NCBI GenBank assembly: GCA_028275925.1
Contig: JAPWTS010000003.1
Location: forward strand, 1-64,000
Length of the DNA stretch: 64,000 nt
DNA from: Thermofilales archaeon
GTDB lineage: Archaea > Thermoproteota > Thermoprotei > Thermofilales > Thermofilaceae
Reading direction: 5' to 3'
The translations under genes and the position numbers were made by a program. Positions 1 through 64,000 of the stretch are shown piece after piece (the first letter of the stretch is position 1; each line of letters begins with the position of its first letter). The notes beneath the pieces are model-generated. The model was given only the letters and a program-made list of their open reading frames with translations. It ran no database searches and had not been told where the DNA came from.

Positions 1-176
1 GCTTCTTCTACCCCCTCCCTCGAGGGGGGAGCGGGCTGGGGGTTGGCCGAGGCTTGAGACCCGCGCAGGGTCCCCCGCCCCCAGGGCGACCGGGGGCGGC
101 TCCGCGCTCAGCCAATCGCGCTAAGCCGTGTCCTCGGCCGAGCCCCCAGCCCCCCGCGCGCGGCGCGCTGCTCGCC
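1..176. other. GC-rich hairpin tract beyond the truncated tfb gene
   Basis: I see no gene here. The tract is very GC-rich and holds several short perfect stems in a row: one around 11-29 (C-run, loop, G-run), one at 58-72 (GACCC/GGGTC) and one at 77-97 (GCCCCC/GGGGGC). It lies directly beyond the 3' end of the truncated TFB-like gene. It resembles in style, not in exact sequence, the hairpin arrays at 60.6-61.2 kb and 62.49-62.64 kb. It could be the far end of a mobile element or a structured RNA. Confidence 0.4.
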
Positions 177-881
177 CTACGCTGCCGCTAGCGCGGCGAG
201 ATAGGGATCCCTGCCGCCCGCGTAGGGCTTGACCCGCTTCAGGATGCTGAGGGCCTCGCGCTTCACGCTCTCGCTCAAGCCGAGCTTCTGCGCGTAGACC
301 TCCAAGGCCTCCTCTAGGCTGGGGCGCACCAGCGCGCCACAGGCGAGCATCGCTCTCACGGCGCGCGAGTAGGTGACCTCGACGCCGCAGCGCGAGAGCA
401 GCTCGCAGACCCTCGCTAGGGAAACGTAGGAGCCGCAGCGCTTCGCCGTCACGAAGATGGCGACGGCTGCCGCCTCCTCCGGCTTCGCGAGAGCCTTCAG
501 CCGCTTGTAGAGCTCAAGCGCGGCTTTCGCCGGCAGCCCCAGCTCGCCGGCTACCGCCTCGACCGCGCGCTCGAAGAAACCGCGCGCCGGATTCGCGGCG
601 GGGGCGATGGGGGCGAGGTTAGCGGTGGGGTCGAGCTTCGGGGGCGCGTAGACCGGCGCCGCGACGAGGCCGCAGTTCTCGCAGACCAAGAGCCCGCTGT
701 GCTCGACGATTCTGCCCCCGCACTCGGGGCAGACCCCCAGCTCGAAGGCGAGGCTGGAGGACAGGCCGAGAAACGGCGCCCCTACCCCAGCGCCCATCGG
801 GCGGGGGATCTCCAGCTCAAGGGCCCGGGGCTGAGGCCCCCTCATCGCGTTCTCCCTTACCGCGTTCTCCCCGCGGCCCAC
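177..881 (-). CDS. Truncated TFB-like transcription factor
   Basis: This is a relative of transcription factor B, which bridges TBP-bound promoters and RNA polymerase. An N-terminal extension of about 50 residues precedes a zinc ribbon (CPECGG...CENCG) and then cyclin-fold helices (ALELYKRLKALAK, AKRCGSYVSLARVCELL). The chain stops in the second cyclin repeat, just after GGRDPYLAALAAA. The paralogue at 10726 continues for about 40 more residues at that point. A normal TFB is about 300 residues. The start is GTG 881, 26 nt after a strong TATA box that belongs to a promoter module shared with the tnpB genes. The first 25 or so residues are also encoded by module-like sequence. It is probably a reduced paralogue or a decaying gene; DNA binding by the second repeat is doubtful. 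Confidence 0.6.
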   Translation of the reverse strand: MGRGENAVRENAMRGPQPRALELEIPRPMGAGVGAPFLGLSSSLAFELGVCPECGGRIVEHSGLLVCENCGLVAAPVYAPPKLDPTANLAPIAPAANPARGFFERAVEAVAGELGLPAKAALELYKRLKALAKPEEAAAVAIFVTAKRCGSYVSLARVCELLSRCGVEVTYSRAVRAMLACGALVRPSLEEALEVYAQKLGLSESVKREALSILKRVKPYAGGRDPYLAALAAA

Positions 882-1022
882 GGGCTTAAGGCGAACCGGA
901 GCTTTATAAATTCGACGTTGAGAAGCCTGAAAGTGAATTTTTCTAAACAGAAAGTTAAAGAAAAGAATAGAGAATACACAGGTATACTATAGAAGATGCT
1001 CCAGCGGAGCTAGGCAGGCGAA
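882..1022 (-). mobile_element. Dispersed leader/promoter module, copy A
   Basis: Read on the minus strand, this copy starts with TTCGCCTGCCTAGC and a 5-bp hairpin at 998-1010 (GCTCC/GGAGC). A T-rich stretch with TATTCTCTATTC, TTTAACTTTC and TTTAGAAAAATTCACTTTC follows, then the TATA box GAATTTATAAAGC at 901-913. The same order recurs upstream of tnpB at 6.5 kb and 34.7 kb and at 59.9 kb. Here it drives the TFB-like gene from GTG 881. Its outer end supplies the stop codon and last codons of the translin gene. I infer that it is the left end of an IS605-type element. Confidence 0.7.
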
Positions 1023-1678
1023 CGAGTTGCACGCGCCCCGCGCTCAGCTAAAGCCTCCCTCATCAGCTTCTCCAGCTCGCTGCTCACCTCGTAGTAGAGG
1101 ATGTCGCGCGCGGAGCTCTCGACGAGAGCCCTGAGGACGTCAACCTTGTGGCGGAGCCCGGGCACCAGCGCTTCGGGAACCGCTATGGTGGCGAGAGCCC
1201 TGTAAACCTCCTCCATGAGCTTGAGCGCGCGCTCGGCTTCGAGCGGCTTGCCGGCGCTCAAGCTCCGCACCAGCAGCCTCCTGAGCTCCCCCGCGAAATC
1301 GGCAATGCCCAGCAAGTAGTGCTCGGGCTCAACGCCGAGATCTTCGAAGCTCGGCGCCCTACCGCCCTCCAAGTACGCGAGCAGAACGCTTGCCTCCACG
1401 TACTCCGCGAGCGCCGAGGCCACCGACCCACCGTGGTACAGCCTCGGGTGGGAAGCCTTGAAAGCGAGGATCTCGCGGACGAGCTCCCCAGCGGAGGCGA
1501 GCAGCTCCCTCGCGCCGCTCAAATCCCCTTCATGCATCCTGAAGACCGCCTTCCTGCAGAGCCGCGTCACCTCCCTAGTTAGCTTGAGGAGCTTTTCGCG
1601 CGCCTCATCCTCTTCCTCCAAGATCGCGCGCGCTCTCTCGACGACCTCCGCTAGAGCGCTAAGCCCCCCTTCGCCCAT
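1010..1678 (-). CDS. Translin family protein
   Basis: This is an all-helical RNA/DNA-binding protein of the translin family, archaeal branch (222 residues). Diagnostic stretches are KLTREVTRLCRKAVFRMHEG near the N-terminus, then HPRLYHGGSVASALAEYVEA and GIADFAGELRRLL, ending in RDILYYEVSSELEKLM. Eukaryotic translin with TRAX is an RNase; archaeal homologues form octameric shells. I chose ATG 1678 because homologues start close to this point; an upstream in-frame ATG at 1729 exists. It is divergent from the methionine aminopeptidase gene. The last codons and the stop lie in the left end of the adjacent mobile module, so the native C-terminus may have been replaced. Confidence 0.8.
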   Translation of the reverse strand: MGEGGLSALAEVVERARAILEEEDEAREKLLKLTREVTRLCRKAVFRMHEGDLSGARELLASAGELVREILAFKASHPRLYHGGSVASALAEYVEASVLLAYLEGGRAPSFEDLGVEPEHYLLGIADFAGELRRLLVRSLSAGKPLEAERALKLMEEVYRALATIAVPEALVPGLRHKVDVLRALVESSARDILYYEVSSELEKLMREALAERGARATRSPA

Positions 1679-1775
1679 GGTAGCCCTTCCGAGGGTGTAC
1701 GGAAGAACGTTTCGCCTGCGCGCGTCCACAAAAGCAAAATACGGAGAGGCTTACAGGCGGAGGGGTGCCCACGCG

Positions 1776-2693
1776 TTGAGGCTCGTGGAAGAGGAGAGGG
1801 AAAAATACCTGCGAGCGGGCGAGGCCGCCAGGTGCGCCCTCAGCAGAGCGCTCGACATGGTCGAGGAGGGGGCGAGCCTGTACCGGGTAGCGGAAGAGCT
1901 CGAGGGGGTTATCGCGAAGTGCGGAGCGAGCCCCGCTTTTCCGGTCAACATTTCGATCAACAGCGTGGCAGCGCACTACTCGCCGGGCGTTGGGGACCAA
2001 AGCGTTATCCCCCGCGGCGCCGTAGTGAAGGTGGACGTTGGCGCCCACGTAGACGGCTGCATAGCCGACACCGCACTAACCATTTCGCTCGACCCTAGGC
2101 GCGAGCCGCTGGTTGAGGCCGCTAAGCGGGCGTTGCGCGCGGCTTTAGCTGCGCTGAAGCCGGGCGTCGAGCTCAGCGAGGTGGGAGCCTCTGTGGAAAG
2201 CGCGGTCAGAGCCGCTGGTTTCAAACCTATCAGCAACCTGAGCGGGCACCTCATGGATAAGTACACGCTGCACGCCGGCAAGCACGTTCCGAATGTGCGC
2301 TCGGAGCCTTGCGGAAAGGCCCTGGTCGGCGAAGTTTACGCCGTCGAACCGTTCGTGACCGACGGCGCGGGATACGTCGTCGAAGCGGAGGGGGGCACGA
2401 TATACAGGCTCATCGGCACCAGGAGCGTGGGGGACGCGGCGCTGGACAGCGCCATCAAAGGATTGTGGTCAAAGTACAGGGGGCTGCCCTTCTCCGAGAG
2501 GTGGGTGTTCAGTGAAGGGGGTGAAAGAGCCCTTTCGCTGCTAAAGGAGCTCGTGAGACTACGTAGAGTCTACGTGTACCCTCCCCTTGTAGAAGCCGGT
2601 GGCGGCTTCGTGGCGCAGTTCGAGGATACAGTGCTGCTGCTCCCCGACAGAGCTCTGAACACCACGCGAGTCCTCGAGCTGCTGAAAAAGTAG
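1776..2693 (+). CDS. map: Methionine aminopeptidase, type II
   Basis: This enzyme removes the initiator methionine from new proteins in the cytoplasm. The pita-bread fold and metal site are visible: substrate His in INSVAAHYSPG, metal Asp residues in VKVDVGAHVDGCIADTALT, His in HAGKHVPN, Glu in YAVEPF and Glu in AQFEDTVLL. The large insert of type II enzymes is present. I place the start at TTG 1776, about 9 nt after a strong Shine-Dalgarno-like GGAGGGGTG, which gives 305 residues, the usual archaeal length. GTG 1785 is an alternative. The frame stays open upstream to ATG 1677, but that stretch overlaps the divergent translin gene and does not look like the family. Confidence 0.9.
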   Translation: MRLVEEEREKYLRAGEAARCALSRALDMVEEGASLYRVAEELEGVIAKCGASPAFPVNISINSVAAHYSPGVGDQSVIPRGAVVKVDVGAHVDGCIADTALTISLDPRREPLVEAAKRALRAALAALKPGVELSEVGASVESAVRAAGFKPISNLSGHLMDKYTLHAGKHVPNVRSEPCGKALVGEVYAVEPFVTDGAGYVVEAEGGTIYRLIGTRSVGDAALDSAIKGLWSKYRGLPFSERWVFSEGGERALSLLKELVRLRRVYVYPPLVEAGGGFVAQFEDTVLLLPDRALNTTRVLELLKK

Positions 2694-2800
2694 CTCAGTT
2701 CTTAGCGCGCTAGCCGGCAGCTCCGCTCCCGTGCGCTGCTCTGCGGCAGCAGCGCGCTGCATCGCCGCCAGCGCGCAAGAGCCGAGAGGGAAGACGCGCG

Positions 2801-3913
2801 CTAGTTTCCAACTCCCAGAGTGTTCCCCACGCCCACGATCAAAGCGGTTTCGCCGGGCTTCACGTTCGCTAGCACCACCTTCTTCGCCTCCTCTTTGGCC
2901 TTAACGCAAGCTTCGTAGAGCTCCTTGCTCATCGGCATGAGAGCCTCCTCGGCCGACATCTTGATGAGTATCGCGTAGGGCTTGAGATCGTACTCAGCGA
3001 GCAGTTCCTCTATGCCGTACTTCTCCACCCCCGTGCCACCTATCGCCACGCCGTAGCCTTCCACGACCTCGCCGCTGGTCTCTCCCTCCAGCTTGAGCAT
3101 CGCGTCGATCGTGACGACGAGCGACAGCGAGGAACCCCACGCCGCTAGGACCCTCCGCACGGCTTCGTCCAACCTTCCTACGCTGCTGCCGGGTCCCTCC
3201 GCTTTCACCAGCACGAGCTCCCTACCCTCGTAGGAGGCGCGGTACACGCACGTGTCGGGGACCCCCAAGGGGACCGGCTCCGCCTTCAGCTCCTTTGCGA
3301 GCATCGAGAGCACTAACGGGCCCGCCGAATCGCCGATCGGCGCCTGCTTCAGCAGCGCCTCCACCGCACTCTCGTAAGCTCGCACCTCCTCCGCTATGAA
3401 GGGCAGCAGCGCGTCCAGCTGCAGCAGCAGCCAGTAGCTCTTGAAACGCTTCGCTAGCACGTAGTTGTGGTTGACGTACTTGAAGATGAGGTTGAGCCCT
3501 CTAGCGACGCCCACGAGATCGGCGATGACCTCCACCTCCCCCTTGCTCGCGGCTGGCGCCTCCCTCTTCACCTCCTCCTTGAGAGAGAGCTCCTCGCTCC
3601 TGAGCACATGCTTCAGCTTCCTCACGAAGCCGAAGGGGTCGAGGGATTCCGGCGGGATCGTGACGGCCTCCACCAGCCGTTTAACCCTAGCTTCCAAGTC
3701 GCTCAGATTCACCCTTAAGCTCGACTTCGCCGCAACTTCACCGAACTTCCTCACGGCGGAGGAGATCGCGTAATCGCGAGCGGCCTTGAAAAGCGTGAGG
3801 TAGAGCTCTATCTCGCTCGCCAAGCGCCTAACCTCGAGTTCCCGCGACACGTAGGAGAAGAACGCGAGTATCACAATGAACGTCAGCAGATCCAGCAGAC
3901 CACCGCCATCCAT
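2801..3913 (-). CDS. DUF1512-type archaeal membrane-anchored protein
   Basis: This 370-residue protein has one N-terminal membrane segment (residues about 5-22, LLDLLTFIVILAFFSYV), a charged helical region and an alpha/beta C-terminal part. The C-terminus carries the glycine-rich repeats LIVGVGNTLGVGN. I assign it to DUF1512 from memory of the family's length, N-terminal anchor and C-terminal GVGNT signature. No function is established. The start is ATG 3913, because a TATA-like CTTTAAG sits about 30 nt upstream; the upstream in-frame codons lie in the promoter. It is divergent from archease, with both promoters in the 128-bp gap. Confidence 0.65.
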   Translation of the reverse strand: MDGGGLLDLLTFIVILAFFSYVSRELEVRRLASEIELYLTLFKAARDYAISSAVRKFGEVAAKSSLRVNLSDLEARVKRLVEAVTIPPESLDPFGFVRKLKHVLRSEELSLKEEVKREAPAASKGEVEVIADLVGVARGLNLIFKYVNHNYVLAKRFKSYWLLLQLDALLPFIAEEVRAYESAVEALLKQAPIGDSAGPLVLSMLAKELKAEPVPLGVPDTCVYRASYEGRELVLVKAEGPGSSVGRLDEAVRRVLAAWGSSLSLVVTIDAMLKLEGETSGEVVEGYGVAIGGTGVEKYGIEELLAEYDLKPYAILIKMSAEEALMPMSKELYEACVKAKEEAKKVVLANVKPGETALIVGVGNTLGVGN

Positions 3914-4041
3914 CCTGGTGCCGCACCCGCGAGGGCACTTAAAGGCTTTTAGCTTTTCGTAGCGCGCGGCGCGCACACACACTTGCGCCCTATTGCCGCG
4001 CAAAGCGCGCAAACCTTTATGCGAGCGCGCGCCAACCCCCT

Positions 4042-4476
4042 GTGGCTGGCGGGTTTAAGCACCTCCCGCACACAGCTGACGTGCTCATCGAGGCGTGGGG
4101 CGAGAGCTTGGAAGAAGCTTTCGAGTACGCCGCGCTCGGCGTGACTGAGGTCATGACCGACTTGAGCTCCGTGCGCCCGCTGGAGGAAGTCGAGCTCGCT
4201 GCGGAGGGCTTCGACTTAGAGTCGCTGCTTTACGATTGGATAGAGAAGCTTATCGTTCTTTTCGACTCTCGTCAACTCCTCGTGTCTAAGGTCAAAGTGG
4301 AGGGGATCAAGGTCGATCCTAATGGTAAGTACATGCTGAAGGCTCGCGTATGGGGCGAACCGTACGATCCGGAAAGGCACGAGTCCCGCGCGCTCGTCAA
4401 GGCGATGACCTACCACATGATGGAAATACGAAAAGAGGATGGCGCCTACAGGGTGCGCTTCGTAGTCGACATATAG
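4042..4476 (+). CDS. Archease, RtcB activator
   Basis: Archease is a small SHS2-domain protein that helps the tRNA/RNA ligase RtcB to form its guanylated intermediate and turn over. The family start HLPHTADVLIEAWG and the C-terminal ESRALVKAMTYHMMEI and YRVRFVVDI are clear, with conserved acidic metal ligands (ADV near the start, final DI). Length 144 is normal. The start is GTG 4042, about 26 nt after TATA box ACCTTTATGC, so the mRNA is probably leaderless. The ligase gene rtcB is 0.5 kb downstream on the same strand, with an oppositely oriented regulator between them. The intron-containing tRNAs in this window are likely substrates of the pathway. Confidence 0.92.
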   Translation: MAGGFKHLPHTADVLIEAWGESLEEAFEYAALGVTEVMTDLSSVRPLEEVELAAEGFDLESLLYDWIEKLIVLFDSRQLLVSKVKVEGIKVDPNGKYMLKARVWGEPYDPERHESRALVKAMTYHMMEIRKEDGAYRVRFVVDI

Positions 4477-4489
4477 CGCGCCGATGGGG

Positions 4490-4885
4490 TTAAAGCTCTA
4501 TACGGATCTCTTCGGCTAGCGGGTGCACTACGACCCTCCTACCCTGCCTTTCCAAGTATATTACGCTGTAGCGGCTTAAAAACGCCACGTCCGCGTACAC
4601 GTTAGAGGGCGAGCGCCCCAGCTCCCTCGCAAGCTCGCTCACAGACTTCCCTCCAGCGCGCTTGACGTAGGAAATGAGCTCTGTTATGCGGTTCGAGAGG
4701 AGCCTCCGGGCTACCTCGAGGGGCAGCTCCTCCTCAATGAGCACCGGCGACTCGCCCTCCTCCTCGTACGCCGCGTATGCCGCAGCTAAGCGGAGGGCCT
4801 CCTCCCGCCGACCCTCAGCCTCGAGCTCGCCGATCCTTTCCAACAGCTCGTCCGGCCTTAGCCGCCTCCTCAAGTATGCTTTCAT
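4490..4885 (-). CDS. Winged-helix DNA-binding protein, HVO_A0114-like
   Basis: This is a 131-residue predicted transcription regulator. The N-terminal half is acidic and helical (ELEAEGRREEALRLAAAYAAYEEEGE). The C-terminal half is a winged helix: SVSELARELGRSPSNVYADVAFLSRYSVIYLERQGRRVVVHPL, in which SELARELGRSPSNVYADV is the helix-turn-helix. It resembles archaeal regulators of the HVO_A0114/COG4190 type. It is divergent from rtcB with a short AT-rich gap (4886-4963), so it may control itself and rtcB. That is inference from position. No toxin partner is seen. Confidence 0.65.
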   Translation of the reverse strand: MKAYLRRRLRPDELLERIGELEAEGRREEALRLAAAYAAYEEEGESPVLIEEELPLEVARRLLSNRITELISYVKRAGGKSVSELARELGRSPSNVYADVAFLSRYSVIYLERQGRRVVVHPLAEEIRIEL

Positions 4886-4963
4886 ATGCTTTCACAAGAA
4901 TTCGTATTCTAATATCATAAAAATCTTTTTATGTCCCGCGTTGCGGTTGGGACACGGAGCGGT

Positions 4964-6409
4964 ATGGTCTCCTTGAGGAAGCTAGAGGATGTCGTGTGGG
5001 AGATACCTACAAGCTACAAAAAGGGCATGCGCGTGCCAGCTAGAATCTTCGCTGACGAGTACCTGCTCCAGAAGATGCAGAGCGACTTAACGCTAGAGCA
5101 GGCGGCGAACGTGGCGATGCTGCCCGGCATCTACAAGTACTCCATCGTGCTACCCGACGGCCACCAGGGCTACGGCTTCCCCATCGGAGGGGTTGCCGCG
5201 TTCGACGCGGAGGAGGGGGTTCTCAGCCCGGGCGGCGTGGGCTACGACATCAACTGCGGGGTTCGGATACTCCGGACAGACTTGAGGTACGAGGACGTCA
5301 AGGACAAGCTGCCCGAGCTCACCGAGCTGCTTTTCAGGTACATACCCTCGGGCTTGGGCTCCCGAGGCCGCATCAGCTTGAGCAAAAACGAGCTGGATAG
5401 GGTGCTGGCTGAGGGCGTCGAGTGGGCGGTCGAAAGGGGTTACGGGTGGAGCGAAGACCCGGAGTTCATAGAGGAAAGGGGTTCGATGGAGGGGGCCGAC
5501 CCCTCGAAGGTTTCGGATACGGCTAAGGAGAGGGGAAGGGAGCAGCTCGGCACGCTGGGAAGCGGGAACCACTTCCTCGAGGTGCAGGTCGTCGACAAGA
5601 TATACGACCCGAGAGCGGCCGCCGAAATGGGGATCACGGAAGTGGGCCAGGTCACTGTGATGATCCACACCGGCTCCCGAGGGTTGGGGCACCAGGTGTG
5701 CAGCGACTACCTGAGGGTGATGGAGGTGGCGGTGAGGAGGTACAACATGCCGCTGCCTGACCGAGAGCTGGTGTCGGTGCCTACGAAGAGTCGAGAGGCT
5801 GAAGACTACTTCGCTGCGATGAAGGCGGCGGCGAACTTCGCGTGGGCTAACAGGCAGCTGATCACCCACTGGGTGAGGGAAGTCTTCAGCAAGGTTTTCG
5901 GCAAGTCGGCTGATGAGCTGGGGCTCCACATAGTGTACGACGTCGCGCACAACATAGCGAAGCTCGAGGAGCACGTGGTCGATGGGGCTCGCAAGCTCGT
6001 GTACGTGCACAGGAAAGGCGCTACGCGTGCCTTCCCGCCAGGCCACCCGCAGGTGCCGAGCAGGTACAAGGGCATCGGGCAACCGGTCTTGATCCCCGGC
6101 TCGATGGGGACCGCCTCCTACATACTTGTAGGGACGACGAAGGCTATGGAGATAACCTTCGGCTCCGCTCCCCACGGCGCCGGTCGCGTGCTGAGCCGAG
6201 AAGAAGCCAAGCGCAGGTACAGGGGTAGCGAGATCAAGAGCTCGCTGGAGAGCCGCGGCATCGTGGTTAGGGCAGCGAGCATGGCTGTCGTCGCGGAAGA
6301 GGCTCCCGGCGCCTACAAGGACGTGGACCGCGTCGCGGAAGTGGCCGACAGAGCGGGGATGGCGAAGAGGGTCGTGCGTCTCGTGCCGATAGCCGTAGTG
6401 AAAGGCTGA
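4964..6409 (+). CDS. rtcB: RtcB tRNA-splicing RNA ligase
   Basis: RtcB joins 2',3'-cyclic phosphate (or 3'-phosphate) and 5'-OH RNA ends with GTP and Mn2+; in archaea it seals tRNA exons after intron removal. Visible motifs are [30 protein letters not shown] (metal Asp and Cys), [24 protein letters not shown], the distal ligand region [23 protein letters not shown], and HGAGRVLSR with the guanylated His. The length, 481 residues, is normal and there is no intein. ATG 4964 is the start because the TATA box CTTTTTATG overlaps the earlier ATG at 4931. Archease lies upstream. Confidence 0.95.
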
Positions 6410-6678
6410 TCAGCCACCTTCCCTTTTCTTTTTCTGATTATTGGAGGCGCGCGCGTGCGCTCCGCTTCGTCCGCGCGCTCTCGACTACGCGCTGGCGAAC
6501 CCTCCCTACCTTCCGCAATTCGCTCGCCTAGCTCCGCTGGAGCATTCTCTATGGCATCTTCGCGTATTCTCTATCCTTTTCTTTAACTTTCCGTTTAGAA
6601 AAATTCACTTTCAGGCTTCTTAACATCGAATTTATAAAGCCCCGGTTCGCCTTAGGCCCGTGGGCCGCGGAAAACGCG

Positions 6679-8094
6679 GTGGTAGCGGGCGCGGTGAGGG
6701 GGCTTGAGCCTCGGGCCCTTGAGCTGGAGGTTGTCCCGTTGAACGCTTGGGCCCGGCTCCTCCTGGAGCTTTGTGGTGACCCCCGCACCGGCGGGGGGAG
6801 ATGGGCCCAAGCTTTGCAGAGGGTGCGGGTGGTGAGGACGGACACGCTCCGCCTGCTCACCACACCCGAGCTGGAAGATTTCCTGCGGCGCGTCGGCGAC
6901 GCTACCGCGCGCTTGATCAACATGGAGAGCTACCGCCGCAGGCGCCTGTTCTTCGAGGCGGGAAGGATCGATTACAGCTGGATGAGCGCGTGGGTGCGGC
7001 GGAGGGCGGAGTACTACAGCGTTTACAAGCTGCTTGGTTCGATGAACTTCCACGAAGCCTGCCGCTTGATCGGCGATCAATGGAAGAGCTTTGTGGGGTT
7101 GCTGAAGGCTGCTAAGGAAGGGAAACTGGAGCCTTGGCAGAGGGTGCAGCCGCCTGGCTACAGGAAGCGCGACGGTCAGCGTATACCGATCGTCGTGGTG
7201 AGGTTCGACAACTACAGGATCGACCTCGAAAAGAGGGTGATTCGCTTCGGCTACTGGAACGTGAGCATACCGTTCAAGGGGAAGCCCCGCTGGTTGACAA
7301 GGCCGGGCGCGAAGCAGGGTCGGCTAATCATCACCTACGATCCTGCGAAGAAGCGCTGGTACGCCCGAATCAGCGTGGAGGTGGTGCTCGAAGGGAAGCT
7401 CGGCAACAGCGGCTTGAAGGCTGGCGTCGATCTGGGTAGGGAGAGGCTCATCGCGCTCGTTACGGAGCCGTTGGACGAGAAGGGTGAGGGCATAGCGCTA
7501 CTGTACCGCGGCGGACCGCTGAAGAGCGACTGCTTCTACTTCGAGCGGAAGATCGCCGAAATCGACAGGATGCTGTCCGACCCGAGATCGGAGGAGGTGG
7601 ATAGGGCTGTGCTGTGGGAGATGAGGCGGAGGCTTTACAGCAAGATGAGGAAGCGTAGAGAGCAGATCTTCGCAAATGCGGCGGCGCACTTGGTCAAGAT
7701 GTGCGAGGAGCACGGCGTGGCTGTGCTGCTCCTCGGCTACCCGCGCGGCATCGCTCAGGATAAGCCGGGGAAGGGTAACACGAGCATGTGGAGCTACCGG
7801 AGGCTGGAGCGGCGCATAGCGGTCGCGGCGGAGAACCGCGGCATACCTGCCTTCGAGGTTCCCGAAGATGGTACGTCGAAGACTTGCGCCCGCCACGGGT
7901 GCGAGGTTCAGCGGGGGCCGAGGGGGTTGGTTCGCTGCCCCCACGGGCATGTAATGCACGCAGACTTGAACGCCGCCATGAACATCTTAGCGCGAGGTGG
8001 AGGCAAAGTACCGATGCGAGTGAAGGTGCTCAGCTTCATACCCCCAGCGAGCAAGGTGATCGCGGTCAACGTGAAGAGCAGCAACCCCGCGTAA
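6679..8094 (+). CDS. tnpB: TnpB-family RNA-guided nuclease, copy 1
   Basis: TnpB is an RNA-guided RuvC nuclease carried by IS200/605 elements. The N-terminal helical domain (TPELEDFLRRVGDATARLIN) is followed by the beta-rich part (GYWNVSIPFKGKPRW, RLIITYDPAKKRWYARISV). RuvC-I is KAGVDLGRERLIALV, with catalytic Asp. The RuvC-II position reads VLLLGYPRGIAQDKPGKGN, with no glutamate. Then come VPEDGTSKTC, a zinc ribbon (CARHGCE...CPHGH) and RuvC-III HADLNAAMNIL. It is close to the copy at 34810. The leaderless-position GTG at 6660 gives a 15-codon frame only, so GTG 6679 is the first usable start in the TnpB frame. Upstream module sequence and frame therefore disagree, unlike in copy 2. Confidence 0.88.
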   Translation: MVAGAVRGLEPRALELEVVPLNAWARLLLELCGDPRTGGGRWAQALQRVRVVRTDTLRLLTTPELEDFLRRVGDATARLINMESYRRRRLFFEAGRIDYSWMSAWVRRRAEYYSVYKLLGSMNFHEACRLIGDQWKSFVGLLKAAKEGKLEPWQRVQPPGYRKRDGQRIPIVVVRFDNYRIDLEKRVIRFGYWNVSIPFKGKPRWLTRPGAKQGRLIITYDPAKKRWYARISVEVVLEGKLGNSGLKAGVDLGRERLIALVTEPLDEKGEGIALLYRGGPLKSDCFYFERKIAEIDRMLSDPRSEEVDRAVLWEMRRRLYSKMRKRREQIFANAAAHLVKMCEEHGVAVLLLGYPRGIAQDKPGKGNTSMWSYRRLERRIAVAAENRGIPAFEVPEDGTSKTCARHGCEVQRGPRGLVRCPHGHVMHADLNAAMNILARGGGKVPMRVKVLSFIPPASKVIAVNVKSSNPA

Positions 8095-8121
8095 AGGCGG
8101 GGTAACCCGGATGGCGCGCGC
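8085..8121 (+). ncRNA. Right end / putative omega-RNA 3' end of element 1
   Basis: This segment follows the last tnpB codons. It forms the hairpin CCCCGC-gtaaag-GCGGGG and ends at GGATGGCGCGCGC. The same 3' block occurs after tnpB copy 2 (36217-36254) and, degraded, at 38217-38231. In IS200/605 elements the guide RNA is made from the 3' end of tnpB through the right end, and the next 16-20 nt act as guide. By that rule the guide would be read from position 8122 onward, into the 3' end of rps7. Confidence 0.5.
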
Positions 8122-8130
8122 TATTGGAGG

Positions 8131-8721
8131 CTACCTCGCTGAGAGAGCTATCCTTTCTATCTCCTCCTTCCTCCTCAGCGCGTAACTGGAGGGGTCGCCG
8201 TAGGCCGCCGCTACTATTTCGTCCGCCAGGCACTCCTCGATGGGCTTAGGGTTGTTAAACGCCGCTAGGCGCGCCCCTTCGCATATGAAACGCAGCGCCA
8301 AGTCCACCCTCCTCTGAGGCGAAACGTCCACCGAAACGTAGTAGAGAATGCCGCCGTAGATCACGCGCGTCACCTCCTCCCTAGGCGAGGCGTTCTCTAT
8401 CGCCCAGACCAGAACCTGCACAGGGTTCTGACCGGTTTTCAGCTCCACGAGCTCGAACGCTCTCTTAACGATGTTTGTCGCCAGGAACTTCTTCCCAGCG
8501 TTTCTGCCGGGCCGCATAAGCTGGTTTATGAGCCTCTCCACGATGGGGACTTTCGCTTTGAGGAAACGAGCCTTCGCGTGCCTACCCTCCGTGTGCGGCA
8601 CGAGCACCGGCTTTAGGCATATGTACGGCTCTAAGCTTCTGTCGCGCACTTTTACCTCGCTCAAATCCCACTTGCCGAACAGGAGTACGCGCTTTCCGTC
8701 GAGCGTCGTCAGCTCGCTCAC
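8131..8721 (-). CDS. rps7: 30S ribosomal protein S7
   Basis: S7 nucleates the head of the small subunit and touches tRNA at the E site. The archaeal form is clear: [59 protein letters not shown] and the C-terminal [14 protein letters not shown]. Length is 196. The start is GTG 8721, about 30 nt after TATA AGTTAAAAG. It stands alone here rather than in a str-like operon. The right end of IS element 1 lies 10 bp past its stop codon, in convergent orientation. Confidence 0.95.
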
Positions 8722-8902
8722 CGCAAGCCCCAGTGGCGCCGCCGACCCCCTCTTTTAACTCTTACGCGCAGCCGCGCCCCGCCAGCGATGCGAAAACAGC
8801 AGGCGAAACGCTACGACCGCGCGCATCGCTCAGTCCTAAGCTAAGATGCATTGGCAAGCTCGGCGCGCTAAACCTTTAAATATGAGGGCGCTTGGGCACC
8901 GC

Positions 8903-8994
8903 GGGCCCGTGGTCTAGCGGCTAGGACGCCCGCCTGACGCGCGGGAGAGGGGCACGCCCCACCGAGGCCCCGGGTTCGAATCCCGGCGGGCCCA
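8903..8994 (+). tRNA. tRNA-Val(GAC) with a variable-loop intron
   Basis: Acceptor stem GGGCCCG/CGGGCCC, D arm GTCT/GGAC, anticodon stem CCCGC/GCGGG with loop CUGACGC (anticodon GAC), and T arm CCGGG-ttcgaat-CCCGG all form. CCA is encoded at 8995-8997. Between the anticodon stem and the T stem lie 24 nt (8946-8969) instead of about 5, and they contain a GGGG-cacg-CCCC hairpin. That points to an intron of about 19 nt in the variable region, a non-canonical site known in Thermoproteales. A strong TATA box (ACCTTTAAATATG) lies about 26 nt upstream. Confidence 0.88.
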
Positions 8995-9045
8995 CCAGCT
9001 TTCTCGTGCGCGACAAAAAGTTAAAGAAGGGTAAAACGCGGGTGC

Positions 9046-9105
9046 TCCCGGATGAAGACCCTGACCTGCTCTGAGAGATGATGTGATGCACCTCAACTGA
9101 CGCCC
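9046..9105 (+). ncRNA. Candidate C/D box sRNA 1
   Basis: The order of boxes fits an archaeal C/D guide RNA: C-like GGATGA (9050-9055), a guide of 15 nt, D' CTGA (9071-9074), 4-nt spacer, C' TGATGT (9079-9084), a guide of 12 nt, and D CTGA (9097-9100). The length is about 55-60 nt. The box CAAAAAGTTAAA (9014-9025) lies about 26 nt before the C box. The same promoter string precedes the second candidate at 15513. The C and C' boxes each differ from TGATGA by one base. Targets are not assigned. Confidence 0.55.
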
Positions 9106-9136
9106 TCCGCTTCCCAGCTTTTCGAGCTGTATAAGG

Positions 9137-9161
9137 ATGGGAGAAGCAAATAAAAAATAAA
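9137..9161 (-). terminator. T-rich terminator of dnaG
   Basis: Right after the dnaG stop codon the minus strand reads TTTAATTTATTTTTTATTTG, a run of T-rich blocks in an otherwise GC-rich area. Archaeal polymerases terminate at such oligo-T tracts without a hairpin. A similar tract follows porB. Confidence 0.6.
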
Positions 9162-10355
9162 TTAAATGAAATCGTCGAAAAGTTTCACGTCGAGGTTGTC
9201 TGGAAGTCGCACCACGTCGCCCATTCGAGCGCCTATCAGCATCTTAACGCTCTTGGAGGACGCTGCGTCGACCAATCTTTGGGTGACCACGCCATCGAAC
9301 ACGACGTAGGTTACCCCCTCCGTCCCCTCCAGCGCGTTCACAAGGTCCCTCACCGCCACCCGCTTGATGGGCTTCCATTCCTGATCGTAGAGTACGGCTT
9401 CCAGCGTTCCCCTCAACCCTTTGATCTCATCTACTACGTGCTGGGGCACTTGCGGCGCGGTTGGCGGGGGTGGTGCTGCCTCGACCTTCTCGGTTGGCAC
9501 ACCAGCTTCTTCGGTCACCCGTGCAGCCGCCTTCAGCTGCTCTAGGAACTCCTTCGCTTCCACCTTGTTCTTCAGCGCTTTAGCTATCTCCTTACCCGTT
9601 AGCTCCTCCACCTCTCTGCCGGGCGGAGCTCTAGCCACGTAGTCGATCTTCATCGCGTTTAAGACGTTTCTGGCTATAAGCTCGCCCCCTCTATCCCCGT
9701 CGACGAAGAGTATCGTTTTCTTCCGGCTGGCTAGCTCGACGAGGCTTTTAGGTATAGTCGCCCCCTCCAGCGCGATGACGTTCTTATACCCGTGCTTCAG
9801 GAGGTTTACGACGTCCGCTCTACCCTCAACTATTATTATCGTATCGGCCTGCTCGACCTCGGGGCCGGCTGGGAGCTTCTCCGGACCATAGTAGACCAGC
9901 TCCGCCACCTTCAAAGACTCCATGATCTCATCAACCAGCTCCTTGGTTTCGGGAACCTCCTCCTCCATCCTTTGCAGTAGCTCTTTAGCCCTCTCGACTA
10001 TCCGCTTGCGCTTCTCCGCTCTAACGTCTTCGATGCGCACCACCTCGATTTTTGCCGGGTAGGGGCCGACGCGGTCGACGGTTTCCAACGCGGCAGCGAT
10101 GAGCGCGGTTTCGACCCTCCCAAGGTTTGACGGGACCTTGATGACGCCCTTCATTTTGCCGTCGCTCTTGCCGACGTTAACTTCAATCCTACCTATCCTC
10201 CCGTTGTTCTGAAGCTCGCGGAGGTCCAGTTCCGCGCCCAGCAACCCCTCGGTTTGTCCGAAGAGCGCTCCTATGATGTCGGATTTGTCAACTATGCCGT
10301 CGACCTCTATCCTAGCGTGTATCACGTACTTCGCGTTAACGGGTAAGCCGCCCAT
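9162..10355 (-). CDS. dnaG: Archaeal DnaG-type primase / exosome-associated protein
   Basis: Archaeal DnaG has a Toprim domain; it can act as a primase in vitro and binds the RNA exosome. The N-terminal part KYVIHARIEVDGIVDKSDIIGALFGQTEGLL is characteristic. The Toprim core shows IIIVEGRADVVNLLKHG (catalytic Glu), VIALEGATIPKSL and TILFVDGDRGGE (acidic DGD). A variable linker rich in Pro and Val follows, then a conserved C-terminal domain ending KLFDDFI. ATG 10355 lies in a G-rich context; GTG 10364 is also possible. Length about 397 is in the family range. Confidence 0.92.
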   Translation of the reverse strand: MGGLPVNAKYVIHARIEVDGIVDKSDIIGALFGQTEGLLGAELDLRELQNNGRIGRIEVNVGKSDGKMKGVIKVPSNLGRVETALIAAALETVDRVGPYPAKIEVVRIEDVRAEKRKRIVERAKELLQRMEEEVPETKELVDEIMESLKVAELVYYGPEKLPAGPEVEQADTIIIVEGRADVVNLLKHGYKNVIALEGATIPKSLVELASRKKTILFVDGDRGGELIARNVLNAMKIDYVARAPPGREVEELTGKEIAKALKNKVEAKEFLEQLKAAARVTEEAGVPTEKVEAAPPPPTAPQVPQHVVDEIKGLRGTLEAVLYDQEWKPIKRVAVRDLVNALEGTEGVTYVVFDGVVTQRLVDAASSKSVKMLIGARMGDVVRLPDNLDVKLFDDFI

Positions 10356-10441
10356 ACCCCTCACCCCCTATGGTTCCGCAGTAAGCCTGCAAACATGATG
10401 CTCGGCTTCCCCATCAACGGTTCGATGAAGCCTTGAAAAGG

Positions 10442-10620
10442 TTATCGCGCGCTGTGTCGCTTCAGCGAACGCCCGCGCGTTTCAACGCCGGAGGGAGAGG
10501 TAGCGCGGCTGCGGGAAAGAGCCCGCAGCCTGTAGCCGCCCGTAACACGCAGCTTCATCGCTCGGCGGTACAACGCCATAAGCTCGCTGCGCTCTCTGCG
10601 GGCGGCGGTTGGAAGCTCGC
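10442..10620 (-). other. Unassigned transcript: small basic ORF or structured RNA
   Basis: The 370 bp between dnaG and the second tfb hold no recognised gene. On the minus strand a TATA-like ACTATAAAGGG (about 10638-10648) is shared back to back with the tfb promoter. Downstream of it an ORF from ATG 10579 to 10442 would give a basic peptide of 45 residues without known motifs. The same stretch has a perfect 9-bp hairpin GGCTGCGGG/CCCGCAGCC at about 10507-10531. A structured RNA is as likely as a peptide. I looked for RNase P and SRP RNA signatures and saw none. Confidence 0.3.
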
Positions 10621-10636
10621 GCCCAAGTTTTTCAAG

Positions 10637-10650
10637 CTTACGCACCCTTT
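10637..10650 (+). promoter_or_regulatory. TATA box of the second tfb-like gene
   Basis: CCTTTATAGTTTTT is a good archaeal box A. It predicts a transcript start near 10672 and so a leader of about 50 nt before ATG 10726, longer than for most genes in this window. Confidence 0.5.
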
Positions 10651-10725
10651 ATAGTTTTTCCCTCGGGGGACCCTCCCCCCTCGCGCCCGTCGCTCTATTA
10701 CCGGGTTCGGCGAGCATGGGGGACG

Positions 10726-11475
10726 ATGGCTGAAACCTGCCCTGAGTGCGGTAGCCAGCTCGTAGAGCGCGGCGGTCTCCTAGTTTGCACCAGTTGCGGC
10801 TTAGTTGCCGGGCCGGTCTACGAGAGCGGCTTTGAGCGGGAGAACGAACCTATCGGCTTCGTTCGCCTCGCCTTTTTCCGCGACGCAGCGCGCGAAGCGC
10901 TGGAAGCTCTAGCGGTGAAACTGGGGATCCCGGTGGACGCTGCGCTGGAGCTCTACAAGCGGTTAAGGAAGCACGCTGGGGCGGGCGAAGCTGCGGCGAT
11001 CGCTCTCTTCGCGACCGCGAAGCGCAGCGGCGCCTACATTTCCCTAGCGAGAGCGTGCGAGCTGCTTTCGCGCTGCGGCGTGAAGGTGAGCCGGAGACGC
11101 GCGTTCAGGATCCTGCTGACGTGCGCCCCTCTCGTGAGGGCCAGCTCTGAGGAGGCGCTCGAAGTTTACGCGCACAAGCTCGACCTCCCCGAGAGCTTGA
11201 AGCGCAAAGCGCTCGCAATCCTGAGGGAAGTGCGGCCCTACGCCGGCGGCCGCGACCCCTACCTCGTCGCCCTCGCAGCCATCTACTTGGCTTCAGGAGC
11301 CTTCACCATTTACGGGCTGGCGAAAGCCGCGGGGAGGTCGCCCGGCAGGCTGCACGACAACATCAGGTTTTTGCAAGCGATTTTAGCTAGGAAAGTGGTG
11401 CGGCCGCCGGGATTCGAACCCGGGTCCTCCGGCGCGGAGGGCCTGCGCGCGCCCCTCGGGCGCACGGCGCCCTAG
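10726..11475 (+). CDS. TFB-like transcription initiation factor, second copy
   Basis: The zinc ribbon CPECGSQLVERGGLLVCTSCG is followed by a very short linker and two cyclin-type repeats (AALELYKRLRKHAG...AKRSGAYISLARACELLSRCG, and LEVYAHKLDLPESL...YLVALAAIYLASGAFTIYGLAKAAGRS). The recognition-type helix of repeat 2 is present. It lacks much of the B-finger and linker of a canonical TFB (about 250 against 300 residues). ATG 10726 directly precedes the zinc ribbon. From about residue 225 the frame runs antisense through the tRNA-Gly gene (VRPPGFEPGSSG...), so the tail is tRNA-derived and the native C-terminus was probably lost. Confidence 0.72.
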   Translation: MAETCPECGSQLVERGGLLVCTSCGLVAGPVYESGFERENEPIGFVRLAFFRDAAREALEALAVKLGIPVDAALELYKRLRKHAGAGEAAAIALFATAKRSGAYISLARACELLSRCGVKVSRRRAFRILLTCAPLVRASSEEALEVYAHKLDLPESLKRKALAILREVRPYAGGRDPYLVALAAIYLASGAFTIYGLAKAAGRSPGRLHDNIRFLQAILARKVVRPPGFEPGSSGAEGLRAPLGRTAP

Positions 11476-11496
11476 TCCAGACTAGGCGACGGCCGC
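11399..11496 (-). tRNA. tRNA-Gly(UCC) with an anticodon-stem intron
   Basis: On the minus strand the acceptor is GCGGCCG/CGGCCGC and the T arm CCGGG-ttcgaat-CCCGG; CCA is encoded at 11396-11398. The anticodon stem is interrupted after CCG. The 22-nt segment 11443-11464 folds on itself (TGCGCCC-gag-GGGCGC) and its removal joins CCG to GC, giving stem CCGGC/GCCGG and loop CCUCCGC with anticodon UCC. This puts the intron between positions 29 and 30. Position 33 then reads C instead of the universal U, as in the second Gly gene. The gene lies antisense to the tail of the tfb-like ORF. Confidence 0.85.
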
Positions 11497-11662
11497 TAAG
11501 AAGCCGGATCGCAGGGGGCTAAAGATTTTACTGCGCGTGGGGTAGGGCTACGCTAACCGTCTCTTTTATTTTTCGTTCATAACATTACCGGTGGTGATCG
11601 GTCTTAACGCTCGCGCAGGCCACGCGAGAGCTTTAAAAGGGGGCGCACGCATACGCGGGTGG

Positions 11663-12100
11663 ATGCAGAAAGTACGCATTTACAAGCCGCCGACGGGCGT
11701 CGCGCTGATGGAGGTTAGGAAGGACCGATCCGTGGTGCTCGTAGACCTTCAGGTGGTTGGCGTTAAGGTCCTTAGGCGCGCGGATCCTCGCAGGTACCTC
11801 AGGCAATACGAGGTAGCGCTCTCGACCCTCAAAGCTCTGGGTTTACAGCCTCCAAAGCCGGAGGGGGAGGAGAGGCTGGTGCTCAAGTACAGGGGGCGGT
11901 TGATCCTAGCAACGCTGATACGCGAAGGCGGCGGCCCTCTCGTGCGGTACGTAATTTTTATCGCTTTCTCGCCGGGCGTGCTAGCGAAGCTTGCGAGGAG
12001 GCTCGAGTCCAACGGCTGGAGGAGGGCGGCGATGCTGGAGCTGAAACCCGTGCGCAGCGCGCACCACGCACGTCACTCCGCCTCCAATACCGGTCCCTAA
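11663..12100 (+). CDS. Hypothetical protein
   Basis: I do not recognise this 145-residue protein. It is basic, alternates beta strands and helices (VALMEVRKDRSVVLVDLQVVGVKVL, RLVLKYRGRLILATLI, VRYVIFIAFSPGVLAKLARRL) and ends in a His/Ser-rich tail. It has no signal peptide or membrane segment. ATG 11663 lies 26 nt after TATA GCTTTAAAAGG (11629-11640), which rules out the longer frame from 11591. It is convergent with the methyltransferase gene. Confidence 0.6.
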   Translation: MQKVRIYKPPTGVALMEVRKDRSVVLVDLQVVGVKVLRRADPRRYLRQYEVALSTLKALGLQPPKPEGEERLVLKYRGRLILATLIREGGGPLVRYVIFIAFSPGVLAKLARRLESNGWRRAAMLELKPVRSAHHARHSASNTGP

Positions 12101-12115
12101 CGACCCTAGCGCGCG

Positions 12116-12985
12116 CTACACCGCTTCAGCCAGGAGCCCGTACCCCTTCACGACCTTCAGAATGCGGAAGCCGGCCGCGCGAAGCCTGGCGGCGACACCC
12201 GCTTGGATGTCGAGCCCACGGTGCTTACCCGGCCAACCGGTGTAGTGGTACAGCCTCGCCCCCTTCCTGAGAACCCTGCGCAGCCTCCTGTAGAACTCCA
12301 AGCTGTAGAGCTCGCCAGCTAGGCTGAACCTGGGGGGGTCGTGGATGGCGGCGTCGAAAAACCCCTCGGGTAGATCCTCGACGACCTCGAAAGCGTCGCC
12401 CAGCAGCAGCGTCACGCGCGGGCTGGAAAGCCCCCTGCTCCAAGGGTTGAACTCGGCGATCTCCAGCACAGCCGGATCCTTCTCGATGCTTACGACTTCC
12501 GCGCCGCGCTCGACGGCGTTTATCGCCGTGTACCCCAGGCCGGTGCACACGTCGAGCACGAGCTCCCCCTTACTCGGGTTCACGAGCTCGACTTTCCTCT
12601 TCGCGTCGCTCCACGGATCGGTCCCGACGATATTGTGCATGTGGATGCCCGATATCTCGAGCGTCGGCGCGAGACCCTCGCCAACGCACCGTAGCTTGTA
12701 GTAGCGACCACCCCTGTAGAAGGCCACTTTGAAGCCAGGACCCTCCCCATCAAAGAAGAAAACCGCGTCCCCCTCAACCGCCCTCTCCAGCTCACTAACG
12801 CGCAGCCTCACGGAGCCTACGACGAGCGTGTCGCCCTCCACCGCGACATCCAGGCTCTCCCTGCCCAAGTTCACGAGCGCGCGCCCTCCGCCCCGCTTCG
12901 CCAGCTCCAGGAGGAGGCGCGCCTCGTAAGGGCTAAGCGTGAGGCCACGTTTCGGACAAAAAACAACTATTTGCCAAGCCCTCAC
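12116..12985 (-). CDS. Predicted archaeal SAM-dependent methyltransferase (COG2521-like)
   Basis: A class I methyltransferase domain occupies the C-terminal half: SAM motif I VLDVCTGLGYTAINA, acidic motif II VVSIEKDP, and a catalytic-type DPP in AAIHDPPRFSLAGELYS. The N-terminal 110 residues form an extra domain (SPYEARLLLELAKRGGGRALVNLG). The DPP motif is typical of N-methylation of nucleic acid bases, but the substrate of this archaeal family is not known to me. It is followed upstream by the HTH and KaiC genes on the same strand, with only 1-2 nt between genes, so the three probably form one operon. Confidence 0.75.
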   Translation of the reverse strand: MRAWQIVVFCPKRGLTLSPYEARLLLELAKRGGGRALVNLGRESLDVAVEGDTLVVGSVRLRVSELERAVEGDAVFFFDGEGPGFKVAFYRGGRYYKLRCVGEGLAPTLEISGIHMHNIVGTDPWSDAKRKVELVNPSKGELVLDVCTGLGYTAINAVERGAEVVSIEKDPAVLEIAEFNPWSRGLSSPRVTLLLGDAFEVVEDLPEGFFDAAIHDPPRFSLAGELYSLEFYRRLRRVLRKGARLYHYTGWPGKHRGLDIQAGVAARLRAAGFRILKVVKGYGLLAEAV

Positions 12986-12986
12986 G

Positions 12987-13469
12987 CTACGAGAGGGCTT
13001 TCACAAGCTCTTCAGCCAGCGAGCGCGCCTTAGCCAGCTTCTCCTCTAACGCTCTCGCTCTCTCCTCGGCCTCCTTCAGCTTAGCTTCGAGCTCGGAAAC
13101 CTTCCTGGAGAGCTCGTCGGACCCTCTCACAAGCGCCGGCAACTCTATCTTCACGCCCTCGCTCGCGAAGCGCCTGTAGGTCTCCTCCACGAGCTTCGCC
13201 GCCTCGGTCTTCCCGGTCAAGTGCCTCCTGATGGTAGCCTCGCTGCGCCCGAGGTCTTCGGCAATCTGCTCCGCCGTCATCCCAGCTCTCGCCCTAGCGA
13301 AGGCTCCAGCCGCGACAGCGAGGCTGTCGATCCACGTGAGCCTTTCCGTGCTCTCCCTGATCTTCTGCAGCACGTCCTCGCGCAGCAGCGTGGCGATAAT
13401 GAGCGCGGTTTCGAGCTTGTGTATGTCGGCCCTCGAAAGCGGCTTGAGCGGTATTCCCTCCTCGCTCAT
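12987..13469 (-). CDS. HTH regulator with C-terminal coiled coil
   Basis: This 160-residue protein has a helix-turn-helix ([32 protein letters not shown]) followed by a coiled coil (residues about 115-158, [31 protein letters not shown]). It resembles archaeal KaiC-associated transcription regulators. The ATG at 13469 overlaps the kaiC stop codon in ATGA, which fixes the start and shows translational coupling. It probably works with the KaiC-like ATPase. The target is unknown; self-regulation of the operon is likely but inferred. Confidence 0.7.
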
Positions 13470-14275
13470 GCCTCCCCCTCCTCGTACGCGCGCCCGCGCC
13501 ACTTAAGAACCTTGTGGGGGTACACAATTATGCCCTTATCGGTGATCTCGAAAACGTGGCGCCTCATGCTGTGCGAGGTCCCCCTCATTTTCCACACGAT
13601 AAGGCTCCTCTTCAGCTCGCCTTCAACCTCATCGAGATCCAGCCTGATGATGCCGTCGGCGGCGTGCTCGACGCCCGGACCGCCGAACCCGCGTTCCCCC
13701 ACGCTGACCTGAGAGACGAGAATCGAGGTGCAACCTAACCCCGATAGCACCCTTTTCAGCATCATGACCACCGAGCGCGCCACAGCTGGCTTCGTGAGGT
13801 ACAGCGTCGTGACCGAGTCGATGACGACGCGCTGCGCCTTCAAGTCCCTTATCGCCTCGCGTACAACGTCGATGAAGGAGGGGACGTCGTCTACGGTTTT
13901 CACAACGTACTTCTCCCTTTTCGCGTACTCACCTATCCCTCCGGTGAACGCGTCAACTATCGCGAAAAGGCCCTCGCTCTCGTACTTCCTCACATCCCAA
14001 CCGAAGTTCATCATGTTCGCGATTATCTGCGCCGGGTGCTCCTCGAGCGCCACCAGAACACCGGGCTCCCCTTTGGTCAAACCGTAGTACAGGAACTGCT
14101 GCCCGAAAATGCTCTTCCCCGTTCCCGGCCCTCCCGAGAGGAGAACGACGTTCCGGGCCGGTATGCCGCCGTGGAGAATCTCATCCAACCCCGGTATCCC
14201 GGACTCGACCCTCCTCGTGCGCCTTTCCGGCCGCGCTGCTGCTTCCTCTTTGAAGCCGACCTCTTCCTCGCTCAC
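13466..14275 (-). CDS. KaiC/RadA-like ATPase
   Basis: This is a single-domain RecA-fold ATPase of the KaiC family. The N-terminal [21 protein letters not shown] leads into Walker [10 protein letters not shown], then VLVALEEHP, Walker [12 protein letters not shown], and [29 protein letters not shown]. Length 269 fits single-domain archaeal KaiC proteins, which act in signalling rather than a clock. GTG 14275 lies 26 nt after TATA CATATAAC. It is coupled to the HTH gene by a 4-nt overlap and is divergent from the M14-like gene. Confidence 0.85.
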
Positions 14276-14358
14276 GCGCGGAAAGGGGGCTGGGCGTGTT
14301 ATATGGCTGTCGCCGCGCTACGGCGCGCTTATATAGAGCCCGCCCACAGCGTGGGGGC

Positions 14359-15375
14359 GTGAGCGGGTACAGCGAGTACCTAGACGCGGTAGACCTGCTG
14401 AAAAAGAGGTTCAAGGTGGCCGCATCCACCGAGGACTGGCTGGGACTCCCCCTAGTAATCTTCAGAGTGGGCGGCAACGAGGAGCCCCCCGCGCTGGTGA
14501 CAGCCGGCGCGGCTGGCGTGGAGGCAGCCGGCGTGTACGCGGCGTTGGAGCTCGTCCTCAAAGTCGACGTGGAACGCACCGTCTACGTGCTCCCTTCGCG
14601 CGATCCCACGGGCTTCCACGGAGCCTCTTACGTGCTGAGCAAGATGCTGGGCGAGGAGGTGCGCGTCGAAACTCCTTCCGACGCTAAAAAACTGCTGGCG
14701 AGCGCGGGAGCCGAGGTGCTGCTGGACACGAGCGACCTCTTCCTCGCTCTGTTCAAGGGAGTGGGGTTCGCGATCGGCTCGGCCGACGCGTACGATGCCA
14801 AGGCGCTGCTGGAGAAGGAGCTGATCTCGCGCGAGCTCGCGGACTCGCTCGACGGCACACGAATCCTACTCGCGGCTCAGCTTCCGCACGCGGAGGGGGT
14901 GGGAGGCCTAAACCGCCTCCTCACGTTAATCGTCAGGGATGGGAGAGTTCTTACATACGAAGACTTAGAGACGGAGAGCGTGCCAGAGGTAGAGTTCGTA
15001 AGGAGTTTCGTGGAGCGCGAGAACCTCGGGATGGTCGTAGACCTGCACGAGGACAAGAGGGCGCCGGCCTTCTTCGTCTCCCAGAGCGAGGAGCCGAGCA
15101 GCGGGGAGCTCACGATCCTGTACCTGGTGCTGGACCAGGTGAAGCAGTACGGCATGGACCTCGCCGACCGCGAGGCGATCGAGGCTTTAGGGTTAAAAGC
15201 CGTGAGCGATGGAGTAGGGTACCGGAAGGGGTTCTGCGGGTTGACCGACTACGCCTGCATGAAAGCCTACGCCTTCGCCTTCGTCACGCCTTTCGCCAAG
15301 CCGCTTGAAGCTCGCGTCCGAACACTAGGGGTTGCAGCGCTGTCCGCGCTCAACGCATTCGCAATAGCGTGCTAG
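14359..15375 (+). CDS. M14-like zinc carboxypeptidase/deacylase-fold protein, first His absent
   Basis: The pattern follows succinylglutamate desuccinylase/aspartoacylase-type M14 enzymes: a strand then TAGAAGVEAAG at the zinc site, VLPSRDPTGFHG at the substrate Arg, and MVVDLHEDKRAPAFFV at the third ligand. In active enzymes the first site reads HGxE. Here the His is Ala while the Glu remains, so activity may be lost or altered. GTG 14359 lies about 26 nt after TATA GCTTATATAG (14327-14336), so the mRNA is leaderless. Length 338. The substrate is unknown. Confidence 0.6.
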   Translation: MSGYSEYLDAVDLLKKRFKVAASTEDWLGLPLVIFRVGGNEEPPALVTAGAAGVEAAGVYAALELVLKVDVERTVYVLPSRDPTGFHGASYVLSKMLGEEVRVETPSDAKKLLASAGAEVLLDTSDLFLALFKGVGFAIGSADAYDAKALLEKELISRELADSLDGTRILLAAQLPHAEGVGGLNRLLTLIVRDGRVLTYEDLETESVPEVEFVRSFVERENLGMVVDLHEDKRAPAFFVSQSEEPSSGELTILYLVLDQVKQYGMDLADREAIEALGLKAVSDGVGYRKGFCGLTDYACMKAYAFAFVTPFAKPLEARVRTLGVAALSALNAFAIAC

Positions 15376-15512
15376 CGCGCCACACCGCCACCTCTTGCGC
15401 GAGGTTATCGAGCTCCCCCTCAGCACACCGGCGTAACCTGCCGCCCTACGGCGGGCGAGTTGCGCTCTGCGCGTGCTCCAAAAAGTTAAAAGCTCGCTCC
15501 GAGCACGTTCTC

Positions 15513-15576
15513 GCGGCTATGAAGACGTCCAGTGGGTGGCCTGAAGCGTTGATGAGGCGAGCAGCCTCTGAGCCGC
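15513..15576 (+). ncRNA. Candidate C/D box sRNA 2
   Basis: Boxes in order: C-like CTATGAA (15517-15523), guide of about 17 nt, D' CTGA (15541-15544), 5-nt spacer, C' TGATGA exact (15550-15555), guide of 12 nt (15556-15567), D CTGA (15568-15571). The box CAAAAAGTTAAA (about 15479-15490) is placed so that transcription would start at the C box. It lies just upstream of the zinc-ribbon gene. The spacing and the promoter match candidate 1 at 9046. Confidence 0.6.
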
Positions 15577-15595
15577 TCAGCTCGCGGGTGGTGCT

Positions 15596-15787
15596 GTGAC
15601 CAAGTGGGTGCTCGTGTGCGAGGTTTGCGGGAACGAGAGGATACTCGATGTGGGCTACAACTTGAGGGAGTTCCAGCGCGTGTACATCTACTGCAGGAGG
15701 TGCGGCGAGAATCGCGCGCACAAAGTTGTCGGAACGCTCGAGGAGCGGGGAGGTGCAGCGGCTCCGCCGGGCAGCGCTAAGGCTTGA
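15596..15787 (+). CDS. Small zinc-ribbon protein
   Basis: This 63-residue protein has two CxxC knuckles, CEVCGNE near the N-terminus and CRRCGENRAHKVV, spaced as in a zinc ribbon. It ends in a disordered Gly/Ala/Pro tail. Proteins like this bind nucleic acid or act in ribosome or polymerase complexes; I cannot name the family. The start is GTG 15596. No separate TATA box is evident between it and the C/D RNA candidate, so both may share one transcript. Its 3' end overlaps the convergent PRC-barrel gene by 11 bp. Confidence 0.6.
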   Translation: MTKWVLVCEVCGNERILDVGYNLREFQRVYIYCRRCGENRAHKVVGTLEERGGAAAPPGSAKA

Positions 15788-16445
15788 GGTAGTTCCTGAG
15801 GAAGTCCTCGAGCTCCATCTCCAGCGCTATCTCGTGCCTAGCGCTCTCCACAAGCTCGTAAACGCGAAGCATGGAGTCGCGCACCTCCTTGATCCTCTTC
15901 AACAGCTGGGCGTAATCCTCCTTCTTAGCGCCGTTCAGCTTCAGCAGCAGCGCATCCCTCTCCTCCTCCAGCTTGTGTAGCTGTGCTTCCAGCTTCTCCA
16001 GCAGCTCCCGGATCTCGGCGAGCAGCTGCCTCCTCCTCTGCTCTAAAGCTTCCCTGAAGCAAGCGTAAGTGTCCTTGGAGAGCTCTCCAGCTATCAACGC
16101 TTCATCGAGGTCCAGAAGCTTTTCCCTAATGCCGCGCAGCTCCCCCACCGCTCCCTCGAGCCTACGAAGCTCGTTCGCGAAGTCGGGCGCCGCAACTCTG
16201 ACCTTGCTTTTGAGCACGATTTCGCCGCTGCCGCTCAGGAAGGCGTCCTTCGGATCGACGACGAGGAGGGAGCCGTCAACCATCCTGACAACCAAGCGCT
16301 TAGCTCTACCGCTCTTCCTGTCCAGGTAAACCCTCTTGAGGTACCCTACGTACGCTCCCTCGCCATCGCGAACCTTCGCTCCCAAAAGCTTCTTGAAGAA
16401 ATCCCTCCCAGCCGCTTCGCTGAGGGTTTTCTGCGCTTGAAGCAT
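15777..16445 (-). CDS. PRC-barrel and coiled-coil protein (CdvA-like architecture)
   Basis: An N-terminal PRC-barrel (FKKLLGAKVRDGEGAYVGYLKRVYLDRKSG...VVDPKDAFLSGSGEIVLKS) is followed by about 140 residues of charged coiled coil (LRRLEGAVGELRGIREKLLDLDEALI...LEQRRRQLLAEIRELLEKLEAQLHKLEEERDALLL). This is the domain plan of CdvA, the membrane-binding division protein of Sulfolobales, but the sequence alone does not prove orthology. ATG 16445 follows TATA AACGTTATAGGGG. No ESCRT-III (CdvB) or Vps4 gene is in the window, while crenactin is. Confidence 0.6.
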   Translation of the reverse strand: MLQAQKTLSEAAGRDFFKKLLGAKVRDGEGAYVGYLKRVYLDRKSGRAKRLVVRMVDGSLLVVDPKDAFLSGSGEIVLKSKVRVAAPDFANELRRLEGAVGELRGIREKLLDLDEALIAGELSKDTYACFREALEQRRRQLLAEIRELLEKLEAQLHKLEEERDALLLKLNGAKKEDYAQLLKRIKEVRDSMLRVYELVESARHEIALEMELEDFLRNYLKP

Positions 16446-16552
16446 CCCGATGTGCGTCTTTCCGCACACCCCTATAACGTTTCGGGATGCGCAGAGGCAT
16501 ACAACGAGCTTATGACGATAATGCCTTCCAGTGTATTACACAGGATCTATGG

Positions 16553-16646
16553 TGCGGCCGCCGGGATTCGAACCCGGGTCCTCCGGCGCGGGGGGCCTGC
16601 GCGCGCCCCTCGGGCGCACGGCGCCCTACCGCTAGGCGACGGCCGC
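16553..16646 (-). tRNA. tRNA-Gly(CCC) with an anticodon-stem intron
   Basis: It has the same acceptor, T arm and intron as the UCC gene at 11399. The 22-nt intron (16597-16618) is identical in sequence to that of the UCC gene and sits between positions 29 and 30. The joined loop reads CCCCCGC, anticodon CCC. The D loop is shorter than in the UCC gene. CCA is encoded at 16550-16552. A TATA-like TTCTTAAGC lies about 24 nt upstream. Position 33 is again C. Confidence 0.85.
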
Positions 16647-16928
16647 GCGGGAGAGGGAGGGAGCAGTAGCTTAAGAACCTTACGCGCGCTGGGTTAGCTG
16701 ACGAGAAAACCCCGGTACAGCTGTTCCACGAAGCGCTAGAGAATCGACAGCGGAAACCTTTACGCAGTGATAGCGGTACGGAGGCGAGGCTTTCGCGGTT
16801 CGCCGAAGCGTCGCGCATTAGACGAGCCGACATCGAGATGGTGGAGTGCAGAGTTTTGTCGGTGCTTTATGAGTCGCTGAACGGGCGGGAGGCAAGAACG
16901 GACGAAGCGAGCTCCGCGCCGGCGGCGC

Positions 16929-17612
16929 CTAGGGGCGGATTAGCGTGCCTACAGGCTCTCCCATCAGGGCGCGCGTTATGTTGGACGGCGGCTTCCCCGA
17001 GACCACCCGCGTTTCAACACGAGAGCGTTTTATGACAGCCAGCGTGAGGGGGTCGAGCAGCCGGTACTCGCCCGCGCGCACGCCCCCCGAGAACATCCTC
17101 TCTAGCTCGTCGACCGTCGCTACCTCCAGCTTCCTAGCTTTGGGGTTGCGCTTCGGATCGTCCTCGTAGACGCCGTCAACGTCCGTCGCTAGCACCAGCC
17201 TCTCCGCCCCCACGGCTTCAGCTACAAGGGCTGCAACCGTGGTCGTCGACTGGGCCGGCTGGAAGCCCCCCACGAAGACAACGCGCCACACCGGCACGGC
17301 GGCCACCACCTCGCTTACGCTTGAGGGCACCTCAGGCGGCGAAGTTCCGTGGAAGTGCGCCCATAGCAGCGCGGCGTTGACGGCGGCTACTCGGAGCCCG
17401 ATGGTGTCTAGCGCGGATTCGTTCAGGCCGAGCGCCCTACCCCAAGCCACGTACTTCCGCGCCAGCTCGCCGCCCCCGACCACGACGACCAGCCCGTCGT
17501 AGAGCTCGAGAGCGCGTCTCAGCTCCGCGCAAAGGCTCTTCGCGTACTCGACGTCCAGCTCGAGCCCGTTGAAGAGCACGTGCCCTCCAACTTTGACAAC
17601 AGCTGCGCGCAT
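16929..17612 (-). CDS. pyrH: Uridylate (UMP) kinase
   Basis: UMP kinase makes UDP from UMP and ATP in pyrimidine synthesis. It is an amino-acid-kinase-fold protein: VVKVGGHVLF at the start, LVVVVGGGELARKYV, GLRVAAVNAALLWA, and the nucleotide-binding LATDVDGVYEDDPKRNPKARKL. The archaeal form of about 227 residues fits. ATG 17612 lies 26 nt after the shared TATA box with nop5, so the mRNA is leaderless. The longer frame from 17639 would start inside the promoter. Confidence 0.92.
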   Translation of the reverse strand: MRAAVVKVGGHVLFNGLELDVEYAKSLCAELRRALELYDGLVVVVGGGELARKYVAWGRALGLNESALDTIGLRVAAVNAALLWAHFHGTSPPEVPSSVSEVVAAVPVWRVVFVGGFQPAQSTTTVAALVAEAVGAERLVLATDVDGVYEDDPKRNPKARKLEVATVDELERMFSGGVRAGEYRLLDPLTLAVIKRSRVETRVVSGKPPSNITRALMGEPVGTLIRP

Positions 17613-17635
17613 ACCGCAGCCCTCCGCGCGCGCTA

Positions 17636-17648
17636 ACATTTAAAAGCT
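17636..17648. promoter_or_regulatory. Single TATA box serving pyrH and nop5 in both directions
   Basis: The near-palindrome CATTTAAAAG lies about 26 nt before both ATG 17612 (minus) and GTG 17670 (plus). The two start codons are only 57 bp apart and no second box fits. One TBP-binding site therefore seems to drive both leaderless genes. Confidence 0.6.
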
Positions 17649-17669
17649 GCTCAACGCAAGCGAAGCGCG

Positions 17670-18899
17670 GTGAAGAAGTTGAGGGGTTACCTCGTGTGCA
17701 CCCCCCTCGCCCTGATGGTGCTCGATGATGGCGGCAACGTGGTGGCTTCGGTCCGGTTACCCGAGGACCCCGCAAAGGCGGCGGACGAGCTGATACGCTT
17801 GGAGGAGGGGGAGGTGCCCCCTTCGCTGATTGCACTCCTGGAGAAGGTGAAAAGCCTTGAGGAGCTGGTGGTCGAGGACGCGGACCTGAAGGATAAGCTG
17901 GCTAAGCACTTCCCGGGCACCGTGATCGCCCAACCCAACAACAGCGTCGCTAGCAGCTTCAGGGAGCGCTTACAGGAGTACTTCAAGGTTCTGAACGTGA
18001 GCGAGGAGCAGTACAGGAGCTTCGTTTACGAAGTCTCGCTCGCGTTAACGCGGAGGAAGGTCCGGAAAGCCGCCGAAAAGAGGGACCTCTTCATCGCTCA
18101 GGCTATCTCGGCGCTCGACGACATCAACAAGACGCTCAACCTTTTCGCGTCCCGCGTAAGGGAGTGGTACGGCCTCCACTTCCCCGAACTCGACGAGCTT
18201 CTCGAGGAGCACGAGGACTTCGTGAAGGTAGTCAGCAAGATCGGGAGCCGGGACGCGATAACCGAGGAGGCGCTTAAGTCGATCGGCATAAAGGACGAGC
18301 TAGCGAAGAAGATAGCAGAAGCCGCTAAGACGAGCATGGGAGCCGTTCTAACGGAGTTCGACCTTCAGGCGATAAGGTTGCTCGCCGACGTCACCCTCGA
18401 CCTCTTCGAAAGGAGGAGGGCGCTCGAGAAGTACATCGACGAAGCCATGATGGAGGTAGCCCCGAACATTAGGGGGCTGGTCGGCCCCCTGTTGGGCGCC
18501 CGATTGATCGCGTTGGCAGGGGGGCTCGCGAAGCTGGCAACGATGCCCGCCAGCACCATCCAGGTGCTCGGCGCCGAGAAAGCGCTGTTCAGGGCCTTGC
18601 GCACGGGCGGGAAGCCGCCGAAGCACGGAGTGATCTTCCAGCACCCCGCGATCCACAGATCGCCCAAGTGGCAGAGGGGGAAGATCGCGAGAGCTCTCGC
18701 CGCGAAGCTCGCGATCGCAGCGCGCATAGACGCTTTCACCGGCGAGTACAGAGCGGACGAGCTGAGGGAGCAGCTCGAAGAGAGGATTAAGGAGATCAAA
18801 ACGCTGTACGCCAAGCCGCCCCCCAAGAGAGAGCCGCAACCCAAGGAGAGGGGGAGGGGCCGGAGAGGGCCGGCAAGGCCGCGAAGGGGCTCCTCATAG
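17670..18899 (+). CDS. nop5: Nop5 (Nop56/58), C/D RNP core protein
   Basis: Nop5 holds fibrillarin and L7Ae on C/D guide RNAs for 2'-O-methylation. Visible parts: an N-terminal fibrillarin-binding domain, a long coiled coil (DINKTLNLFASRVREWYGLHFPELDELLEEHEDFV), and the Nop domain with APNIRGLVGPLLGARLIALAGGLAKLATMPASTIQVLGAEKALF and the RNA-binding PKHGVIFQHPAIHRSPKWQRGKIARALAAKLAIAARID. A basic Lys/Arg/Pro tail ends the protein. Length 409. GTG 17670 is leaderless. Fibrillarin follows 72 bp downstream. Confidence 0.95.
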   Translation: MKKLRGYLVCTPLALMVLDDGGNVVASVRLPEDPAKAADELIRLEEGEVPPSLIALLEKVKSLEELVVEDADLKDKLAKHFPGTVIAQPNNSVASSFRERLQEYFKVLNVSEEQYRSFVYEVSLALTRRKVRKAAEKRDLFIAQAISALDDINKTLNLFASRVREWYGLHFPELDELLEEHEDFVKVVSKIGSRDAITEEALKSIGIKDELAKKIAEAAKTSMGAVLTEFDLQAIRLLADVTLDLFERRRALEKYIDEAMMEVAPNIRGLVGPLLGARLIALAGGLAKLATMPASTIQVLGAEKALFRALRTGGKPPKHGVIFQHPAIHRSPKWQRGKIARALAAKLAIAARIDAFTGEYRADELREQLEERIKEIKTLYAKPPPKREPQPKERGRGRRGPARPRRGSS

Positions 18900-18971
18900 G
18901 GTATTCAGCTCGCTGGACGCTGCGCGCGAAAACGTTATTAGCGCTGAAGCCCTCTACCTCCGAAGGAAAGT

Positions 18972-19679
18972 ATGGCCACGCCTGTGAGCTACGAGCCCCA
19001 CGAGAAGTTCGGGGGCGTGTATTGGGTCTCCTTTGAGGACGGCAGCAGGAGGTTAGCCACGGTGAACTTAGCGCCGGGGATCAGAGTGTACGGAGAGCCG
19101 CTGGTCAGGTTCGGGCAGGTCGAGCTGAGGGTATGGAACCCCTACAGGAGCAAGTTGGCCGCCGCCATACTTAAAGGAATCAAAGAGGTCCCGATCCGCG
19201 AGGGCTCTCGCGTACTATACTTGGGCGCGGCGGCCGGCACGACGCCGAGCCATGTGTCCGACATCATAGGGCGGAGCGGCGTACTGTACGGCGTCGAGTT
19301 CGCCCCGAGAGTTATGAGAGAGTTCGTGGAGAAGGTGGCAGCTTACAGGAAAAACGCGATACCCATACTGGCCGACGCCAGGTTCCCGCACAAGTACGCG
19401 CACATAGTTACGGAGAAGGTCGACGTTGTGTACGCGGACATAGCGCAACCTTTCCAAAGCAAGATCGTTGCCGACAACGCGGAGTTCTACCTCAAGAGGG
19501 GCGGCTACGTACTCCAGGCGATAAAGGCCATGAGCATCGACGTGACAAAGGAGCCCTCGGAGACCTACAAAAGAGAGATTTCGCACCTCGAGGAGCGGGG
19601 TTTCGAAATAATAGACGTCGTGCACCTAGAGCCTTACGACGTGGCCCACGCCTTCGTCGTGGCGCGGTACGCGCGCTAA
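18972..19679 (+). CDS. flpA: Fibrillarin, C/D RNP 2'-O-methyltransferase
   Basis: Fibrillarin transfers methyl groups from SAM to ribose 2'-OH under C/D RNA guidance. The archaeal family signature is clear: [41 protein letters not shown] motif [50 protein letters not shown] and [17 protein letters not shown]. Length 235 is typical. It follows nop5 with its own weak TATA and a GGAAAG Shine-Dalgarno-like site before ATG 18972. Confidence 0.96.
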
Positions 19680-19717
19680 AAACTTAAATCGTGTTAAGAG
19701 AAGTTCCCTCAGCGGGT

Positions 19718-20635
19718 GTGAGGCTGGAAAACCTGCTGAGGGAGAAAGGGTACAGCGTGGTCAGCAGCGGGAGCGGAGAGTACTCGTTCGACCTTCTGGC
19801 TGGAAGGCGGGATAGCGTCATCGCCATAAAGTTCGTCGAAAACCCGCGCCGAGATAAAGCTGAAAAGTATGCCGATGATCTGCGCCGCCTAGCTCTTTCG
19901 CTCGACGTAACCCCGCTTATAGCGTGCGAGGAGGGGGTTCCCGAGGATTCTCTCGCCACTTTTAGGGGCGTGCCTTCGCTCAGCTTAGAAACTTTGGAGC
20001 GAATTATCGAAGGAGAAGGCGGCCCCTTCCTCTACTTTAGCAAGGGCGGCGTGTACGTCAAGATCCGCGGCGAGAAGATCAGGAGGATGAGGAGGAGCAT
20101 GGGGATGTCGCTGGGCGACCTCTCCTACAGGTTGGGCGTGACCAGGCGTATGGTTTACGAGTACGAGACTGGGCGGGCAGACGCTACGCTGGAGGTCGCT
20201 TACAAGCTCGTACAATTATTTGGAGAAGATGTCGTCGAAAGGATGGACATCGACAGCGTTGCGAGGCACTTCGCGGAGCAGGTTGCTGCGCACTCGCGCG
20301 ACACGCAAGCATCCCGCGTCGTGAAAGACCCCCTCTTGAAGCGGCTGCTGAGCAGGCTGGAGGAGATGGGGTTCCTCAGCAGAGCGATGGAGAGAGCACC
20401 CTTCAACGCGGTTGCGAAGGGCGACATCGGTGTAAAGTGCAGGGTCCTGATTAAGCGGAACGGCTCCGACGAGGAAGAGCGATTCACGATGGAGGTGGCT
20501 AGGCTTTGCGGATCCTACGCGCTTTTCGTTAACGGGGAGTGGTTGAGGGTGGTGGGGGAGAGGGAGGTAAAAGCCCCCTCGCAGCCTGAGAGCGTGGACC
20601 TGAGGGAGATGTTCCAGCAAGCCGGCTTGCAGTGA
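19718..20635 (+). CDS. Archaeal HTH regulator with N-terminal nuclease-like domain (COG1395-like)
   Basis: The N-terminal 110 residues resemble a restriction-endonuclease-like fold (LLREKGYSVVSSGSGEYSFDLLAGRRDSVIAIKFVENPRRDKAEKYADDL). The middle is an XRE-type helix-turn-helix (RRMRRSMGMSLGDLSYRLGVTRRMVYEYETGRADATLEVAYKL), followed by a C-terminal domain. This layout matches the archaeal family annotated as a putative HTH-type regulatory protein. I chose GTG 19718 because TATA ACTTAAATC lies about 30 nt before it; GTG 19691 would sit in the promoter. Trm1 follows 12 bp downstream and is probably cotranscribed. Confidence 0.75.
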   Translation: MRLENLLREKGYSVVSSGSGEYSFDLLAGRRDSVIAIKFVENPRRDKAEKYADDLRRLALSLDVTPLIACEEGVPEDSLATFRGVPSLSLETLERIIEGEGGPFLYFSKGGVYVKIRGEKIRRMRRSMGMSLGDLSYRLGVTRRMVYEYETGRADATLEVAYKLVQLFGEDVVERMDIDSVARHFAEQVAAHSRDTQASRVVKDPLLKRLLSRLEEMGFLSRAMERAPFNAVAKGDIGVKCRVLIKRNGSDEEERFTMEVARLCGSYALFVNGEWLRVVGEREVKAPSQPESVDLREMFQQAGLQ

Positions 20636-20647
20636 GCGCGCGCAGCC

Positions 20648-21844
20648 ATGCCTCCGGATGCGCCGGCGCTGAAGCTCATCGAGATCGCAGAAGGCAAAAT
20701 CAGGCTCCGAATACCGGATTTAAGCTACTACGGTGGTGAGAGAGCCGAGCCGGCGTGGGCGCCGGTCTTCTACAACCCTGCGATGAGGGTTTCCCGCGAC
20801 CTTAGCGTGGCGATTGTGGAGGCTTACGCTCGGCTTGCTGGGCGCGGCTCGATCAGGGTGTGCGAACCGCTAAGCGCTACAGGCGTGCGAGGGCTTCGCT
20901 ACGCCGCGGAGGTAGCGGCTGTGAAGGAGGTCGTCCTCAACGACCGGAACCCTCTCGCCTACAAGCTGGCATCGGCGAACGCTGGGCTCAACGGTCTCGG
21001 CGATAGGGTCAGCGTACATAACAGGGAGGCCCGCGCGCTGCTAGCAGAGTTCGCAGAGAAGAGGGAGAGGTTCGACGTGGTGGACATCGACCCCTTCGGG
21101 ACCCCCGCACCCTTCGTCGAACCCGCGCTACTAGCTCTGAAGCACGGAGGATTGCTCATGGTGACGGCCACCGACCTAGCCCCCCTCTTCGGCGTTAAGC
21201 CTAGATCATGCTTGAGAAAATACTTCGCGAAACCCGTCGCGAGCGAGTTCTCCAAGGAGGTTGGCGCCAGAATCCTCGCCGCGTTCATCGTGAGAGAGGC
21301 TGCTAAGCTCGGTCTGGCGGCAAGGCCAGTTTACACCTTCCTCTCCCGCCACTCGCTGCGGCTGGCGCTAGTTGTCGAGAGGAGCAAGAGCAAAGCCTAC
21401 AGGGCAGTAACTCGAGTTGGCTACGTCGTTTACTGTCCCCGCTGCTTGTACAGATCTCTTGAGGGGGAGCCTCCTAAGGAGGCTAAGTGCCCCCTCTGCG
21501 GCGGGGAGGTGGTGGTTGGGGGTCCGCTGTGGGTGGACGACCTGTGGGACCGGGAGTTCGCGCAAGCTGTCCTAGAAGCTTACAGGGAGCGGGGCTACAT
21601 GAGCGCTGATGGGCTTAAAGTGGCGAAGCTGATAGCCGTTGAAGCGGGGAAACCGCCGCTTTACACCACCGTCGCGAGCTTAGCCAAGCTCGCGACGCTA
21701 AAGGAGGAGCCTTCGCCGTCAAAGCTTGTAGAGAGGCTTTCATCGCTAGCGCGCACCGCCTCCCTGACGCACTTCGATCCTAAGGGTCTCCGCACCGACC
21801 TCCAGCCGAGGGAGCTGGCTCGCCTCCTCGCCGCGGGCCTCTAG
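20648..21844 (+). CDS. trm1: tRNA (guanine26-N2)-dimethyltransferase
   Basis: Trm1 makes m2(2)G26 in tRNAs. Motifs: VFYNPAMRVSRDLSVAIV, SAM site VCEPLSATGVRGLRYAAE, VVLNDRNPLAYKLASANAGLN, catalytic FDVVDIDPFGTPAPFVEPAL and LMVTATDLAPLFG, then a zinc-binding pair CPRCLYRS...CPLCGGE in the C-terminal domain. Length 398 fits archaeal Trm1. ATG 20648 lies 12 bp after the HTH gene. G26 is present in the tRNA genes of this window. Confidence 0.93.
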   Translation: MPPDAPALKLIEIAEGKIRLRIPDLSYYGGERAEPAWAPVFYNPAMRVSRDLSVAIVEAYARLAGRGSIRVCEPLSATGVRGLRYAAEVAAVKEVVLNDRNPLAYKLASANAGLNGLGDRVSVHNREARALLAEFAEKRERFDVVDIDPFGTPAPFVEPALLALKHGGLLMVTATDLAPLFGVKPRSCLRKYFAKPVASEFSKEVGARILAAFIVREAAKLGLAARPVYTFLSRHSLRLALVVERSKSKAYRAVTRVGYVVYCPRCLYRSLEGEPPKEAKCPLCGGEVVVGGPLWVDDLWDREFAQAVLEAYRERGYMSADGLKVAKLIAVEAGKPPLYTTVASLAKLATLKEEPSPSKLVERLSSLARTASLTHFDPKGLRTDLQPRELARLLAAGL

Positions 21845-21851
21845 CGCGGAG

Positions 21852-22889
21852 CTAATCCCAAGCAATGCTCACGGTCCTACCAGCTTTGGCCGATTCAATC
21901 GCGTGGACTACGCATTTTAGAGCTTTGAACCCTTCCTCCCAACTGTTGATAGGCTTCTCCTTCCTCTGGACGCAGCGCAAGAAGTGGAGGTCTTCGAGCA
22001 GCAAGGGCTCCCTGCGGACGCCGAGGAGGCTCCAGCTCTCGCGGGACCTCGAAGTGTACGCTGAAATTATCTCGCTGTACTCGCCCTTCGATCTATGCTC
22101 CAGCAAACCTTTCTCGAACGTCATCGTTTGTAAAATATAATCTATCTCTATGGTTTTACTTTCCAACTGAACGGATAGGCTCCTCCTCTTTAAGTTCGGG
22201 GAAGCGCGCCAGCTAGCCCTAAACTCCCCCAAAACCTCCTTCTCGTCGAAAGCGTAAACAGCCACGATGTCCGTTTCAAGCCCGTGCTCGTTCCAGTAGG
22301 CTTTCGCGAGCACCTGGTTCGGCAGCGATTCGAGCAAGTAGCACGCAACGTCCACGTCGTGCACCAACAGGTCGTGCGCCACTCCTAAGTTTAACGTGTA
22401 GTTGCTCGGGGGCCCTGGACCGATCCTCTGCGCCGAAATTCCTACGACCTTTTCCGGCTCGTTTCGCAGCCTTTCCTTCAACGCCGGCACGACAGGGTTA
22501 AACCTCTCGATGTGCCCCACAGCCAGCAGCCTGCTCTCGCGCTCGGCGAGCTCACCCATCGCCCTAGCCTCCTCGAGGTTGGCCGCTATCGGCTTCTCCA
22601 CCAGAACATCCATGTGAGGCAGGAGCTTCATAGTTACGCTGTAGTGGTGAACGGTGGGTACGGCCACGATTGCAGTGTCGACGTGCTCGCTGAGCAGCTC
22701 GCCCATGTCGGAAACCCACTTGGCGCCGAAAACCTCAGCGACGTACTTTGCTCTCGCCCTGTCGGCGTCGACGACCACCAGCTCCTCTAGGTTCACTTCG
22801 TCGTACATCCTCTTGATTTCGCTTAACACCCTAACGTGATTGAAGCCCCACCTGCCGACGCCTACAACCGCCACCTTCACGTTTACCAC
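21852..22889 (-). CDS. Gfo/Idh/MocA-family oxidoreductase
   Basis: This is an NAD(P)-dependent oxidoreductase acting on a sugar or inositol-like substrate. A Rossmann fold opens the protein (VAVVGVGRWGFNHVRVL), then AIVAVPTVHHYSV, the family motif DVLVEKPIAANLEEA, and GHIERFNP before a C-terminal alpha/beta domain with LGVAHDLLVHDVDVACYLL, in which the HD/HDVD residues fit the active site. The exact substrate cannot be read from sequence. GTG 22889 follows a TATA-like GTTAATTTCC. It is convergent with trm1, 7 bp apart. Confidence 0.85.
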   Translation of the reverse strand: MVNVKVAVVGVGRWGFNHVRVLSEIKRMYDEVNLEELVVVDADRARAKYVAEVFGAKWVSDMGELLSEHVDTAIVAVPTVHHYSVTMKLLPHMDVLVEKPIAANLEEARAMGELAERESRLLAVGHIERFNPVVPALKERLRNEPEKVVGISAQRIGPGPPSNYTLNLGVAHDLLVHDVDVACYLLESLPNQVLAKAYWNEHGLETDIVAVYAFDEKEVLGEFRASWRASPNLKRRSLSVQLESKTIEIDYILQTMTFEKGLLEHRSKGEYSEIISAYTSRSRESWSLLGVRREPLLLEDLHFLRCVQRKEKPINSWEEGFKALKCVVHAIESAKAGRTVSIAWD

Positions 22890-22994
22890 GCTGGAGGGGG
22901 AGCCCCGGGAAATTAACCTAGCGTGCGCGCTTCAACGAGCTGACCGGCTGGGCGCTTCTGGAAACGTTTTTGCGGTACAGCGGGGAGGGAGGCG

Positions 22995-23558
22995 GTGCGC
23001 CGCGCGATCGCTGTACTGGTTACCGGTATGCCCGGTAGCGGTAAGTCGGTGTTCTCCGAGGCGGCTAGGGAGCTGGGCGTGCCGGTAGTGTCGATGGGCG
23101 ACGTGGTGAGACTCGAGGCGGCGAAGAGGGGGTTGGGCCAGGACGCGAAAGCTATGGCTCAGCTCGCGAGGGCTTTGCGGGAGGAGAGGGGGGCGCACGC
23201 CGTGGCTGAGCTAACCCTCGAGCGCACCCCTCCAGCACCCGTAGTCGTCATAGAGGGGGTTAGGAGCCTGGAGGAGGTGGAGTTTTTCAGGAAAGCGTTC
23301 GAGAAGGTAGTCGTGGTCGCGATCCACAGCTCCCCCCGGACGAGGTTCAGCAGGCTGAGCGCGCGGCGCAGGGAGGACGATCCGAAAGGGTGGGAGGAGT
23401 TCGTCGAAAGGGACAAGCGGGAGCTGGCGATGGGGATCGGGGCGGTCATAGCTTTAGCCGACTACGTGCTCGTCAACGAGAACGTGAGCAGGGAGGAGTT
23501 CTTGCGCTTGTGTAAAGAGTGGCTCAGCCGGATGCTGGCGCGCGCCAGCGGGGGTTAG
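22995..23558 (+). CDS. UPF0200-type P-loop NTPase (dephospho-CoA kinase-related)
   Basis: Walker A is TGMPGSGKSVFSEAARELG, followed by VPVVSMGDVVRLEAAKRGL and VVIEGVRSLEEVEFFRKAF (Walker B-like), with the lid region FSRLSARRREDDPKGWEEFVERDKRE. This matches the archaeal UPF0200 family, related to adenylate and dephospho-CoA kinases. Its true substrate is not established. It starts at GTG 22995 with GGGAGGCG just before. Length 187 is typical. It is convergent with the SPOUT-like gene. Confidence 0.8.
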   Translation: MRRAIAVLVTGMPGSGKSVFSEAARELGVPVVSMGDVVRLEAAKRGLGQDAKAMAQLARALREERGAHAVAELTLERTPPAPVVVIEGVRSLEEVEFFRKAFEKVVVVAIHSSPRTRFSRLSARRREDDPKGWEEFVERDKRELAMGIGAVIALADYVLVNENVSREEFLRLCKEWLSRMLARASGG

Positions 23559-23593
23559 ACTCGCGCTTTTCTGCCCCTCTCGCACCCGTCGTT

Positions 23594-23633
23594 GTTCCGG
23601 CAGCCCCACGGAGCAGCCTCCATGGTCCGGAAC
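23594..23633 (-). other. 14-bp hairpin between convergent genes
   Basis: In the 126-bp gap between two convergent genes the minus strand forms GTTCCGG/CCGGAAC enclosing CATGGAG-gctg-CTCCGTG. One pair of the inner stem is G-U in minus-strand RNA but a mismatch in plus-strand RNA. That hints at a minus-strand transcript, for example a 3' UTR or small RNA. I see no TATA box for it. Confidence 0.35.
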
Positions 23634-23684
23634 GCGCGCGGTGCCGGGTCCCCAGGCTCTCCCCGAGCATCATCTCCGTGTCCG

Positions 23685-24200
23685 CTAGGGTGCGCCCGGC
23701 GCGCGGTAGCCGACTTCCGTGCGCGCACGCTGGGCGCCAACGAGCGTTCTCAACAGGTACAGCGAGATCGCGGCAAGACCCGTTGCTCCAACATCCTCTT
23801 CGATCCCGTCCGGGTGGACGGCTATCCCCAACTCGAGCTCCCTTTTCGTGAGCCCCGGCTCCGCGCCCCCAAACACCACCATGACTTTCCCCGACGCGCC
23901 TTTCACCGCTTCCGAGACAGGCATGGGCGCGTACTTGCGCGGGAGAACTAGGAGAACCTTATCCGGTTTCAGAACCTCGATTGCGTCGGGAAGGTCGGGC
24001 AGGTAGATGAAGGCTCGATCGAGCTTGAGCGCAAGCTTCTGAGCCTCTGGGACTCCAGCTTGGGCGGCGCTCCCAACGGCTTTTGTCACGACGAAAACCT
24101 TGAAGCCTAGGCCGTAAACGACCTTCGCCACTTCGACAACGCGCTGCTGAGAGTACACGTTATGCAGCAGCGGGATAACCTCCACCCCGGTGTCCGTCAC
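23685..24200 (-). CDS. SpoU/SPOUT-related protein of the RecB-annotated archaeal family
   Basis: This 171-residue protein has the look of a small SPOUT-type knotted methyltransferase: PLLHNVYSQQRVVEVAKVVYGLGFKVFVVTKAVGSAAQAGVPEAQKLALKL, VLLVLPRKYAPM, and KVMVVFGGAEPGLTKRELELG, near the SAM-binding knot. Homologues are often annotated as SpoU-related or RecB-family protein (COG4080). The substrate is unknown. GTG 24200 is leaderless: TATA TATTTAAAAG lies about 26 nt upstream, inside the last codons of the methyltransferase gene. Confidence 0.6.
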   Translation of the reverse strand: MTDTGVEVIPLLHNVYSQQRVVEVAKVVYGLGFKVFVVTKAVGSAAQAGVPEAQKLALKLDRAFIYLPDLPDAIEVLKPDKVLLVLPRKYAPMPVSEAVKGASGKVMVVFGGAEPGLTKRELELGIAVHPDGIEEDVGATGLAAISLYLLRTLVGAQRARTEVGYRAPGAP

Positions 24201-24206
24201 GCGGCG

Positions 24207-25187
24207 CTAAGCGCTGCCGCTTTTAAATAGCCAGCGCCTCACTTCGCGCGCTATGGCGCGCGCCAGGGGGGGCGGCACAGCCTCCCCCACTTGATCGAAC
24301 TGCAGGTCCCGCCCGCCCCGGAAGACGTGGTCGTCCGGGAACCCCATCAGCCTCGCCTGCTCGCGCACGGTAAGCAGCCTGTCCTCAAACGGGTGCACAA
24401 ACCTCGAGGAGCCCATGACGGTGGGAGCCAGCCTGTAGGGGTGGAGCCTCACGTAGTTGTAGTACACTTTGCCCTCCGCGCCGGCGTAGCGTATCAGAGC
24501 TTCGCCCCACCTCAGCTTGCTGATCCTCTTCTGCTTCCTCGGCGATAGCGGTACCGGTTCGTGGTTAGGTATGTCGTGCGGGGAGCTGGGCGGCGGCAGG
24601 TCGCCGATCGCCTCGATCACCGTAACCCTCCTGCCGGTGGGCGGCGGCTTGATCCTGATGTTCGAGATGAAGAGCCTGAGCCTGTGTGACGGTGTCCCGT
24701 AATCTTCGGCGCGCAGCAGGTTGAAGTGTACGTCCGGGTACCCCACCCTCGCGAACTCCCTCCTCAGCGCTTCTCGCAAAGGCCCTTCCGCAAGGGCCGG
24801 CACGTTCTCCATCACGAAAACCTTCGGCTTTAGGTCCCCAACGAGCCTTATGAAGTGGAGCACCAACCTCCCCTGCGGATCGTCGTACAACCTATCGAGC
24901 GGGTCGGGCTTCCTGCGAGGGTTCGCACCCGTGAAAGGCTCGCAAGGCGGGCTGCCTATCACGACCTCCACGTCGCCAACGAGGGACGTTACGTCCTCGC
25001 TGCGGAGCTCTTGCACGTCCTCGACTAGAACCTGCGCCCCTGGGAAGTTCGCACTGAAGCTCTCCGCAACCTGAGGCATGTTGTCAACCCCGAGCACTAC
25101 ATTGAAGCCCTCGTCTTTGAACCCCCGGGAGAAGCCCCCAGCGCCGCAGAACAGGTCCACGAGCTTTAGCGGCACGCCACCACCCAC
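24207..25187 (-). CDS. C5-cytosine DNA methyltransferase, orphan
   Basis: All core motifs of m5C DNA methyltransferases are present: I (VDLFCGAGGFSRGFKDEG), IV (IGSPPCEPFTGANP, catalytic Cys), VI (VFVMENVPAL), VIII (TPSHRLRLFIS), IX region, and X (QVGEAVPPPLARAIA). The residue after the catalytic PPC is Glu, where most bacterial enzymes have Gln. A target-recognition domain of about 90 residues lies between VIII and IX. No restriction endonuclease gene is adjacent, so it is probably solitary. GTG 25187 follows TATA GCTAAAATTCAAT; GTG 25175 is also possible. Confidence 0.85.
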   Translation of the reverse strand: MGGGVPLKLVDLFCGAGGFSRGFKDEGFNVVLGVDNMPQVAESFSANFPGAQVLVEDVQELRSEDVTSLVGDVEVVIGSPPCEPFTGANPRRKPDPLDRLYDDPQGRLVLHFIRLVGDLKPKVFVMENVPALAEGPLREALRREFARVGYPDVHFNLLRAEDYGTPSHRLRLFISNIRIKPPPTGRRVTVIEAIGDLPPPSSPHDIPNHEPVPLSPRKQKRISKLRWGEALIRYAGAEGKVYYNYVRLHPYRLAPTVMGSSRFVHPFEDRLLTVREQARLMGFPDDHVFRGGRDLQFDQVGEAVPPPLARAIAREVRRWLFKSGSA

Positions 25188-25238
25188 CGGCTTCCCGAGC
25201 GGGAAAGGCGTCTATTGAATTTTAGCTCAAGCATTACG

Positions 25239-27422
25239 CTAAAAGAAGGCGTCCAACCCGGTAACGGGCAGCGGTTGCTCGACGCTGAGCTCTCCGCTGC
25301 TCACTGCTTCCTTCAGCCTTTTAGCCAGGGTGGGGCCTATGCCGGGAACCCTAGCGAGCTCCCCCTCCGAAGCTTTGGCGATATCGGCTAGGCTCCTGAA
25401 GCCGTGGGCGAAGAGCGCTCTTGCCCGCACGCGGCCTATGCCTTTAATGCTCACCAGCTCGAGGAGCTCGGTCCTAACGCCGTGCTTCACCCTCTCCCTC
25501 AGCACGATCAGCTCCTTGAACCTGGACGTGTACCCGAGAAGCTTCGAGATCTCGGCGGCAGCGTGCACCAACCACTCGGCGGTTTGAGTGAAGGAGTAGA
25601 GGTCGCCCGGGCCCACGTCGTAGCGCTCGTAGATGTAGTCGTCCGGCTTTTCTTCGATCCAGTCGAGGAGCATGAGCGCCACCTTAAGGCTCGCTAAGTA
25701 GAACTCGTACTCGTCGGGGTCCTCCGGCGGGGGTCCAGCCAGCTCCCCTTCGCGCTTCTCTACAATCTCGTCGAGCCACTCTCTATCCCCCTTACGCAGG
25801 TAGAGCCTCGGCATGTCGGGCGTCATCGCCAGCATGTGCAGGTACGTTAGGTCCGTAAACCTCCGCTGCGCAGAGAGGGTACTCATTACTAGGCTCGCCG
25901 TGCGCGGGTCCAAGTACAGCTCGGAGACTCTGCGTCCGAGCGACGTCGCCCTGAGCAGCTCTCCCTTCACCTCGATGAAGCCCTCAGCCGCCAGCTCCCT
26001 CACAACGTTCTCAGCAAGTCTCGCTAGATAGCCGCTGTCGTACTGCCTCGCGTAAAGCGAGCGGCTCAAGGTCTCCTGAAGCTCGTTCAGCGTGCTCGAG
26101 AGCCCGCTGGCGATCTCCGCTAGAAGCTGGCTCCTCAAAGCCCTCTCGGATGAGAGCTTTGACGCTATCCGCTCAGGGGAAGCCTTCACGTACTCCTCCA
26201 TCAAGTACTCGGCCTCGTCCAAGGTCCTAGCCACGAGAACCGCCTCGCCCACCTTATCGTACTTCGGCCTCCCAGCTCTACCGGCCATCTGCTTGTACTC
26301 CATCACGCTGATTTCTTCGTGCACGCCTAGCTCTACGTTGTACTTGTGCCTGTCAGCGATCACCACCCTCCTGGCTGGGAGGTTGACCCCCGCTGCTAAT
26401 GTGGGGGTGGCCACCACCACCTTGACCGCGTTCCCCCTGAAGGCGTCCTCAACGAGCTTCCTAGCGAAGTTGCTCAAACCCGCGTGATGGAAGGCCGCAC
26501 CCTTCGACAGCAACGCCGCGAGCTTCTCGCTTACCACGTTCCTCTCTCGCGATAGCAGCTGGTCGCACACCGCCTTCAGCCTAGCACGCTCGTTTCGACC
26601 CAAAGCTCGCTCGGTCAAAGCCGCGAGCCGCGTCGCAACCGCGATCGCCGACCTCCTCCTAAAGGTGAAGACTAGGACTTGGCCCCCCTCGCTCAACGTA
26701 TCGTCGACCAGATCCAGCAGCGCGTCGTCGTGCCTCCTTTCGACCTCCCTGCTCGTGCCGTCGGCAAACTCGATGACGCCGTCGTAGTACACGCCCTCCT
26801 TCAGCGTGACCGGCCGCCAGTTGCACGCAACGGGCTTCGCGTCAAGCCACCCGGCGATCTCCTCCAGGTTGCTGATCGTCGCGCTCAAGCCCAGAACCTG
26901 TGCCTCTGGCAGCAACCTCCTCAAGCGGGAGAGCAGTAGCTCCAGCGTCGGGCCCCTACTCGCTTCGCCCACCATGTGTATCTCGTCGGCCACGACGAGC
27001 GATACCTGGGGCAGCCAGCTCGCCCCGTGCCTGATCAGGCTGTCAGCCTTCTCGTTCGTCGTCACGATCAAGTCGTACCTCTCCAGCCATTCGTCGCTCG
27101 AATCGTAGTCGCCCACGCTCAGCGCCACCTTGTACCCTAGCTCGCCGAACAAGTCTGATAGCTCTTCGAACTTCTCCGATGCGAGCGAGCGCAGGGGGGT
27201 TAGGTAGAGGACCTTGCCCCCCCTGCGAGCCAGCTGGGCGGCGGCCGCCAGCACGGCTATCAGCGTCTTCCCCGATGCCGTCGGCGCCATCACGACCAGG
27301 TTAACGCCGTCGAGGAGGCCCGCGCGTACCGCCATCTCCTGCGGTGGGAAGAGCTCGCGGATGCCCCGCTTGAGCAGCGCCTGCTTGACGCTCTCGGGCA
27401 GCGCGAGATCCTCGACCTTCAT
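25239..27422 (-). CDS. hel308: Hel308-family DNA helicase
   Basis: Hel308 is a 3'-5' Ski2-like helicase acting at stalled forks. Motifs: Q-type FPPQEMAV, Walker A MAPTASGKT, Ia LTPLRSLASEK, DExH box VADEIHMVG, III GLSATISN, IV-VI VFTFRRRSA, VATPTLAAGVNLPARRV and YKQMAGRAGRPKYD. A winged helix, a ratchet domain and a C-terminal helix-hairpin-helix (VSIKGIGRVRARALFAHG, LARVPGIGPTLAKRLKEA) follow. The very C-terminus VTGLDAFF resembles a PCNA-interacting end. It begins 6 bp after the mcm stop codon, in one operon with gins23 and mcm. Confidence 0.93.
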   Translation of the reverse strand: MKVEDLALPESVKQALLKRGIRELFPPQEMAVRAGLLDGVNLVVMAPTASGKTLIAVLAAAAQLARRGGKVLYLTPLRSLASEKFEELSDLFGELGYKVALSVGDYDSSDEWLERYDLIVTTNEKADSLIRHGASWLPQVSLVVADEIHMVGEASRGPTLELLLSRLRRLLPEAQVLGLSATISNLEEIAGWLDAKPVACNWRPVTLKEGVYYDGVIEFADGTSREVERRHDDALLDLVDDTLSEGGQVLVFTFRRRSAIAVATRLAALTERALGRNERARLKAVCDQLLSRERNVVSEKLAALLSKGAAFHHAGLSNFARKLVEDAFRGNAVKVVVATPTLAAGVNLPARRVVIADRHKYNVELGVHEEISVMEYKQMAGRAGRPKYDKVGEAVLVARTLDEAEYLMEEYVKASPERIASKLSSERALRSQLLAEIASGLSSTLNELQETLSRSLYARQYDSGYLARLAENVVRELAAEGFIEVKGELLRATSLGRRVSELYLDPRTASLVMSTLSAQRRFTDLTYLHMLAMTPDMPRLYLRKGDREWLDEIVEKREGELAGPPPEDPDEYEFYLASLKVALMLLDWIEEKPDDYIYERYDVGPGDLYSFTQTAEWLVHAAAEISKLLGYTSRFKELIVLRERVKHGVRTELLELVSIKGIGRVRARALFAHGFRSLADIAKASEGELARVPGIGPTLAKRLKEAVSSGELSVEQPLPVTGLDAFF

Positions 27423-27428
27423 GCTTGG

Positions 27429-30005
27429 CTACCGCGTGCGGAGGAGCAGTATGTAGCCCGGTTTCGGCTCTATAATCTCTCCGCTGTCGTAGAGGCGATC
27501 TAGCACCTTCCTGACGAAGCTCTCGTCGAGGCCTTTCTCCGCCGCTTTCGCGATGAAGTCCTCGCGCTTTACGGCTTCGCCGCCGCTCTCCTCGATCATC
27601 TTCTTTAGCAGCTCGATGACCATCAAGACCTTGTCCCTCTGCGACTTGGATTGCCCGGTCATGACGATGTCGATGTCGATGCTCTTCGTCTCGACGTCGT
27701 AGCCGACGCTTTTCAGGAAGTGCATCATCAGCTCGATCGCGGCTTCGGCGTCCTCCGCGGTAACGACGTCGCTGAGGGCCATCTTCGCGTGAGCTTCCGC
27801 CAGCCTGATGAGAGCCTCGAGCTGCCTGGGCGTTATCGCTATGGGGGAGTCCGCGCCCTGGCTCTTCGACCTCATCTCCACGTAGAAGTTGACAAGCTTG
27901 TTCTTCGCCTCCTCCGACAGCTTCGGCCGGCAGTACTTCCTCGCGTACGCGATGTACTTCTTGAGCAGCTCGCGCGGCATCACGTGCTCGAGGGATTCCG
28001 GGTAGCGCTGGCGGTGGAAGTCGACCACGTACTCGGCTAGGGCCCTATCCCTCTCCGGGTTGGGGACGTCGGTCACGACGAAAATGAGGTCGAACCGCGA
28101 TAGTATCGTGGGCGGTAAGTCGATGTTCTCGGTGACTGGTCTGTTGTGCAAGTAGCGCCCAAACGCCGGGTTCGCGGCGGCGAGCACGGAGGCGCGTGCG
28201 TTGAGCGTGGCCACGATACCGGCCTTCGCTATGGAGACGGTCTGCTGCTCCATGGCCTCGTGTATGCTGACCCTATCCTTCGGATCCATCTTGTCGAACT
28301 CGTCGATGCAGTTGTGGACCACAACGCCCTCCGCCACGAAGTTGTGCGCGCCCGGCACGTAGAGGTCGTACACGTAACCCTCGTACCTCTCCTCCCGCAC
28401 GGAGGCGATCCTCAGCTTGACCGGCCGGCCTTCGCCGCCCGCCACGACGGTTCTCCCGGCGGAGAGCTCCCCGGCTTCCACCCACTTTACCCCGTCCGCA
28501 TCGAGAAGGAGGTGGTCTGGCGTCACCGCGAGGGACCGCCCGTTCTCGAAGCGAAGCTCCAGGATGGGCCCCTCCCACCACTTCCTCCTCGCGACCACAG
28601 CCCTCGCCGGCTTCAGCGCCCCACCCTCCAAGCTGACGACCTCAACCCCCCTCAGCAAGCTCACCTCGACGGGCTCGCCTTTCGAGACCGCCCTGAAGGA
28701 GGTTTCCAACCTGAATAGCTTCTCTATCTCCACCTCTCCCTCCCCCGTGCTCACGAGCGAGGCCGGGTGCAGGCACGCGACCCCTCCATCGGCCAGAACC
28801 AGCGCGCCGGCCTCTAGGAAGAAATCCCCGCTGGATTTCTCGCGGACGACCGCCGCCGTCAGCCCAGCGGCCGTGCTGCCCTTACCGCTGGTGTACACGC
28901 CCCTGGGGGCCACGGCGGCGACGTACCTGAGCAGCTGCGACTTCGCCGTGCCGGGGTCGCCGATGAGGAGTATGTGGATGTCGCCGCGCACGCGCACGCC
29001 GTCGGGGTGCACCTTCGGCACACCCCCGAAGAGCAGGAGGGCGATCGCCTTCTTGATCTCCTTGTAGCCGTATATCGAGGGTGCGATGGAATTCACGATG
29101 AGCTCCCTCGCGTCGGGCCTCCTCGAAAACTCCAGGATCCTTTTCTCATCCTCGGGCGTTATCTCCACGTCGAGGAGCTCCTTCGACGTAACCTCTACGT
29201 TGTTGGCCTCCAGGTACACCTGGAAGACGGGCGGCTGGCCTTTCACGGCCTTCTCCGGCGTAACCGCTAGGACGCCGGTTACGATCGCTCTATCGCCGGG
29301 GCGGACGACGTCTACCAGATCGTGGGTGGCTACAACCTCGATGGAGCGAGGAAGCTGGCCCGAAGGCAGCTCCTCCGGCCTCTCCTGCAGCACGAACTTC
29401 TGCCAATCAACAAACTTCGACTTCTCCAGTACCAGCTCGAAATCGCTCTTCTTCTTTTTGCCCCCCTCGTTCCCGCACGCGGGGCAAGTGGCCGGTTTTT
29501 CGAGGCCCTCCCCCTTTTGGGGCACAACGACCTCCTCCCCGCACTCCTTGCACCTGAAAACCGCCTCCTTCAGCAGCTGCTTCACCGGCGAGATCTTAGT
29601 GACGATGCCCTCGACAGCTATCAGCCTGCCCAAGTGGACAGCTCTTATCCTCCTCACCGGCACCTTCAAGCTTTCAGGAAGTTTTCGTACCCTAACGAAG
29701 AACTCGGGAATCTTTGAAGCGTATTCTGTATTCTCTATTTTCATTACTTCTCTCAAAGCTTCGGATGCCGCCTTCAGGGTTATAATCGGTTCTTCTATGA
29801 CTTTTTCTGCTAAAGCTTCATCGAAAATTACTAGATCATCGAAATCCACGATGAGCGAAATGCTGCCTTCAAGCGCCATTCTCGCTATGCGCTGCCTATA
29901 CTTGTACTCTCCTTTATCGTCCTTGAAAGATCTGAAGAAGTCGGCGAACTTATCCGATATATTGACAGCTTCAACCACCTCGACGCTCTCCGCCAAGCGG
30001 ATCAC
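27429..30005 (-). CDS. mcm: MCM replicative helicase, intein-containing precursor
   Basis: MCM unwinds DNA at the fork together with GINS. The mature part has an N-terminal domain with zinc finger (CKECGEE...CPACGNE), Walker A (IGDPGTAKSQLL), Walker B split as ALVLADGGVA | CIDEFDKMDP, sensor 1 (LAAANPAFG), Arg finger ILSRFDLIF and a C-terminal winged helix. The 858-residue frame contains a 155-residue mini-intein inside Walker B; without it the protein is about 703 residues, normal for archaeal MCM. GTG 30005 overlaps gins23 by 35 nt; GTG 29978 would shorten the overlap. Confidence 0.95.
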   Translation of the reverse strand: MIRLAESVEVVEAVNISDKFADFFRSFKDDKGEYKYRQRIARMALEGSISLIVDFDDLVIFDEALAEKVIEEPIITLKAASEALREVMKIENTEYASKIPEFFVRVRKLPESLKVPVRRIRAVHLGRLIAVEGIVTKISPVKQLLKEAVFRCKECGEEVVVPQKGEGLEKPATCPACGNEGGKKKKSDFELVLEKSKFVDWQKFVLQERPEELPSGQLPRSIEVVATHDLVDVVRPGDRAIVTGVLAVTPEKAVKGQPPVFQVYLEANNVEVTSKELLDVEITPEDEKRILEFSRRPDARELIVNSIAPSIYGYKEIKKAIALLLFGGVPKVHPDGVRVRGDIHILLIGDPGTAKSQLLRYVAAVAPRGVYTSGKGSTAAGLTAAVVREKSSGDFFLEAGALVLADGGVACLHPASLVSTGEGEVEIEKLFRLETSFRAVSKGEPVEVSLLRGVEVVSLEGGALKPARAVVARRKWWEGPILELRFENGRSLAVTPDHLLLDADGVKWVEAGELSAGRTVVAGGEGRPVKLRIASVREERYEGYVYDLYVPGAHNFVAEGVVVHNCIDEFDKMDPKDRVSIHEAMEQQTVSIAKAGIVATLNARASVLAAANPAFGRYLHNRPVTENIDLPPTILSRFDLIFVVTDVPNPERDRALAEYVVDFHRQRYPESLEHVMPRELLKKYIAYARKYCRPKLSEEAKNKLVNFYVEMRSKSQGADSPIAITPRQLEALIRLAEAHAKMALSDVVTAEDAEAAIELMMHFLKSVGYDVETKSIDIDIVMTGQSKSQRDKVLMVIELLKKMIEESGGEAVKREDFIAKAAEKGLDESFVRKVLDRLYDSGEIIEPKPGYILLLRTR
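28311..28775 (-). other. Mini-intein in the Walker B motif of MCM
   Basis: The insert starts with Cys (CLHPASLVSTG, block A) and ends with His-Asn (VVVHN, block G), followed by the +1 Cys of CIDEFDKM. Block B (SLAVTPDHLLL, with T-x-x-H) and block F (YVYDLYVPGAHNFVAEG) are present. It is 155 residues (465 nt) long, has no LAGLIDADG endonuclease domain and all splice residues look intact. It should self-splice to restore ADGGVACIDEFDKM, but it can no longer home. Confidence 0.93.
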
Positions 30006-30543
30006 CCCTTTCCACGAACTCCACCATGGACGAATACCACATCTTGACGCTCCTGCACAGGGTGGCGTACAGCGCGCGCTCCTCGATCGTTAACTTCTCG
30101 GCGAAATCCCTGTTCATCTCCGGGTTCGCCGTTACCGCTTTCAGGATCTTCTGGAGGCGGAGCCTCACGATGTCGAGGAGCATGGCCTTCGCCGACTCGA
30201 CGGCCCTCTGATCCTTACCCTCAGACTCCATGAGCATTATGAGCAGGCGAGCTTTCACGTAGAAATCCTCGTCGAGCTTTTGAACGGTATTGGGATCCCT
30301 GCTCTCCACCCAGCGTATCTTGCTCATCTCGCGTAGAGGCGGTAAACTCTCCTGATCCACCTTGACGACCCCTCGCTCGATGAGGGGGAGCGCCACACCG
30401 AGGGGGAGCTCGAGCTTAGCGCCCTTCCTCAGCACGAGCTCTCCCGAGGGACCCTTCATCGAGGTTTTCACATCCTGCAGCACCACTACTGGGATTAGCG
30501 TGCTTAGCGGTAGGATCGTCCTCGCCAGCTCGCATGCAACCAT
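29971..30543 (-). CDS. gins23: GINS complex subunit, Gins23 type
   Basis: GINS bridges MCM and other fork proteins. The chain has a beta-rich B domain first (LIPVVVLQDVKTSMKGPSGELVLRKGAKLELPLGVALPLIERGVVKV) and the helical A domain second (DEDFYVKARLLIMLMESEGKDQRAVESAKAMLLDIVRLRLQKILKAV, then FAEKLTIEERALYATLCRSVKMWY). The B-A order marks the Gins23 (Psf2/Psf3-like) type. It is followed in the same direction by mcm with overlap and then hel308. ATG 30543 is preceded by GTG 30546. Confidence 0.88.
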   Translation of the reverse strand: MVACELARTILPLSTLIPVVVLQDVKTSMKGPSGELVLRKGAKLELPLGVALPLIERGVVKVDQESLPPLREMSKIRWVESRDPNTVQKLDEDFYVKARLLIMLMESEGKDQRAVESAKAMLLDIVRLRLQKILKAVTANPEMNRDFAEKLTIEERALYATLCRSVKMWYSSMVEFVERGDPLGGERRGG

Positions 30544-30807
30544 CACTATATGCCGCGGTAAGCTCCTTAGTAGTGGAGAAAACCTTTACTCAGATAGTAC
30601 GACGAAAGTTTTCCCCCAGCAATACGGAGGTCCTACGGCGCCCCAGCAACCACTAGCGCAGCGTTGCCGAAGCACCCGCTGAACGACCCTGTGGCACCTT
30701 TTAAAACGCTTTGTCCCCATCGTTTCCGCGCAGCTCCGCGCCAGAGCTAGATGCCGGGTTTCGACCCTTGGTTCTAACTGGCTCCACTTAACCTTGCGGG
30801 AGGGCGG

Positions 30808-31053
30808 CTATTTTGTGGTTATCTTCCTCGCCTCGCGCTCCGTTTCCCTCAACATGAGGATGTCGCCTAACCTAACAGGCCCTTTCACGTTCCTCGTCAG
30901 TATCCTGCCTTTGTCAGGCCCCTCGAGAACTCTGACTCTCACCTGTATCACCTCCCCCGCGACACCCGTTCTACCGACTATCTGGATGACTTCAGCTGGC
31001 GTCGCGTCGCTCCACTTGTCGGCGGGCTCGCTCCACTTCTGTTTTGAGCTCAC
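30808..31053 (-). CDS. rps28e: 30S ribosomal protein S28e
   Basis: The core [58 protein letters not shown] is the whole S28e OB fold, a small-subunit protein near the mRNA exit. GTG 31053 sits about 26 nt after TATA TTTGAATA (31077-31084). It gives 81 residues, with a Lys/Trp-rich N-terminal extension of about 18 residues that is longer than usual for the family. GTG 31071 would lengthen it further. L7Ae lies just upstream in the same direction, a common archaeal pair. Confidence 0.92.
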
Positions 31054-31167
31054 GCGGAGGGGGTCGCGCACCGCCTATTCAAACTTACGCCCGCCAGGGG
31101 CCGCTCTAGGAGAGGCCGCGCGAAAAGTAAAATAAAATAAGGATAAAATGCTTTTAAATTAATCTTT

Positions 31168-31563
31168 TCACTTGCTTATTCCGGCTTTAGCTTTGATTTC
31201 GTTAACTTGCTTCACTATTTCCTCGACTAAAGCGGCGGCGTCGTCTGGCTCTATTATGCAGGCCGATGCCGCAGCGACTTCTAACCCGCAGGCTTTGCCG
31301 AGCTGCGCTTTCGAGGGCACGTAGACGTAGGGCACCCCTTTCTCCTCGCAGAGGGGCGGTAGGTGCGCGACTATCTCGGGGGGGTCTACGTCTTCGGCTA
31401 TTAGCACGAGCTTCGCTAAACCCCTCTCCACCGCTTTCGTAGTCTCGTTCGTGCCCTTCTTTATCTTTCCCGTTTCCCTAGCCCTACTTATGGCTTCGTA
31501 GGCTTTCTCGGCTAGCTCGGGCGGCACTACAAACCTTACGTAAAACGGCTTCTCGCTCGACAT
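31168..31563 (-). CDS. rpl7ae: 50S ribosomal protein L7Ae
   Basis: L7Ae binds kink-turns in 23S rRNA and also in C/D and H/ACA guide RNAs and RNase P. Family motifs: [75 protein letters not shown] and [10 protein letters not shown]. Length is about 131. ATG 31563 has GGTGAG about 6 nt upstream; GTG 31572 is an alternative. The TATA box CTTTATAAAAGG (31612-31622) is shared back to back with trmI. It partners Nop5 and fibrillarin encoded at 17.7-19.7 kb. Confidence 0.95.
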
Positions 31564-31681
31564 GTCGCTCACCAGTCATCGCCCATTTTGCAGGAAGGGG
31601 GTTGCGGAACCTTTTATAAAGGCACCGGTACAAGCGCGCCTGCTGTGGCGCGCAGCTTTCCGTGAAAGCTAAAAAGCTGCA

Positions 31682-32473
31682 ATGCGGTCAAGGCTCCGGT
31701 GCGCCGGTTTGCTGGTGCAGGAGGGCGATTTCGTGCTCCTGTACTTCAACGATAGGCGCTGGTACGTGGTAAGGGCACGCAGAGGCGCCAGGTACAGCTT
31801 CAACGAGGGCGTCATCTCGGCGGACGAGATTATCGGCAGGGCTTACGGCGAATCGCTGAAGACGCACATCGGGGTTGAGTGCAGGATTGTGAAGCCGACC
31901 CTCTGCGACATTGTATACAACGCGTTCAAGCGGCGCACGCAGGTCATCTACCCCAAGGACGCCGCGCTCATAATCCTGAAGGCTGGGATCGGACCCGGCT
32001 CACGCGTCGTAGAGGCTGGGACCGGCTCCGGCTTTCTCACGGCAATCTTAGCCTACGCGGTCAGGCCGACGGGCACGGTCTACACGTACGAGGTCAGGAG
32101 CGAGTTCCTCGAGCTCGCAAAAGCGAATGTCGCGGCGCTCGGCGTAGACAGCTTCGTGGTCTTCAAGAACAAGGACGTGCGCGAGGGGATCGACGAGCGC
32201 GAAGTCGACGCGGTGGTGCTGGACTTGGCGGATCCGTGGGAGGTTGTGGGGCACGCGCACGCTTCGCTGCGCAGCGGGGGCGTCCTAGCGTGCTTCGTCC
32301 CCACAGTGAACCAGCTGGAAAAAGTCGTTGAGAGCGCGCGGGGGGCGGGCTTCGTGATGGTAGAGGCTGAGGAGCTGCTCCTCAGGAAGTACAAGGTGTC
32401 GCGCGGCGAAACGCGCCCCGAAATGAGGATGGTGGGGCACACCGGCTACCTGGTCTTCGCGCGGAAACCGTGA
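31682..32473 (+). CDS. trmI: tRNA (adenine57/58-N1)-methyltransferase TrmI
   Basis: TrmI methylates A57/A58 in the T loop of tRNAs, aiding heat stability. The N-terminal small domain (LVQEGDFVLLYFNDRRWYVVRARRG) precedes the class I core: VIYPKDAALIILKAGIGPGSRVVEAGTGSGFLTAILAYAV (SAM site), VYTYEVRSEFLELAKANV, and VDAVVLDLADPWEVVGHAHASLRSGG (catalytic Asp). Length 263 is normal. ATG 31682 is the first start after the shared TATA box. T loops of the tRNA genes in this window carry A at the expected positions. Confidence 0.93.
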   Translation: MRSRLRCAGLLVQEGDFVLLYFNDRRWYVVRARRGARYSFNEGVISADEIIGRAYGESLKTHIGVECRIVKPTLCDIVYNAFKRRTQVIYPKDAALIILKAGIGPGSRVVEAGTGSGFLTAILAYAVRPTGTVYTYEVRSEFLELAKANVAALGVDSFVVFKNKDVREGIDEREVDAVVLDLADPWEVVGHAHASLRSGGVLACFVPTVNQLEKVVESARGAGFVMVEAEELLLRKYKVSRGETRPEMRMVGHTGYLVFARKP

Positions 32474-32522
32474 GGTCGCTGGGCAACGCTTAAAAATCCC
32501 CAGCTTGAAGCAGGAAAGCTGG

Positions 32523-33509
32523 ATGCCGGGGGTGCTGGAGGAGCTTCTTAGCAGCGTGGGGGGCTTTAAGATCTACAGCTCTACGGACGTCGCGCTTGCC
32601 GTCGCGGACGCCGTAGTTAAGTGCTTTAGCGAGGCGGAAGACCTGCTGGAGGCCGCGCGCTCCGTTCTAGCGCTTGTCGAAGGCCTGGCTCGGGCTAGGC
32701 CGACCTCCGTGATCTCGCTCAACGTCGCGAGGCGGCTGGTGGAGAAGGCTGAGACCCTTGTAAAGGCCGGCGAGCCCAGGGAAAGGGTGGCGGAGGCGCT
32801 CGCGGCCGAGTCCTCGGCCTTGAAGCGGGAGCTCGAGAGCTCCATCGCGGTCGCGGCGGCGCTGGGCGCGAGGCGGGTGCGGGACGGGAGCACGCTCATG
32901 ACCTGCTCCTACAGCAAGTCGGTGAAGGCGCTGTTCAGCAGGTTGAAGAGCGAAGGCAAGCGCGTTCGAGCGATCGTCGCGGAGTCGAGACCGGGGGGCG
33001 AGGGGGTCGCGATGGCGGAGGAGATCAGCGACATGGGTTTTGAGACCGAACTCGTCGTGGACTCCGCCGTCAGGTTCTTCATGAAGGACGTCGACGCGGT
33101 GGTGGTTGGGGCGGAGGCGATCGCGGCGAACGGGGCGGTGATCAACAAGGTGGGCACCTCGCTCATCGCCCTCGCAGCCCACGAAGCGCGCGTCAGGACG
33201 TTCGTCATCGCCACAACCCACAAGTTCAGCACAGAGACCGTGTTCGGGGAGCTCGTTAAGCTACCCGTCGTCGAGGGGACCGCGCTTCTCCCGGGCCTGG
33301 AGCGCGCGAAAGGGGTGACCGCCAAGTGCCCGCTCTTCGACGTAACCCCGCCCAGGTACATCGACGCGATAGTGACCGAGAAGGGCGTGGTCGCGCCAGA
33401 GGCGGCGCTGCTGCTGGTCAAGGAGGTTTACGGCTGGCCGTCCGCACCGGACGCGGTATCCTGCGCTAGGAGGCTCGTGGAGGTGGTCGAGCGTGCGCGT
33501 GCCAGCTGA
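32523..33509 (+). CDS. eIF2B alpha/beta/delta-like protein, probably not the isomerase
   Basis: This belongs to the eIF2B-alpha/MTNA/ribose-1,5-bisphosphate isomerase superfamily: DGSTLMTCSYSKSVKALF, IVAESRPGGEG, VVGAEAIAANGAVINKVGTSLIALAAHEARV and PLFDVTPPRYIDAIVTEKG. The catalytic Asp of isomerases (GAD) is Glu here (GAE), and HCNS is replaced by TCSYS. Its role may therefore be regulatory or altered. ATG 32523 is leaderless after TATA GCTTAAAAATCC. It overlaps the next paralogue by 17 bp and shares a 75-bp identical DNA segment with it. Confidence 0.75.
   Translation: MPGVLEELLSSVGGFKIYSSTDVALAVADAVVKCFSEAEDLLEAARSVLALVEGLARARPTSVISLNVARRLVEKAETLVKAGEPRERVAEALAAESSALKRELESSIAVAAALGARRVRDGSTLMTCSYSKSVKALFSRLKSEGKRVRAIVAESRPGGEGVAMAEEISDMGFETELVVDSAVRFFMKDVDAVVVGAEAIAANGAVINKVGTSLIALAAHEARVRTFVIATTHKFSTETVFGELVKLPVVEGTALLPGLERAKGVTAKCPLFDVTPPRYIDAIVTEKGVVAPEAALLLVKEVYGWPSAPDAVSCARRLVEVVERARAS
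33123..33197 (+). repeat. 75-bp segment identical to 34093-34167
   Basis: The DNA coding for AANGAVINKVGTSLIALAAHEARVR in the two adjacent paralogues is identical over 75 bp, including all third codon positions. Outside it the genes differ clearly. This is the mark of recent gene conversion, or of recombination between tandem duplicates. Confidence 0.9.
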
Positions 33510-34470
33510 GGTCTACAGGATCGCCGACCTGATAAAAACCATGAGGGTCCGCGGCGCGGGCAGGATCGCGCGGACGGCCGCTTACGCGATGAAGATCGCC
33601 GCCCTGAAGTACCCCGGCGGCGAGCTCGGCGAGTTCAAGGCTTACATGCGGGAGGCGGCCCACGTGCTCGGCTCTACTAGGCCGACGGCAGTCTCCCTCC
33701 ACAACGCCCTGAGGTACGTGCTGAACAGGGTCGAGCGCGCGCAAAGCCTCGAGGAGGCGGTAGCCGCGGCCGTAGACGCGGCGGACTCCTTCATACAATC
33801 CTCTTTGAACGCCGTCAGGGTCATCGGGGAGATCGGGTCTAAGCTCATCGAGGACGGCGACACCGTGCTGACTCACTGCAACAGCTCTGCCGCCTTAGCT
33901 GTGCTGAAGACCGCCCACAGCTCCGGGAAGAGGATCAGGGTCTACGCGACCGAGACCCGGCCGAAGTTCCAAGGCCTCCTTACGTACCGCGAGCTGGCGG
34001 GGAGCGGGGTGCCGGTGACGCTTATACCCGATTCGGCCGTCAGGTTCGTGATGAGGGAAGTTGACAAGGTCGTGGTGGGCGCCGACACCGTGGCGGCGAA
34101 CGGGGCGGTGATCAACAAGGTGGGCACCTCGCTCATCGCCCTCGCAGCCCACGAAGCGCGCGTCAGGTTCTACGTGGCGACGGAAACCTACAAGTTCAGC
34201 CCCGCCACGATCCTCGGCGAGCTGGTGACGATCGAAGAGAGAGCGCCCGAGGAGGTCGTCCCCACCGACCTCTTAACCCGCCACCCCAACCTCAAAGTCC
34301 GCAACCCCGCGTTCGACGTGACGCCGCCCGACTACATCGACGCGATCATCACCGAGCGCGGCGTCATACCCCCCAAAGCAGCAGCAGTCATCCTCCTCGA
34401 GGATTACGGTGCCACACTGGCTGAAGAACTCGCGACGATAACCCTGGACATAGAGGACAGTACAGCATAG
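33493..34470 (+). CDS. Ribose-1,5-bisphosphate isomerase (AMP pathway)
   Basis: This enzyme converts ribose-1,5-bisphosphate to ribulose-1,5-bisphosphate, which form III RuBisCO then uses in AMP breakdown. The catalytic Cys and Asp of the family are visible in DTVLTHCNSSAALAVLKTA and VVVGADTVAANGAVINKVGT. Other motifs are VYATETRPKFQG, NPAFDVTPPDYIDAIITERG and the phosphate-binding region near SRPTAVSL-like STRPTAVSLHNAL. No RuBisCO or AMP phosphorylase gene lies in the window. GTG 33493 overlaps the end of the upstream paralogue, indicating coupling. Confidence 0.82.
   Translation: MRVPAEVYRIADLIKTMRVRGAGRIARTAAYAMKIAALKYPGGELGEFKAYMREAAHVLGSTRPTAVSLHNALRYVLNRVERAQSLEEAVAAAVDAADSFIQSSLNAVRVIGEIGSKLIEDGDTVLTHCNSSAALAVLKTAHSSGKRIRVYATETRPKFQGLLTYRELAGSGVPVTLIPDSAVRFVMREVDKVVVGADTVAANGAVINKVGTSLIALAAHEARVRFYVATETYKFSPATILGELVTIEERAPEEVVPTDLLTRHPNLKVRNPAFDVTPPDYIDAIITERGVIPPKAAAVILLEDYGATLAEELATITLDIEDSTA
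34093..34167 (+). repeat. 75-bp segment identical to 33123-33197
   Basis: This is the second copy of the conversion tract, in the ribose-1,5-bisphosphate isomerase gene. It starts 970 bp from the first copy in the same orientation, so recombination between the copies could delete about 1 kb and fuse the two genes. Confidence 0.9.
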
Positions 34471-34809
34471 CGCGCGCTAGACCGAAAAGTGGAATGACGC
34501 GCCTATGCGGAGGAGAGAGCGCGCTCTGAAGTACCCCGTATCGCTCTACGCGCCTGAGAATCGGAAATACGCGCCAGCGCGCGCTACCCTGCACCGGGCG
34601 TGCTAGACCCCTAAACCCGATATTCTCTTTAATTTTTTCCGGCGCTCGGGACAAAACCGTTTTGTCCGCGCGCTTTCGCCCGCCTAGCGGCGCCTTCTCT
34701 ATAGCTGCCAGAGTATTCTCTATTCTTTTCTTTAACTTTTCGATTAGAAAATTTTACTTTCGGTCTACTCTGGGAAAGCTTTATAAACCTTGGTTTCGCC
34801 TGGAAACTC

Positions 34810-36228
34810 GTGAGCCGCGCCTTGGAGCGCGCGGTGCAAGAGCGTGTTGCGGAGGGTCTCGTCCCGTTGAACGCTTGGGCCCGGCTCCTCTTGGAGCAAT
34901 TTGGTGACCCCCGCACCAGCGGGGGGAGTGGGGCCCGAGCGGTGCAGAAGGTGCTGGTGCAGCGGACGGACACGCTCCGCCTGCTCACCACGCCCGAGCT
35001 GGATGATTTCCTGCGGCGCGTGGGAGACGCGACAGCCAAGCTGATCAACATGGAGAGCTACCGCCGCAGGCGCCAGTTCTTCGAGGCGGGGAAGATCGAC
35101 TGTAGCTGGATGAGCGCTTGGAGCCGCCGCTTCACTGATTACTTCGAGATCTACAAGCTTCTGGGCTCGAAGAACTTCGCTGAAGCCTGCCGGCTGATCG
35201 GGGAGCAGTGGAGGAGCTTCGTTGGTCTTTTGAAGGCGGCTAAGGAGGGTAGGCTGGAGCCTTGGCAGAAGGTGCGCCCGCCGGGCTACAGGAAGGATAG
35301 GGACGGGCAGCGCGTGCCGATCGTCGTGGTGAGGTACGACAACTACCGCGTCGATTTGGAAAGGAAGGTGATTCGCCTCGGCTACTGGAACGTGAGCATA
35401 CCGTTCAAGGGGAAGCCCCGCTGGCTCACCAAGCCGGGCGCTAAGCAGGGCCGCTTGATCATCACCTACGATCCCGCGAAGAAGCGCTGGTACGCCCGAA
35501 TCAGCGTGGAGGTTACGCTGGAGGGGAGGCTCGGCGGCGGCTTGAAGGCCGGCATCGACCTTGGCAGGGAGCGCTTGATCGCGCTCGTCACGGAGCCTGT
35601 GAATGAAAGCGGCGAGGGCGTCGCGCTGCTTTACCGTGGTGGGCCTTTGAAGAGCGACTACTTCTACTTCGAGCGGAAAATCGCCGAAGTCGATAGGATG
35701 CTGTCTGATCCCAAGCTCGAGGAGGCGGACAGGTGCGTGTTGAAGGAGGTTCGGAGGCGCTTCTACGAGAGGAGGAAGCGGCGGAGGGATCAGGTCTTCG
35801 CCAACGCGGCGGCGCACTTGGTCAAGATGTGCTTGGAGCTCAACGTGGGCGCGCTGCTCCTCGGCTACCCGCGCGGCATAGCGCGAGACAAGCCCGGTAA
35901 AGGGAACACGAACTTGTGGAGCTACCGGAAGCTGGAGCGGCGCATAGCTGTTACAGCGGAGAACCGCGGCATACCGGTTTTCAAAATCCCAGAGGACGGC
36001 ACATCGAAGGTTTGCGCGAGGCACGGCTGCGAGGTGGTTAGGAAGCCTAGAGGGTTGGTCAGGTGCCCCTACGGGCACGCGATGCACAGCGACGTGAACG
36101 CGGCGATGAACATCCTAGCGAGAGGCGGAGGGAAAGTGCCGGCGCGAGTGAGAGTACGAAGCTTCATACCGACAGCGAGCGGAGTCATCGCGGCCAACGA
36201 AAAGAAGAGAAACCATAACCCCGCTTAA
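34810..36228 (+). CDS. tnpB: TnpB-family RNA-guided nuclease, copy 2
   Basis: It is a full-length relative of copy 1, with the same domain order and only scattered substitutions. RuvC-I is KAGIDLGRERLIALV, the RuvC-II position ALLLGYPRGIARDKPGKGN again lacks Glu, then IPEDGTSKVC, zinc ribbon CARHGCE...CPYGH, and RuvC-III HSDVNAAMNIL. GTG 34810 lies 26 nt after the TATA box, the same place where the TFB copy starts, and the frame is open from there. It is the better candidate for an active gene. Length 472. Confidence 0.9.
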   Translation: MSRALERAVQERVAEGLVPLNAWARLLLEQFGDPRTSGGSGARAVQKVLVQRTDTLRLLTTPELDDFLRRVGDATAKLINMESYRRRRQFFEAGKIDCSWMSAWSRRFTDYFEIYKLLGSKNFAEACRLIGEQWRSFVGLLKAAKEGRLEPWQKVRPPGYRKDRDGQRVPIVVVRYDNYRVDLERKVIRLGYWNVSIPFKGKPRWLTKPGAKQGRLIITYDPAKKRWYARISVEVTLEGRLGGGLKAGIDLGRERLIALVTEPVNESGEGVALLYRGGPLKSDYFYFERKIAEVDRMLSDPKLEEADRCVLKEVRRRFYERRKRRRDQVFANAAAHLVKMCLELNVGALLLGYPRGIARDKPGKGNTNLWSYRKLERRIAVTAENRGIPVFKIPEDGTSKVCARHGCEVVRKPRGLVRCPYGHAMHSDVNAAMNILARGGGKVPARVRVRSFIPTASGVIAANEKKRNHNPA

Positions 36229-36254
36229 AGGCGGGTAACCTGGATGGCGCGCGC
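36217..36254 (+). ncRNA. Right end / putative omega-RNA 3' end of element 2
   Basis: It has the hairpin CCCGC-ttaaag-GCGGG and the terminal GGATGGCGCGCGC, as in element 1. Identity with element 1 stops at 36254, which defines the right end. A guide, if made, would be read from 36255 onward into the GC-rich flank. Confidence 0.5.
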
Positions 36255-36576
36255 CGCGCGCTGTATCCTGCTTGCAGTGCGCGCCGTGACGAAGAGCAGG
36301 GAAGCTAGAGAGCTCGTGCAAGTGCTCGCCGCGCTCCCAGCGCAGGCTAGCGTTCGCAGGCAGCAAAATACGTAAGGTCGCCGCTTGAGAGGCGACGAAG
36401 TACCGAAGCCCGCCGAGTGTTCCTTCAAAGCGGCGGGGCATTTCAAGGGAGCTCTACGGAAAAGAGGAAAATGCAACCGAAAAGGGACCTGTGCACGAAA
36501 AACTGCTTGATCTTGCGGGAAGCCTGCCCACCCCCTAGCAAAAACCTTTAAACCCCCTGGTTCCGCTAGCGTTACA
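36255..36576. other. Gene-free stretch with two strong hairpins
   Basis: No supported gene lies between element 2 and tRNA-Asp. Two stems stand out: GTCGCC/GGCGAC at 36377-36396 and CCCGCCG/CGGCGGG at 36409-36437. The tRNA promoter (ACCTTTAAACC) is at about 36543-36553. The hairpins could belong to a small RNA, but I see no promoter for one. Confidence 0.35.
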
Positions 36577-36678
36577 GCCCCGGTCGTATAGTCTGGCCTA
36601 GTAACCGCCTTGACCAATGGCGGATAGATTGCCGGCCTGTCGAGCCGGAGAACCCGGGTTCAAATCCCGGCCGGGGCG
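36577..36678 (+). tRNA. tRNA-Asp(GUC) with a D-arm intron
   Basis: Acceptor GCCCCGG/CCGGGGC, anticodon stem CCGGC/GCCGG with loop CUGUCGA (anticodon GUC) and T arm CCGGG-ttcaaat-CCCGG all form; CCA is encoded at 36679-36681. The D arm starts GTAT and its 3' side GTA is followed by 26 extra nt (about 36604-36629) before T-G-CCGGC. The extra piece folds as CCGCC/GGCGG. This places an intron near positions 24-26, a non-canonical site. Confidence 0.87.
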
Positions 36679-36681
36679 CCA

Positions 36682-37063
36682 CCGCGCCGGTCGGAGCGCT
36701 CGCTCTTGCATCTTTCAACTTCATTTTTCTCGCGCTACGTTACATCTAGGTAATCACTGTCCGCTTAATATTTTTGAGAACCCGTTGAAGCTTAACTCCA
36801 TGCTTCTTACTTTCCTATTTCTCCTTAGCAAGCTGCCGTTTGCACCGAGATCGCACTAGTTCAGCGCCGCTGGTTGGCTAGTTCAAACTGGACAAAAACG
36901 CCGGCAAGGTATTAGCGAAGCTGGAGCAGCTCGCCCGGTTATCGAGCAATTTTAAACGGGTATAGGTGGTAGCGTGCCGCGCCCTTGAGACCCCTATACT
37001 TTCCAACCTTGGTGCAGGTCGCATATCGAAAGTTTTTTATATTGTATGCCGCTGTCTAGTATT
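36682..37063. other. Gene-free stretch upstream of the aldo/keto reductase
   Basis: I see no gene or RNA here. The stretch is less GC-rich than its surroundings. It ends with TATA TTTTTTATATT at 37030-37040, which fits a leaderless start at GTG 37064. Confidence 0.5.
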
Positions 37064-37870
37064 GTGAGAGATACCAAGTTTTTCAAGAGGCTTGGGCGAA
37101 GCGTTTCGAGCCTTGGGATGGGAACCTGGGGTATGGGGTTTGACAGCAGCGCGGATCAAGCTTCGATCGCCGCGTTGAGGAGGGGGATTGAGCTGGGAAT
37201 GACCGTGATCGATACCGCAGAGATGTACGCTGGCGGTAGGGCTGAGGAGCTGGTGGGCAAAGCGATTAAGGGCTTCGATAGGGACGAGCTGTTTATAGTT
37301 ACGAAGGTTTGGCCCAGTCACGCGCGCTACGATGACGTTTTGAAGGCCGCAGCTGCGAGCTCGCGAAGGTTGGGGACCTACATCGACCTGTACCTTCTGC
37401 ACTGGCCGTCCTCCGAGGTGCCTATCTGCGAAACGATGAGGGCGATGGAAAAGCTCGTCGAGATGGGATTAATCAGGCACATAGGCCTGAGCAACTTCGG
37501 TGTGAAGGGCATCGAGGAAGCGAGAGCCTGTTTGAAAAACAACGATATAGCGGCCGTTCAAAACAGGTTCAGCCCACTATACAAGAAGGATTACTACGAT
37601 GTGATACTGTACGCTCAGAGGGAAGGTATGATGTACATGGCCTACACTCCCATCGAGAAGGGGGTTTTAGCCGGAAACGACCTGCTCAGGAGGATTGGGG
37701 AAAAGTACGGTAAAACCCCTATTCAAGTCGCTTTGAACTGGCTTATCTGCATCGAGCCTGTCGTCCCCATTCCGAAGGCCTCGAGGATCGAGCATGTAGA
37801 AGAGAACGCGGGAGCTATGGGGTGGAGACTCAGCCGGGAGGACTTCGAGGAGATACTGAATAAGCTTTAG
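37064..37870 (+). CDS. Aldo/keto reductase
   Basis: This is an NADPH-dependent carbonyl reductase with a TIM-barrel fold. The catalytic tetrad is visible: Asp in VIDTAEMYAGG, Tyr in the same segment, Lys in LFIVTKVWPSH and His in IDLYLLHWPS. Cofactor-binding LIRHIGLSNFGVKGIEEA and VVPIPKASRIEHVEENAGAMGW are also clear. Length 268. GTG 37064 is chosen because TATA TTTTTTATATT lies about 26 nt upstream; ATG 37046 is too close to the box. The substrate is not predictable. Codon usage looks less GC-rich than its neighbours. Confidence 0.9.
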   Translation: MRDTKFFKRLGRSVSSLGMGTWGMGFDSSADQASIAALRRGIELGMTVIDTAEMYAGGRAEELVGKAIKGFDRDELFIVTKVWPSHARYDDVLKAAAASSRRLGTYIDLYLLHWPSSEVPICETMRAMEKLVEMGLIRHIGLSNFGVKGIEEARACLKNNDIAAVQNRFSPLYKKDYYDVILYAQREGMMYMAYTPIEKGVLAGNDLLRRIGEKYGKTPIQVALNWLICIEPVVPIPKASRIEHVEENAGAMGWRLSREDFEEILNKL

Positions 37871-37924
37871 CTTTAAACTCTCTATGTGAATCTTCGACTG
37901 AAGAGCGCGAATCCAGCAAGTTCT

Positions 37925-38231
37925 CTGCGATCTCAGCTCTTTCCATCTTTTCTTTTAAATTCCATATTTGAAAGTTCGTTTTCAGCTTCCACCAGCGCGC
38001 GAGGCACTGGTACGAGGATGCGAGAGATCCTGGGGGCAGCTAAGGTGCCTCTCCAACCATGCAACGCGCGACGACTTGAGCACGGCCGTAAAAACATCTT
38101 AGCAAGGGAGAGGCAGGGCGCTAGCGTGAGTAAAAGCCCTCAGCTACATGCCGAAAGCAAGCGGGGAATCCCTGCCAACGAGGAGGGCGGCGGCCCAGCA
38201 GGCAAAACGGAGTATGTTGGATGGTGCGTGC
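37925..38231 (+). mobile_element. Internally deleted TnpB element (miniature element)
   Basis: The left part (37941-37993) is a degraded copy of the promoter module (TCTTTTCTTTTAAATTCC, GTTCGTTTTCAGCTTCCACC). At about 37995 it jumps directly to the zinc-ribbon end of tnpB (GCGCGAGGCACTGG) and continues through the RuvC-III region, where DLSTAVKNILA can be read after adding one base near 38090. The right end TTGGATGGTGCGTGC (38217-38231) matches GGATGGCGCGCGC of the full elements. The central 1.2 kb of tnpB is missing. It ends exactly at the stop codon of rpl24e on the opposite strand. Confidence 0.7.
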
Positions 38232-38447
38232 TCACCTTCCTCTTGAGGCTAGGATTCGGGCTGCGCCCTTCTTGCCATACAGGTTTGTCCACTTGAGCTT
38301 GGTGGGATCGCGGCCTAACTTCAACGCGTTTTTGAAACACTTGCTCGAGCAGAACCTCAGTATCGTCCCATCGTTCCTCACGTACCACACGCCGGTGCCG
38401 GGCTGAATCTCCCTGCCGCAGAAATTGCACACGTAAACCTTAACCAT
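38232..38447 (-). CDS. rpl24e: 50S ribosomal protein L24e
   Basis: This is a zinc-binding large-subunit protein of 71 residues: [51 protein letters not shown]. The four Cys of the zinc ribbon are present. ATG 38447 lies downstream of a TATA box at about 38476-38486 that overlaps the end of the arcadin-4 gene. A 7-bp GC hairpin lies in the short leader. The miniature TnpB element abuts its stop codon. Confidence 0.95.
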
Positions 38448-38486
38448 GCAAACCCCCGCGGGCTCTCGGGCGGGGGTTTTTAAGAC
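38448..38486 (-). promoter_or_regulatory. rpl24e promoter and leader hairpin
   Basis: On the minus strand the TATA-like TCTTAAAAACC is followed by CCCCCGC...GCGGGGG, a 7-bp stem with a 10-nt loop, ending just before ATG 38447. The box overlaps the last codons of the upstream gene. The hairpin could end transcription of the arcadin-4 gene or control L24e translation; both are inference. Confidence 0.45.
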
Positions 38487-40867
38487 TTCGCGGCGCCTGC
38501 GGCGATAACTTTCGCTGTTGGGCTCAATTCCTCGGCGACCCGCCTGCTCTGGGTGGTGAAAATCACCTGGAGGCCGGCGGGCATCTTCTCCGCTAAAAGC
38601 TTCGCTATAGCCACTTTCGTGTCCTCGTCAACGTTGGGTACAGGGTCGTCGAGGATTAGAACCGCGAAGCTCCTGGGCTTTAGCTGCCTGAGCGCGAGCA
38701 GAAGGGACAGGGCCAGCAGGCCCCGCTGCCCGTCGCTCATCCGAGTGAGGGCTGGAACGTAGCTGCCGTCGAGCTTCCTCCGGACGCGGAAGACGTAGTG
38801 ACCGCGCCTCCCGCGGGGCCCTGCGCTTTGAACTTGAACCTGCACGGCGTCGTACTCGCTGCTCCTCTCCAGCTCCGCGAAAATCCCCGAAGCGATCTCG
38901 GAGAGGCGTTCCACGAGCTTCTGCCGCAGCTTGACGTGAGCTTCTACCAGCGCGCTCCGGACCGCCATAAGGTTGCTGTAGAGGCCCGCGACCCTCTCCT
39001 CCCTTTTCTTCAGGTCCTTCAGGCCGTTCACAGCTGCTTCCAGCGCGCTCAGCTCACCGGCGATTTGCCTCTCCGAAGCCTCCAGCATGTCCAGCCTCGC
39101 CTTTAGCGCCGAGATCCTATTCTCCACTTCCTTCAACTCTCTAGTTAGCTGATTCAGCCTATTTTCGTCGTAGCCGCGCCTCCTTATCTCCTCTTCCAGC
39201 TCTTTGAGCTTCTCCTGGAGCTCGGCGTAGCGCAGCCTCTTGTAGTAGCTGTCGAGCTGCTCGTAGGCTCTCGCGAGCTCGGCCATGCGCCGCCTCGCCT
39301 CCCTGAGCCGTTCCTCCAGCTCCTCGGCGCTCGCTCTAAGTTCCTGGAGCTCCTCCAGCCGCTCGTCGAGAGCTTTGGAGAGACTCTCCCGTCTGCTCTC
39401 GTAATCGTCGAGCAGCCTGAGCTCCGGCTCCAGCTTCCTGAGCTTGCGCTCCACCTCCCGGAGATCCTGGAGCATCCGCTCGATCCTCTCCCGCTTCAGC
39501 TTGAGGGCCTCCGGCGGCTCAACCCTCGGTAGCGCCGCCGCGTCGGTGATGCTGCTCCCGCACACGGGGCACGTGGCGGCGCCCCGCTCTCTGAGCTGGC
39601 GGAGCACGTCCTCCTGAAGCTCCCGCGCGCAGCGCAGCCTTCCCTCCTCCGTCTGCAACGCCTTTGCGTCGACCTCCAGCTGAGCTATTTTCTTCGCCAC
39701 GCTCACCGGATCCCCGTGCCTGGTTACTAGCGCGTCGTACTCCGACCGGGAGTGCTCCAGCTCGCCGATCCTGGCTTCGATCTCCGCCATCTCATCTTCC
39801 AAATCGTTTATATAATCTTCTAATCTTCTTATTTCATTCTGAATATCCTTTAGCTCGTACTCCATTCTAACCATGTAGCTCCTCATCTTATCCATTGCGC
39901 TCCTCGAAACCTCGAGAAGAGAGGCGAGGTTCGATGCGTCCACCCTCCTCACCCCCTCAGCCTCCTCTCCCATGTAGAACAGCTCCAAGGTCTCCGCCAG
40001 CTCTCCTTTGAACCTCTCAGCGTACTCCCTGACGTAGCTCTCATCCACCGCTGGCATTTTAGCCAGCTTCTCGTCCCCCAGGCTTTCCAGCAAAGCCCTC
40101 AGCTTACCCCTCTCCTCTACCAGCTGGTCTACCTCGGTTGCTCGAGCTCTCAACGCCTCGTACTCCTCGCGAAGAAGCCTCCTCCTCGCCTCGAGCTTCT
40201 CGAGCTCGCGCGCGAGGGCGTCTCTCTCGGAGACCACGCTCCTGTACTTCGCCTTAAGCTCCTCGTACTTGCCCAGCAGGCTCTCTCCCCCCAACTTCGC
40301 GAGCTCGTCGCGCAGCGCTTTCAGGTACCCTTTCAGCTCCTTCCCGCTCAGCTCCCTGTAAAGCTTCCTAATGTCCGCCAACCCGAGCAGCTCGTCGAGG
40401 ACCCGGTTCCTCACGCTGGGAGAGGAGTGGACGAGCGCTTGCAGCTCCTGGTGCCCGACAGCGATCTCCCACGCGAAGTCGCCCAGCGTCAGCGCCAGCT
40501 TAGAACGCAAGTGATGTTCCCCGATCTCGTCGTAGAACTCGTTGGAACCCTCCACCACCCTGAGCCTGCTCGCCCCGCTTCTCGCTAAAACCCTCTCGAC
40601 CAGTATCTCCCCCTCCCCTCCCGCGAGGACGACCGCGACCCTGGCCTTATCGCAAAAGTCGTTCACGAGGTCCTCTCTCCTCATGAGGCGCGAAGCCACC
40701 TCCCTCGTCTCGCCGAAGAGCGCGAACTCGAGAGCCCTCACTATCGAGGTTTTACCGGAGCCTGGGGGACCGTAGATTACCGTGAAGCGTTCTCCCAGCT
40801 CCACCGTCAGCTTGCTCCGGAACGCTCTAAATCCCTCGACCTCAATCCTCTTGATCCTTAGAGCCAT
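38480..40867 (-). CDS. Rad50/SMC-like ATPase, arcadin-4 type
   Basis: This 795-residue ABC-type ATPase has Walker [27 protein letters not shown] near the N-terminus and a Q-loop [24 protein letters not shown]. Two long coiled coils flank a zinc hook (TCPVCGSSI, near residue 440), and the C-terminus has signature and Walker B parts ([44 protein letters not shown]). It looks like Rad50, but no Mre11 is adjacent. Its place at the end of the crenactin cluster matches the SMC-like arcadin-4 of Pyrobaculum, as I recall that cluster. Confidence 0.8.
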
Positions 40868-41054
40868 GCCCCGTCGCCTCCTCGGTCAGCGCGCGCAGCT
40901 CCTCCCTCAAACCCCTTACACCCCGCTCCCCGTAAGCTTGGAGGAGCCTCTCCGCGAGCTTTAGCGCTTCGGGGTTGCCCTTCAGCAGCTCCCTCAATAG
41001 ATCCAAGAGCTCTTCGAAGAACGCATTCCTAGCGGAGACCGCCATCGCACGCAC
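40842..41054 (-). CDS. Small helical protein, arcadin-3 candidate
   Basis: This 70-residue, fully helical, acidic/basic protein (RNAFFEELLDLLRELLKGNPEALKLAERLLQAYGERGVRGLREELRALTEE) has no known catalytic motif. It lies between the arcadin-2-like and Rad50-like genes and overlaps the latter by 26 nt, so it belongs to the crenactin operon. The name rests on position and size only. GTG 41054 or ATG 41045 may start it. Confidence 0.55.
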   Translation of the reverse strand: MRAMAVSARNAFFEELLDLLRELLKGNPEALKLAERLLQAYGERGVRGLREELRALTEEATGHGSKDQED

Positions 41055-41064
41055 CCGCGCCCTA

Positions 41065-41736
41065 TCAGCTTCCCTCTCTCCTCTCCCTCAAAATGCTGAG
41101 CCACGGGTTGTCCTTTATGAAGTCGGCCGCGAGGAGGCGCTCAAGCTCCTCCCCGGCCCTGCCGGTCCCGCCTTCCGCTCGCTCGGCGGTTTCGATTCTA
41201 ACCGGCGCGCTCAAGCTTTCCGAGGCCTTGCCACCTACCTCGCTCTTCTTCAGCTCCTCAAGCAGCGCCCTGAGCTCCCTGACGATCTCCGCTAAGCGGG
41301 CCGCGTCGCCCGCCGCGGCGGCACCGGGGCTGGGCCGCTCGAGCGCCTGTTCAGCAGGCCTTTCGCGGAGCGGCGCGGCGGGTATCGCGACGCGCGCCGA
41401 CGCGCCTTCAACCTCCACTAACCCTATTCCGCTCTCCCTAAACTCGTAGGGGGGAGGCAGCCTCCCGAAGCTAACCCCCTCCACGGCTATGTACACTTCG
41501 TCGCATGGCTTCTCTCTGAGCAACCGGTAAATCTCGCTTCGGATGACCCTCCTATCCCTCGCCACGCTTCTCGAGAACTTCACGAGTTTAACTCCAACGA
41601 CGCGGTCACCTTTCCTGAACGCCAGGTCGACGCCCTCAGGCGGCTCAGCCTCCGCGTAGCCTAGCTGAGCGAAAAGGCGCTTCACCGCATCCACTGCTCG
41701 GTCCGCCGTCAGTAATGCACCCCCCTCTTGAACCAT
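41065..41736 (-). CDS. Arcadin-2-like crenactin partner
   Basis: The N-terminal half resembles a small nuclease-like or alpha/beta domain (VDAVKRLFAQLGYAEAEPPEGVDLAFRKGDRVVGVKLVKF). A Pro/Ala-rich linker and a helical segment follow. The end LLAADFIKDNPWLSILRERR is compact and conserved in look. Arcadin-2 of Pyrobaculum controls crenactin filaments through a short C-terminal peptide, and the same gene order is seen here. The start codon is taken as ATG 41736, preceded by a G-rich run and overlapping the crenactin stop by 28 nt; the assignment is from context. Confidence 0.6.
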   Translation of the reverse strand: MVQEGGALLTADRAVDAVKRLFAQLGYAEAEPPEGVDLAFRKGDRVVGVKLVKFSRSVARDRRVIRSEIYRLLREKPCDEVYIAVEGVSFGRLPPPYEFRESGIGLVEVEGASARVAIPAAPLRERPAEQALERPSPGAAAAGDAARLAEIVRELRALLEELKKSEVGGKASESLSAPVRIETAERAEGGTGRAGEELERLLAADFIKDNPWLSILRERREGS

Positions 41737-43004
41737 CCCTCCCCCCTCTTCTCGTTCCAGAGGTAGTTTTCCGGAAGAGCGAGGCTCCAGACAACGCAGC
41801 CCTTCCACACGGAGAACTGCGGGTCCTGCGTTAGCCGGACTTCCACGTTCACGCTGCCCCCCAACCGCTTGCTCAGGAGGTGCTTAACCTTCCCCGGCGC
41901 GTTAACGGCTACGTCCTTGAGGTTCTCGGGCGCCTTCCACTGGAAGTTGCCTCCGCTCAGTATTATCCTGCTGAGCAGCGTGTCGTGGAGGGCGGTGGGG
42001 GTCTTCCTGATGGAGCGGAGCAGCGCTTCGTCGAGGGGGAGCGTACCCTCCACCGTCTCTTCGCCCAGCCTAGCGTCCCGTATGCTCAGCACGCCCTTCT
42101 TTCTGTAGCTTTCGAAAATCTCGTGAGCTGGGTTGAAGACGACCTCGCCGATCAGGAACCTGTACCACCCCTTGTCTCCCACGTCCACCTCGGTTAGCGC
42201 CGAAAGCTTGATTCGGCACCTGAACCTCTCCGGGTCCTCTCTCGCCCTCCTGACCGCATCGTCCAGCTCGAGGGGTATGAGACCCGCTTCCTCCTTGAAC
42301 CTCCTCACCGCTATCTCATCGCTGGCGAGGTCGCCGTACCCGAGGTCCTTGAGCACTTCAGCCGCTATCGCGTCGGCCTCAGCCCCACCCCTGTAGAGCG
42401 CCACGACCGCCTCCCTGATGGGGTACGTGTGGATCGGCGTGATCTGGGTGTTCCCGTGACCCGACTCGACGACCACGCAGGAGATCTCCTTTTCGGCTAT
42501 AGCGACCGCTAGGGGCTGCGGTATCACGGTGAACGCTTTCACAAGGCCCGTCTCGCCATCCACCTTCGCGTGGATTTTCAGCAGTTCCTCGCGCATGTAC
42601 TCCGGCGCTATCGCCGAGAGAGCGGCCGTCACGTAGAAGCCATCGAAGTCCTTCCTACCCTCCTTAAACCCTTTAAACTGCTCAAAACCTTTCCTCGTCA
42701 GCTCCGATAGCACGAGCCAAGCCCGCTCATCGTCCCTTCGCACTTCGCCGTCCGTGAGCGGGTAGACGACGCTCCTTGCGAGAGCGCTTTTCGCCCCTAG
42801 GAACCTACGCACTTCATCGCCCACGACGAGCTGCCTTTCTATTCCGAACATCTTCAGGAGATGGCTCTCCTCGAGGAAGAGGCCCACGCTTTCGACCACT
42901 CTCGGCTTCTGCTCCACCAGGGGGCCGAACTTGAAGTACCTGGTGCCGTAATCCTCACCGTAAGCTGCGAGAGCCCTCCGCGGGTCCAGCGCCGCTGCCC
43001 CCAT
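41709..43004 (-). CDS. Crenactin, archaeal actin
   Basis: Crenactin is an actin homologue that forms double-helical filaments and probably shapes cells of Thermoproteales. Matches to known crenactin are extensive: GEDYGTRYFKFGPLVEQKPRVVESVGLFL (phosphate 1), VVGDEVRRFLG, YPLTDGEVRRDDERAW, VIPQPLAVAIAEKEISCVVVESGHGNTQITPI (phosphate 2), LNRGGAEA-like LYRGGAEADAIAAEVLKDLGYGD, RIILSGGNFQWKAPENLKDVA (adenosine motif) and PQFSVWKGCVVWSLALPENYLW. Length 431. ATG 43004 lies about 30 nt after TATA CTTTATATAG. It heads an operon with the arcadin-like genes. Confidence 0.95.
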   Translation of the reverse strand: MGAAALDPRRALAAYGEDYGTRYFKFGPLVEQKPRVVESVGLFLEESHLLKMFGIERQLVVGDEVRRFLGAKSALARSVVYPLTDGEVRRDDERAWLVLSELTRKGFEQFKGFKEGRKDFDGFYVTAALSAIAPEYMREELLKIHAKVDGETGLVKAFTVIPQPLAVAIAEKEISCVVVESGHGNTQITPIHTYPIREAVVALYRGGAEADAIAAEVLKDLGYGDLASDEIAVRRFKEEAGLIPLELDDAVRRAREDPERFRCRIKLSALTEVDVGDKGWYRFLIGEVVFNPAHEIFESYRKKGVLSIRDARLGEETVEGTLPLDEALLRSIRKTPTALHDTLLSRIILSGGNFQWKAPENLKDVAVNAPGKVKHLLSKRLGGSVNVEVRLTQDPQFSVWKGCVVWSLALPENYLWNEKRGEGWFKRGVHY

Positions 43005-43071
43005 AGCTCTCTGTCGTTGCCGGTGCGCAGATCTATATAAAGCGATCCTAAAGTTAGGTGCCCGAAAGTAT

Positions 43072-43299
43072 TCAGAGGCCGCCGCCGACGATGAATCTCA
43101 GCTGGGTTAAGCGGTCCATAACTTCCACGTACTCCCTCTCCAACCTGGTTTTCTGGGCGTAGAACTCTTCCTCGCTTATCTCCCCGCGCTCCCTCTTTTT
43201 TATCAGCTCCTCCAGCTCCTTCACCAGCTCCTTCTGCCTCTTCTCGAGAGCCTTCAAAGCCTCTTTAGGATCCTTAAACTCGTAAAGCGAAACGCCCAT
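43072..43299 (-). CDS. Small coiled-coil protein upstream of crenactin
   Basis: This 75-residue protein is almost all coiled coil (EALKALEKRQKELVKELEELIKKRERGEISEEEFYAQKTRLEREYVEVMDRL) and has the GEISEEEFYAQKTRLE stretch found in many short bacterial and archaeal coiled-coil domains. ATG 43299 has TATA CATATATC about 26 nt upstream. It is in the same direction as crenactin, 68 bp ahead, but crenactin has its own TATA box. A link with the cytoskeleton is only suggested by position. Confidence 0.6.
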   Translation of the reverse strand: MGVSLYEFKDPKEALKALEKRQKELVKELEELIKKRERGEISEEEFYAQKTRLEREYVEVMDRLTQLRFIVGGGL

Positions 43300-43402
43300 C
43301 ACCGATGGTATCGCGAGCCCAGATATATGTTTTCCCCGCAGCTGAGGAGCTCGGCGCGCATTACGGAAACCGTTAAAAACGTCCGTGCGGGAACTTTCCA
43401 CA

Positions 43403-43804
43403 ATGCCGAGCTTGTGCATCGCGGTTAAGCGATTGAACGGCAGCACGCTCGTCGAAGCCGAAATATACAGGGATTGGGCGCCGCTGAACTACGAGATAAT
43501 CTCCGCGATCCTGCCGGCCAAAGCTAGAGCGTACACGCTGGACTCATACGCTGTCTACTTCACGCTGGGAGTACGCGTCCTGCTGGAGGACCTTTACGTC
43601 TCTGCAAAGCCCGGCGACGTCCTCGTGATACCGTACACGAACAGCATAGCGGTCGTATTAAGCCCGGTCGAGAAGCTCCGCTTCAAGTCGACGCTCATCG
43701 GGAAGGCGTACAGCGACCTGGAAGCCCTTAAAAGCGTTCGCAAAGGCGAGCCCGTCATCGTAGACAGGGTGACGAGGGCGAGAGCCCAGGTGAGGGAGGG
43801 TTGA
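43403..43804 (+). CDS. Cyclophilin-like-fold protein (DUF369-like)
   Basis: This 133-residue beta-rich protein (WAPLNYEIISAILPAKARAYTLDSYAVYFTLGVRVLLEDLYVSAKPGDVLVIPYTNSIAVVLSP) matches the pattern of small cyclophilin-like-fold proteins of archaea and bacteria. There the AKPGDVLVIPYTNSI turn is typical. Function is unknown. ATG 43403 is leaderless after TATA CGTTAAAAACG. It starts a three-gene run (43403-44426) with overlaps of 4 nt, probably an operon, divergent from the crenactin side. Confidence 0.6.
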   Translation: MPSLCIAVKRLNGSTLVEAEIYRDWAPLNYEIISAILPAKARAYTLDSYAVYFTLGVRVLLEDLYVSAKPGDVLVIPYTNSIAVVLSPVEKLRFKSTLIGKAYSDLEALKSVRKGEPVIVDRVTRARAQVREG

Positions 43805-44148
43805 TTGAAGAAAAAGCGCTTGGGATCAAACTGGCCGGCATCGCGGATCTCGCAAGGCTCGCGTCGAGCATGGTGAGCATGGGTGGGAGCGTCTACGTAG
43901 TGCACTTCGCCCACAAGGGGAAGCACTACTACGGCTTGCTGGCCACGTACCGGGACTACTACAAATACTACGGGGTGCCCCTGCTGTACTACGTTGAAGT
44001 GGATGAACCCTTAAAGGGAAAGTACCTGGCGATAAAGGTAGACGAGAGCGGGGAGCGCGTGGAGGGCACCGAGGGAGTGAGGCCGGGGTGGATGTGCATC
44101 CCAATAGTGAACCTAGAGCGGAAACCGGGCTTCGTGGAGGTGGAATGA
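43801..44148 (+). CDS. Hypothetical protein in the cyclophilin-like operon
   Basis: I do not recognise this 115-residue protein. It has a central beta region rich in Tyr (VYVVHFAHKGKHYYGLLATYRDYYKYYGVPLLYYVEVD) and a C-terminal RPGWMCIPIVNLE. No signal peptide or membrane span is seen. The TTG start at 43801 overlaps the upstream stop codon by 4 nt, and its own stop overlaps the next ATG, so all three genes are coupled. Confidence 0.6.
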   Translation: MIEEKALGIKLAGIADLARLASSMVSMGGSVYVVHFAHKGKHYYGLLATYRDYYKYYGVPLLYYVEVDEPLKGKYLAIKVDESGERVEGTEGVRPGWMCIPIVNLERKPGFVEVE

Positions 44149-44426
44149 TGGACCTCGCTGGAGTGGACGCGCTCGCGCTAGCGAACTCCGCGCTGTGTTT
44201 AATGGTCACGGTTGTCGCAGCTGTCGCGTTGAGGGGGAAGGAGCTGAGGAAGCAGCTCAGGGTTCTCCGAGCCCTGACGACGTACGTTGCCGCAACCCTA
44301 CTGCTAAACGTGTACCTGGCGAGCGTAGCGGGCAGCAGCTTAACGGGTGTATCCTTAGCCCTATCAGCCGCGTCAGTCGTTTCCCTCTGGGCGGCGGTTT
44401 ACGGGCTTTGGGCTCGGGGCGAGTAA
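44145..44426 (+). CDS. Small membrane protein
   Basis: This 93-residue protein has three likely membrane helices: residues about 10-28 (LALANSALCLMVTVVAAVAL), 42-60 (LTTYVAATLLLNVYLASVA) and 66-88 (LTGVSLALSAASVVSLWAAVYGLWA). Basic residues (RGKELRKQLR) lie between the first and second. ATG 44145 overlaps the upstream stop codon. No family is recognised. Confidence 0.6.
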   Translation: MMDLAGVDALALANSALCLMVTVVAAVALRGKELRKQLRVLRALTTYVAATLLLNVYLASVAGSSLTGVSLALSAASVVSLWAAVYGLWARGE

Positions 44427-44479
44427 AATCTCGAATGTAAAAATTTGAAAAAATCGTCGGTGCTCGCTGTCGCCGCTTT

Positions 44480-44755
44480 CTACTTCCTTTCTAGCACTAT
44501 CTCTATCGTGGACACTACTCGTTCCTTCCCTGGCTCTCCCACTTTCTCGCTGCCTATCTTAACCGCCGAAATATCGACTTGCCCCGGGAGGAAGCGCGTC
44601 CTCACGATCTCGGCAGCGTCGACCGCCTTGGATATGGCCCTACCCCTCGCTTTCAGCGATACGCGCTTAGCCCCTTGGTTGAACTGTATGACGGTCGCTA
44701 GCACGTAGTTCATCACAGGCTTCTGCCCGATCAAGATGCTGCTTTCCGCCGCCAT
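44480..44755 (-). CDS. alba: Alba chromatin protein
   Basis: Alba coats DNA and RNA in archaea and is regulated by lysine acetylation. The whole fold is present: [66 protein letters not shown]. The QKPVMNY Lys is the DNA-contacting lysine position. Length is 91 from ATG 44755; the frame extends further upstream, but TATA GGATAAAAG at about 44797-44805 favours this start. It is convergent with the small membrane protein gene. Confidence 0.95.
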
Positions 44756-44862
44756 TTTTCCCACGCCTCGTGCTTCGCGGCCCCCTACCAACCGGTCTTT
44801 TATCCTTTGCTGTGGTGGAGCCGCCTAGGTGAAAAATAAATAAATGTATTTATTTAAATAAA

Positions 44863-45381
44863 TTACTCAATTTTTACCTTTACTCCGCTAGGCTTTTTCT
44901 CTTTTTCAACTTTTTCAATTGTTATCGTCAATACGCCGTTCCTGTAGCTGGCCTTCGCTGTCTCCGGGCGCACCCTTGTAGGTAGCTTAACGATCTTGAA
45001 ATATTTGCGTTCACCTCTTTCGGCGGAGATTTTGACCTCCGTCTCCGTGGCCTCTACATTTATATCTTCCTTTTCAACGCCGGGAACGTCAGCGATCACT
45101 TTAACGACATCCTCTTCCTCTATCACGTCCACAAAGGGTTCTACGGCTTCCGAAATCCGCGGTCTGGCCCCTAACCCCGGCCTGATGTTGCCCCACTCTC
45201 TGATCCGGGGGACTCCATCAGGGCCTATCGTGACTGAGAAGCCGTAGTAGAAGGGCCCTATCACCTTCCTTTTACCACTTTCGAGCGGCTCGAAGCTCTC
45301 CTTCATCAGCTCCTCGAATAGCTTGTCGAACTCCTCGAAGAGGCGCCTCGTGCGGCGCAACCATTCGTCGAACTCGTACAT
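44863..45381 (-). CDS. Hsp20 small heat-shock protein 1
   Basis: The alpha-crystallin domain runs from EPFVDVIEEEDVVKVIADVPGVEKEDINVEATETEVKISAERGERKYFKIVKLPTRVRPETAKASYRNGVLTITIEK. An N-terminal arm of about 85 residues with many aromatic and charged residues precedes it. The C-terminal IXI-like SGVKVKIE is weak. It holds unfolding proteins. ATG 45381 follows TATA GGTTTTATAAGTG. The 3' flank is AT-rich (AAATAAATAAATG...), probably the terminator. A second Hsp20 lies at 59429. Confidence 0.92.
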   Translation of the reverse strand: MYEFDEWLRRTRRLFEEFDKLFEELMKESFEPLESGKRKVIGPFYYGFSVTIGPDGVPRIREWGNIRPGLGARPRISEAVEPFVDVIEEEDVVKVIADVPGVEKEDINVEATETEVKISAERGERKYFKIVKLPTRVRPETAKASYRNGVLTITIEKVEKEKKPSGVKVKIE

Positions 45382-45602
45382 GTTCTACCCCAGCTGGCTG
45401 CGGGTCCGCACTTATAAAACCTGCGCACAGCGCGCGTGAAGGTGAAGCCGTTCCGCTCGAGCGGGGCGGTGGACGAGCCCATGGTGCTCTGGAGCGGCGA
45501 CACCGCATCGCAGAGGGGCCTCCCCCTCAGCAACCAGAGAAATGCGAGAGCGGGTGCACGCATAGATACCCATAAAAAGGCGAGCTCGCAACTCCTGCTG
45601 TC

Positions 45603-45956
45603 ATGAGCAGCGGGGAGAGCGTGAAGTTTAGAGCGGTGGTAACGAACATCTCAATACTCGACACAGCCTGGGGCGAGCGCGTGGTGAAGGTCGATTTGAC
45701 CGAGGAGCGGGAAACGCCCAGCACCGTGATAGCCCCGGCTGAGCAGTCGGAGCTGGCTCGGGAGCTTGCGCCCATCATATCGCAACTTATGAGGGTGATG
45801 CCCCTCTTCGGGGGCAGCGGCAAAGCTAGGTTGCTCAGGCTCTCCCTCTACCTAACCGAGGACGAGTGGGAGCAGCTCACGGCGCGCCCGACGATAGGCG
45901 ACGTCATGGAAGTGGAAGTCGCGAAATCCTCGTTGAAAGTGCGAAAGGAGGAGTGA
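45603..45956 (+). CDS. Conserved hypothetical protein
   Basis: This 117-residue protein starts with a beta region (VKFRAVVTNISILDTAWGERVVKVDLTEERETPSTVIAP), continues with helices (QSELARELAPIISQLMRVMPLFG) and ends in a beta region (RLLRLSLYLTEDEWEQLTARPTIGDVMEVEV). I do not recognise the family. It lies 2.6 kb from crenactin, and a small protein of this size, arcadin-1, is expected somewhere near; that link is a guess only. It is convergent with rpoK, 3 bp apart. Confidence 0.6.
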   Translation: MSSGESVKFRAVVTNISILDTAWGERVVKVDLTEERETPSTVIAPAEQSELARELAPIISQLMRVMPLFGGSGKARLLRLSLYLTEDEWEQLTARPTIGDVMEVEVAKSSLKVRKEE

Positions 45957-45959
45957 GCT

Positions 45960-46217
45960 TCAACGCACCTCAAGGTACTTTAACGGGATATCCTGGTACC
46001 TACCTCCGGGCGTCCACCTCCTTATCACCATGGGGAGGAGCTTGTAGCGCAGCTCTACTGCCGCGATTTCGATGGGATCCTTCAAACCCAGCTCCTCCAC
46101 CGGGACCAGCGGGGGGGCCCCGAGCGACAGCTGGAGAGCGCGAGCGCCTATGATCCTCGCTTTCTCGTAACGGGTTAGCCAGGGAGGACCGATTTTGACC
46201 GTGAACTCTTCCGACAC
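45960..46217 (-). CDS. rpoK: RNA polymerase subunit K (Rpb6/omega)
   Basis: RpoK stabilises the largest polymerase subunit. The conserved core [25 protein letters not shown] and [23 protein letters not shown] is exact for the family, followed by a short C-terminus. Length is 85. GTG 46217 lies 26 nt after TATA CATTTTTATACC, so the mRNA is leaderless. The thermosome gene ends about 60 bp upstream in the same direction. Confidence 0.95.
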
Positions 46218-46276
46218 GGCGGGGCCGGGAAAAAGGAAGGTATAAAAATGCTACTTAAAAGGCGGGCTTGAGCTTC

Positions 46277-47929
46277 TCAGTCGAAGCTCGTCTTCCCCTT
46301 CTCCTCCTCTTCCTCCTTCTTCTCCTCCTTCTCGCCCTTCTTCTCTTTCTCCTTCGGCGGCGCAGCGGCGATTATGTCGTCGATCCTCAGTATCATTATC
46401 GCGGCTTCGGTCGCCGACTTTATCACCTGCTTCTTCACGAGCGCGGGCTCTATCACGTTGAGCTTGAACATGTCCGCGATCTTGCCGTTCAGCACGTCCA
46501 CACCGGCCCACTTCTCGCCCTCGCTGTGCCTCTTCCTCAGCTCCGTGATCACGTCAACGGGCTCGAGCCCCGCCGTCTGCGCTAGGATGGCGGGGATCAC
46601 TTCGAGCGCTTCAGCGTACTTCATGACCGCGAGCTGCTCCTTGCTGGGTAGCTTGCGGGCGAACTCGTTCAGCCGCAGCGCGAGCTCGATCTCGACGGCT
46701 CCGCCGCCGGCTACAATCTTCGGCTCCCTGATCACGTTCCTCACCACGCTCAGCGCGTCGTGGATCGCGCGCTCGGCTTCGTCCACGATGTGCTCGGCGC
46801 CGCCTCTGACGAGTATGCTGACGGCTCTGGGGTTGGGGCACCCTTCGACGAAGACCATCTTCTCGTCCGCCACCTTCCGCTCCTCGACGAGCTCCGCGTA
46901 GCCGAGGACCTCGGGGCTGATCTCCTCGATGTTCGTGATGATCCTCCCGCCCGTCGCCCTCGCCAGCTTCTCCATGTCGCTCTTCTTCACCCTCCTCACA
47001 GCCAGGATCCCCGCCTTCGCCAGGTAGTACTGCGCCAGGTCGTCGATACCCTTCTGGCAGAACACCACGTTCGCGCCAGCCGCCTTAATCTTCTCAACCA
47101 TGCTCCTCAGGATCGTCGCCTCCTGGTCTAGGAACTGCTTGAGCTGCTCGGGGCTCGTGACGTTGATCTTCGCGGTCCACTCGGGCTTCTCGACCTCGAG
47201 CGGAGCGTCGATCAAGGCGATCCTAGCCTTCTCGACGCGCTTGGGCATCGCGGGGTGTACGACCTCCTTGTCGAGGACAACCCCCTTGATGAGTACGGTG
47301 TCCATCAGGGATTCTCCCTTCTTCTTCTCAACCTTCACGTTGTCCAGGGAGAGGTCGTACTTACCATCCTTCTCCTCTACCACCTGCAGAGCGGCATCGA
47401 CGACCAAGCTGGACAGGAAGTCGCGGTACTCCGCAACAACCTTGCTGCTGAGCGCCGTGGAAGCGATGTTCCTCAGAACCTCGCGGTCCAGCGGTTTCAC
47501 GGGCTCCGCAATCTCGTCGATCACCTTCACCGCGTACTCCATCGCCTTCTCGAAGCCCTCCACAATAATCGCCGGGTGGATCTCCTGGTCCAGCAGCTCG
47601 CTAGCACGCACCAGCAGCTGACCGGCCAGCACCACGACGGACGTCGTGCCGTCGCCAACCTCGTCGTCCTGAGCTTTAGCGACCTCTACCAGCATCTTCG
47701 CAGCGGGGTGCTGAACCTCCATCTCCTTGAGGATCGTCGCGCCGTCGCCGGTGATCGTCGCGTTGCCGAACGAGTCGATCAGGAGCTTGTCCATCCCTCG
47801 GGGACCTAGCGACGTCGCTAGAGCCTCCGCTATCACTCGAGCGGCGTATATGTTGGACCTCCGCGCGTCGCGGCCGGTGGTCCTCGTCGAACCCTCCTTC
47901 AAAATCAACACGGGTATAGCCGCGCTCAT
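46277..47929 (-). CDS. Thermosome (group II chaperonin) subunit
   Basis: This is a CCT/thermosome subunit, an ATP-driven double-ring folding chamber. Equatorial motifs: RSNIYAARVIAEALATSLGPRGMDKLLIDSFGNATITGDGATILKEM, then QDDEVGDGTTSVVVLAGQLL (Asp of ATP hydrolysis), apical region FVEGCPNPRAVSILVRGGAEHIVDEAER, VVAGGGAVEIELALRLNEFA and DIITELRKRH-like DVITELRKRHSEG. It ends in a long acidic/Lys tail (KEKEKKGEKEEKKEEEEEKG) and SFD. ATG 47929 is chosen; GTG 47938 is possible. TATA TTTATATAG lies at about 47962-47972. Confidence 0.95.
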   Translation of the reverse strand: MSAAIPVLILKEGSTRTTGRDARRSNIYAARVIAEALATSLGPRGMDKLLIDSFGNATITGDGATILKEMEVQHPAAKMLVEVAKAQDDEVGDGTTSVVVLAGQLLVRASELLDQEIHPAIIVEGFEKAMEYAVKVIDEIAEPVKPLDREVLRNIASTALSSKVVAEYRDFLSSLVVDAALQVVEEKDGKYDLSLDNVKVEKKKGESLMDTVLIKGVVLDKEVVHPAMPKRVEKARIALIDAPLEVEKPEWTAKINVTSPEQLKQFLDQEATILRSMVEKIKAAGANVVFCQKGIDDLAQYYLAKAGILAVRRVKKSDMEKLARATGGRIITNIEEISPEVLGYAELVEERKVADEKMVFVEGCPNPRAVSILVRGGAEHIVDEAERAIHDALSVVRNVIREPKIVAGGGAVEIELALRLNEFARKLPSKEQLAVMKYAEALEVIPAILAQTAGLEPVDVITELRKRHSEGEKWAGVDVLNGKIADMFKLNVIEPALVKKQVIKSATEAAIMILRIDDIIAAAPPKEKEKKGEKEEKKEEEEEKGKTSFD

Positions 47930-48032
47930 ACCCAGCACCGCGAGGGTGCCTCTTCGCTTCTATATAAATGTTTCTCTAAGCGCTGCCGGGCCGCGGCAGA
48001 AGCGTTTTATGAGGTGGAACCGCACCCCCGTT

Positions 48033-48449
48033 GTGCTTAAGCGGGATCTCGCGTTCGACGTAGCGGTGCTCGCGCTCGTAGTGGTCGCGCTGATCTTCGG
48101 CGCTCCTAGGCTGCTGAACACGGATACGCCATTGGCCGTGGTCACGAGCTGGAGCATGGAGCCGACGCTCCACGTGGGCGACCTGATAGTGGTGAGCGGG
48201 AGGGGGCCGCTCCGGATCGGTGACGTTATCGTCTACGCGAAACCAAACGGGGAGCTCATCGTGCACCGGCTGGTCGCGGTAGAGGAGGGGCTTCGGGGGA
48301 CGTTGTTCATCACGAAAGGGGACGCAAACCCTAGCGTAGACGCGCCCGTCGATCCAGGTAGGGTGAAGGGGAAAGTCATCCTCGTGATCCCTTACCTGGG
48401 GACCCTCAGGCTGTTCGTCGAAAGGCTGATTCGCCCCAGGCCGAGTTAG
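48033..48449 (+). CDS. Signal peptidase I, archaeal/ER type (S26B)
   Basis: It cleaves signal peptides of secreted proteins at the outer face of the membrane. One N-terminal membrane helix (residues about 5-25, DLAFDVAVLALVVVALIFGA) is followed by the catalytic Ser in VTSWSMEPTLHVGD, the His in VYAKPNGELIVHRLVAVEE that replaces the bacterial Lys, and the Asp region FITKGDANPSVDAPVDPGRVKGKVILVIPYLG. GTG 48033 lies about 26 nt after TATA GCGTTTTATG; ATG 48009 would overlap the box. It is divergent from the thermosome gene. Confidence 0.88.
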   Translation: MLKRDLAFDVAVLALVVVALIFGAPRLLNTDTPLAVVTSWSMEPTLHVGDLIVVSGRGPLRIGDVIVYAKPNGELIVHRLVAVEEGLRGTLFITKGDANPSVDAPVDPGRVKGKVILVIPYLGTLRLFVERLIRPRPS

Positions 48450-48481
48450 GCGCCCTTCAGGAAGCCGCGCGTTAGCGCGCG

Positions 48482-48510
48482 AAGGCTTTATAAAGGGCTT
48501 TTTAAGCCTT
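48482..48510 (+). promoter_or_regulatory. tbp promoter with flanking inverted repeat
   Basis: The TATA box CTTTATAAAG (48486-48495) predicts a start at about 48517-48520, the ATG of tbp. A second TATA-like CTTTTTAAG lies at 48499-48507. The whole is framed by the inverted repeat AAGGCTT...AAGCCTT (48482-48488, 48504-48510). A second TBP site over the start point could allow autorepression; this is inference. Confidence 0.5.
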
Positions 48511-48519
48511 TTCGAGGCC

Positions 48520-49095
48520 ATGTCCGAAGGAGCTAAACGTGCGGCGAAGCCTACGTACCGGGTCGAAAACGTTGTGGCCTCGGTGACTCTCAACCAGAAG
48601 CTGAACCTGGAAAAGATCGCGGAGAGGGTCCCCAACGCCGAGTACTCGCCCGAGCAGTTCCCCGGGCTCGTACTGAGGATACAGAAGCCGAAGACCGCCA
48701 CCCTCATCTTCTCGAGCGGCAAGATGGTGTGCACGGGAGCGAAGTCCGAGAAGGAGGTGCACAGGGCCGTCCACGCGATAATCTCGCTGCTCAGGAGCTA
48801 CGGGATAGACGTGAAAGGCGAACCGATAATCGAGATACAGAACATCGTCGCGAGCGCGAACCTGAAGGCTCTCGTCGATTTGGAGAAGGCCGCGTACCTG
48901 CTGGAGAACAGCATGTACGAGCCCGAGCAGTTCCCAGGTCTCATCTACCGAATGGACAACCCCAAGGTGGTACTCCTCATCTTCTCGAGCGGTAAGGTCG
49001 TGTGCACGGGGGCGAGGAAGGAGGAGGAGGTGAGGGAGGCGATCAACAAGCTTTACGATAAGTTGAGCGAGATCGGCGCGCTGATACTCGAGTAG
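48520..49095 (+). CDS. tbp: TATA-binding protein
   Basis: TBP recognises TATA boxes and recruits TFB. Its two direct repeats are clear: repeat 1 from VENVVASVTLNQKLNLEKIAERVPNAEYSPEQFPGLVLRI and repeat 2 from IQNIVASANLKALVDLEKAAYLLENSMYEPEQFPGLIYRM, each ending in TLIFSSGKMVCTGAKSE or LLIFSSGKVVCTGARKE. The DNA-contacting Phe positions of each repeat are occupied. Length is 191. It is followed after 9 bp by the acetyltransferase gene, with which it is probably cotranscribed. Confidence 0.97.
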   Translation: MSEGAKRAAKPTYRVENVVASVTLNQKLNLEKIAERVPNAEYSPEQFPGLVLRIQKPKTATLIFSSGKMVCTGAKSEKEVHRAVHAIISLLRSYGIDVKGEPIIEIQNIVASANLKALVDLEKAAYLLENSMYEPEQFPGLIYRMDNPKVVLLIFSSGKVVCTGARKEEEVREAINKLYDKLSEIGALILE

Positions 49096-49104
49096 GTGGT
49101 AGCC

Positions 49105-49581
49105 GTGAGCGAGTACATCATAAGAGAGTTCACCCCCGAGGATTTAGACGCCGTTATAAGGATCAACAGGGAGAACCTGCCCGAAAACTATCCACCCTTC
49201 TTCTTCAAGCTCCACTACGAGAACTTCCCTAAAGCCTTCCTCGTCGCCGAGAGCGGGGGCAGGGTGGTCGGCTACATAATGTGCCGCGTGGAAACCGGGA
49301 AGCTCTACACGATGCCGGGTGTGGGCAAGCAGGGGCACATAATCTCCATCGCCGTGGTGCCGGAGATGCGCCGGAAAGGCGTAGGCCGAAGCCTGATGGT
49401 GAACGCGATGAAGGCCCTCTACGAGCACTACGGAGTGAACGAGTACTACCTGGAAGTTAGGGTTTCGAACACTCCCGCCATCAACCTTTACACGAAGCTC
49501 GGCTTCAAACCCGTGAAAACCCTAAAGGGCTACTACCTCGACGGCGAAGACGCCTACCTCATGGCCAAGCCGGCTCCCTAA
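49105..49581 (+). CDS. rimI: N-terminal (ribosomal protein) acetyltransferase, RimI/Ard1 type
   Basis: This GNAT-fold enzyme acetylates protein N-termini with acetyl-CoA. Motifs: IIREFTPEDLDAVIRINRENLPENYPPFFF, VVGYIMCR, GHIISIAVVPEMRRKGVGRSLM (acetyl-CoA loop R-R-K-G-V-G), and YLEVRVSNTPAINLYTKLGFKPVKTLKGYYLDGEDAYLM. It closely follows the archaeal Ard1/NatA catalytic type. GTG 49105 has GGTGGT about 6 nt upstream; GTG 49096 is possible. Alba, a known acetylation target (on lysine, by a different enzyme), is encoded nearby. Confidence 0.92.
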   Translation: MSEYIIREFTPEDLDAVIRINRENLPENYPPFFFKLHYENFPKAFLVAESGGRVVGYIMCRVETGKLYTMPGVGKQGHIISIAVVPEMRRKGVGRSLMVNAMKALYEHYGVNEYYLEVRVSNTPAINLYTKLGFKPVKTLKGYYLDGEDAYLMAKPAP

Positions 49582-49590
49582 CGCCCCCAA

Positions 49591-50535
49591 TTAAAGAAGA
49601 GCTACAATTTTCATTTGTTCTGTCAATTCTTCGAGCAGCTCTTTAGCCTCTTCGATTTTGCTCGATGGGAAGTAAACTCCATTGGCCAATATTCGATCAA
49701 TTCTCTTATCGTGCCATATTCTTCCAATCAATACTTTTCTCTTGGATTTAATAAATGAAAAAGTTTCTCCCCTATACGATAAGGCATCCTCGCATTCCTC
49801 GTACTTTATTTTGGGTATTTCAACATGTAAGTTTCTAAATGCTTCTTTTAGAATATTTTTCTCAAACCATTCCCTCAACCCCTTCTTGTACCGCTCCAAG
49901 ATGGCCGTAGCCAACCCGCTGTACCCCACGACGAGGTACTCGCCTCCTTCGGGATCCTCGAACGTGCAGAAGGAGGATAGCGTCGTGAACTTCGCCGCAG
50001 CTAGGTCGTACTTCTGGGGCAGCCGCACATCGAAGAGGAGCAGCGACCACAGCGCCTTCTCCGAGGCCGAATCGTAGTGGCACTTGCAGCTTTTCAGCAT
50101 CGCTAGGAACGAATCCTTCTCGTCAAGCGAGCGGGGCGTGAAGGTGAGGGCGACCGATCTTTCGCTCTTCTCGCAGTACCACAGGGCGGCGATCATCGGC
50201 GCTCCGCCCACCCTGAAGCCCCAGAGAACCCCCTTGTGACCGCAGACTTCGACGCGCTCCTTAAACGCGTGCTTAAGCTCGGCCTCGACCCCCTCCCTCT
50301 TTTTCAGGTCCTCTAATCTTCTCTCCCAGCTTTTCTTGTATGACTCGAGGAGCTCGTCGGCGCCTTTCGCTTTCTCGAAAGGCGTTTTCTCTAGGAGAAC
50401 CTCCAGCCTCACGGACGCGCTATCGGCTAACCGGAAAACCTCGGCATCGCGGGATTTCCCCTGAGCCACGATGTCCCAATCCCTCGGCACGTCGATCTCG
50501 AAACGCCACCAGCCGACCCTCTTCTGAGCCTGCAT
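49591..50535 (-). CDS. Hypothetical protein, two similar halves possible
   Basis: I do not recognise this 314-residue protein. The N-terminal part (WWRFEIDVPRDWDIVAQGKSRDAEVFRLADSASVRLEVLLEKTP) and the middle (KGVLWGFRVGGAPMIAALWYCEKSERSVALTFTPRSLDEKDSFLAMLKSCKCHYD) look like a beta-sheet domain that binds a ligand. The second half repeats a similar strand-helix order. Four Cys cluster in CKCHYD...CTFEDPEGG. The 3' part of the gene (49600-49870) is clearly more AT-rich than its neighbours. No membrane segment. ATG 50535. Confidence 0.55.
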   Translation of the reverse strand: MQAQKRVGWWRFEIDVPRDWDIVAQGKSRDAEVFRLADSASVRLEVLLEKTPFEKAKGADELLESYKKSWERRLEDLKKREGVEAELKHAFKERVEVCGHKGVLWGFRVGGAPMIAALWYCEKSERSVALTFTPRSLDEKDSFLAMLKSCKCHYDSASEKALWSLLLFDVRLPQKYDLAAAKFTTLSSFCTFEDPEGGEYLVVGYSGLATAILERYKKGLREWFEKNILKEAFRNLHVEIPKIKYEECEDALSYRGETFSFIKSKRKVLIGRIWHDKRIDRILANGVYFPSSKIEEAKELLEELTEQMKIVALL

Positions 50536-50658
50536 GACCGTTCTGAACGCGCGGCGGGGGATTTCAAGCTATCTATCCTTCGCGCGCCCCTTCAGTCAGC
50601 GCGTGCACGCGCAGTCGGAAAGATTAAAAAGCGGCTGGAGAGGCGCTGGTGAGAGGCT

Positions 50659-50814
50659 ATGCCTATACGAGACCCCTTCAAGCTGCAGCTCGCGCTCGAT
50701 AAGAACTTCCGAGTGAAGATCTGCCGGAGGTGCGGTGCGCGAAACTCGTGGAACGCGGAAAGGTGTCGCAGGTGCAAGAGCACGGCGCTTAGGCCGAAGA
50801 GGTACAAGAAGTAG
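50659..50814 (+). CDS. rpl40e: 50S ribosomal protein L40e
   Basis: This short gene encodes 51 residues: MPIRDPFKLQLALDKNFRVK, then a C4 zinc knuckle CRRCGARNSWNAERCRRCKS and a basic tail RPKRYKK. That is the full archaeal L40e (in eukaryotes fused to ubiquitin). TATA AGATTAAAAAGC at 50621-50632 and a GGTGAG site before ATG 50659 support the start. It is convergent with rpl6, 21 bp away. Confidence 0.95.
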   Translation: MPIRDPFKLQLALDKNFRVKICRRCGARNSWNAERCRRCKSTALRPKRYKK

Positions 50815-50835
50815 TGGCGAGAACTAACGCCGAAG

Positions 50836-51417
50836 CTATCTCAGGTGCTCTACAGCGTACAGGTAAATCCCGTCCAGTATGCCTGGACCACCTTCCCGCC
50901 CGTGCGGGCACATATGCTGCTTGCCTCGCAGCCTAGTAGCTTGGTGTATGTTCGCTGCTGTTTGAGCGACAGCCTCCTTATCCACCCCCTCCACGATCAC
51001 GTCGTCCTTATCCACCCGCACCTTGACGCCTGGTAAGACGCGCGCCGTCACCTTCCCCCGCCGCCCTAGGAAGTTCTCTATTACCACTAGCCCGTTCTTC
51101 TCATCCACTTTCACGTTCATGGGGAAGTGCGCGTAAACGACCTTCATCTTGTACCTGTACCCTTTCTCCACGCCAACTATCATGTTCCTTACTATCGAAG
51201 CTATCGTCCCTATGGTTGCGTACGTCTTCTTATCCGCGTTAAACGCCTCCAGAACGATTTTACCGTCTTCGCAGGTTATCTGGATGTCTTTGGCGTGCGA
51301 GAAGTCCTTCTCAACAACGCCTAGAGGCCCCTCTACCCGCACCCTCTTACCCGTGACGCTGACCTTTACCCCCTGCGGCACCTCGACCTCTTGGCGAACG
51401 TATATCGCGCGTGCCAT
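50836..51417 (-). CDS. rpl6: 50S ribosomal protein L6
   Basis: L6 lies near the sarcin-ricin loop and factor-binding site. Two homologous halves are seen: VKVSVTGKRVRVEGPLGVVEKDFSH and the C-terminal VRVDKDDVIVEGVDKEAVAQTAANIHQATRLRGKQHMCPHGREGGPGILDGIYLY. The middle has YRYKMKVVYAHFPMNVKV. Length is 193. ATG 51417 follows TATA ACCTTATAGCGC. It stands outside the usual spc-type ribosomal operon in this window. Confidence 0.96.
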   Translation of the reverse strand: MARAIYVRQEVEVPQGVKVSVTGKRVRVEGPLGVVEKDFSHAKDIQITCEDGKIVLEAFNADKKTYATIGTIASIVRNMIVGVEKGYRYKMKVVYAHFPMNVKVDEKNGLVVIENFLGRRGKVTARVLPGVKVRVDKDDVIVEGVDKEAVAQTAANIHQATRLRGKQHMCPHGREGGPGILDGIYLYAVEHLR

Positions 51418-51523
51418 ACCTGGCGGGCGTGCAAGGCGATGCGCTATAAGGTTTTCTGGCTCGCGAAGCCGAGCAGCGACACATTTTTAAGGCTGCAACG
51501 CACACACTAAGTAGCCAAGGGTA

Positions 51524-51817
51524 ATGAGCGATATACTTGAAGACCTGTTGAAGGGGATCTATAAGGAAAGTTCACTGATAAAGATAAGGTTGGAGAAAAG
51601 GCGCGGCGGCACCCGCTACGTCACAGTGATCGAGGGGATCGATGACAAACTCTTTAATCATAAGGAGCTGGTTTCAAAGCTTAAGACTCGCTTAGCCTGC
51701 GGAGGGACAGCGAAGGACGGCAGGCTGGAGCTGCAAGGCGATCACCGGCATAAAGTGCGCGAAATCTTGATCGAAATGGGATTCCCACCCTCAAACATAA
51801 TAGTTGAAGAAGGGTAG
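51524..51817 (+). CDS. Translation initiation factor aIF1 (SUI1)
   Basis: aIF1 checks start-codon pairing in the 30S initiation complex. The SUI1 fold is clear: IKIRLEKRRGGTRYVTVIEGIDDKLFNHKELVSKLKTRLACGGTAKDGRLELQGDHRHKVREILIEMGFPPSNIIVEEG. Length is 97. ATG 51524 has TATA CATTTTTAAGG at about 51483-51493 and AAGGG shortly before the start. It is divergent from rpl6. Confidence 0.95.
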   Translation: MSDILEDLLKGIYKESSLIKIRLEKRRGGTRYVTVIEGIDDKLFNHKELVSKLKTRLACGGTAKDGRLELQGDHRHKVREILIEMGFPPSNIIVEEG

Positions 51818-51853
51818 CGCGGCGCGCTCTCTCGTCACCGGAAATACTCTTTT

Positions 51854-52393
51854 TTACCGCTGCTGCCCACCCTTTTCGAGCGCGTAAAGCCGTGCCACAC
51901 GCTCGGCCCCCCGGATGCTGTCGATCACCTCGGCAACCGCGGGCGGCACTAAGCTCCTCCAGTCGCCTCCCTCAGCCATCATCAACCGTATCTTCGTTCC
52001 CTCGAAAACCTCTCTCTTAAAGAGGGGTATTCCCAGGACCTCGAAGCCTTCTTCCTCGAAGAGGAGGCGGGTCAGCGGCTCGTTTGTGTACACGCGCTTG
52101 AAGCGCGGGCAGGAGGAGACTACGAGCCGCACCCAAAGGGAGTGCCTGCCGTCCGTGTCCGGAACGGCTGCGAGTACCACCTTGTCCCACAGCCCCTCCT
52201 CCTTCAGCGCCGCGGCGATCATCTCGATCCTCTCACCTACAGTGAACGGGTTCCTGAAGCTATGCGAGTACTGCGCGCTCCCCACAGCGACCACCACTTC
52301 CGCTTCTCTCTCCGCTATCCACCTCAGGGCGTGGAGGTGCCCGTAGTGGAACGGCTGGAAGCGGCCTATGAAGAGCGCGCGATCTGGGACCAC
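51854..52393 (-). CDS. nadM: Nicotinamide-nucleotide adenylyltransferase
   Basis: NadM joins NMN and ATP to NAD. It is a nucleotidyltransferase with HxGH-type site ALFIGRFQPFHYGHLHALRW, followed by EVVVAVGSAQYSHSFRNPFTVGERIEMI, VPDTDGRHSLWVRLV and YTNEPLTRLLFEEEGFEV, with the C-terminal ISTGE-like part EGTKIRLMMAEGGDWRSLVPPAVAEVI. Length is 179. GTG 52393 is leaderless, 26 nt after TATA GTTAAAAAGACC. Confidence 0.95.
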   Translation of the reverse strand: MVPDRALFIGRFQPFHYGHLHALRWIAEREAEVVVAVGSAQYSHSFRNPFTVGERIEMIAAALKEEGLWDKVVLAAVPDTDGRHSLWVRLVVSSCPRFKRVYTNEPLTRLLFEEEGFEVLGIPLFKREVFEGTKIRLMMAEGGDWRSLVPPAVAEVIDSIRGAERVARLYALEKGGQQR

Positions 52394-52458
52394 GCACCCC
52401 CGGCAGACCCGGTCTTTTTAACGCGTTCCCACACGCCAAGAGCGGAGTTTCCGCTCCG

Positions 52459-55400
52459 CTATACCACGCCCTCGATGCTGACGACTTCGCGGTAAAACTC
52501 GCGTAGGACATCTATGTAGTTTCTTTCGCCCCGCTCAACTTTATCCATTTCCTCCTCGACCTTCCTCGTCCTCTCGACTGAAATCATATTCCCGAACTTA
52601 TCGCTTAGGTACGCGTAGACTTCTCGGCCCAGCTTCGTCGGCGCGATCGTGCGCCTCTTCGTCTCGATGACGTACTTGCGCTCGAAGAGCGTGGACACGA
52701 TTTTCGCGTAAGTGGACGGCCTGCCGATGCCGTTCTCCTTCATGAGCGCGATGAGGTCCGCCTGCGTATACAGCCGCAACGTGGGTCTCCTGCTGCGCGT
52801 AACCCCCACTACCTTGTAGGTCCCCGGCTCCAGCTTGACCAGGTTGAACGGTCTGTAAACAGCCGCGAAGCCCTGTTCCACGATTTCCGAGTAAATCGTG
52901 ATCTCCCTCGAGAGCTCGAGCGAATCAACGCTAGCGTACGCCTTGAAGCGCTCCACTTTCACGACCGCCTCGCGCATCTGGCTCGCCACAAACCGCCTGA
53001 AGATCATGTCGTAAAGCCTGTAGTGGTGAGGCGTGAGCTGCCTAACCAGCTGGAGCACCCCCTGGTTGACTAGAGCTCTCAGCGTCTCGGCGTCGTACGG
53101 CCTCGTGGGCCTGATACACTCGTGGGTGCCCGGCGGCGCCCATGAGCGCCCCACGAACAGCTGCTGCATCGCGCGCTCCGTCAGGTAGGCTTTAGCGATC
53201 CCTATCCCCGTCGCTGAAACGTGCACGCTGTCGGTTCTGTGGTACGTGATGAGACCCAGCTCGAAGAGATCCTGCGCGAGCCGCATCACCTCGCTCACGC
53301 TCAACCTCAAGTTCGCAGCTGCCTCCCGGAGCAGGGCGTCTGTCGTGTAGGGGGGTGGCGGCGGCAGCTTAACCTCCTCGCTACCCACGCGCTCGATAGT
53401 AACTCTGCTTTCAGCGAGCTTCTTCGCGACCTCGACAGCTTCCCTCCCAGCCACGTCGCTCTCGAAGGTCAGCTGCCAGCCGTTCTCCAGCTTCACGGAG
53501 AAGATCGTCTTTACGCTCTTTTTCACCTCGTTGTACCTATCGATGACCCAACCGAGGACGGGCGTCTGAACCCTCCCAGCCGAGAGCCAGCGCTTGCCGA
53601 AGCGCTCCCAGAGCTTCATGCTCAGCGAGAAGCCGATCCACCGGTCTTCCACCCTCCGGACGAGCTGCGCTTCAACCCTCCTCACGTCGACATCGCGCTG
53701 GTTCCTCAGCGCCTCCTCGAAAGCCCTCCGCGTGACCTCGTGGAACTCGATCCTCCTCACGGTGCCGGTGTAAGGTTTCAGCAGAACGTAGAGGTCCCAA
53801 GCTATCTTCTCGCCCTCTGTATCCGGGTCTGTCGCCAGCAGCACCAGATCGACCTCGCTCGCGGCCCGCTTTAGCGCATTGATCACCGCAGCCTGATCCG
53901 CGATGTTCGTGGAGCCGCAGTAGGGGCATGCCCCGTTCTTGCTCTCCGTGAACTGCTCGCCGCAGTTCAAGCACCTCTTTATCGTCGCGTAGACGGGGAT
54001 GAACGCGCTTCCGTCTTCGACTATAACCCCCCACAGCATCCTTCGCGCCTGAGCTGGCTCGCTCCCCCCCGTGATGAGGTCGAGCACGTGGCCCTTGCTC
54101 GCCGCTATCAGGAGGATTAAGTTCCCCGTGCTGACTTCGTAGACTGGCAGACCTCCCACGTTACGGCGCGAGGGCCTGCCGAAGAACGACGCGATGGTCC
54201 TCGCCTTGGTGGGGGACTCTACGACGACAAGCGCCGTCTTCACAAGGTCGGCCGTCTCCCGCCTAGCGCCTCCGCGCGCTAGCTCCCGTATCAGCTCCCT
54301 ATCCCGGTCGATTTCGGCCAAGACCTTGCTCAGGTCGAGCTCTTCGAGCTTGACCCAAGATACGTCATCCGAGTACCACGCCACCTGCTTCATCAGAGCT
54401 TCGAGGAGCCGTTCGTCGCCCGCTACCACGACGGAGAGGCCTTTCGACAAGCCTCCAGCGTACATCCGCGAGGTCCTCCCCGACGCTTGCAGGTATGTAG
54501 GGGCGTCGGGTAAGAGCAGGTACAGCTTGCCGTTGAGGGGGCGCAGCGAAACGAGAGCCCTCCTCTCCAGCTCCTTAACAAGGTTCTCACGGGAAACCAG
54601 GTCCCGCAGGATCTTTCGCAATTCGACCAGCCTATCGTAGAGGTGGCCCAAGTAGCCGTCGGGCCGCGTGCCGGTGGCGAGAGACTCGCTCAGCAGGCGG
54701 TAAGCCTCTTGCTCGAGGTTGAAGAGGCCCCTCCTCAGGCTTGCCACAAGCCGGTCAAGCGCCATCGCCTCGCTGCCAGCCAGCACGCTTCTGAAGACTT
54801 GAGCAAGCTGGAGCAAGCGGAGCGGGCTCGCCTCCTCCACGTCGGCCGCGAACCTGAAGTGCGGGACGTCGGCGAACACCGCGTACCGTATCACGTGCGG
54901 GAGATCTATCCCGCGGACCAGCAAACCGTAGTACATCGCGTAACCGACCAAAACGTCCACTTCTCCATTTTCGAAAGCTTCTATATCCTTTTTATTTTTT
55001 GAAGTTATGAATTTAGCTCTTATACCTCTATTCTCTAGCTCCTTAAGCAGAAGGTTCACCCTCTCAGCAGGGGTTCCCGGCTGAACAAACACCAAACCCC
55101 CTTTCCCTAGCCGCGCTACGATCTCGGCAACCCTTGCCTCGAGCTCGCCCTCTTTAACTAGGGTGTACGCGTCAACAACGTTTCTGAGGAGCTCGGCTCT
55201 CGACCCTATCTCGAAGTTGAGCAGCTCCCTGAACAGCTTAACCCTCAGCCCCCTAGGCCTGCCAGTCGCGGTCGAGACGACGAGGACCCCGACCTTCGCC
55301 TTAGCCAGGAGCCCCCTCAACTTCTCCTTCCCAGCCTTATACTCCTCCATCGCCGCGTCTCCTTTCGCGCCCCTCCTAGCCACCGATAACCTCACGAGCT

Positions 55401-56148
55401 TTAACGCCTCGTCCACCGCCTCCTTCGGCAAACCGAGCAGCTGTAATATTCTCTCGATATTTTTGGATGATTTTATTATAGCATCTACATCATCAACTAA
55501 AACAAAATCGAATCGTAGGTTCTTCATTATATCGAAATTTTTAGCCAAAAAGCTCGATGTCGTGACCAGAATGTCGAAATCGCCGCGCTGCACGCGCTCG
55601 AGCGTCTCGACCCTATCCTTCGAGCCCGCCGGTAGGTAGGCGAGGACGCGGGCGCCCACCCCAACTCTTTCTCTGAAAAACTCCGCCCTATCCCTAACCT
55701 GCTTGACGAGGACGCTGGTAGGGAGGACGATGTACGACTTCTTCCCCCTCGCGGCGAGAAAGAGGGCCATCACGATGCCGAACACGCTCTTGCCGACGCC
55801 CGTGGGTGCCAGTATCGTGAAGGAGGAGCCCCTCAGCACGCGGCGCGCCCACGTCCTCTGAGCGCTCCAGGGCCTGTTGCCCAAAGCCTTCTCGAAGAAC
55901 TTCTCAAACTCCCCTAACTCTTCCTCTTCCTGCAAGAGAGCCGCGTAGCCCCCAAGCTTCCCCAGCTCGTTGAGGAGCTTCACAACTTCCCGCAGGAATT
56001 CTAAGCGGGAAGCGCCCGAACCTCGTGCGAGGTGCTCCGGCACTTGAGGGAGGCAGCTCTCGCACGGTAGCCCGAGCGCCAACCGCTCGTCGGTAATCCT
56101 CCCTCCGCAGTTGGGGCACTGGTCCTCGATCAGCATTCGAGCCGGCAC
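52459..56148 (-). CDS. rgy: Reverse gyrase
   Basis: Reverse gyrase adds positive supercoils and is the hallmark of hyperthermophiles. The N-terminal zinc finger (CPNCGGRITDERLALGLPCESC) precedes the helicase-like half: Walker A LAPTGVGKS, VLVDDVDAIIKSS, GRTSRMYAGG at the helicase end. The topoisomerase half starts ALVVVESPTKARTIASFFG and has a second zinc finger (CLNCGEQF...CPYCGS), the metal DPDTEGEKIAWD and the catalytic Tyr in LITYHRTDSVHVS. Length 1229-1230 is normal, as one chain without intein. GTG 56148 follows GGGAGG; ATG 56136 is the alternative. Confidence 0.97.
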   Translation of the reverse strand: MPARMLIEDQCPNCGGRITDERLALGLPCESCLPQVPEHLARGSGASRLEFLREVVKLLNELGKLGGYAALLQEEEELGEFEKFFEKALGNRPWSAQRTWARRVLRGSSFTILAPTGVGKSVFGIVMALFLAARGKKSYIVLPTSVLVKQVRDRAEFFRERVGVGARVLAYLPAGSKDRVETLERVQRGDFDILVTTSSFLAKNFDIMKNLRFDFVLVDDVDAIIKSSKNIERILQLLGLPKEAVDEALKLVRLSVARRGAKGDAAMEEYKAGKEKLRGLLAKAKVGVLVVSTATGRPRGLRVKLFRELLNFEIGSRAELLRNVVDAYTLVKEGELEARVAEIVARLGKGGLVFVQPGTPAERVNLLLKELENRGIRAKFITSKNKKDIEAFENGEVDVLVGYAMYYGLLVRGIDLPHVIRYAVFADVPHFRFAADVEEASPLRLLQLAQVFRSVLAGSEAMALDRLVASLRRGLFNLEQEAYRLLSESLATGTRPDGYLGHLYDRLVELRKILRDLVSRENLVKELERRALVSLRPLNGKLYLLLPDAPTYLQASGRTSRMYAGGLSKGLSVVVAGDERLLEALMKQVAWYSDDVSWVKLEELDLSKVLAEIDRDRELIRELARGGARRETADLVKTALVVVESPTKARTIASFFGRPSRRNVGGLPVYEVSTGNLILLIAASKGHVLDLITGGSEPAQARRMLWGVIVEDGSAFIPVYATIKRCLNCGEQFTESKNGACPYCGSTNIADQAAVINALKRAASEVDLVLLATDPDTEGEKIAWDLYVLLKPYTGTVRRIEFHEVTRRAFEEALRNQRDVDVRRVEAQLVRRVEDRWIGFSLSMKLWERFGKRWLSAGRVQTPVLGWVIDRYNEVKKSVKTIFSVKLENGWQLTFESDVAGREAVEVAKKLAESRVTIERVGSEEVKLPPPPPYTTDALLREAAANLRLSVSEVMRLAQDLFELGLITYHRTDSVHVSATGIGIAKAYLTERAMQQLFVGRSWAPPGTHECIRPTRPYDAETLRALVNQGVLQLVRQLTPHHYRLYDMIFRRFVASQMREAVVKVERFKAYASVDSLELSREITIYSEIVEQGFAAVYRPFNLVKLEPGTYKVVGVTRSRRPTLRLYTQADLIALMKENGIGRPSTYAKIVSTLFERKYVIETKRRTIAPTKLGREVYAYLSDKFGNMISVERTRKVEEEMDKVERGERNYIDVLREFYREVVSIEGVV

Positions 56149-56225
56149 GAACCTCCCGCGCCGCTGCCCCCCTGAGCGGTTAAAAGCTTTAGCGCGCGCT
56201 ACGTGAGCGTCGGAGGTTGAACGAG

Positions 56226-56254
56226 TGCGGGAAAAATAAATTTAATTTTTTGTT
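56226..56254 (-). terminator. T-rich terminator of the por operon
   Basis: Directly past the porB stop codon the minus strand reads TTAAAACAAAAAATTAAATT and then TATTTTTCCC. It is an isolated AT-rich block in GC-rich DNA and fits an archaeal oligo-T terminator. Confidence 0.55.
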
Positions 56255-57184
56255 TTAAGCTAAACCGGCCAGCTTCAGCAATCTGTTCCAGTTCTCTTCG
56301 ACGTCGCGCTTCAGCTGCTCAAGCATCCACCGGTTCTCCGGCTGCAGCAGGTGGGCGAACCTCCCCTGCAGCTTCAAGTAGTCCTCGATGGGCCTCGGGC
56401 TCTTCACGAGCACGTTGATCCTGTACACGCCGTCTTCGTACTCGTAGAGCGGCCACACGCGGGTGAGAACCGCCAGCCTTGCTATCTCGATCGACTTAGC
56501 CGGGTCGGAGCGCCACCCCGTGGGGCAGGGGGTAAAGTAGTGGAGCACCGTGGGGCCCTCGATGCTGGCTGCTTTCGCTATCTTGTTGAACATGTCCACC
56601 GGGTACGCCGGGTTGAGCGTGGCAGCGTACCTCACGCCGTGGGCGATTGCGATCGCTATCAGATCTTTCTTGCGCTCCGGCTTACCGGGTATTACCTTCC
56701 CCGCTGGGCTAGTGGTGGTCGCCGCCCCGCGCGGCGTTGCGCCGCTCCTCTGTATCCCAGTGTTCATGTAAGCTTCGTTATCGTAACAGATGTAGATTAA
56801 ATCGTGGCCTCTCTCTAGAGCTCCGCTAAGAGCCTGAAGGCCTATATCGAACGTTCCGCCATCACCACCGAAAACTATTACTTTCGGTCTTTTCACGCCG
56901 CGCTTCTTCTCCAGAGCTTTGAAAGCCGCCTCGATCCCAGCCGCCGTCGCGGCCGCGTTCTCGAACGCGTTGTGGACCCACGGCACCCTCCAGCTGGTGT
57001 ACGGGAATATCGTGGTGGCGACCTCCAAGCATCCTGTGGCGGTCACGACGACCTTGGGGCCGGGAACCGCCTTGAGCGCGGTTCTGACGAGCTGCGGTAT
57101 GCCGCAGCCGGCGCACAGCCTGTGGCCGGGTGCGAAGAGCTCCTCGCGCGGCATCTCCCGGAGGGTTTTTATCTGAACCGCCAT
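56255..57184 (-). CDS. porB: Pyruvate (2-oxoacid):ferredoxin oxidoreductase, beta subunit
   Basis: The beta subunit binds thiamine diphosphate and a [4Fe-4S] cluster. Motifs: GHRLCAGCGIPQLVRTAL (cluster Cys pair), TATGCLEVATT (Cys), the ThDP-binding GGDGGTFDIGLQALSGALERGHDLIYICYDNEAYMNTG, and a further Cys in YFTPCPTGW. With the other subunits it oxidises pyruvate to acetyl-CoA and CO2, reducing ferredoxin. It is last in the porC-D-A-B order and starts directly after porA (ATG 57184). Length is 309. Confidence 0.92.
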   Translation of the reverse strand: MAVQIKTLREMPREELFAPGHRLCAGCGIPQLVRTALKAVPGPKVVVTATGCLEVATTIFPYTSWRVPWVHNAFENAAATAAGIEAAFKALEKKRGVKRPKVIVFGGDGGTFDIGLQALSGALERGHDLIYICYDNEAYMNTGIQRSGATPRGAATTTSPAGKVIPGKPERKKDLIAIAIAHGVRYAATLNPAYPVDMFNKIAKAASIEGPTVLHYFTPCPTGWRSDPAKSIEIARLAVLTRVWPLYEYEDGVYRINVLVKSPRPIEDYLKLQGRFAHLLQPENRWMLEQLKRDVEENWNRLLKLAGLA

Positions 57185-58384
57185 CTACCTCACCCCTAGC
57201 CACAACTCCCTCTCTTCAACCTTCCCCGCCCTAGCGGCTTCCTGGGCCTTCCGGAAAGCTTCCTCCACGTGCTCGGGGAGCAGGTCCCTGCCGCCGAGCC
57301 CGTATATCGCGTTGATGAGCAGCGGTCTCTCGCTCTCGTTCGCGAAGGCGGCGGCAACGTCCATGAAGAGCTGCGCGCCGGGGCTGCCGAAGCTGTAGCT
57401 CCTGTCCATCACGACGAGCGCCTTAACCCCCTTCAGCTTGGCCACGAGGTCGCTGGCCGGGAACGGGCGGTAGAGCGTGAGGCTCACTACCCCCACTTTC
57501 TCGCCCTTGCTCCTCAGCCTGCGGGCCACGTAGCGTGCCGTGCCAGCCGAAGACCCCAGGATGAGCACCGCGACGTCGGCGTCCTCCACGCCGTAAGCTT
57601 TGACCGGTTCGTACTTCCTGCCGCTGTACTTCTCGTACTCGCGGAAGACCTCGAGTATCACGGGGTACACGCTCTTGAACGCCTCCGCTTGCGCCTTCTT
57701 GAACTCGAAGTAGTAATCGAAAAGCGCTAGCGGGCCGTACGTCATCGGCCTCTCTGGGTCTATCGGGTTCACGGGCTCCTTCGGCGGCAGGAACTCCCTC
57801 ACGACGTCGTCCTCCAGCACGTAAAGCGGTTCGAGCGCGTGGCTCAGTATGAAGCCGTCGAGGTTCACGATCGAGGGGAAGAGCACGCGCTTATCTTCGG
57901 AGACCCTGAAGGCCATCAGCGTGAGGTCGTAAGCCTCCTGCACGTTCTCGGCGAAGAACTGGATCCACCCGGCGTCGCGGACCGCGTACGCGTCGTCGTG
58001 GCTGCAGTGGATGTTTATCGGCGCCGAGAGAGCCCTGTTGGCTAACGCCATCACGATGGTTGTGCGCATCGCCGACGCGATCCACATTATCTCCCACATC
58101 AAGGCGAGACCCTGCGAGGAAGTGGCCGTGAACACGCGGGCTCCCGCAAGCGACGCTCCAACGCAGGCGGAGAGGGCTGAGTGCTCGCTCTCCACCGCTA
58201 CGTAGGAGGCTTTGAGCTCCCCGTCGTGCACGTAGTCGGCTATCCTCTCCACGATGATTGTCTGCGGCGTGATGGGGTAGGCCGCGACCACGTCGACGTC
58301 CGCCTGCTTCACGGCGTAGGCTACAGCCTCGTCGCCTGTCATCCCGACCCTGCGCTGCCCCTTAAGCTGAAGGGCGACGGCCAT
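57185..58384 (-). CDS. porA: Pyruvate (2-oxoacid):ferredoxin oxidoreductase, alpha subunit
   Basis: This subunit holds the pyrimidine-binding and transketolase C-terminal parts. It starts VGMTGDEAVAYAVKQADVDVVAAYPITPQTIIVERIADYVHDGEL, followed by YVAVESEHSALSACVGASLAGARVFTATSSQGLALMWEIMWIASAMRTTIVM, and VLILGSSAGTARYVARRLRSKGEKVGVVSLTLYRPFPA. Length 399 is normal for a separate archaeal alpha subunit. It lies between porD and porB with no gaps, as one transcript. Confidence 0.94.
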   Translation of the reverse strand: MAVALQLKGQRRVGMTGDEAVAYAVKQADVDVVAAYPITPQTIIVERIADYVHDGELKASYVAVESEHSALSACVGASLAGARVFTATSSQGLALMWEIMWIASAMRTTIVMALANRALSAPINIHCSHDDAYAVRDAGWIQFFAENVQEAYDLTLMAFRVSEDKRVLFPSIVNLDGFILSHALEPLYVLEDDVVREFLPPKEPVNPIDPERPMTYGPLALFDYYFEFKKAQAEAFKSVYPVILEVFREYEKYSGRKYEPVKAYGVEDADVAVLILGSSAGTARYVARRLRSKGEKVGVVSLTLYRPFPASDLVAKLKGVKALVVMDRSYSFGSPGAQLFMDVAAAFANESERPLLINAIYGLGGRDLLPEHVEEAFRKAQEAARAGKVEERELWLGVR

Positions 58385-58669
58385 CTAGCCCACCCCCTCC
58401 TCCACCATCGCTATCGCTTTGACCGGGCACTCGTTCGCGCAGATCCCGCAGCCCTTGCAGTAGTCGTAGTCGATCTCCACGCTGTCGTCCTCGCGCCGCT
58501 TGATGGCGGGTTCGGGGCAGTAGAACCAGCAGAGCAGGCACCTGATGCACTTCGACTGGTCAAGCACGGGCTTGAGCGCTCTCCAGCCCCCCGTCTTGTA
58601 GAGCACGGAGTTGCCGGCCTCCGCTATAATCGGCGCGGACAGGTCCTTCCAGCTCAAAAGCTTAGACAA
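58385..58669 (-). CDS. porD: Pyruvate:ferredoxin oxidoreductase, delta (ferredoxin-like) subunit
   Basis: This 94-residue subunit carries two [4Fe-4S] clusters: CIRCLLCWFYCPEPAI and CKGCGICANECPVKAIAMV. It passes electrons from the beta subunit to free ferredoxin. The N-terminal SWKDLSAPIIAEAGNSVLYKTGGWRALKPVLDQSK is typical for PorD. Its start overlaps the end of porC by 8 nt and its stop precedes porA directly. Confidence 0.94.
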   Translation of the reverse strand: MSKLLSWKDLSAPIIAEAGNSVLYKTGGWRALKPVLDQSKCIRCLLCWFYCPEPAIKRREDDSVEIDYDYCKGCGICANECPVKAIAMVEEGVG

Positions 58670-59225
58670 CCCGCTTCACCCCCTCGTAGCACCTTTTGAT
58701 GGCTTCAACGTTGCGCGCGACCAGCTGGGGGTTCTTGAACCTTTCCTCCACAGCCTTGAGCACGCTCTCCAGCGCGACCAGGCCTGAGGCCTTCACGAAG
58801 GCGCCCAGCATCGGCGTGTTGTAGAGCGGGCGACCGAAAACCTCCATGGCCACCTTGAACGCGTCCACGCTCCACACGCTGAGCCCGAGCGCTTTCGCCC
58901 CCTCTAGGAGGCTCCGGTGCACCTCGCGCGCGTTGACGACGAGCAAGCCCCCCTTCTTGACCCCTTCTAGGATGAGGGACGTTGCGCTCTGCAGGCTCGG
59001 GTCGATCACGACGACGGCGTCCGGGTTGTACACGCCGAAGTGCTGCTCGATAGGTTCGTCCGCGATCCTCGTGTAAGCCCTCACTGGAGCTCCTCTGCGC
59101 TCGGGCCCAAACTCTGGCGCGTGGTAGACGTACTTGCCCTCCAGTATCGCGGCCCTAGCCAGCAGGTCGCTCGCTGTTACAACACCTTGGCCGCCGCGCC
59201 CGTGCCAACGAACCTCGTAGAGCAT
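58662..59225 (-). CDS. porC: Pyruvate:ferredoxin oxidoreductase, gamma subunit
   Basis: The gamma subunit starts EVRWHGRGGQGVVTASDLLARAAILEGKYVYHAPEFGPERRGAPVRAYTRI and has NPDAVVVIDPSLQS, NAREV and YNTPMLGAFVKASGLV, all typical for PorC. Length is 187. It is first in the operon: TATA ACCGTTAAAGAGG lies at 59264-59276, with a leader of about 20-30 nt before ATG 59225 (GAGGGCCGAG just ahead). The four-subunit order C-D-A-B is that of many archaea. Confidence 0.94.
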   Translation of the reverse strand: MLYEVRWHGRGGQGVVTASDLLARAAILEGKYVYHAPEFGPERRGAPVRAYTRIADEPIEQHFGVYNPDAVVVIDPSLQSATSLILEGVKKGGLLVVNAREVHRSLLEGAKALGLSVWSVDAFKVAMEVFGRPLYNTPMLGAFVKASGLVALESVLKAVEERFKNPQLVARNVEAIKRCYEGVKRVV

Positions 59226-59428
59226 CTTCTCGGCCCTCGCGGCGACCTCCGCTCACCCCCTCTTTAACGGTTTTGCGCGCGCAGCATGCGCAGTGTGTGA
59301 CGGTCTCAGCGCAGCCTTCAAGCGCGGAGAGACCCAAGCGCGGGCAAAAAGAGGGTTGCCAGCTAACTGATGGTTCCCGATGTGCGCAAACGATATATCC
59401 GTGCAGCGCTCGCATAACGCGAGCGGGG

Positions 59429-59869
59429 ATGGAGGAGAAGTTGGTAAGCGAAATGATAGAAACGTTGGCTAGGATGGAGAGAGAAGTCGAAAAGATGTTC
59501 AGAGACCTTTGGACCAGGCTTTCCGCCGAAGTCCCCCTAAAGCTGGAGGCTTGGGAGCCGCCCGCCGACGTGATCGACGCGGGCGAGGAGCTGGTGGTGT
59601 ACGTCGACGTGCCCGGCTTCTCTAAAGAAAACATAAAGGTTAAAGTAACAGAGGATTATATTGAAATTGTTGCACAAAAAAGCGCTGAAAAAACCGTTAC
59701 TGGAACATATTTGCTGAGGCAAAGGTTCAGGGAATCGCTTTACAAGAAAATAGTACTTCCGGTTAAAGTCCGCCCCGAGCAGGCGAAGGCTCGCTTGGAG
59801 AACGGCGTGCTGGAAATAAGGGTTCCTAAGATCAGCGTGGCGAAGGAGGTCCAGGTCTCCGTCGAGTAG
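59429..59869 (+). CDS. Hsp20 small heat-shock protein 2
   Basis: This is a second small heat-shock protein (146 residues), different from the one at 44863. The crystallin domain is PPADVIDAGEELVVYVDVPGFSKENIKVKVTEDYIEIVAQKS...FRESLYKKIVLPVKVRPEQAKARLENGVLEIRVPKI, with a C-terminal VPKISVAK resembling the IXI motif. The N-terminal arm is short (about 45 residues). The middle of the gene (59630-59720) is AT-rich. ATG 59429 follows TATA CGATATATCCG. It is divergent from the por operon. Confidence 0.92.
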   Translation: MEEKLVSEMIETLARMEREVEKMFRDLWTRLSAEVPLKLEAWEPPADVIDAGEELVVYVDVPGFSKENIKVKVTEDYIEIVAQKSAEKTVTGTYLLRQRFRESLYKKIVLPVKVRPEQAKARLENGVLEIRVPKISVAKEVQVSVE

Positions 59870-59904
59870 GTAGATGCCCCTAGAGAAGCGCGCGCACGCT
59901 ATAG

Positions 59905-60010
59905 CACCGCTGCGTATTCTCTATCCTTTTCTCTAACTTTCCGTTTAGAAAAGATCACTTTCAGGCTTCTCAACGTCGAATTTATAAAGCTCCCGCTCGC
60001 CTTTCGACCC
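59905..60010 (+). mobile_element. Dispersed leader/promoter module, copy D
   Basis: Here GTATTCTCTATCCTTTTCTC, TTTAGAAAAGATCACTTTC and TATA GAATTTATAAAGC (59978-59990) stand in the same order and spacing as at the two tnpB genes and the tfb-like gene. Up to GTG 60011 and some 100 bp beyond it, the sequence matches copy A best. No intact tnpB follows; the GC-rich stretch and the broken TnpB-like gene come next. The left hairpin is less clear than in copies A and B. Confidence 0.7.
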
Positions 60011-60160
60011 GTGAGCCGCGGGAAAAGCGCGGCGGGAGCGCAAGCGGTGTGGGGGCTTGAGCCCCGAGCTCGAAAGCCCCCGCCCGCTGGGCGCTGGGGT
60101 GGGGGCGCTCGACCTTTTGCTGGAGGCGGCTCGTTGAGCTGGCTCAACTGGCTTCGCTGA
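60011..60160 (+). CDS. Leader ORF of module D
   Basis: From the leaderless-position GTG 60011 a frame of 49 residues stays open to TGA 60158-60160. Its first part (SRGKSA..., WGLEPRAR) corresponds to the N-terminal extension of the TFB-like protein and to the out-of-frame region before tnpB copy 1. It ends inside the palindrome array (SLSWLNWLR). It is probably a remnant of whatever gene the module once drove, not a functional protein. Confidence 0.3.
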   Translation: MSRGKSAAGAQAVWGLEPRARKPPPAGRWGGGARPFAGGGSLSWLNWLR

Positions 60161-60223
60161 GCCAGCTCAACGAGACCTCGCCCCGCTGAACTGGCTCAAC
60201 GAGCTCCGTTGAACCGGCTCAAC
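60133..60223 (+). repeat. Array of four 16-bp palindromes
   Basis: Four imperfect copies of the palindrome GTTGAGCyGGCTCAAC start at 60133, 60156, 60185 and 60208. The start-to-start distances are 23, 29 and 23 bp. Copies 1 and 2 are also complementary to each other over 14 bp and can form one long hairpin. The pattern suggests binding sites for a dimeric protein or foldback structures of a transposon end. It is unlike anything else in the window. Confidence 0.8.
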
Positions 60224-60344
60224 GGGCGTACCACGCTGTAGTAAAGCCTCGAGAGCCTCCTACCACACCACAGCACGCTTACTCCGCCGGAATTCTCCCG
60301 CGAGCCAGCGCGAGAAAATTTTTATTTAGGCCCTCAGAAGCATT

Positions 60345-60563
60345 CCCCGGTGAACGCGCCGAGCGGGATGACAGTGAACCCCAGCCGGCGGCTCGGCGCG
60401 GGATGGGGCGAGGACGGGGGGATGAGGGGGGCTCAGCGCACACCAGGCAGCGCACGGCGGCACTACACGAGAGCGCGCTAGCGCGGCGCCCTCCAGCGAC
60501 GGAGCGCCAAGGGGCGGAGAGCCCAGCTCGGAGCCTGCTCGGCCCGAGAACAAATATTTTTTT
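60345..60563 (+). ncRNA. Candidate structured RNA between a TATA box and a T-run
   Basis: A TATA-like TTTTTATTTAGG (about 60318-60330) predicts a start at 60345-60352, and seven Ts at 60557-60563 could end the transcript, giving about 210 nt. Inside, CGCGCCGAGC (60355-60364) pairs perfectly with GCTCGGCGCG (60391-60400) around a loop containing GATGACAGTGAA, and further GC stems follow. A leaderless 43-codon ORF from GTG 60350 is also possible. I looked for RNase P and SRP RNA consensus elements without success. Confidence 0.4.
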
Positions 60564-60602
60564 CCCCGGATCCGCCCAACCAACCCGCCCCGCTACCCAG
60601 CT

Positions 60603-61200
60603 GAAAGACGCTGGCCCCCCCGAGGAGGGGGGGTTGGGCGAGGGCGCGGGGGCGCGCGCGGCCGCGCCTCCGCCGCCTAGGGGCGTGAGCCCCGAAACGG
60701 CGGGCCGGGCCCCGTGAGGGTCGGCGGGGAGGGAGCGTGGTCTCCCGAGCCGCCGGCCAGGCGGGTCCGGGAGCTCGGGCTGGGGCTGGGCTCCGAGCGG
60801 GCCCGTGGGAGCGCGCCGCCCGGGAGGCGCCTCCCACTTCGGCCCGAGCAGGCGTAGGGGGCGTGGAGGCTGGCAGGAACGCGGAAAGGCCCCCGAAGGA
60901 TGAGCTGGACCGGTGAGGGCCGAGCCGCGAGGCTGTGAGGCCCGAGGGGTGAAGGTGAAGTCGAGCTCGGGCGAGCGCGCGAAGGCCGCCCGCCCGGGAG
61001 GGCGGCAGAGGCTCCCGCTCCCGCCCCGGGTGCGGGAGGAGGTGAGGCCGCCGCGAGGCGGCTGAGGGCGCCGAGGGGAGCGCCGCGCGCCCACGGCCCC
61101 GCGCGCTGGGAGCGGGGCGCTCCGCAGCCCAGCCGGCTCGGCTTGGGGGTGGTTCCGACCCCTCCCACATTCCCGCCCCCAGCGGCGGCCACCCCTCGTG
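60603..61200 (+). repeat. GC-rich tandem hairpin array upstream of the broken TnpB-like gene
   Basis: About 600 bp of extreme GC content holds one short stem-loop after another, separated by purine-rich spacers such as GAGGTGAG. Clear cases are GCCGCCC/GGGCGGC (60985-61006), CTCCCGC/GCGGGAG (61012-61038) and GCCGCC-GCGA-GGCGGC (61047-61062, with a GNRA-type tetraloop). Long open frames on the minus strand here are low-complexity Pro/Arg/Ala/Gly and do not look like protein. The GCGA hairpin recurs at 62572-62589. Confidence 0.6.
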
Positions 61201-62487
61201 AGGGGTGGGATCGTGGGAGGGGAAAAGAAACGAAACGGGACCACCCCTGGGCCGGGCAGGCGAGTCTTCAAACTGAAAACAAGTAAGAGTATAAAAGGAA
61301 AGTTAAAAGAGTTCTACAATATGTTAACATCATTCATTCGATTGGTTGAAATACCGAAAAGCGCACTACGCTACAGGGAGGAGTGGGAGAACAGCTTCCT
61401 TCAGACCGTCCACAGCCGCCTCGCTACCGGCAAGTGGCTGAGACCGGCGAAGAAGAGGAAGAGGGGGAGGAAGAGCGGGAAGCACATCCCGAAGAGGCCG
61501 CCGTTCCTGCTTACGGTGCGCTTTATTCTACAGAGCGGGGAGCCGCGTGGTCGCACGGATGCTCCGGTGGTCGTGGACTTGCGCAAGAGAGAGGTCAGGA
61601 TTCCTTGCGTCGGCGTGGCGGTGCCTATTCCGGAGCGGCTGGCGAGGGCGCTGGAGGAGGAGAACGGGTTGGAGCCGCGGCCCGAGTTCGTCGTGCAGCT
61701 GTGCAGCGACGGTCGGCTGAGACTCATCGCGAAGCGGGCTCCGGAGCCGCGCGCTCGAAGAAGTCCCGCTAAGGGTGATCGCGGTCGACGAGAACTCTCG
61801 GTACGGCTTCGTGGTGGCGGTCTTCGACTTCGACGAGCGCGGCTACTGCCGCCTGACGCGCTTTGAAATTTTCAAGCCGCCGAACCACGGCCTACCGCGA
61901 GAAAGTGGTTTCTGCGCTGAAGAGCTACGCGGACAAGCCCGCCGAGGCGCTCGAGAGCGTGCGCGAGCTTCTACCCTTCATTCCAACGCCGAGCGACGCC
62001 GAGAGGCTGGCGCGCGCGGCTCTCGCTAGGAAGAAAAGGCTGAACGACGCCTTCATCGAAACACTTGTAGCTAGGGTGCGCGAGCTCGTTAGGGAAGCGC
62101 TCCAAGGGGGCGCCGCCGCGGCCATCGTGGTGGACCCTATTAACAGCGAGAGCCTGCGAGGGACGCCGATGCAGGGGACGCTGCTGCGCGCGGAGGAGGC
62201 TGGAGAACTTGGCGAGGTACGAGGGCGCGCACTTCGCGGAGCTGCGGGCTTCAGGAAAGCTGTGTCCCCTCTGTGGCGCAGAGGGGGTGGAGAACGGGCA
62301 CAGGGTGTTCAAGTGCCCAAGCTGCGGGATCGTATGGGACCGCGACCGAGCGGCGGTGGTGAACCTGGTGTTGCGGTACTTAAAGGCGCTATACAGGGAG
62401 GAGTGCCAAGACGCAAATTTGATAAGGTTAGCGGACGCGATGCGAGCGTGGCTGAAAAGGCACCCCGGCTTCCTGCTGCGCGCGTAA
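61198..62487 (+). pseudogene. Frameshifted TnpB-like gene of a second lineage
   Basis: Four consecutive segments in changing frames read as one TnpB-like protein. Segment 1 has FKLKTSKSIKGKLKEFYNML and PEFVVQLCSDGRLRLIAKR. Segment 2 has RuvC-I VIAVDENSRYGFVVAVFDFDERG. Segment 3 has LPFIPTPSDAERLARAALARKKRLNDAF and a RuvC-II-like IVVDPINSESLRGTPMQGTLL. Segment 4 has RRLENLARYEGAHF, a zinc ribbon CPLCG...CPSCG and RuvC-III WDRDRAAVVNLVLRYL. Frame changes fall near 61770, 61870 and 62187. It is clearly distinct from the two intact tnpB genes. Confidence 0.75.
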
Positions 62488-62636
62488 GCCCCGTTCCCGA
62501 GGGGGCGGGGGTCCGCCATCGCGGCCCGTCCCCCGAAGGGGCCCAGCGCGCGGGCCAACCCGTGACGATGAGCCCGCCGCGAGGCGGGCGAGGAGGCTCC
62601 CGCCGGTTAGCGGCGGGAGAGCCCCCAGAAGGGGCG
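62488..62636 (+). repeat. GC-rich tandem hairpin array downstream of the TnpB-like gene
   Basis: Right after the zinc-ribbon end of the broken gene come five stem-loops: GCCCC/GGGGC (62488-62506), CCCC/GGGG (about 62530-62541), GCCCGCC-GCGA-GGCGGGC (62572-62589), CTCCCGCC-ggttagc-GGCGGGAG (62597-62619) and GCCCC/GGGGC (62621-62635). The place fits the guide-RNA region of a TnpB element. The GCGA hairpin and a CTCCCG stem beside it also occur at 61012-61062, in swapped order. Confidence 0.6.
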
Positions 62637-62639
62637 GGG

Positions 62640-63158
62640 ATGCGGGCGCGCGCGCTAGAGAAGGTCGCTCTCGGAGGAACGTTTTCTTTCTTCCACCCTG
62701 GTCATCGGCATCTGTTAAGGCAAGCCCTTGAAATGGGGAGAACGGTAGTGGTGGGGGTTACGAGCGACGAGTTCGCTCGCTCCTTCGGTAAAGCGCATCC
62801 CATCGAGCCCTACGAGGTTCGCGCGTTACGCGTGCTGAGGTACTGCCTCCGCAAAGCTAGGAGCGGACAGCGCATCGTGATAGTCCCCTTGGACGACGTC
62901 GGCGGTCCAGCCTCCAGCGACCCCTCGGTGGAAGCTATAATCGCCACAGAGGAGACCGCCGCCCGCGCTATCGAGGTTTCGCTGAGCCGCGCTAAGCGAG
63001 GGTTGAAGCCAGCGATCGTAGTCGCCGTGGAGCCTGTCCTGGGGGTCGACGGCCAACCAATATCCAGCACTAAGCTCTGGCGGGCTTACGCTAGCGCGCA
63101 TCGGAGCGGCGGAGCTCTCCGCCAGCCCGGCGAGCCCACCCCTCGATCAACTTCCTAG
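62640..63158 (+). CDS. coaD: Phosphopantetheine adenylyltransferase, archaeal type
   Basis: This enzyme makes dephospho-CoA from phosphopantetheine and ATP. It is a nucleotidyltransferase with the site VALGGTFSFFHPGHRHLLRQALEMG (T/HxGH), followed by VVVGVTSDEFARSFGKAHPIEPYEVRALRVLRYCL and the ISSTK motif in VDGQPISSTKLWRAY. Archaeal members are about 150-170 residues; this has 172. ATG 62640 is chosen because the conserved part begins 10 residues later; the frame is open far upstream through the TnpB remnant. The tail after KLWRAYASAHR overlaps the convergent membrane gene by 68 bp. Confidence 0.9.
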   Translation: MRARALEKVALGGTFSFFHPGHRHLLRQALEMGRTVVVGVTSDEFARSFGKAHPIEPYEVRALRVLRYCLRKARSGQRIVIVPLDDVGGPASSDPSVEAIIATEETAARAIEVSLSRAKRGLKPAIVVAVEPVLGVDGQPISSTKLWRAYASAHRSGGALRQPGEPTPRSTS

Positions 63159-63351
63159 AAAGGGTCGAGAGGGCGTAGTACCACGCGAGCGCCCAGCACG
63201 CGAACGCCATCAACCCCAGCACGGTGCGGGTCCAGCTCTCCCTAACCACCGCCATCATCGCGACATCGATCGTGTACAGGAGAGCGATCGCCGAGAGCCA
63301 CACGAGGAGTATCAAAGCGCTGAAAACCGCTAGCGACCGCAACTCGCTCAC
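63091..63351 (-). CDS. Small two-helix membrane protein
   Basis: This 86-residue protein has two membrane helices, residues about 8-30 (VFSALILLVWLSAIALLYTIDVA) and 41-62 (TVLGLMAFACWALAWYYALSTL), and a basic tail (RKLIEGWARRAGGELRRSDAR). Its start overlaps the GPT-family gene by 4 bp, so it is translationally coupled to it and may assist it in the membrane. The family is not recognised. The 3' end overlaps coaD. Confidence 0.6.
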   Translation of the reverse strand: MSELRSLAVFSALILLVWLSAIALLYTIDVAMMAVVRESWTRTVLGLMAFACWALAWYYALSTLSRKLIEGWARRAGGELRRSDAR

Positions 63352-64000
63352 CTCGGTATCAGCAGTGCAGAGAGCGCGGCGAGCGCGCTGCTGAAAACCC
63401 CCAGGGCTATCAAGCGGAGTGCGACCTGCCTTTCCTCGAGCGGGCCGTCCACCGCCAGTATGAGCCTGACCAGCGAGACAGGGGCGGTGGGGCTGGTTGA
63501 CGGCGCAAGCTTGTAGTCCTCGCGCACGACCACCGGGCGCTCCCTCATCTGCCGATGCTCCTTGAACCCGCGGACCGAAGTTATAACCAGCGCGCCGTTC
63601 AGTATGTGGGGGATTAACGCCACCGCCGCTAGGAACTCGAGGTGCAGCAGCGCGGCAGCTGCGCCGATGTACGCTCCCACCATCAGGCTGCCCGAATCGC
63701 CGTTAAGCACTCGGGCTGGCCACCTGTTGTAGGGGAGGTATCCCGCTAAGGCGCCAACTAAGGGGAGCAGCAGGAGCGCCCCCCGGGGGTCGATCGGAAG
63801 GGCCGAGACGGCGAGAGCGCTTGCGGCTGCAAGCGAGGTCGCCGGCATGACGCCGTTGAACACGTCGAGCATGTTGACGACATTCGCAGGTCCCGCCGCT
63901 ACGAGCGGGAGCAGGATCCAGTACACGATCGTTAGTCGCAGGCGGCCCAGCAGGGGGACCAGCGGTCGCCCTAGCTGGACGTGAGTGGGCTGCGCGACGT
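63348..64000 (-). CDS. GPT/MraY-family sugar-phosphate polyprenyl transferase, partial
   Basis: This is an integral membrane transferase that puts a sugar-1-phosphate on dolichyl or similar polyprenyl phosphate, the first step of N-glycan lipid carriers. Family motifs are VNMLDVFNGVMP (the NxxD/FNG site), NRWPARVLNGDSGSLMVGAYIGA (GDSG, metal binding) and HILNGALVITSVRGFKEHRQ (cytoplasmic loop). At least five hydrophobic segments are seen. The frame is open to the window edge with in-family sequence before GTG 63926, so the true start lies outside the window. Confidence 0.85.
   Translation of the reverse strand, partial: VAQPTHVQLGRPLVPLLGRLRLTIVYWILLPLVAAGPANVVNMLDVFNGVMPATSLAAASALAVSALPIDPRGALLLLPLVGALAGYLPYNRWPARVLNGDSGSLMVGAYIGAAAALLHLEFLAAVALIPHILNGALVITSVRGFKEHRQMRERPVVVREDYKLAPSTSPTAPVSLVRLILAVDGPLEERQVALRLIALGVFSSALAALSALLIPR

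Follow-up and report, generated by a model that had tools for sequence, protein, structure and literature searches.

The locus at 59.9–62.65 kb of the window, as we call the whole 64,000-nucleotide stretch of Thermofilales DNA analyzed here, is probably a mobile element of the OMEGA type, in which TnpB is accompanied by a 3′ omegaRNA, from a diverged lineage of TnpB found in this archaeal family. It lies at the 5′ end of coaD, and its RNA could be served in trans. According to this reading, the element inserted there with a 9-bp target duplication. The 3′ RNA would be transcribed, would bind TnpB made in trans from intact copies, and would carry the adjacent coaD flank as a guide. TnpB would then cut alleles without the element, and repair of the cut allele would copy the element back. 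The initial annotation had listed a promoter module, palindromes, a TATA/T-run unit, GC hairpin DNA, a split TnpB-like gene, and 3′ hairpins, all of which exist. One reading it offered was an RNA-guided element of considerable size, in partial decay, that belongs to a second TnpB lineage and has structured RNAs to its left and right. As anatomy this stands: a single insertion produced a target duplication, the protein of the intact sibling has a TnpB/Cas12f fold, the 3′ RNA extends to the right end, and elements of sister genomes show the same order. The RNA-guided activity of TnpB and the 3′ RNA, and with it their roles as nuclease and guide, we infer from sequence.

Insertion at coaD

The genome that contains the window comprises 1.95 Mb in 142 contigs. 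A 9-bp direct repeat, CTAGAGAAG, brackets the locus (59880–59888 and 62655–62663), and the insert of 2,766 bp is placed within codons 3–5 of coaD. Two species of the same genus (G003 and G001; loci L265 and L269) have the site without the element. In these, coaD begins immediately after the stop codon of hsp20, and the joined flanks matched as one piece. By comparison with them, the coaD start before the insertion was ATGCCC-CTAGAGAAG-GTCGCT (MPLEKVALGGTF). On these comparisons the locus is a single insertion and not unrelated debris, because there is one pair of ends with one 9-bp duplication and two species have an unoccupied site. Both ends could be placed for 24 elements of this genome; a duplicated stretch of at least 9 bp lies beside the ends in nine of them, versus 9 of 552 mismatched flank pairs.

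The right copy of the duplication also provides the first bases of the putative guide. The coaD gene (62640–63158, forward strand) is cytidylyltransferase-like (PF01467, 42.4 bits) and has its native start in L265 and L269. Here, its frame is opened by an ATG in the right end of the element, which holds GGGGATG in frame with coaD (M-R-A-R-A-L-E-K-V). This essential gene may thus have regained a start codon from the element. Units lie exactly at the starts of two housekeeping genes, coaD (window 62640) and a pyrD-like gene on contig C47 (L051, 2934–3307), and therefore could alter the expression of those genes.

Left End and R2 Leader

The left end and promoter module occupy 59889–60069 (forward strand), with a TATA box at approximately 59981–59988 and a leaderless GTG start of a TnpB N-terminus at 60011. 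The module proper (59899–60069) is present in about 35 copies in the genome, where it precedes TnpB genes of three subfamilies and stand-alone RNAs. The aligned copies share an archaeal-type promoter, ATCGAATTTATAAA, and some 23 nt further on the GTG that opens the TnpB proteins (MNRGES..AVRGPEPRALELE). Read from this alignment, the module is the promoter and leaderless GTG start of TnpB genes. It is followed by a palindrome cluster (60127–60224) of two tandem 46-nt units with a perfect 17-bp arm (100% complementary), which is partly common to contig C55.

The next part is a leader, R2 (60319–61088, forward strand). It has its own TATA box (60319–60328), a start GTGAACGCGCC at 60350, a T-run (60557–60563), and GC hairpins up to 61088. 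From R2 to TnpB there is a further GC-rich stretch of hairpins (61089–61261, forward strand), which is unmatched in other copies. The hairpin DNA at about 60600–61200 is 75–86% GC. The long GC block folds beyond chance (z −3.24, 0/20 shuffles), and the 210-nt TATA/T-run unit alone (about 60319–60563) folds no better than shuffles (z −1.0).

R2 occurs in five copies, the first 85 nt of which are nearly invariant. Two stand before TnpB genes (in the window and on C104), and three before members of an unrelated, LAGLIDADG-like family (C33, C55, and C132). It is not a protein extension, since three of the five copies stop after around 12 codons; a protein reading of its 5′ part was rejected on the same ground. 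We regard R2 as best seen, from its distribution, as an exchangeable promoter–leader module common to the LAGLIDADG-like gene family, and its role probably concerns expression. A search of 60 relatives (DNA) and of viral contigs (by pattern) gave no convincing match to R2. The LAGLIDADG-like family is multi-copy and widespread in the class, with the R2 leader upstream in this genome (L011, 1501–3029; L003; L125). The R2-linked protein has no Pfam match, so that its identification as PaRep2b is unsupported; only a weak LAGLIDADG_3 match was obtained, for a single relative, and it fell short of the cut-off (E 0.0034). Readings of short motifs as RNase P or a group I intron were dropped after zero model matches. 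Rfam gave no usable match; no intron model matched the window or sister elements, even with E values of up to 1 allowed, and a group I intron core, as expected of an IStron, was not found in the element RNA.

TnpB Gene and Protein

The TnpB-A gene (61262–62485, forward strand) differs from the intact copy on C119 by six indels that shift the reading frame. The segment 61262–62655, which comprises the gene and the 3′ hairpins, recurs on C119 with 86% identity and without the middle part; this sibling has an intact TnpB and lacks R2. Substitutions between the two copies (dN 0.09, dS 0.33) show past constraint on the window gene. Purifying selection acts on the intact TnpB copies, with dN/dS around 0.2–0.3. 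The copies fall into subfamilies A (window, C119, C105, C47, and C73), B (C3, C11, C13, C60, C115, and C137), and C (approximately 13 copies). A search for loci related to TnpB-A and -B in the genome_contigs collection gave no match.

The zinc-ribbon domain of TnpB (PF07282, Cas12f-like TNB domain) was detected in the window fragment (35.8 bits) and in the C119 protein (32.1 bits) above the cut-off of 26.3. The structure of the C119 protein was modeled with 15 relatives (pLDDT 77, pTM 0.74). The closest solved structures are those of AsCas12f (E 8e−9), SpCas12f1, ISFba1 TnpB, and other Cas12/TnpB proteins, and intact TnpB-A is thus predicted to have the Cas12f/TnpB fold with a RuvC fold. Conservation extends to three acidic positions. 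In the RuvC site, D232 and D419 are invariant. The RuvC-II position is Asp348, and a conserved glutamate (Glu353) lies five residues on. We count the Asp in place of Glu at RuvC-II in A and B against the OMEGA-type reading. In the C-type proteins (L058–L066, around 13 copies, dN/dS about 0.19), Gly replaces the RuvC-II Glu (LLLGYPRG), yet they are apparently conserved. From its sequence, the C-type active site would be either altered or dead.

3′ RNAs and Stand-Alone Units

The gene is followed by R3 (62486–62654, forward strand), a candidate omegaRNA scaffold of 169 nt. The right end of the element is the end of R3, and unique flank follows. R3 folds better than all of 200 shuffles (z −3.05, 0/200), and its copies are too similar to show any covariation. 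Its position, sharp end, and structure describe a structured RNA that reaches from the tnpB 3′ end to the right end, with the flank as a would-be guide. The same arrangement is found in ISDra2, where the reRNA consists of the 3′ end of tnpB, the right end, and approximately 16 nt of flank (PMC8612924), and archaeal omegaRNAs of TnpB elements have been described (PMC12558985). We infer that R3 is a guide-type RNA with an intact structure beside a broken nuclease gene.

Downstream of the B-type TnpB genes lies a different RNA, X. At least 16 promoter–RNA units stand alone: 12 with X (353–380 nt from promoter anchor to end), three with R3 (C45, C32, and C137), and at least one with Y, which like X is related to R3. 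These units share their promoter side and right end with the larger elements, as do MITEs and PATEs. Over 19 copies of X, 96.8% of cells in the structure are paired, versus at most 53% for slid structures, and five pairs show double changes, versus 2.3 in shuffles; a single X sequence folds no better than shuffles. A common terminal stem pairs the GC-rich 3′ end with an internal GC-rich strand.

Elements of Relatives

TnpB-A is expanded in genomes of the same family, with at least 20 copies in G015, 13 in G012, and 7 in G014. Their elements have a left-end hairpin (GTAGCAATGCTAC), a small ORF that is helix–turn–helix-like by eye, TnpB, and a 3′ RNA of around 150 nt ending in GATGAGCCAGGCGCGG. 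In several of the relatives' copies, a block of 75–83% GC with its own conserved RNA core lies upstream of TnpB. Two sister genomes between them have at least five elements with the order 5′ GC-rich block, TnpB, and 3′ RNA. This recurrence does not extend to R2, which is unlike their 5′ RNA; homology of the two was rejected on sequence, with no nhmmer match.

The conserved core, CAGTGCTTCCCCGAGAAAACTGG..hairpin..TGCACTCTCGGGGAAAAGA, is found upstream of TnpB in G012, G015, and G009 (L185, 1090–1250; L187; L194; L200). It could possibly form an H-type pseudoknot, in which AGTGC/GCACT is combined with CCCCGAG/CTCGGGG. In G009, the sequence of the core hairpin is exchanged and its pairing kept. 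Rfam gave no match for this core.

An RNA model of the sister 3′ RNA finds 26 copies in G012 and 39 in G015, the weaker of which are perhaps remnants. Several strong copies are without TnpB, and three sites share a common promoter–RNA junction. Similar stand-alone promoter–RNA units are present in this second genus also. In the window's genome, among the sequences searched, the best matches of the model are two Y RNAs on C105, which are borderline (E about 0.004). R3 was not found by the model, and we count this against the OMEGA reading, as we do the near-identity of the R3 copies, which leaves no covariation to be seen, and the unlikeness of R2 and the sister 5′ RNA.

Mobility

Neither a Y1 transposase (PF01797) nor a serine recombinase (PF00239) was found in the genome of the window (G000, 95% complete). 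IS605 transposition has been described as free of target duplication (PMC8612924). Target duplications together with the absence of TnpA are atypical of IS605 elements, and this too counts against the OMEGA reading.

Insertions can be compared at the same sites in the closely related genomes G012 and G015 (L193, L195, L191, L182, and L188). One is accompanied by an 11-bp duplication (L193), and others replaced 113, 314, 356, and 482 bp of the target. An interpretation of the length differences at shared sites as RNA-only derivatives was dropped; the sequences are uninterrupted target DNA, with deletions at insertion. A DDE transposase is not expected to lose hundreds of target bases. If a nuclease made a staggered cut, repair of the break would account for the duplications as well as the deletions of 113–482 bp, and we propose this as a hypothesis. 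A CC is present at the right junction in five of seven targets of G012 and G015; as to a TAM, elements of the window's genome share no motif outside the left end.

Alternative Explanations

The rival that we take most seriously, while thinking it unlikely, is that the elements are MITE-like passengers, moved in trans by some transposase that makes duplications of around 9 bp, and that the stand-alone RNAs are internally deleted, non-autonomous copies without RNA function. Ends and duplications are indeed common to all three TnpB subfamilies and the stand-alone units, internally deleted copies exist (L281), and archaea often carry MITEs and PATEs (PMC3119063, PMC3718332). However, the stand-alone units retain the promoter and the RNA at a shared clean junction and do not look like random deletions. 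The structure-keeping changes in X, the purifying selection on intact TnpB copies, and the target deletions at several insertions, which are unusual for a transposase, also argue against passengers. A further reading, which we put forward tentatively and think unlikely, is a transposase-free TnpB lineage that spreads by nuclease-linked break repair, with duplications of 9–11 bp or target deletions as its traces, together with a fleet of stand-alone, promoter-driven omegaRNA genes that serve as guides in trans and outlive and outnumber the nuclease genes.

It is very improbable that the locus is debris or a set of nested insertions, that is, independent pieces that landed side by side without unity as a whole. 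The broken TnpB gene, the occurrence of R2 independently before other genes, and its absence from the C119 sibling would fit such a history. The single pair of ends, the single target duplication, and the empty site in two species speak against it, as does the fact that five or more elements of sister genomes have their parts in the same order; moreover, the parts that are found alone are clean promoter–RNA units. The debris that the initial annotation had allowed for is thus disfavored, and of the nested insertions it had suggested there remains an exchangeable R2, present in four other places. Slightly less probable still is a TldR-like regulator, in which host promoters would be repressed by nuclease-inactive TnpB proteins with the help of the stand-alone RNAs. 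A regulator derived from TnpB is known in TldR (PMC13418256). The C-type proteins lack the RuvC-II Glu and the A and B types have Asp there, each genome holds many guide-type RNAs, and some units lie at gene starts such as those of coaD and pyrD. Against this, the elements are mobile and present in many copies, and their would-be guides are the flanks of the insertion sites.

Relation to Known Systems

The TnpB/Cas12f-fold protein is common to this element and to IS200/IS605 and IS1341-type elements, and the structured RNA at the tnpB 3′ end resembles that of the ISDra2 type. As in IS1341-type elements, there are many TnpB copies without a linked TnpA, a situation known from other archaea (PMC3119063). 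Unlike IS200/IS605, we see here no Y1 transposase or serine recombinase gene, target duplications of 9–11 bp or target deletions where IS605 has none, stand-alone 3′-RNA genes behind the same promoter as TnpB, an extra 5′ leader with its own promoter, and Asp at RuvC-II where canonical RuvC has D/E/D. Archaeal MITEs and PATEs (PMC3119063, PMC3718332) are likewise short non-coding elements that share ends with larger ones and have target duplications; they keep the ends only, whereas the units here keep a promoter and a conserved structured RNA. TldR proteins (PMC13418256) are also TnpB-derived, with altered RuvC sites and guide RNAs, but the elements here are mobile and multi-copy.

A further parallel is offered by the stand-alone (trans) omegaRNAs of IscB in Ktedonobacter, likewise guide-type RNAs without an adjoining nuclease gene; here, the nuclease is TnpB, the host is archaeal, and the RNAs have a recognizable promoter of their own and shared mobile ends. 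The units would represent a natural case in thermophilic archaea, in two genera, of TnpB-type guide RNAs as independent genes with their own promoters. The polymorphic insertions of G012 and G015 make the products of insertion directly readable. Two questions come within reach of experiment: by what means TnpB-only (IS1341-type) elements move if they lack TnpA, and whether guide RNAs from other loci of the genome can serve TnpB.

Other Elements in the Window

A diverged X-type RNA lies at 23538–23705 (reverse strand), where a nearby promoter module was not found; it has 72% identity and the conserved GGGGCAGAAAAGCGCG motif. At 34699–36261, a diverged module and a C-type TnpB form a third element, for which a clear duplication was not found and which ends 346 bp before a tRNA-Asp gene. 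The second element (6400–8131) consists of the module and an intact C-type TnpB with a 9–10 bp duplication, TATTGGAGG(C); G001 and G003 have this site without an insertion.
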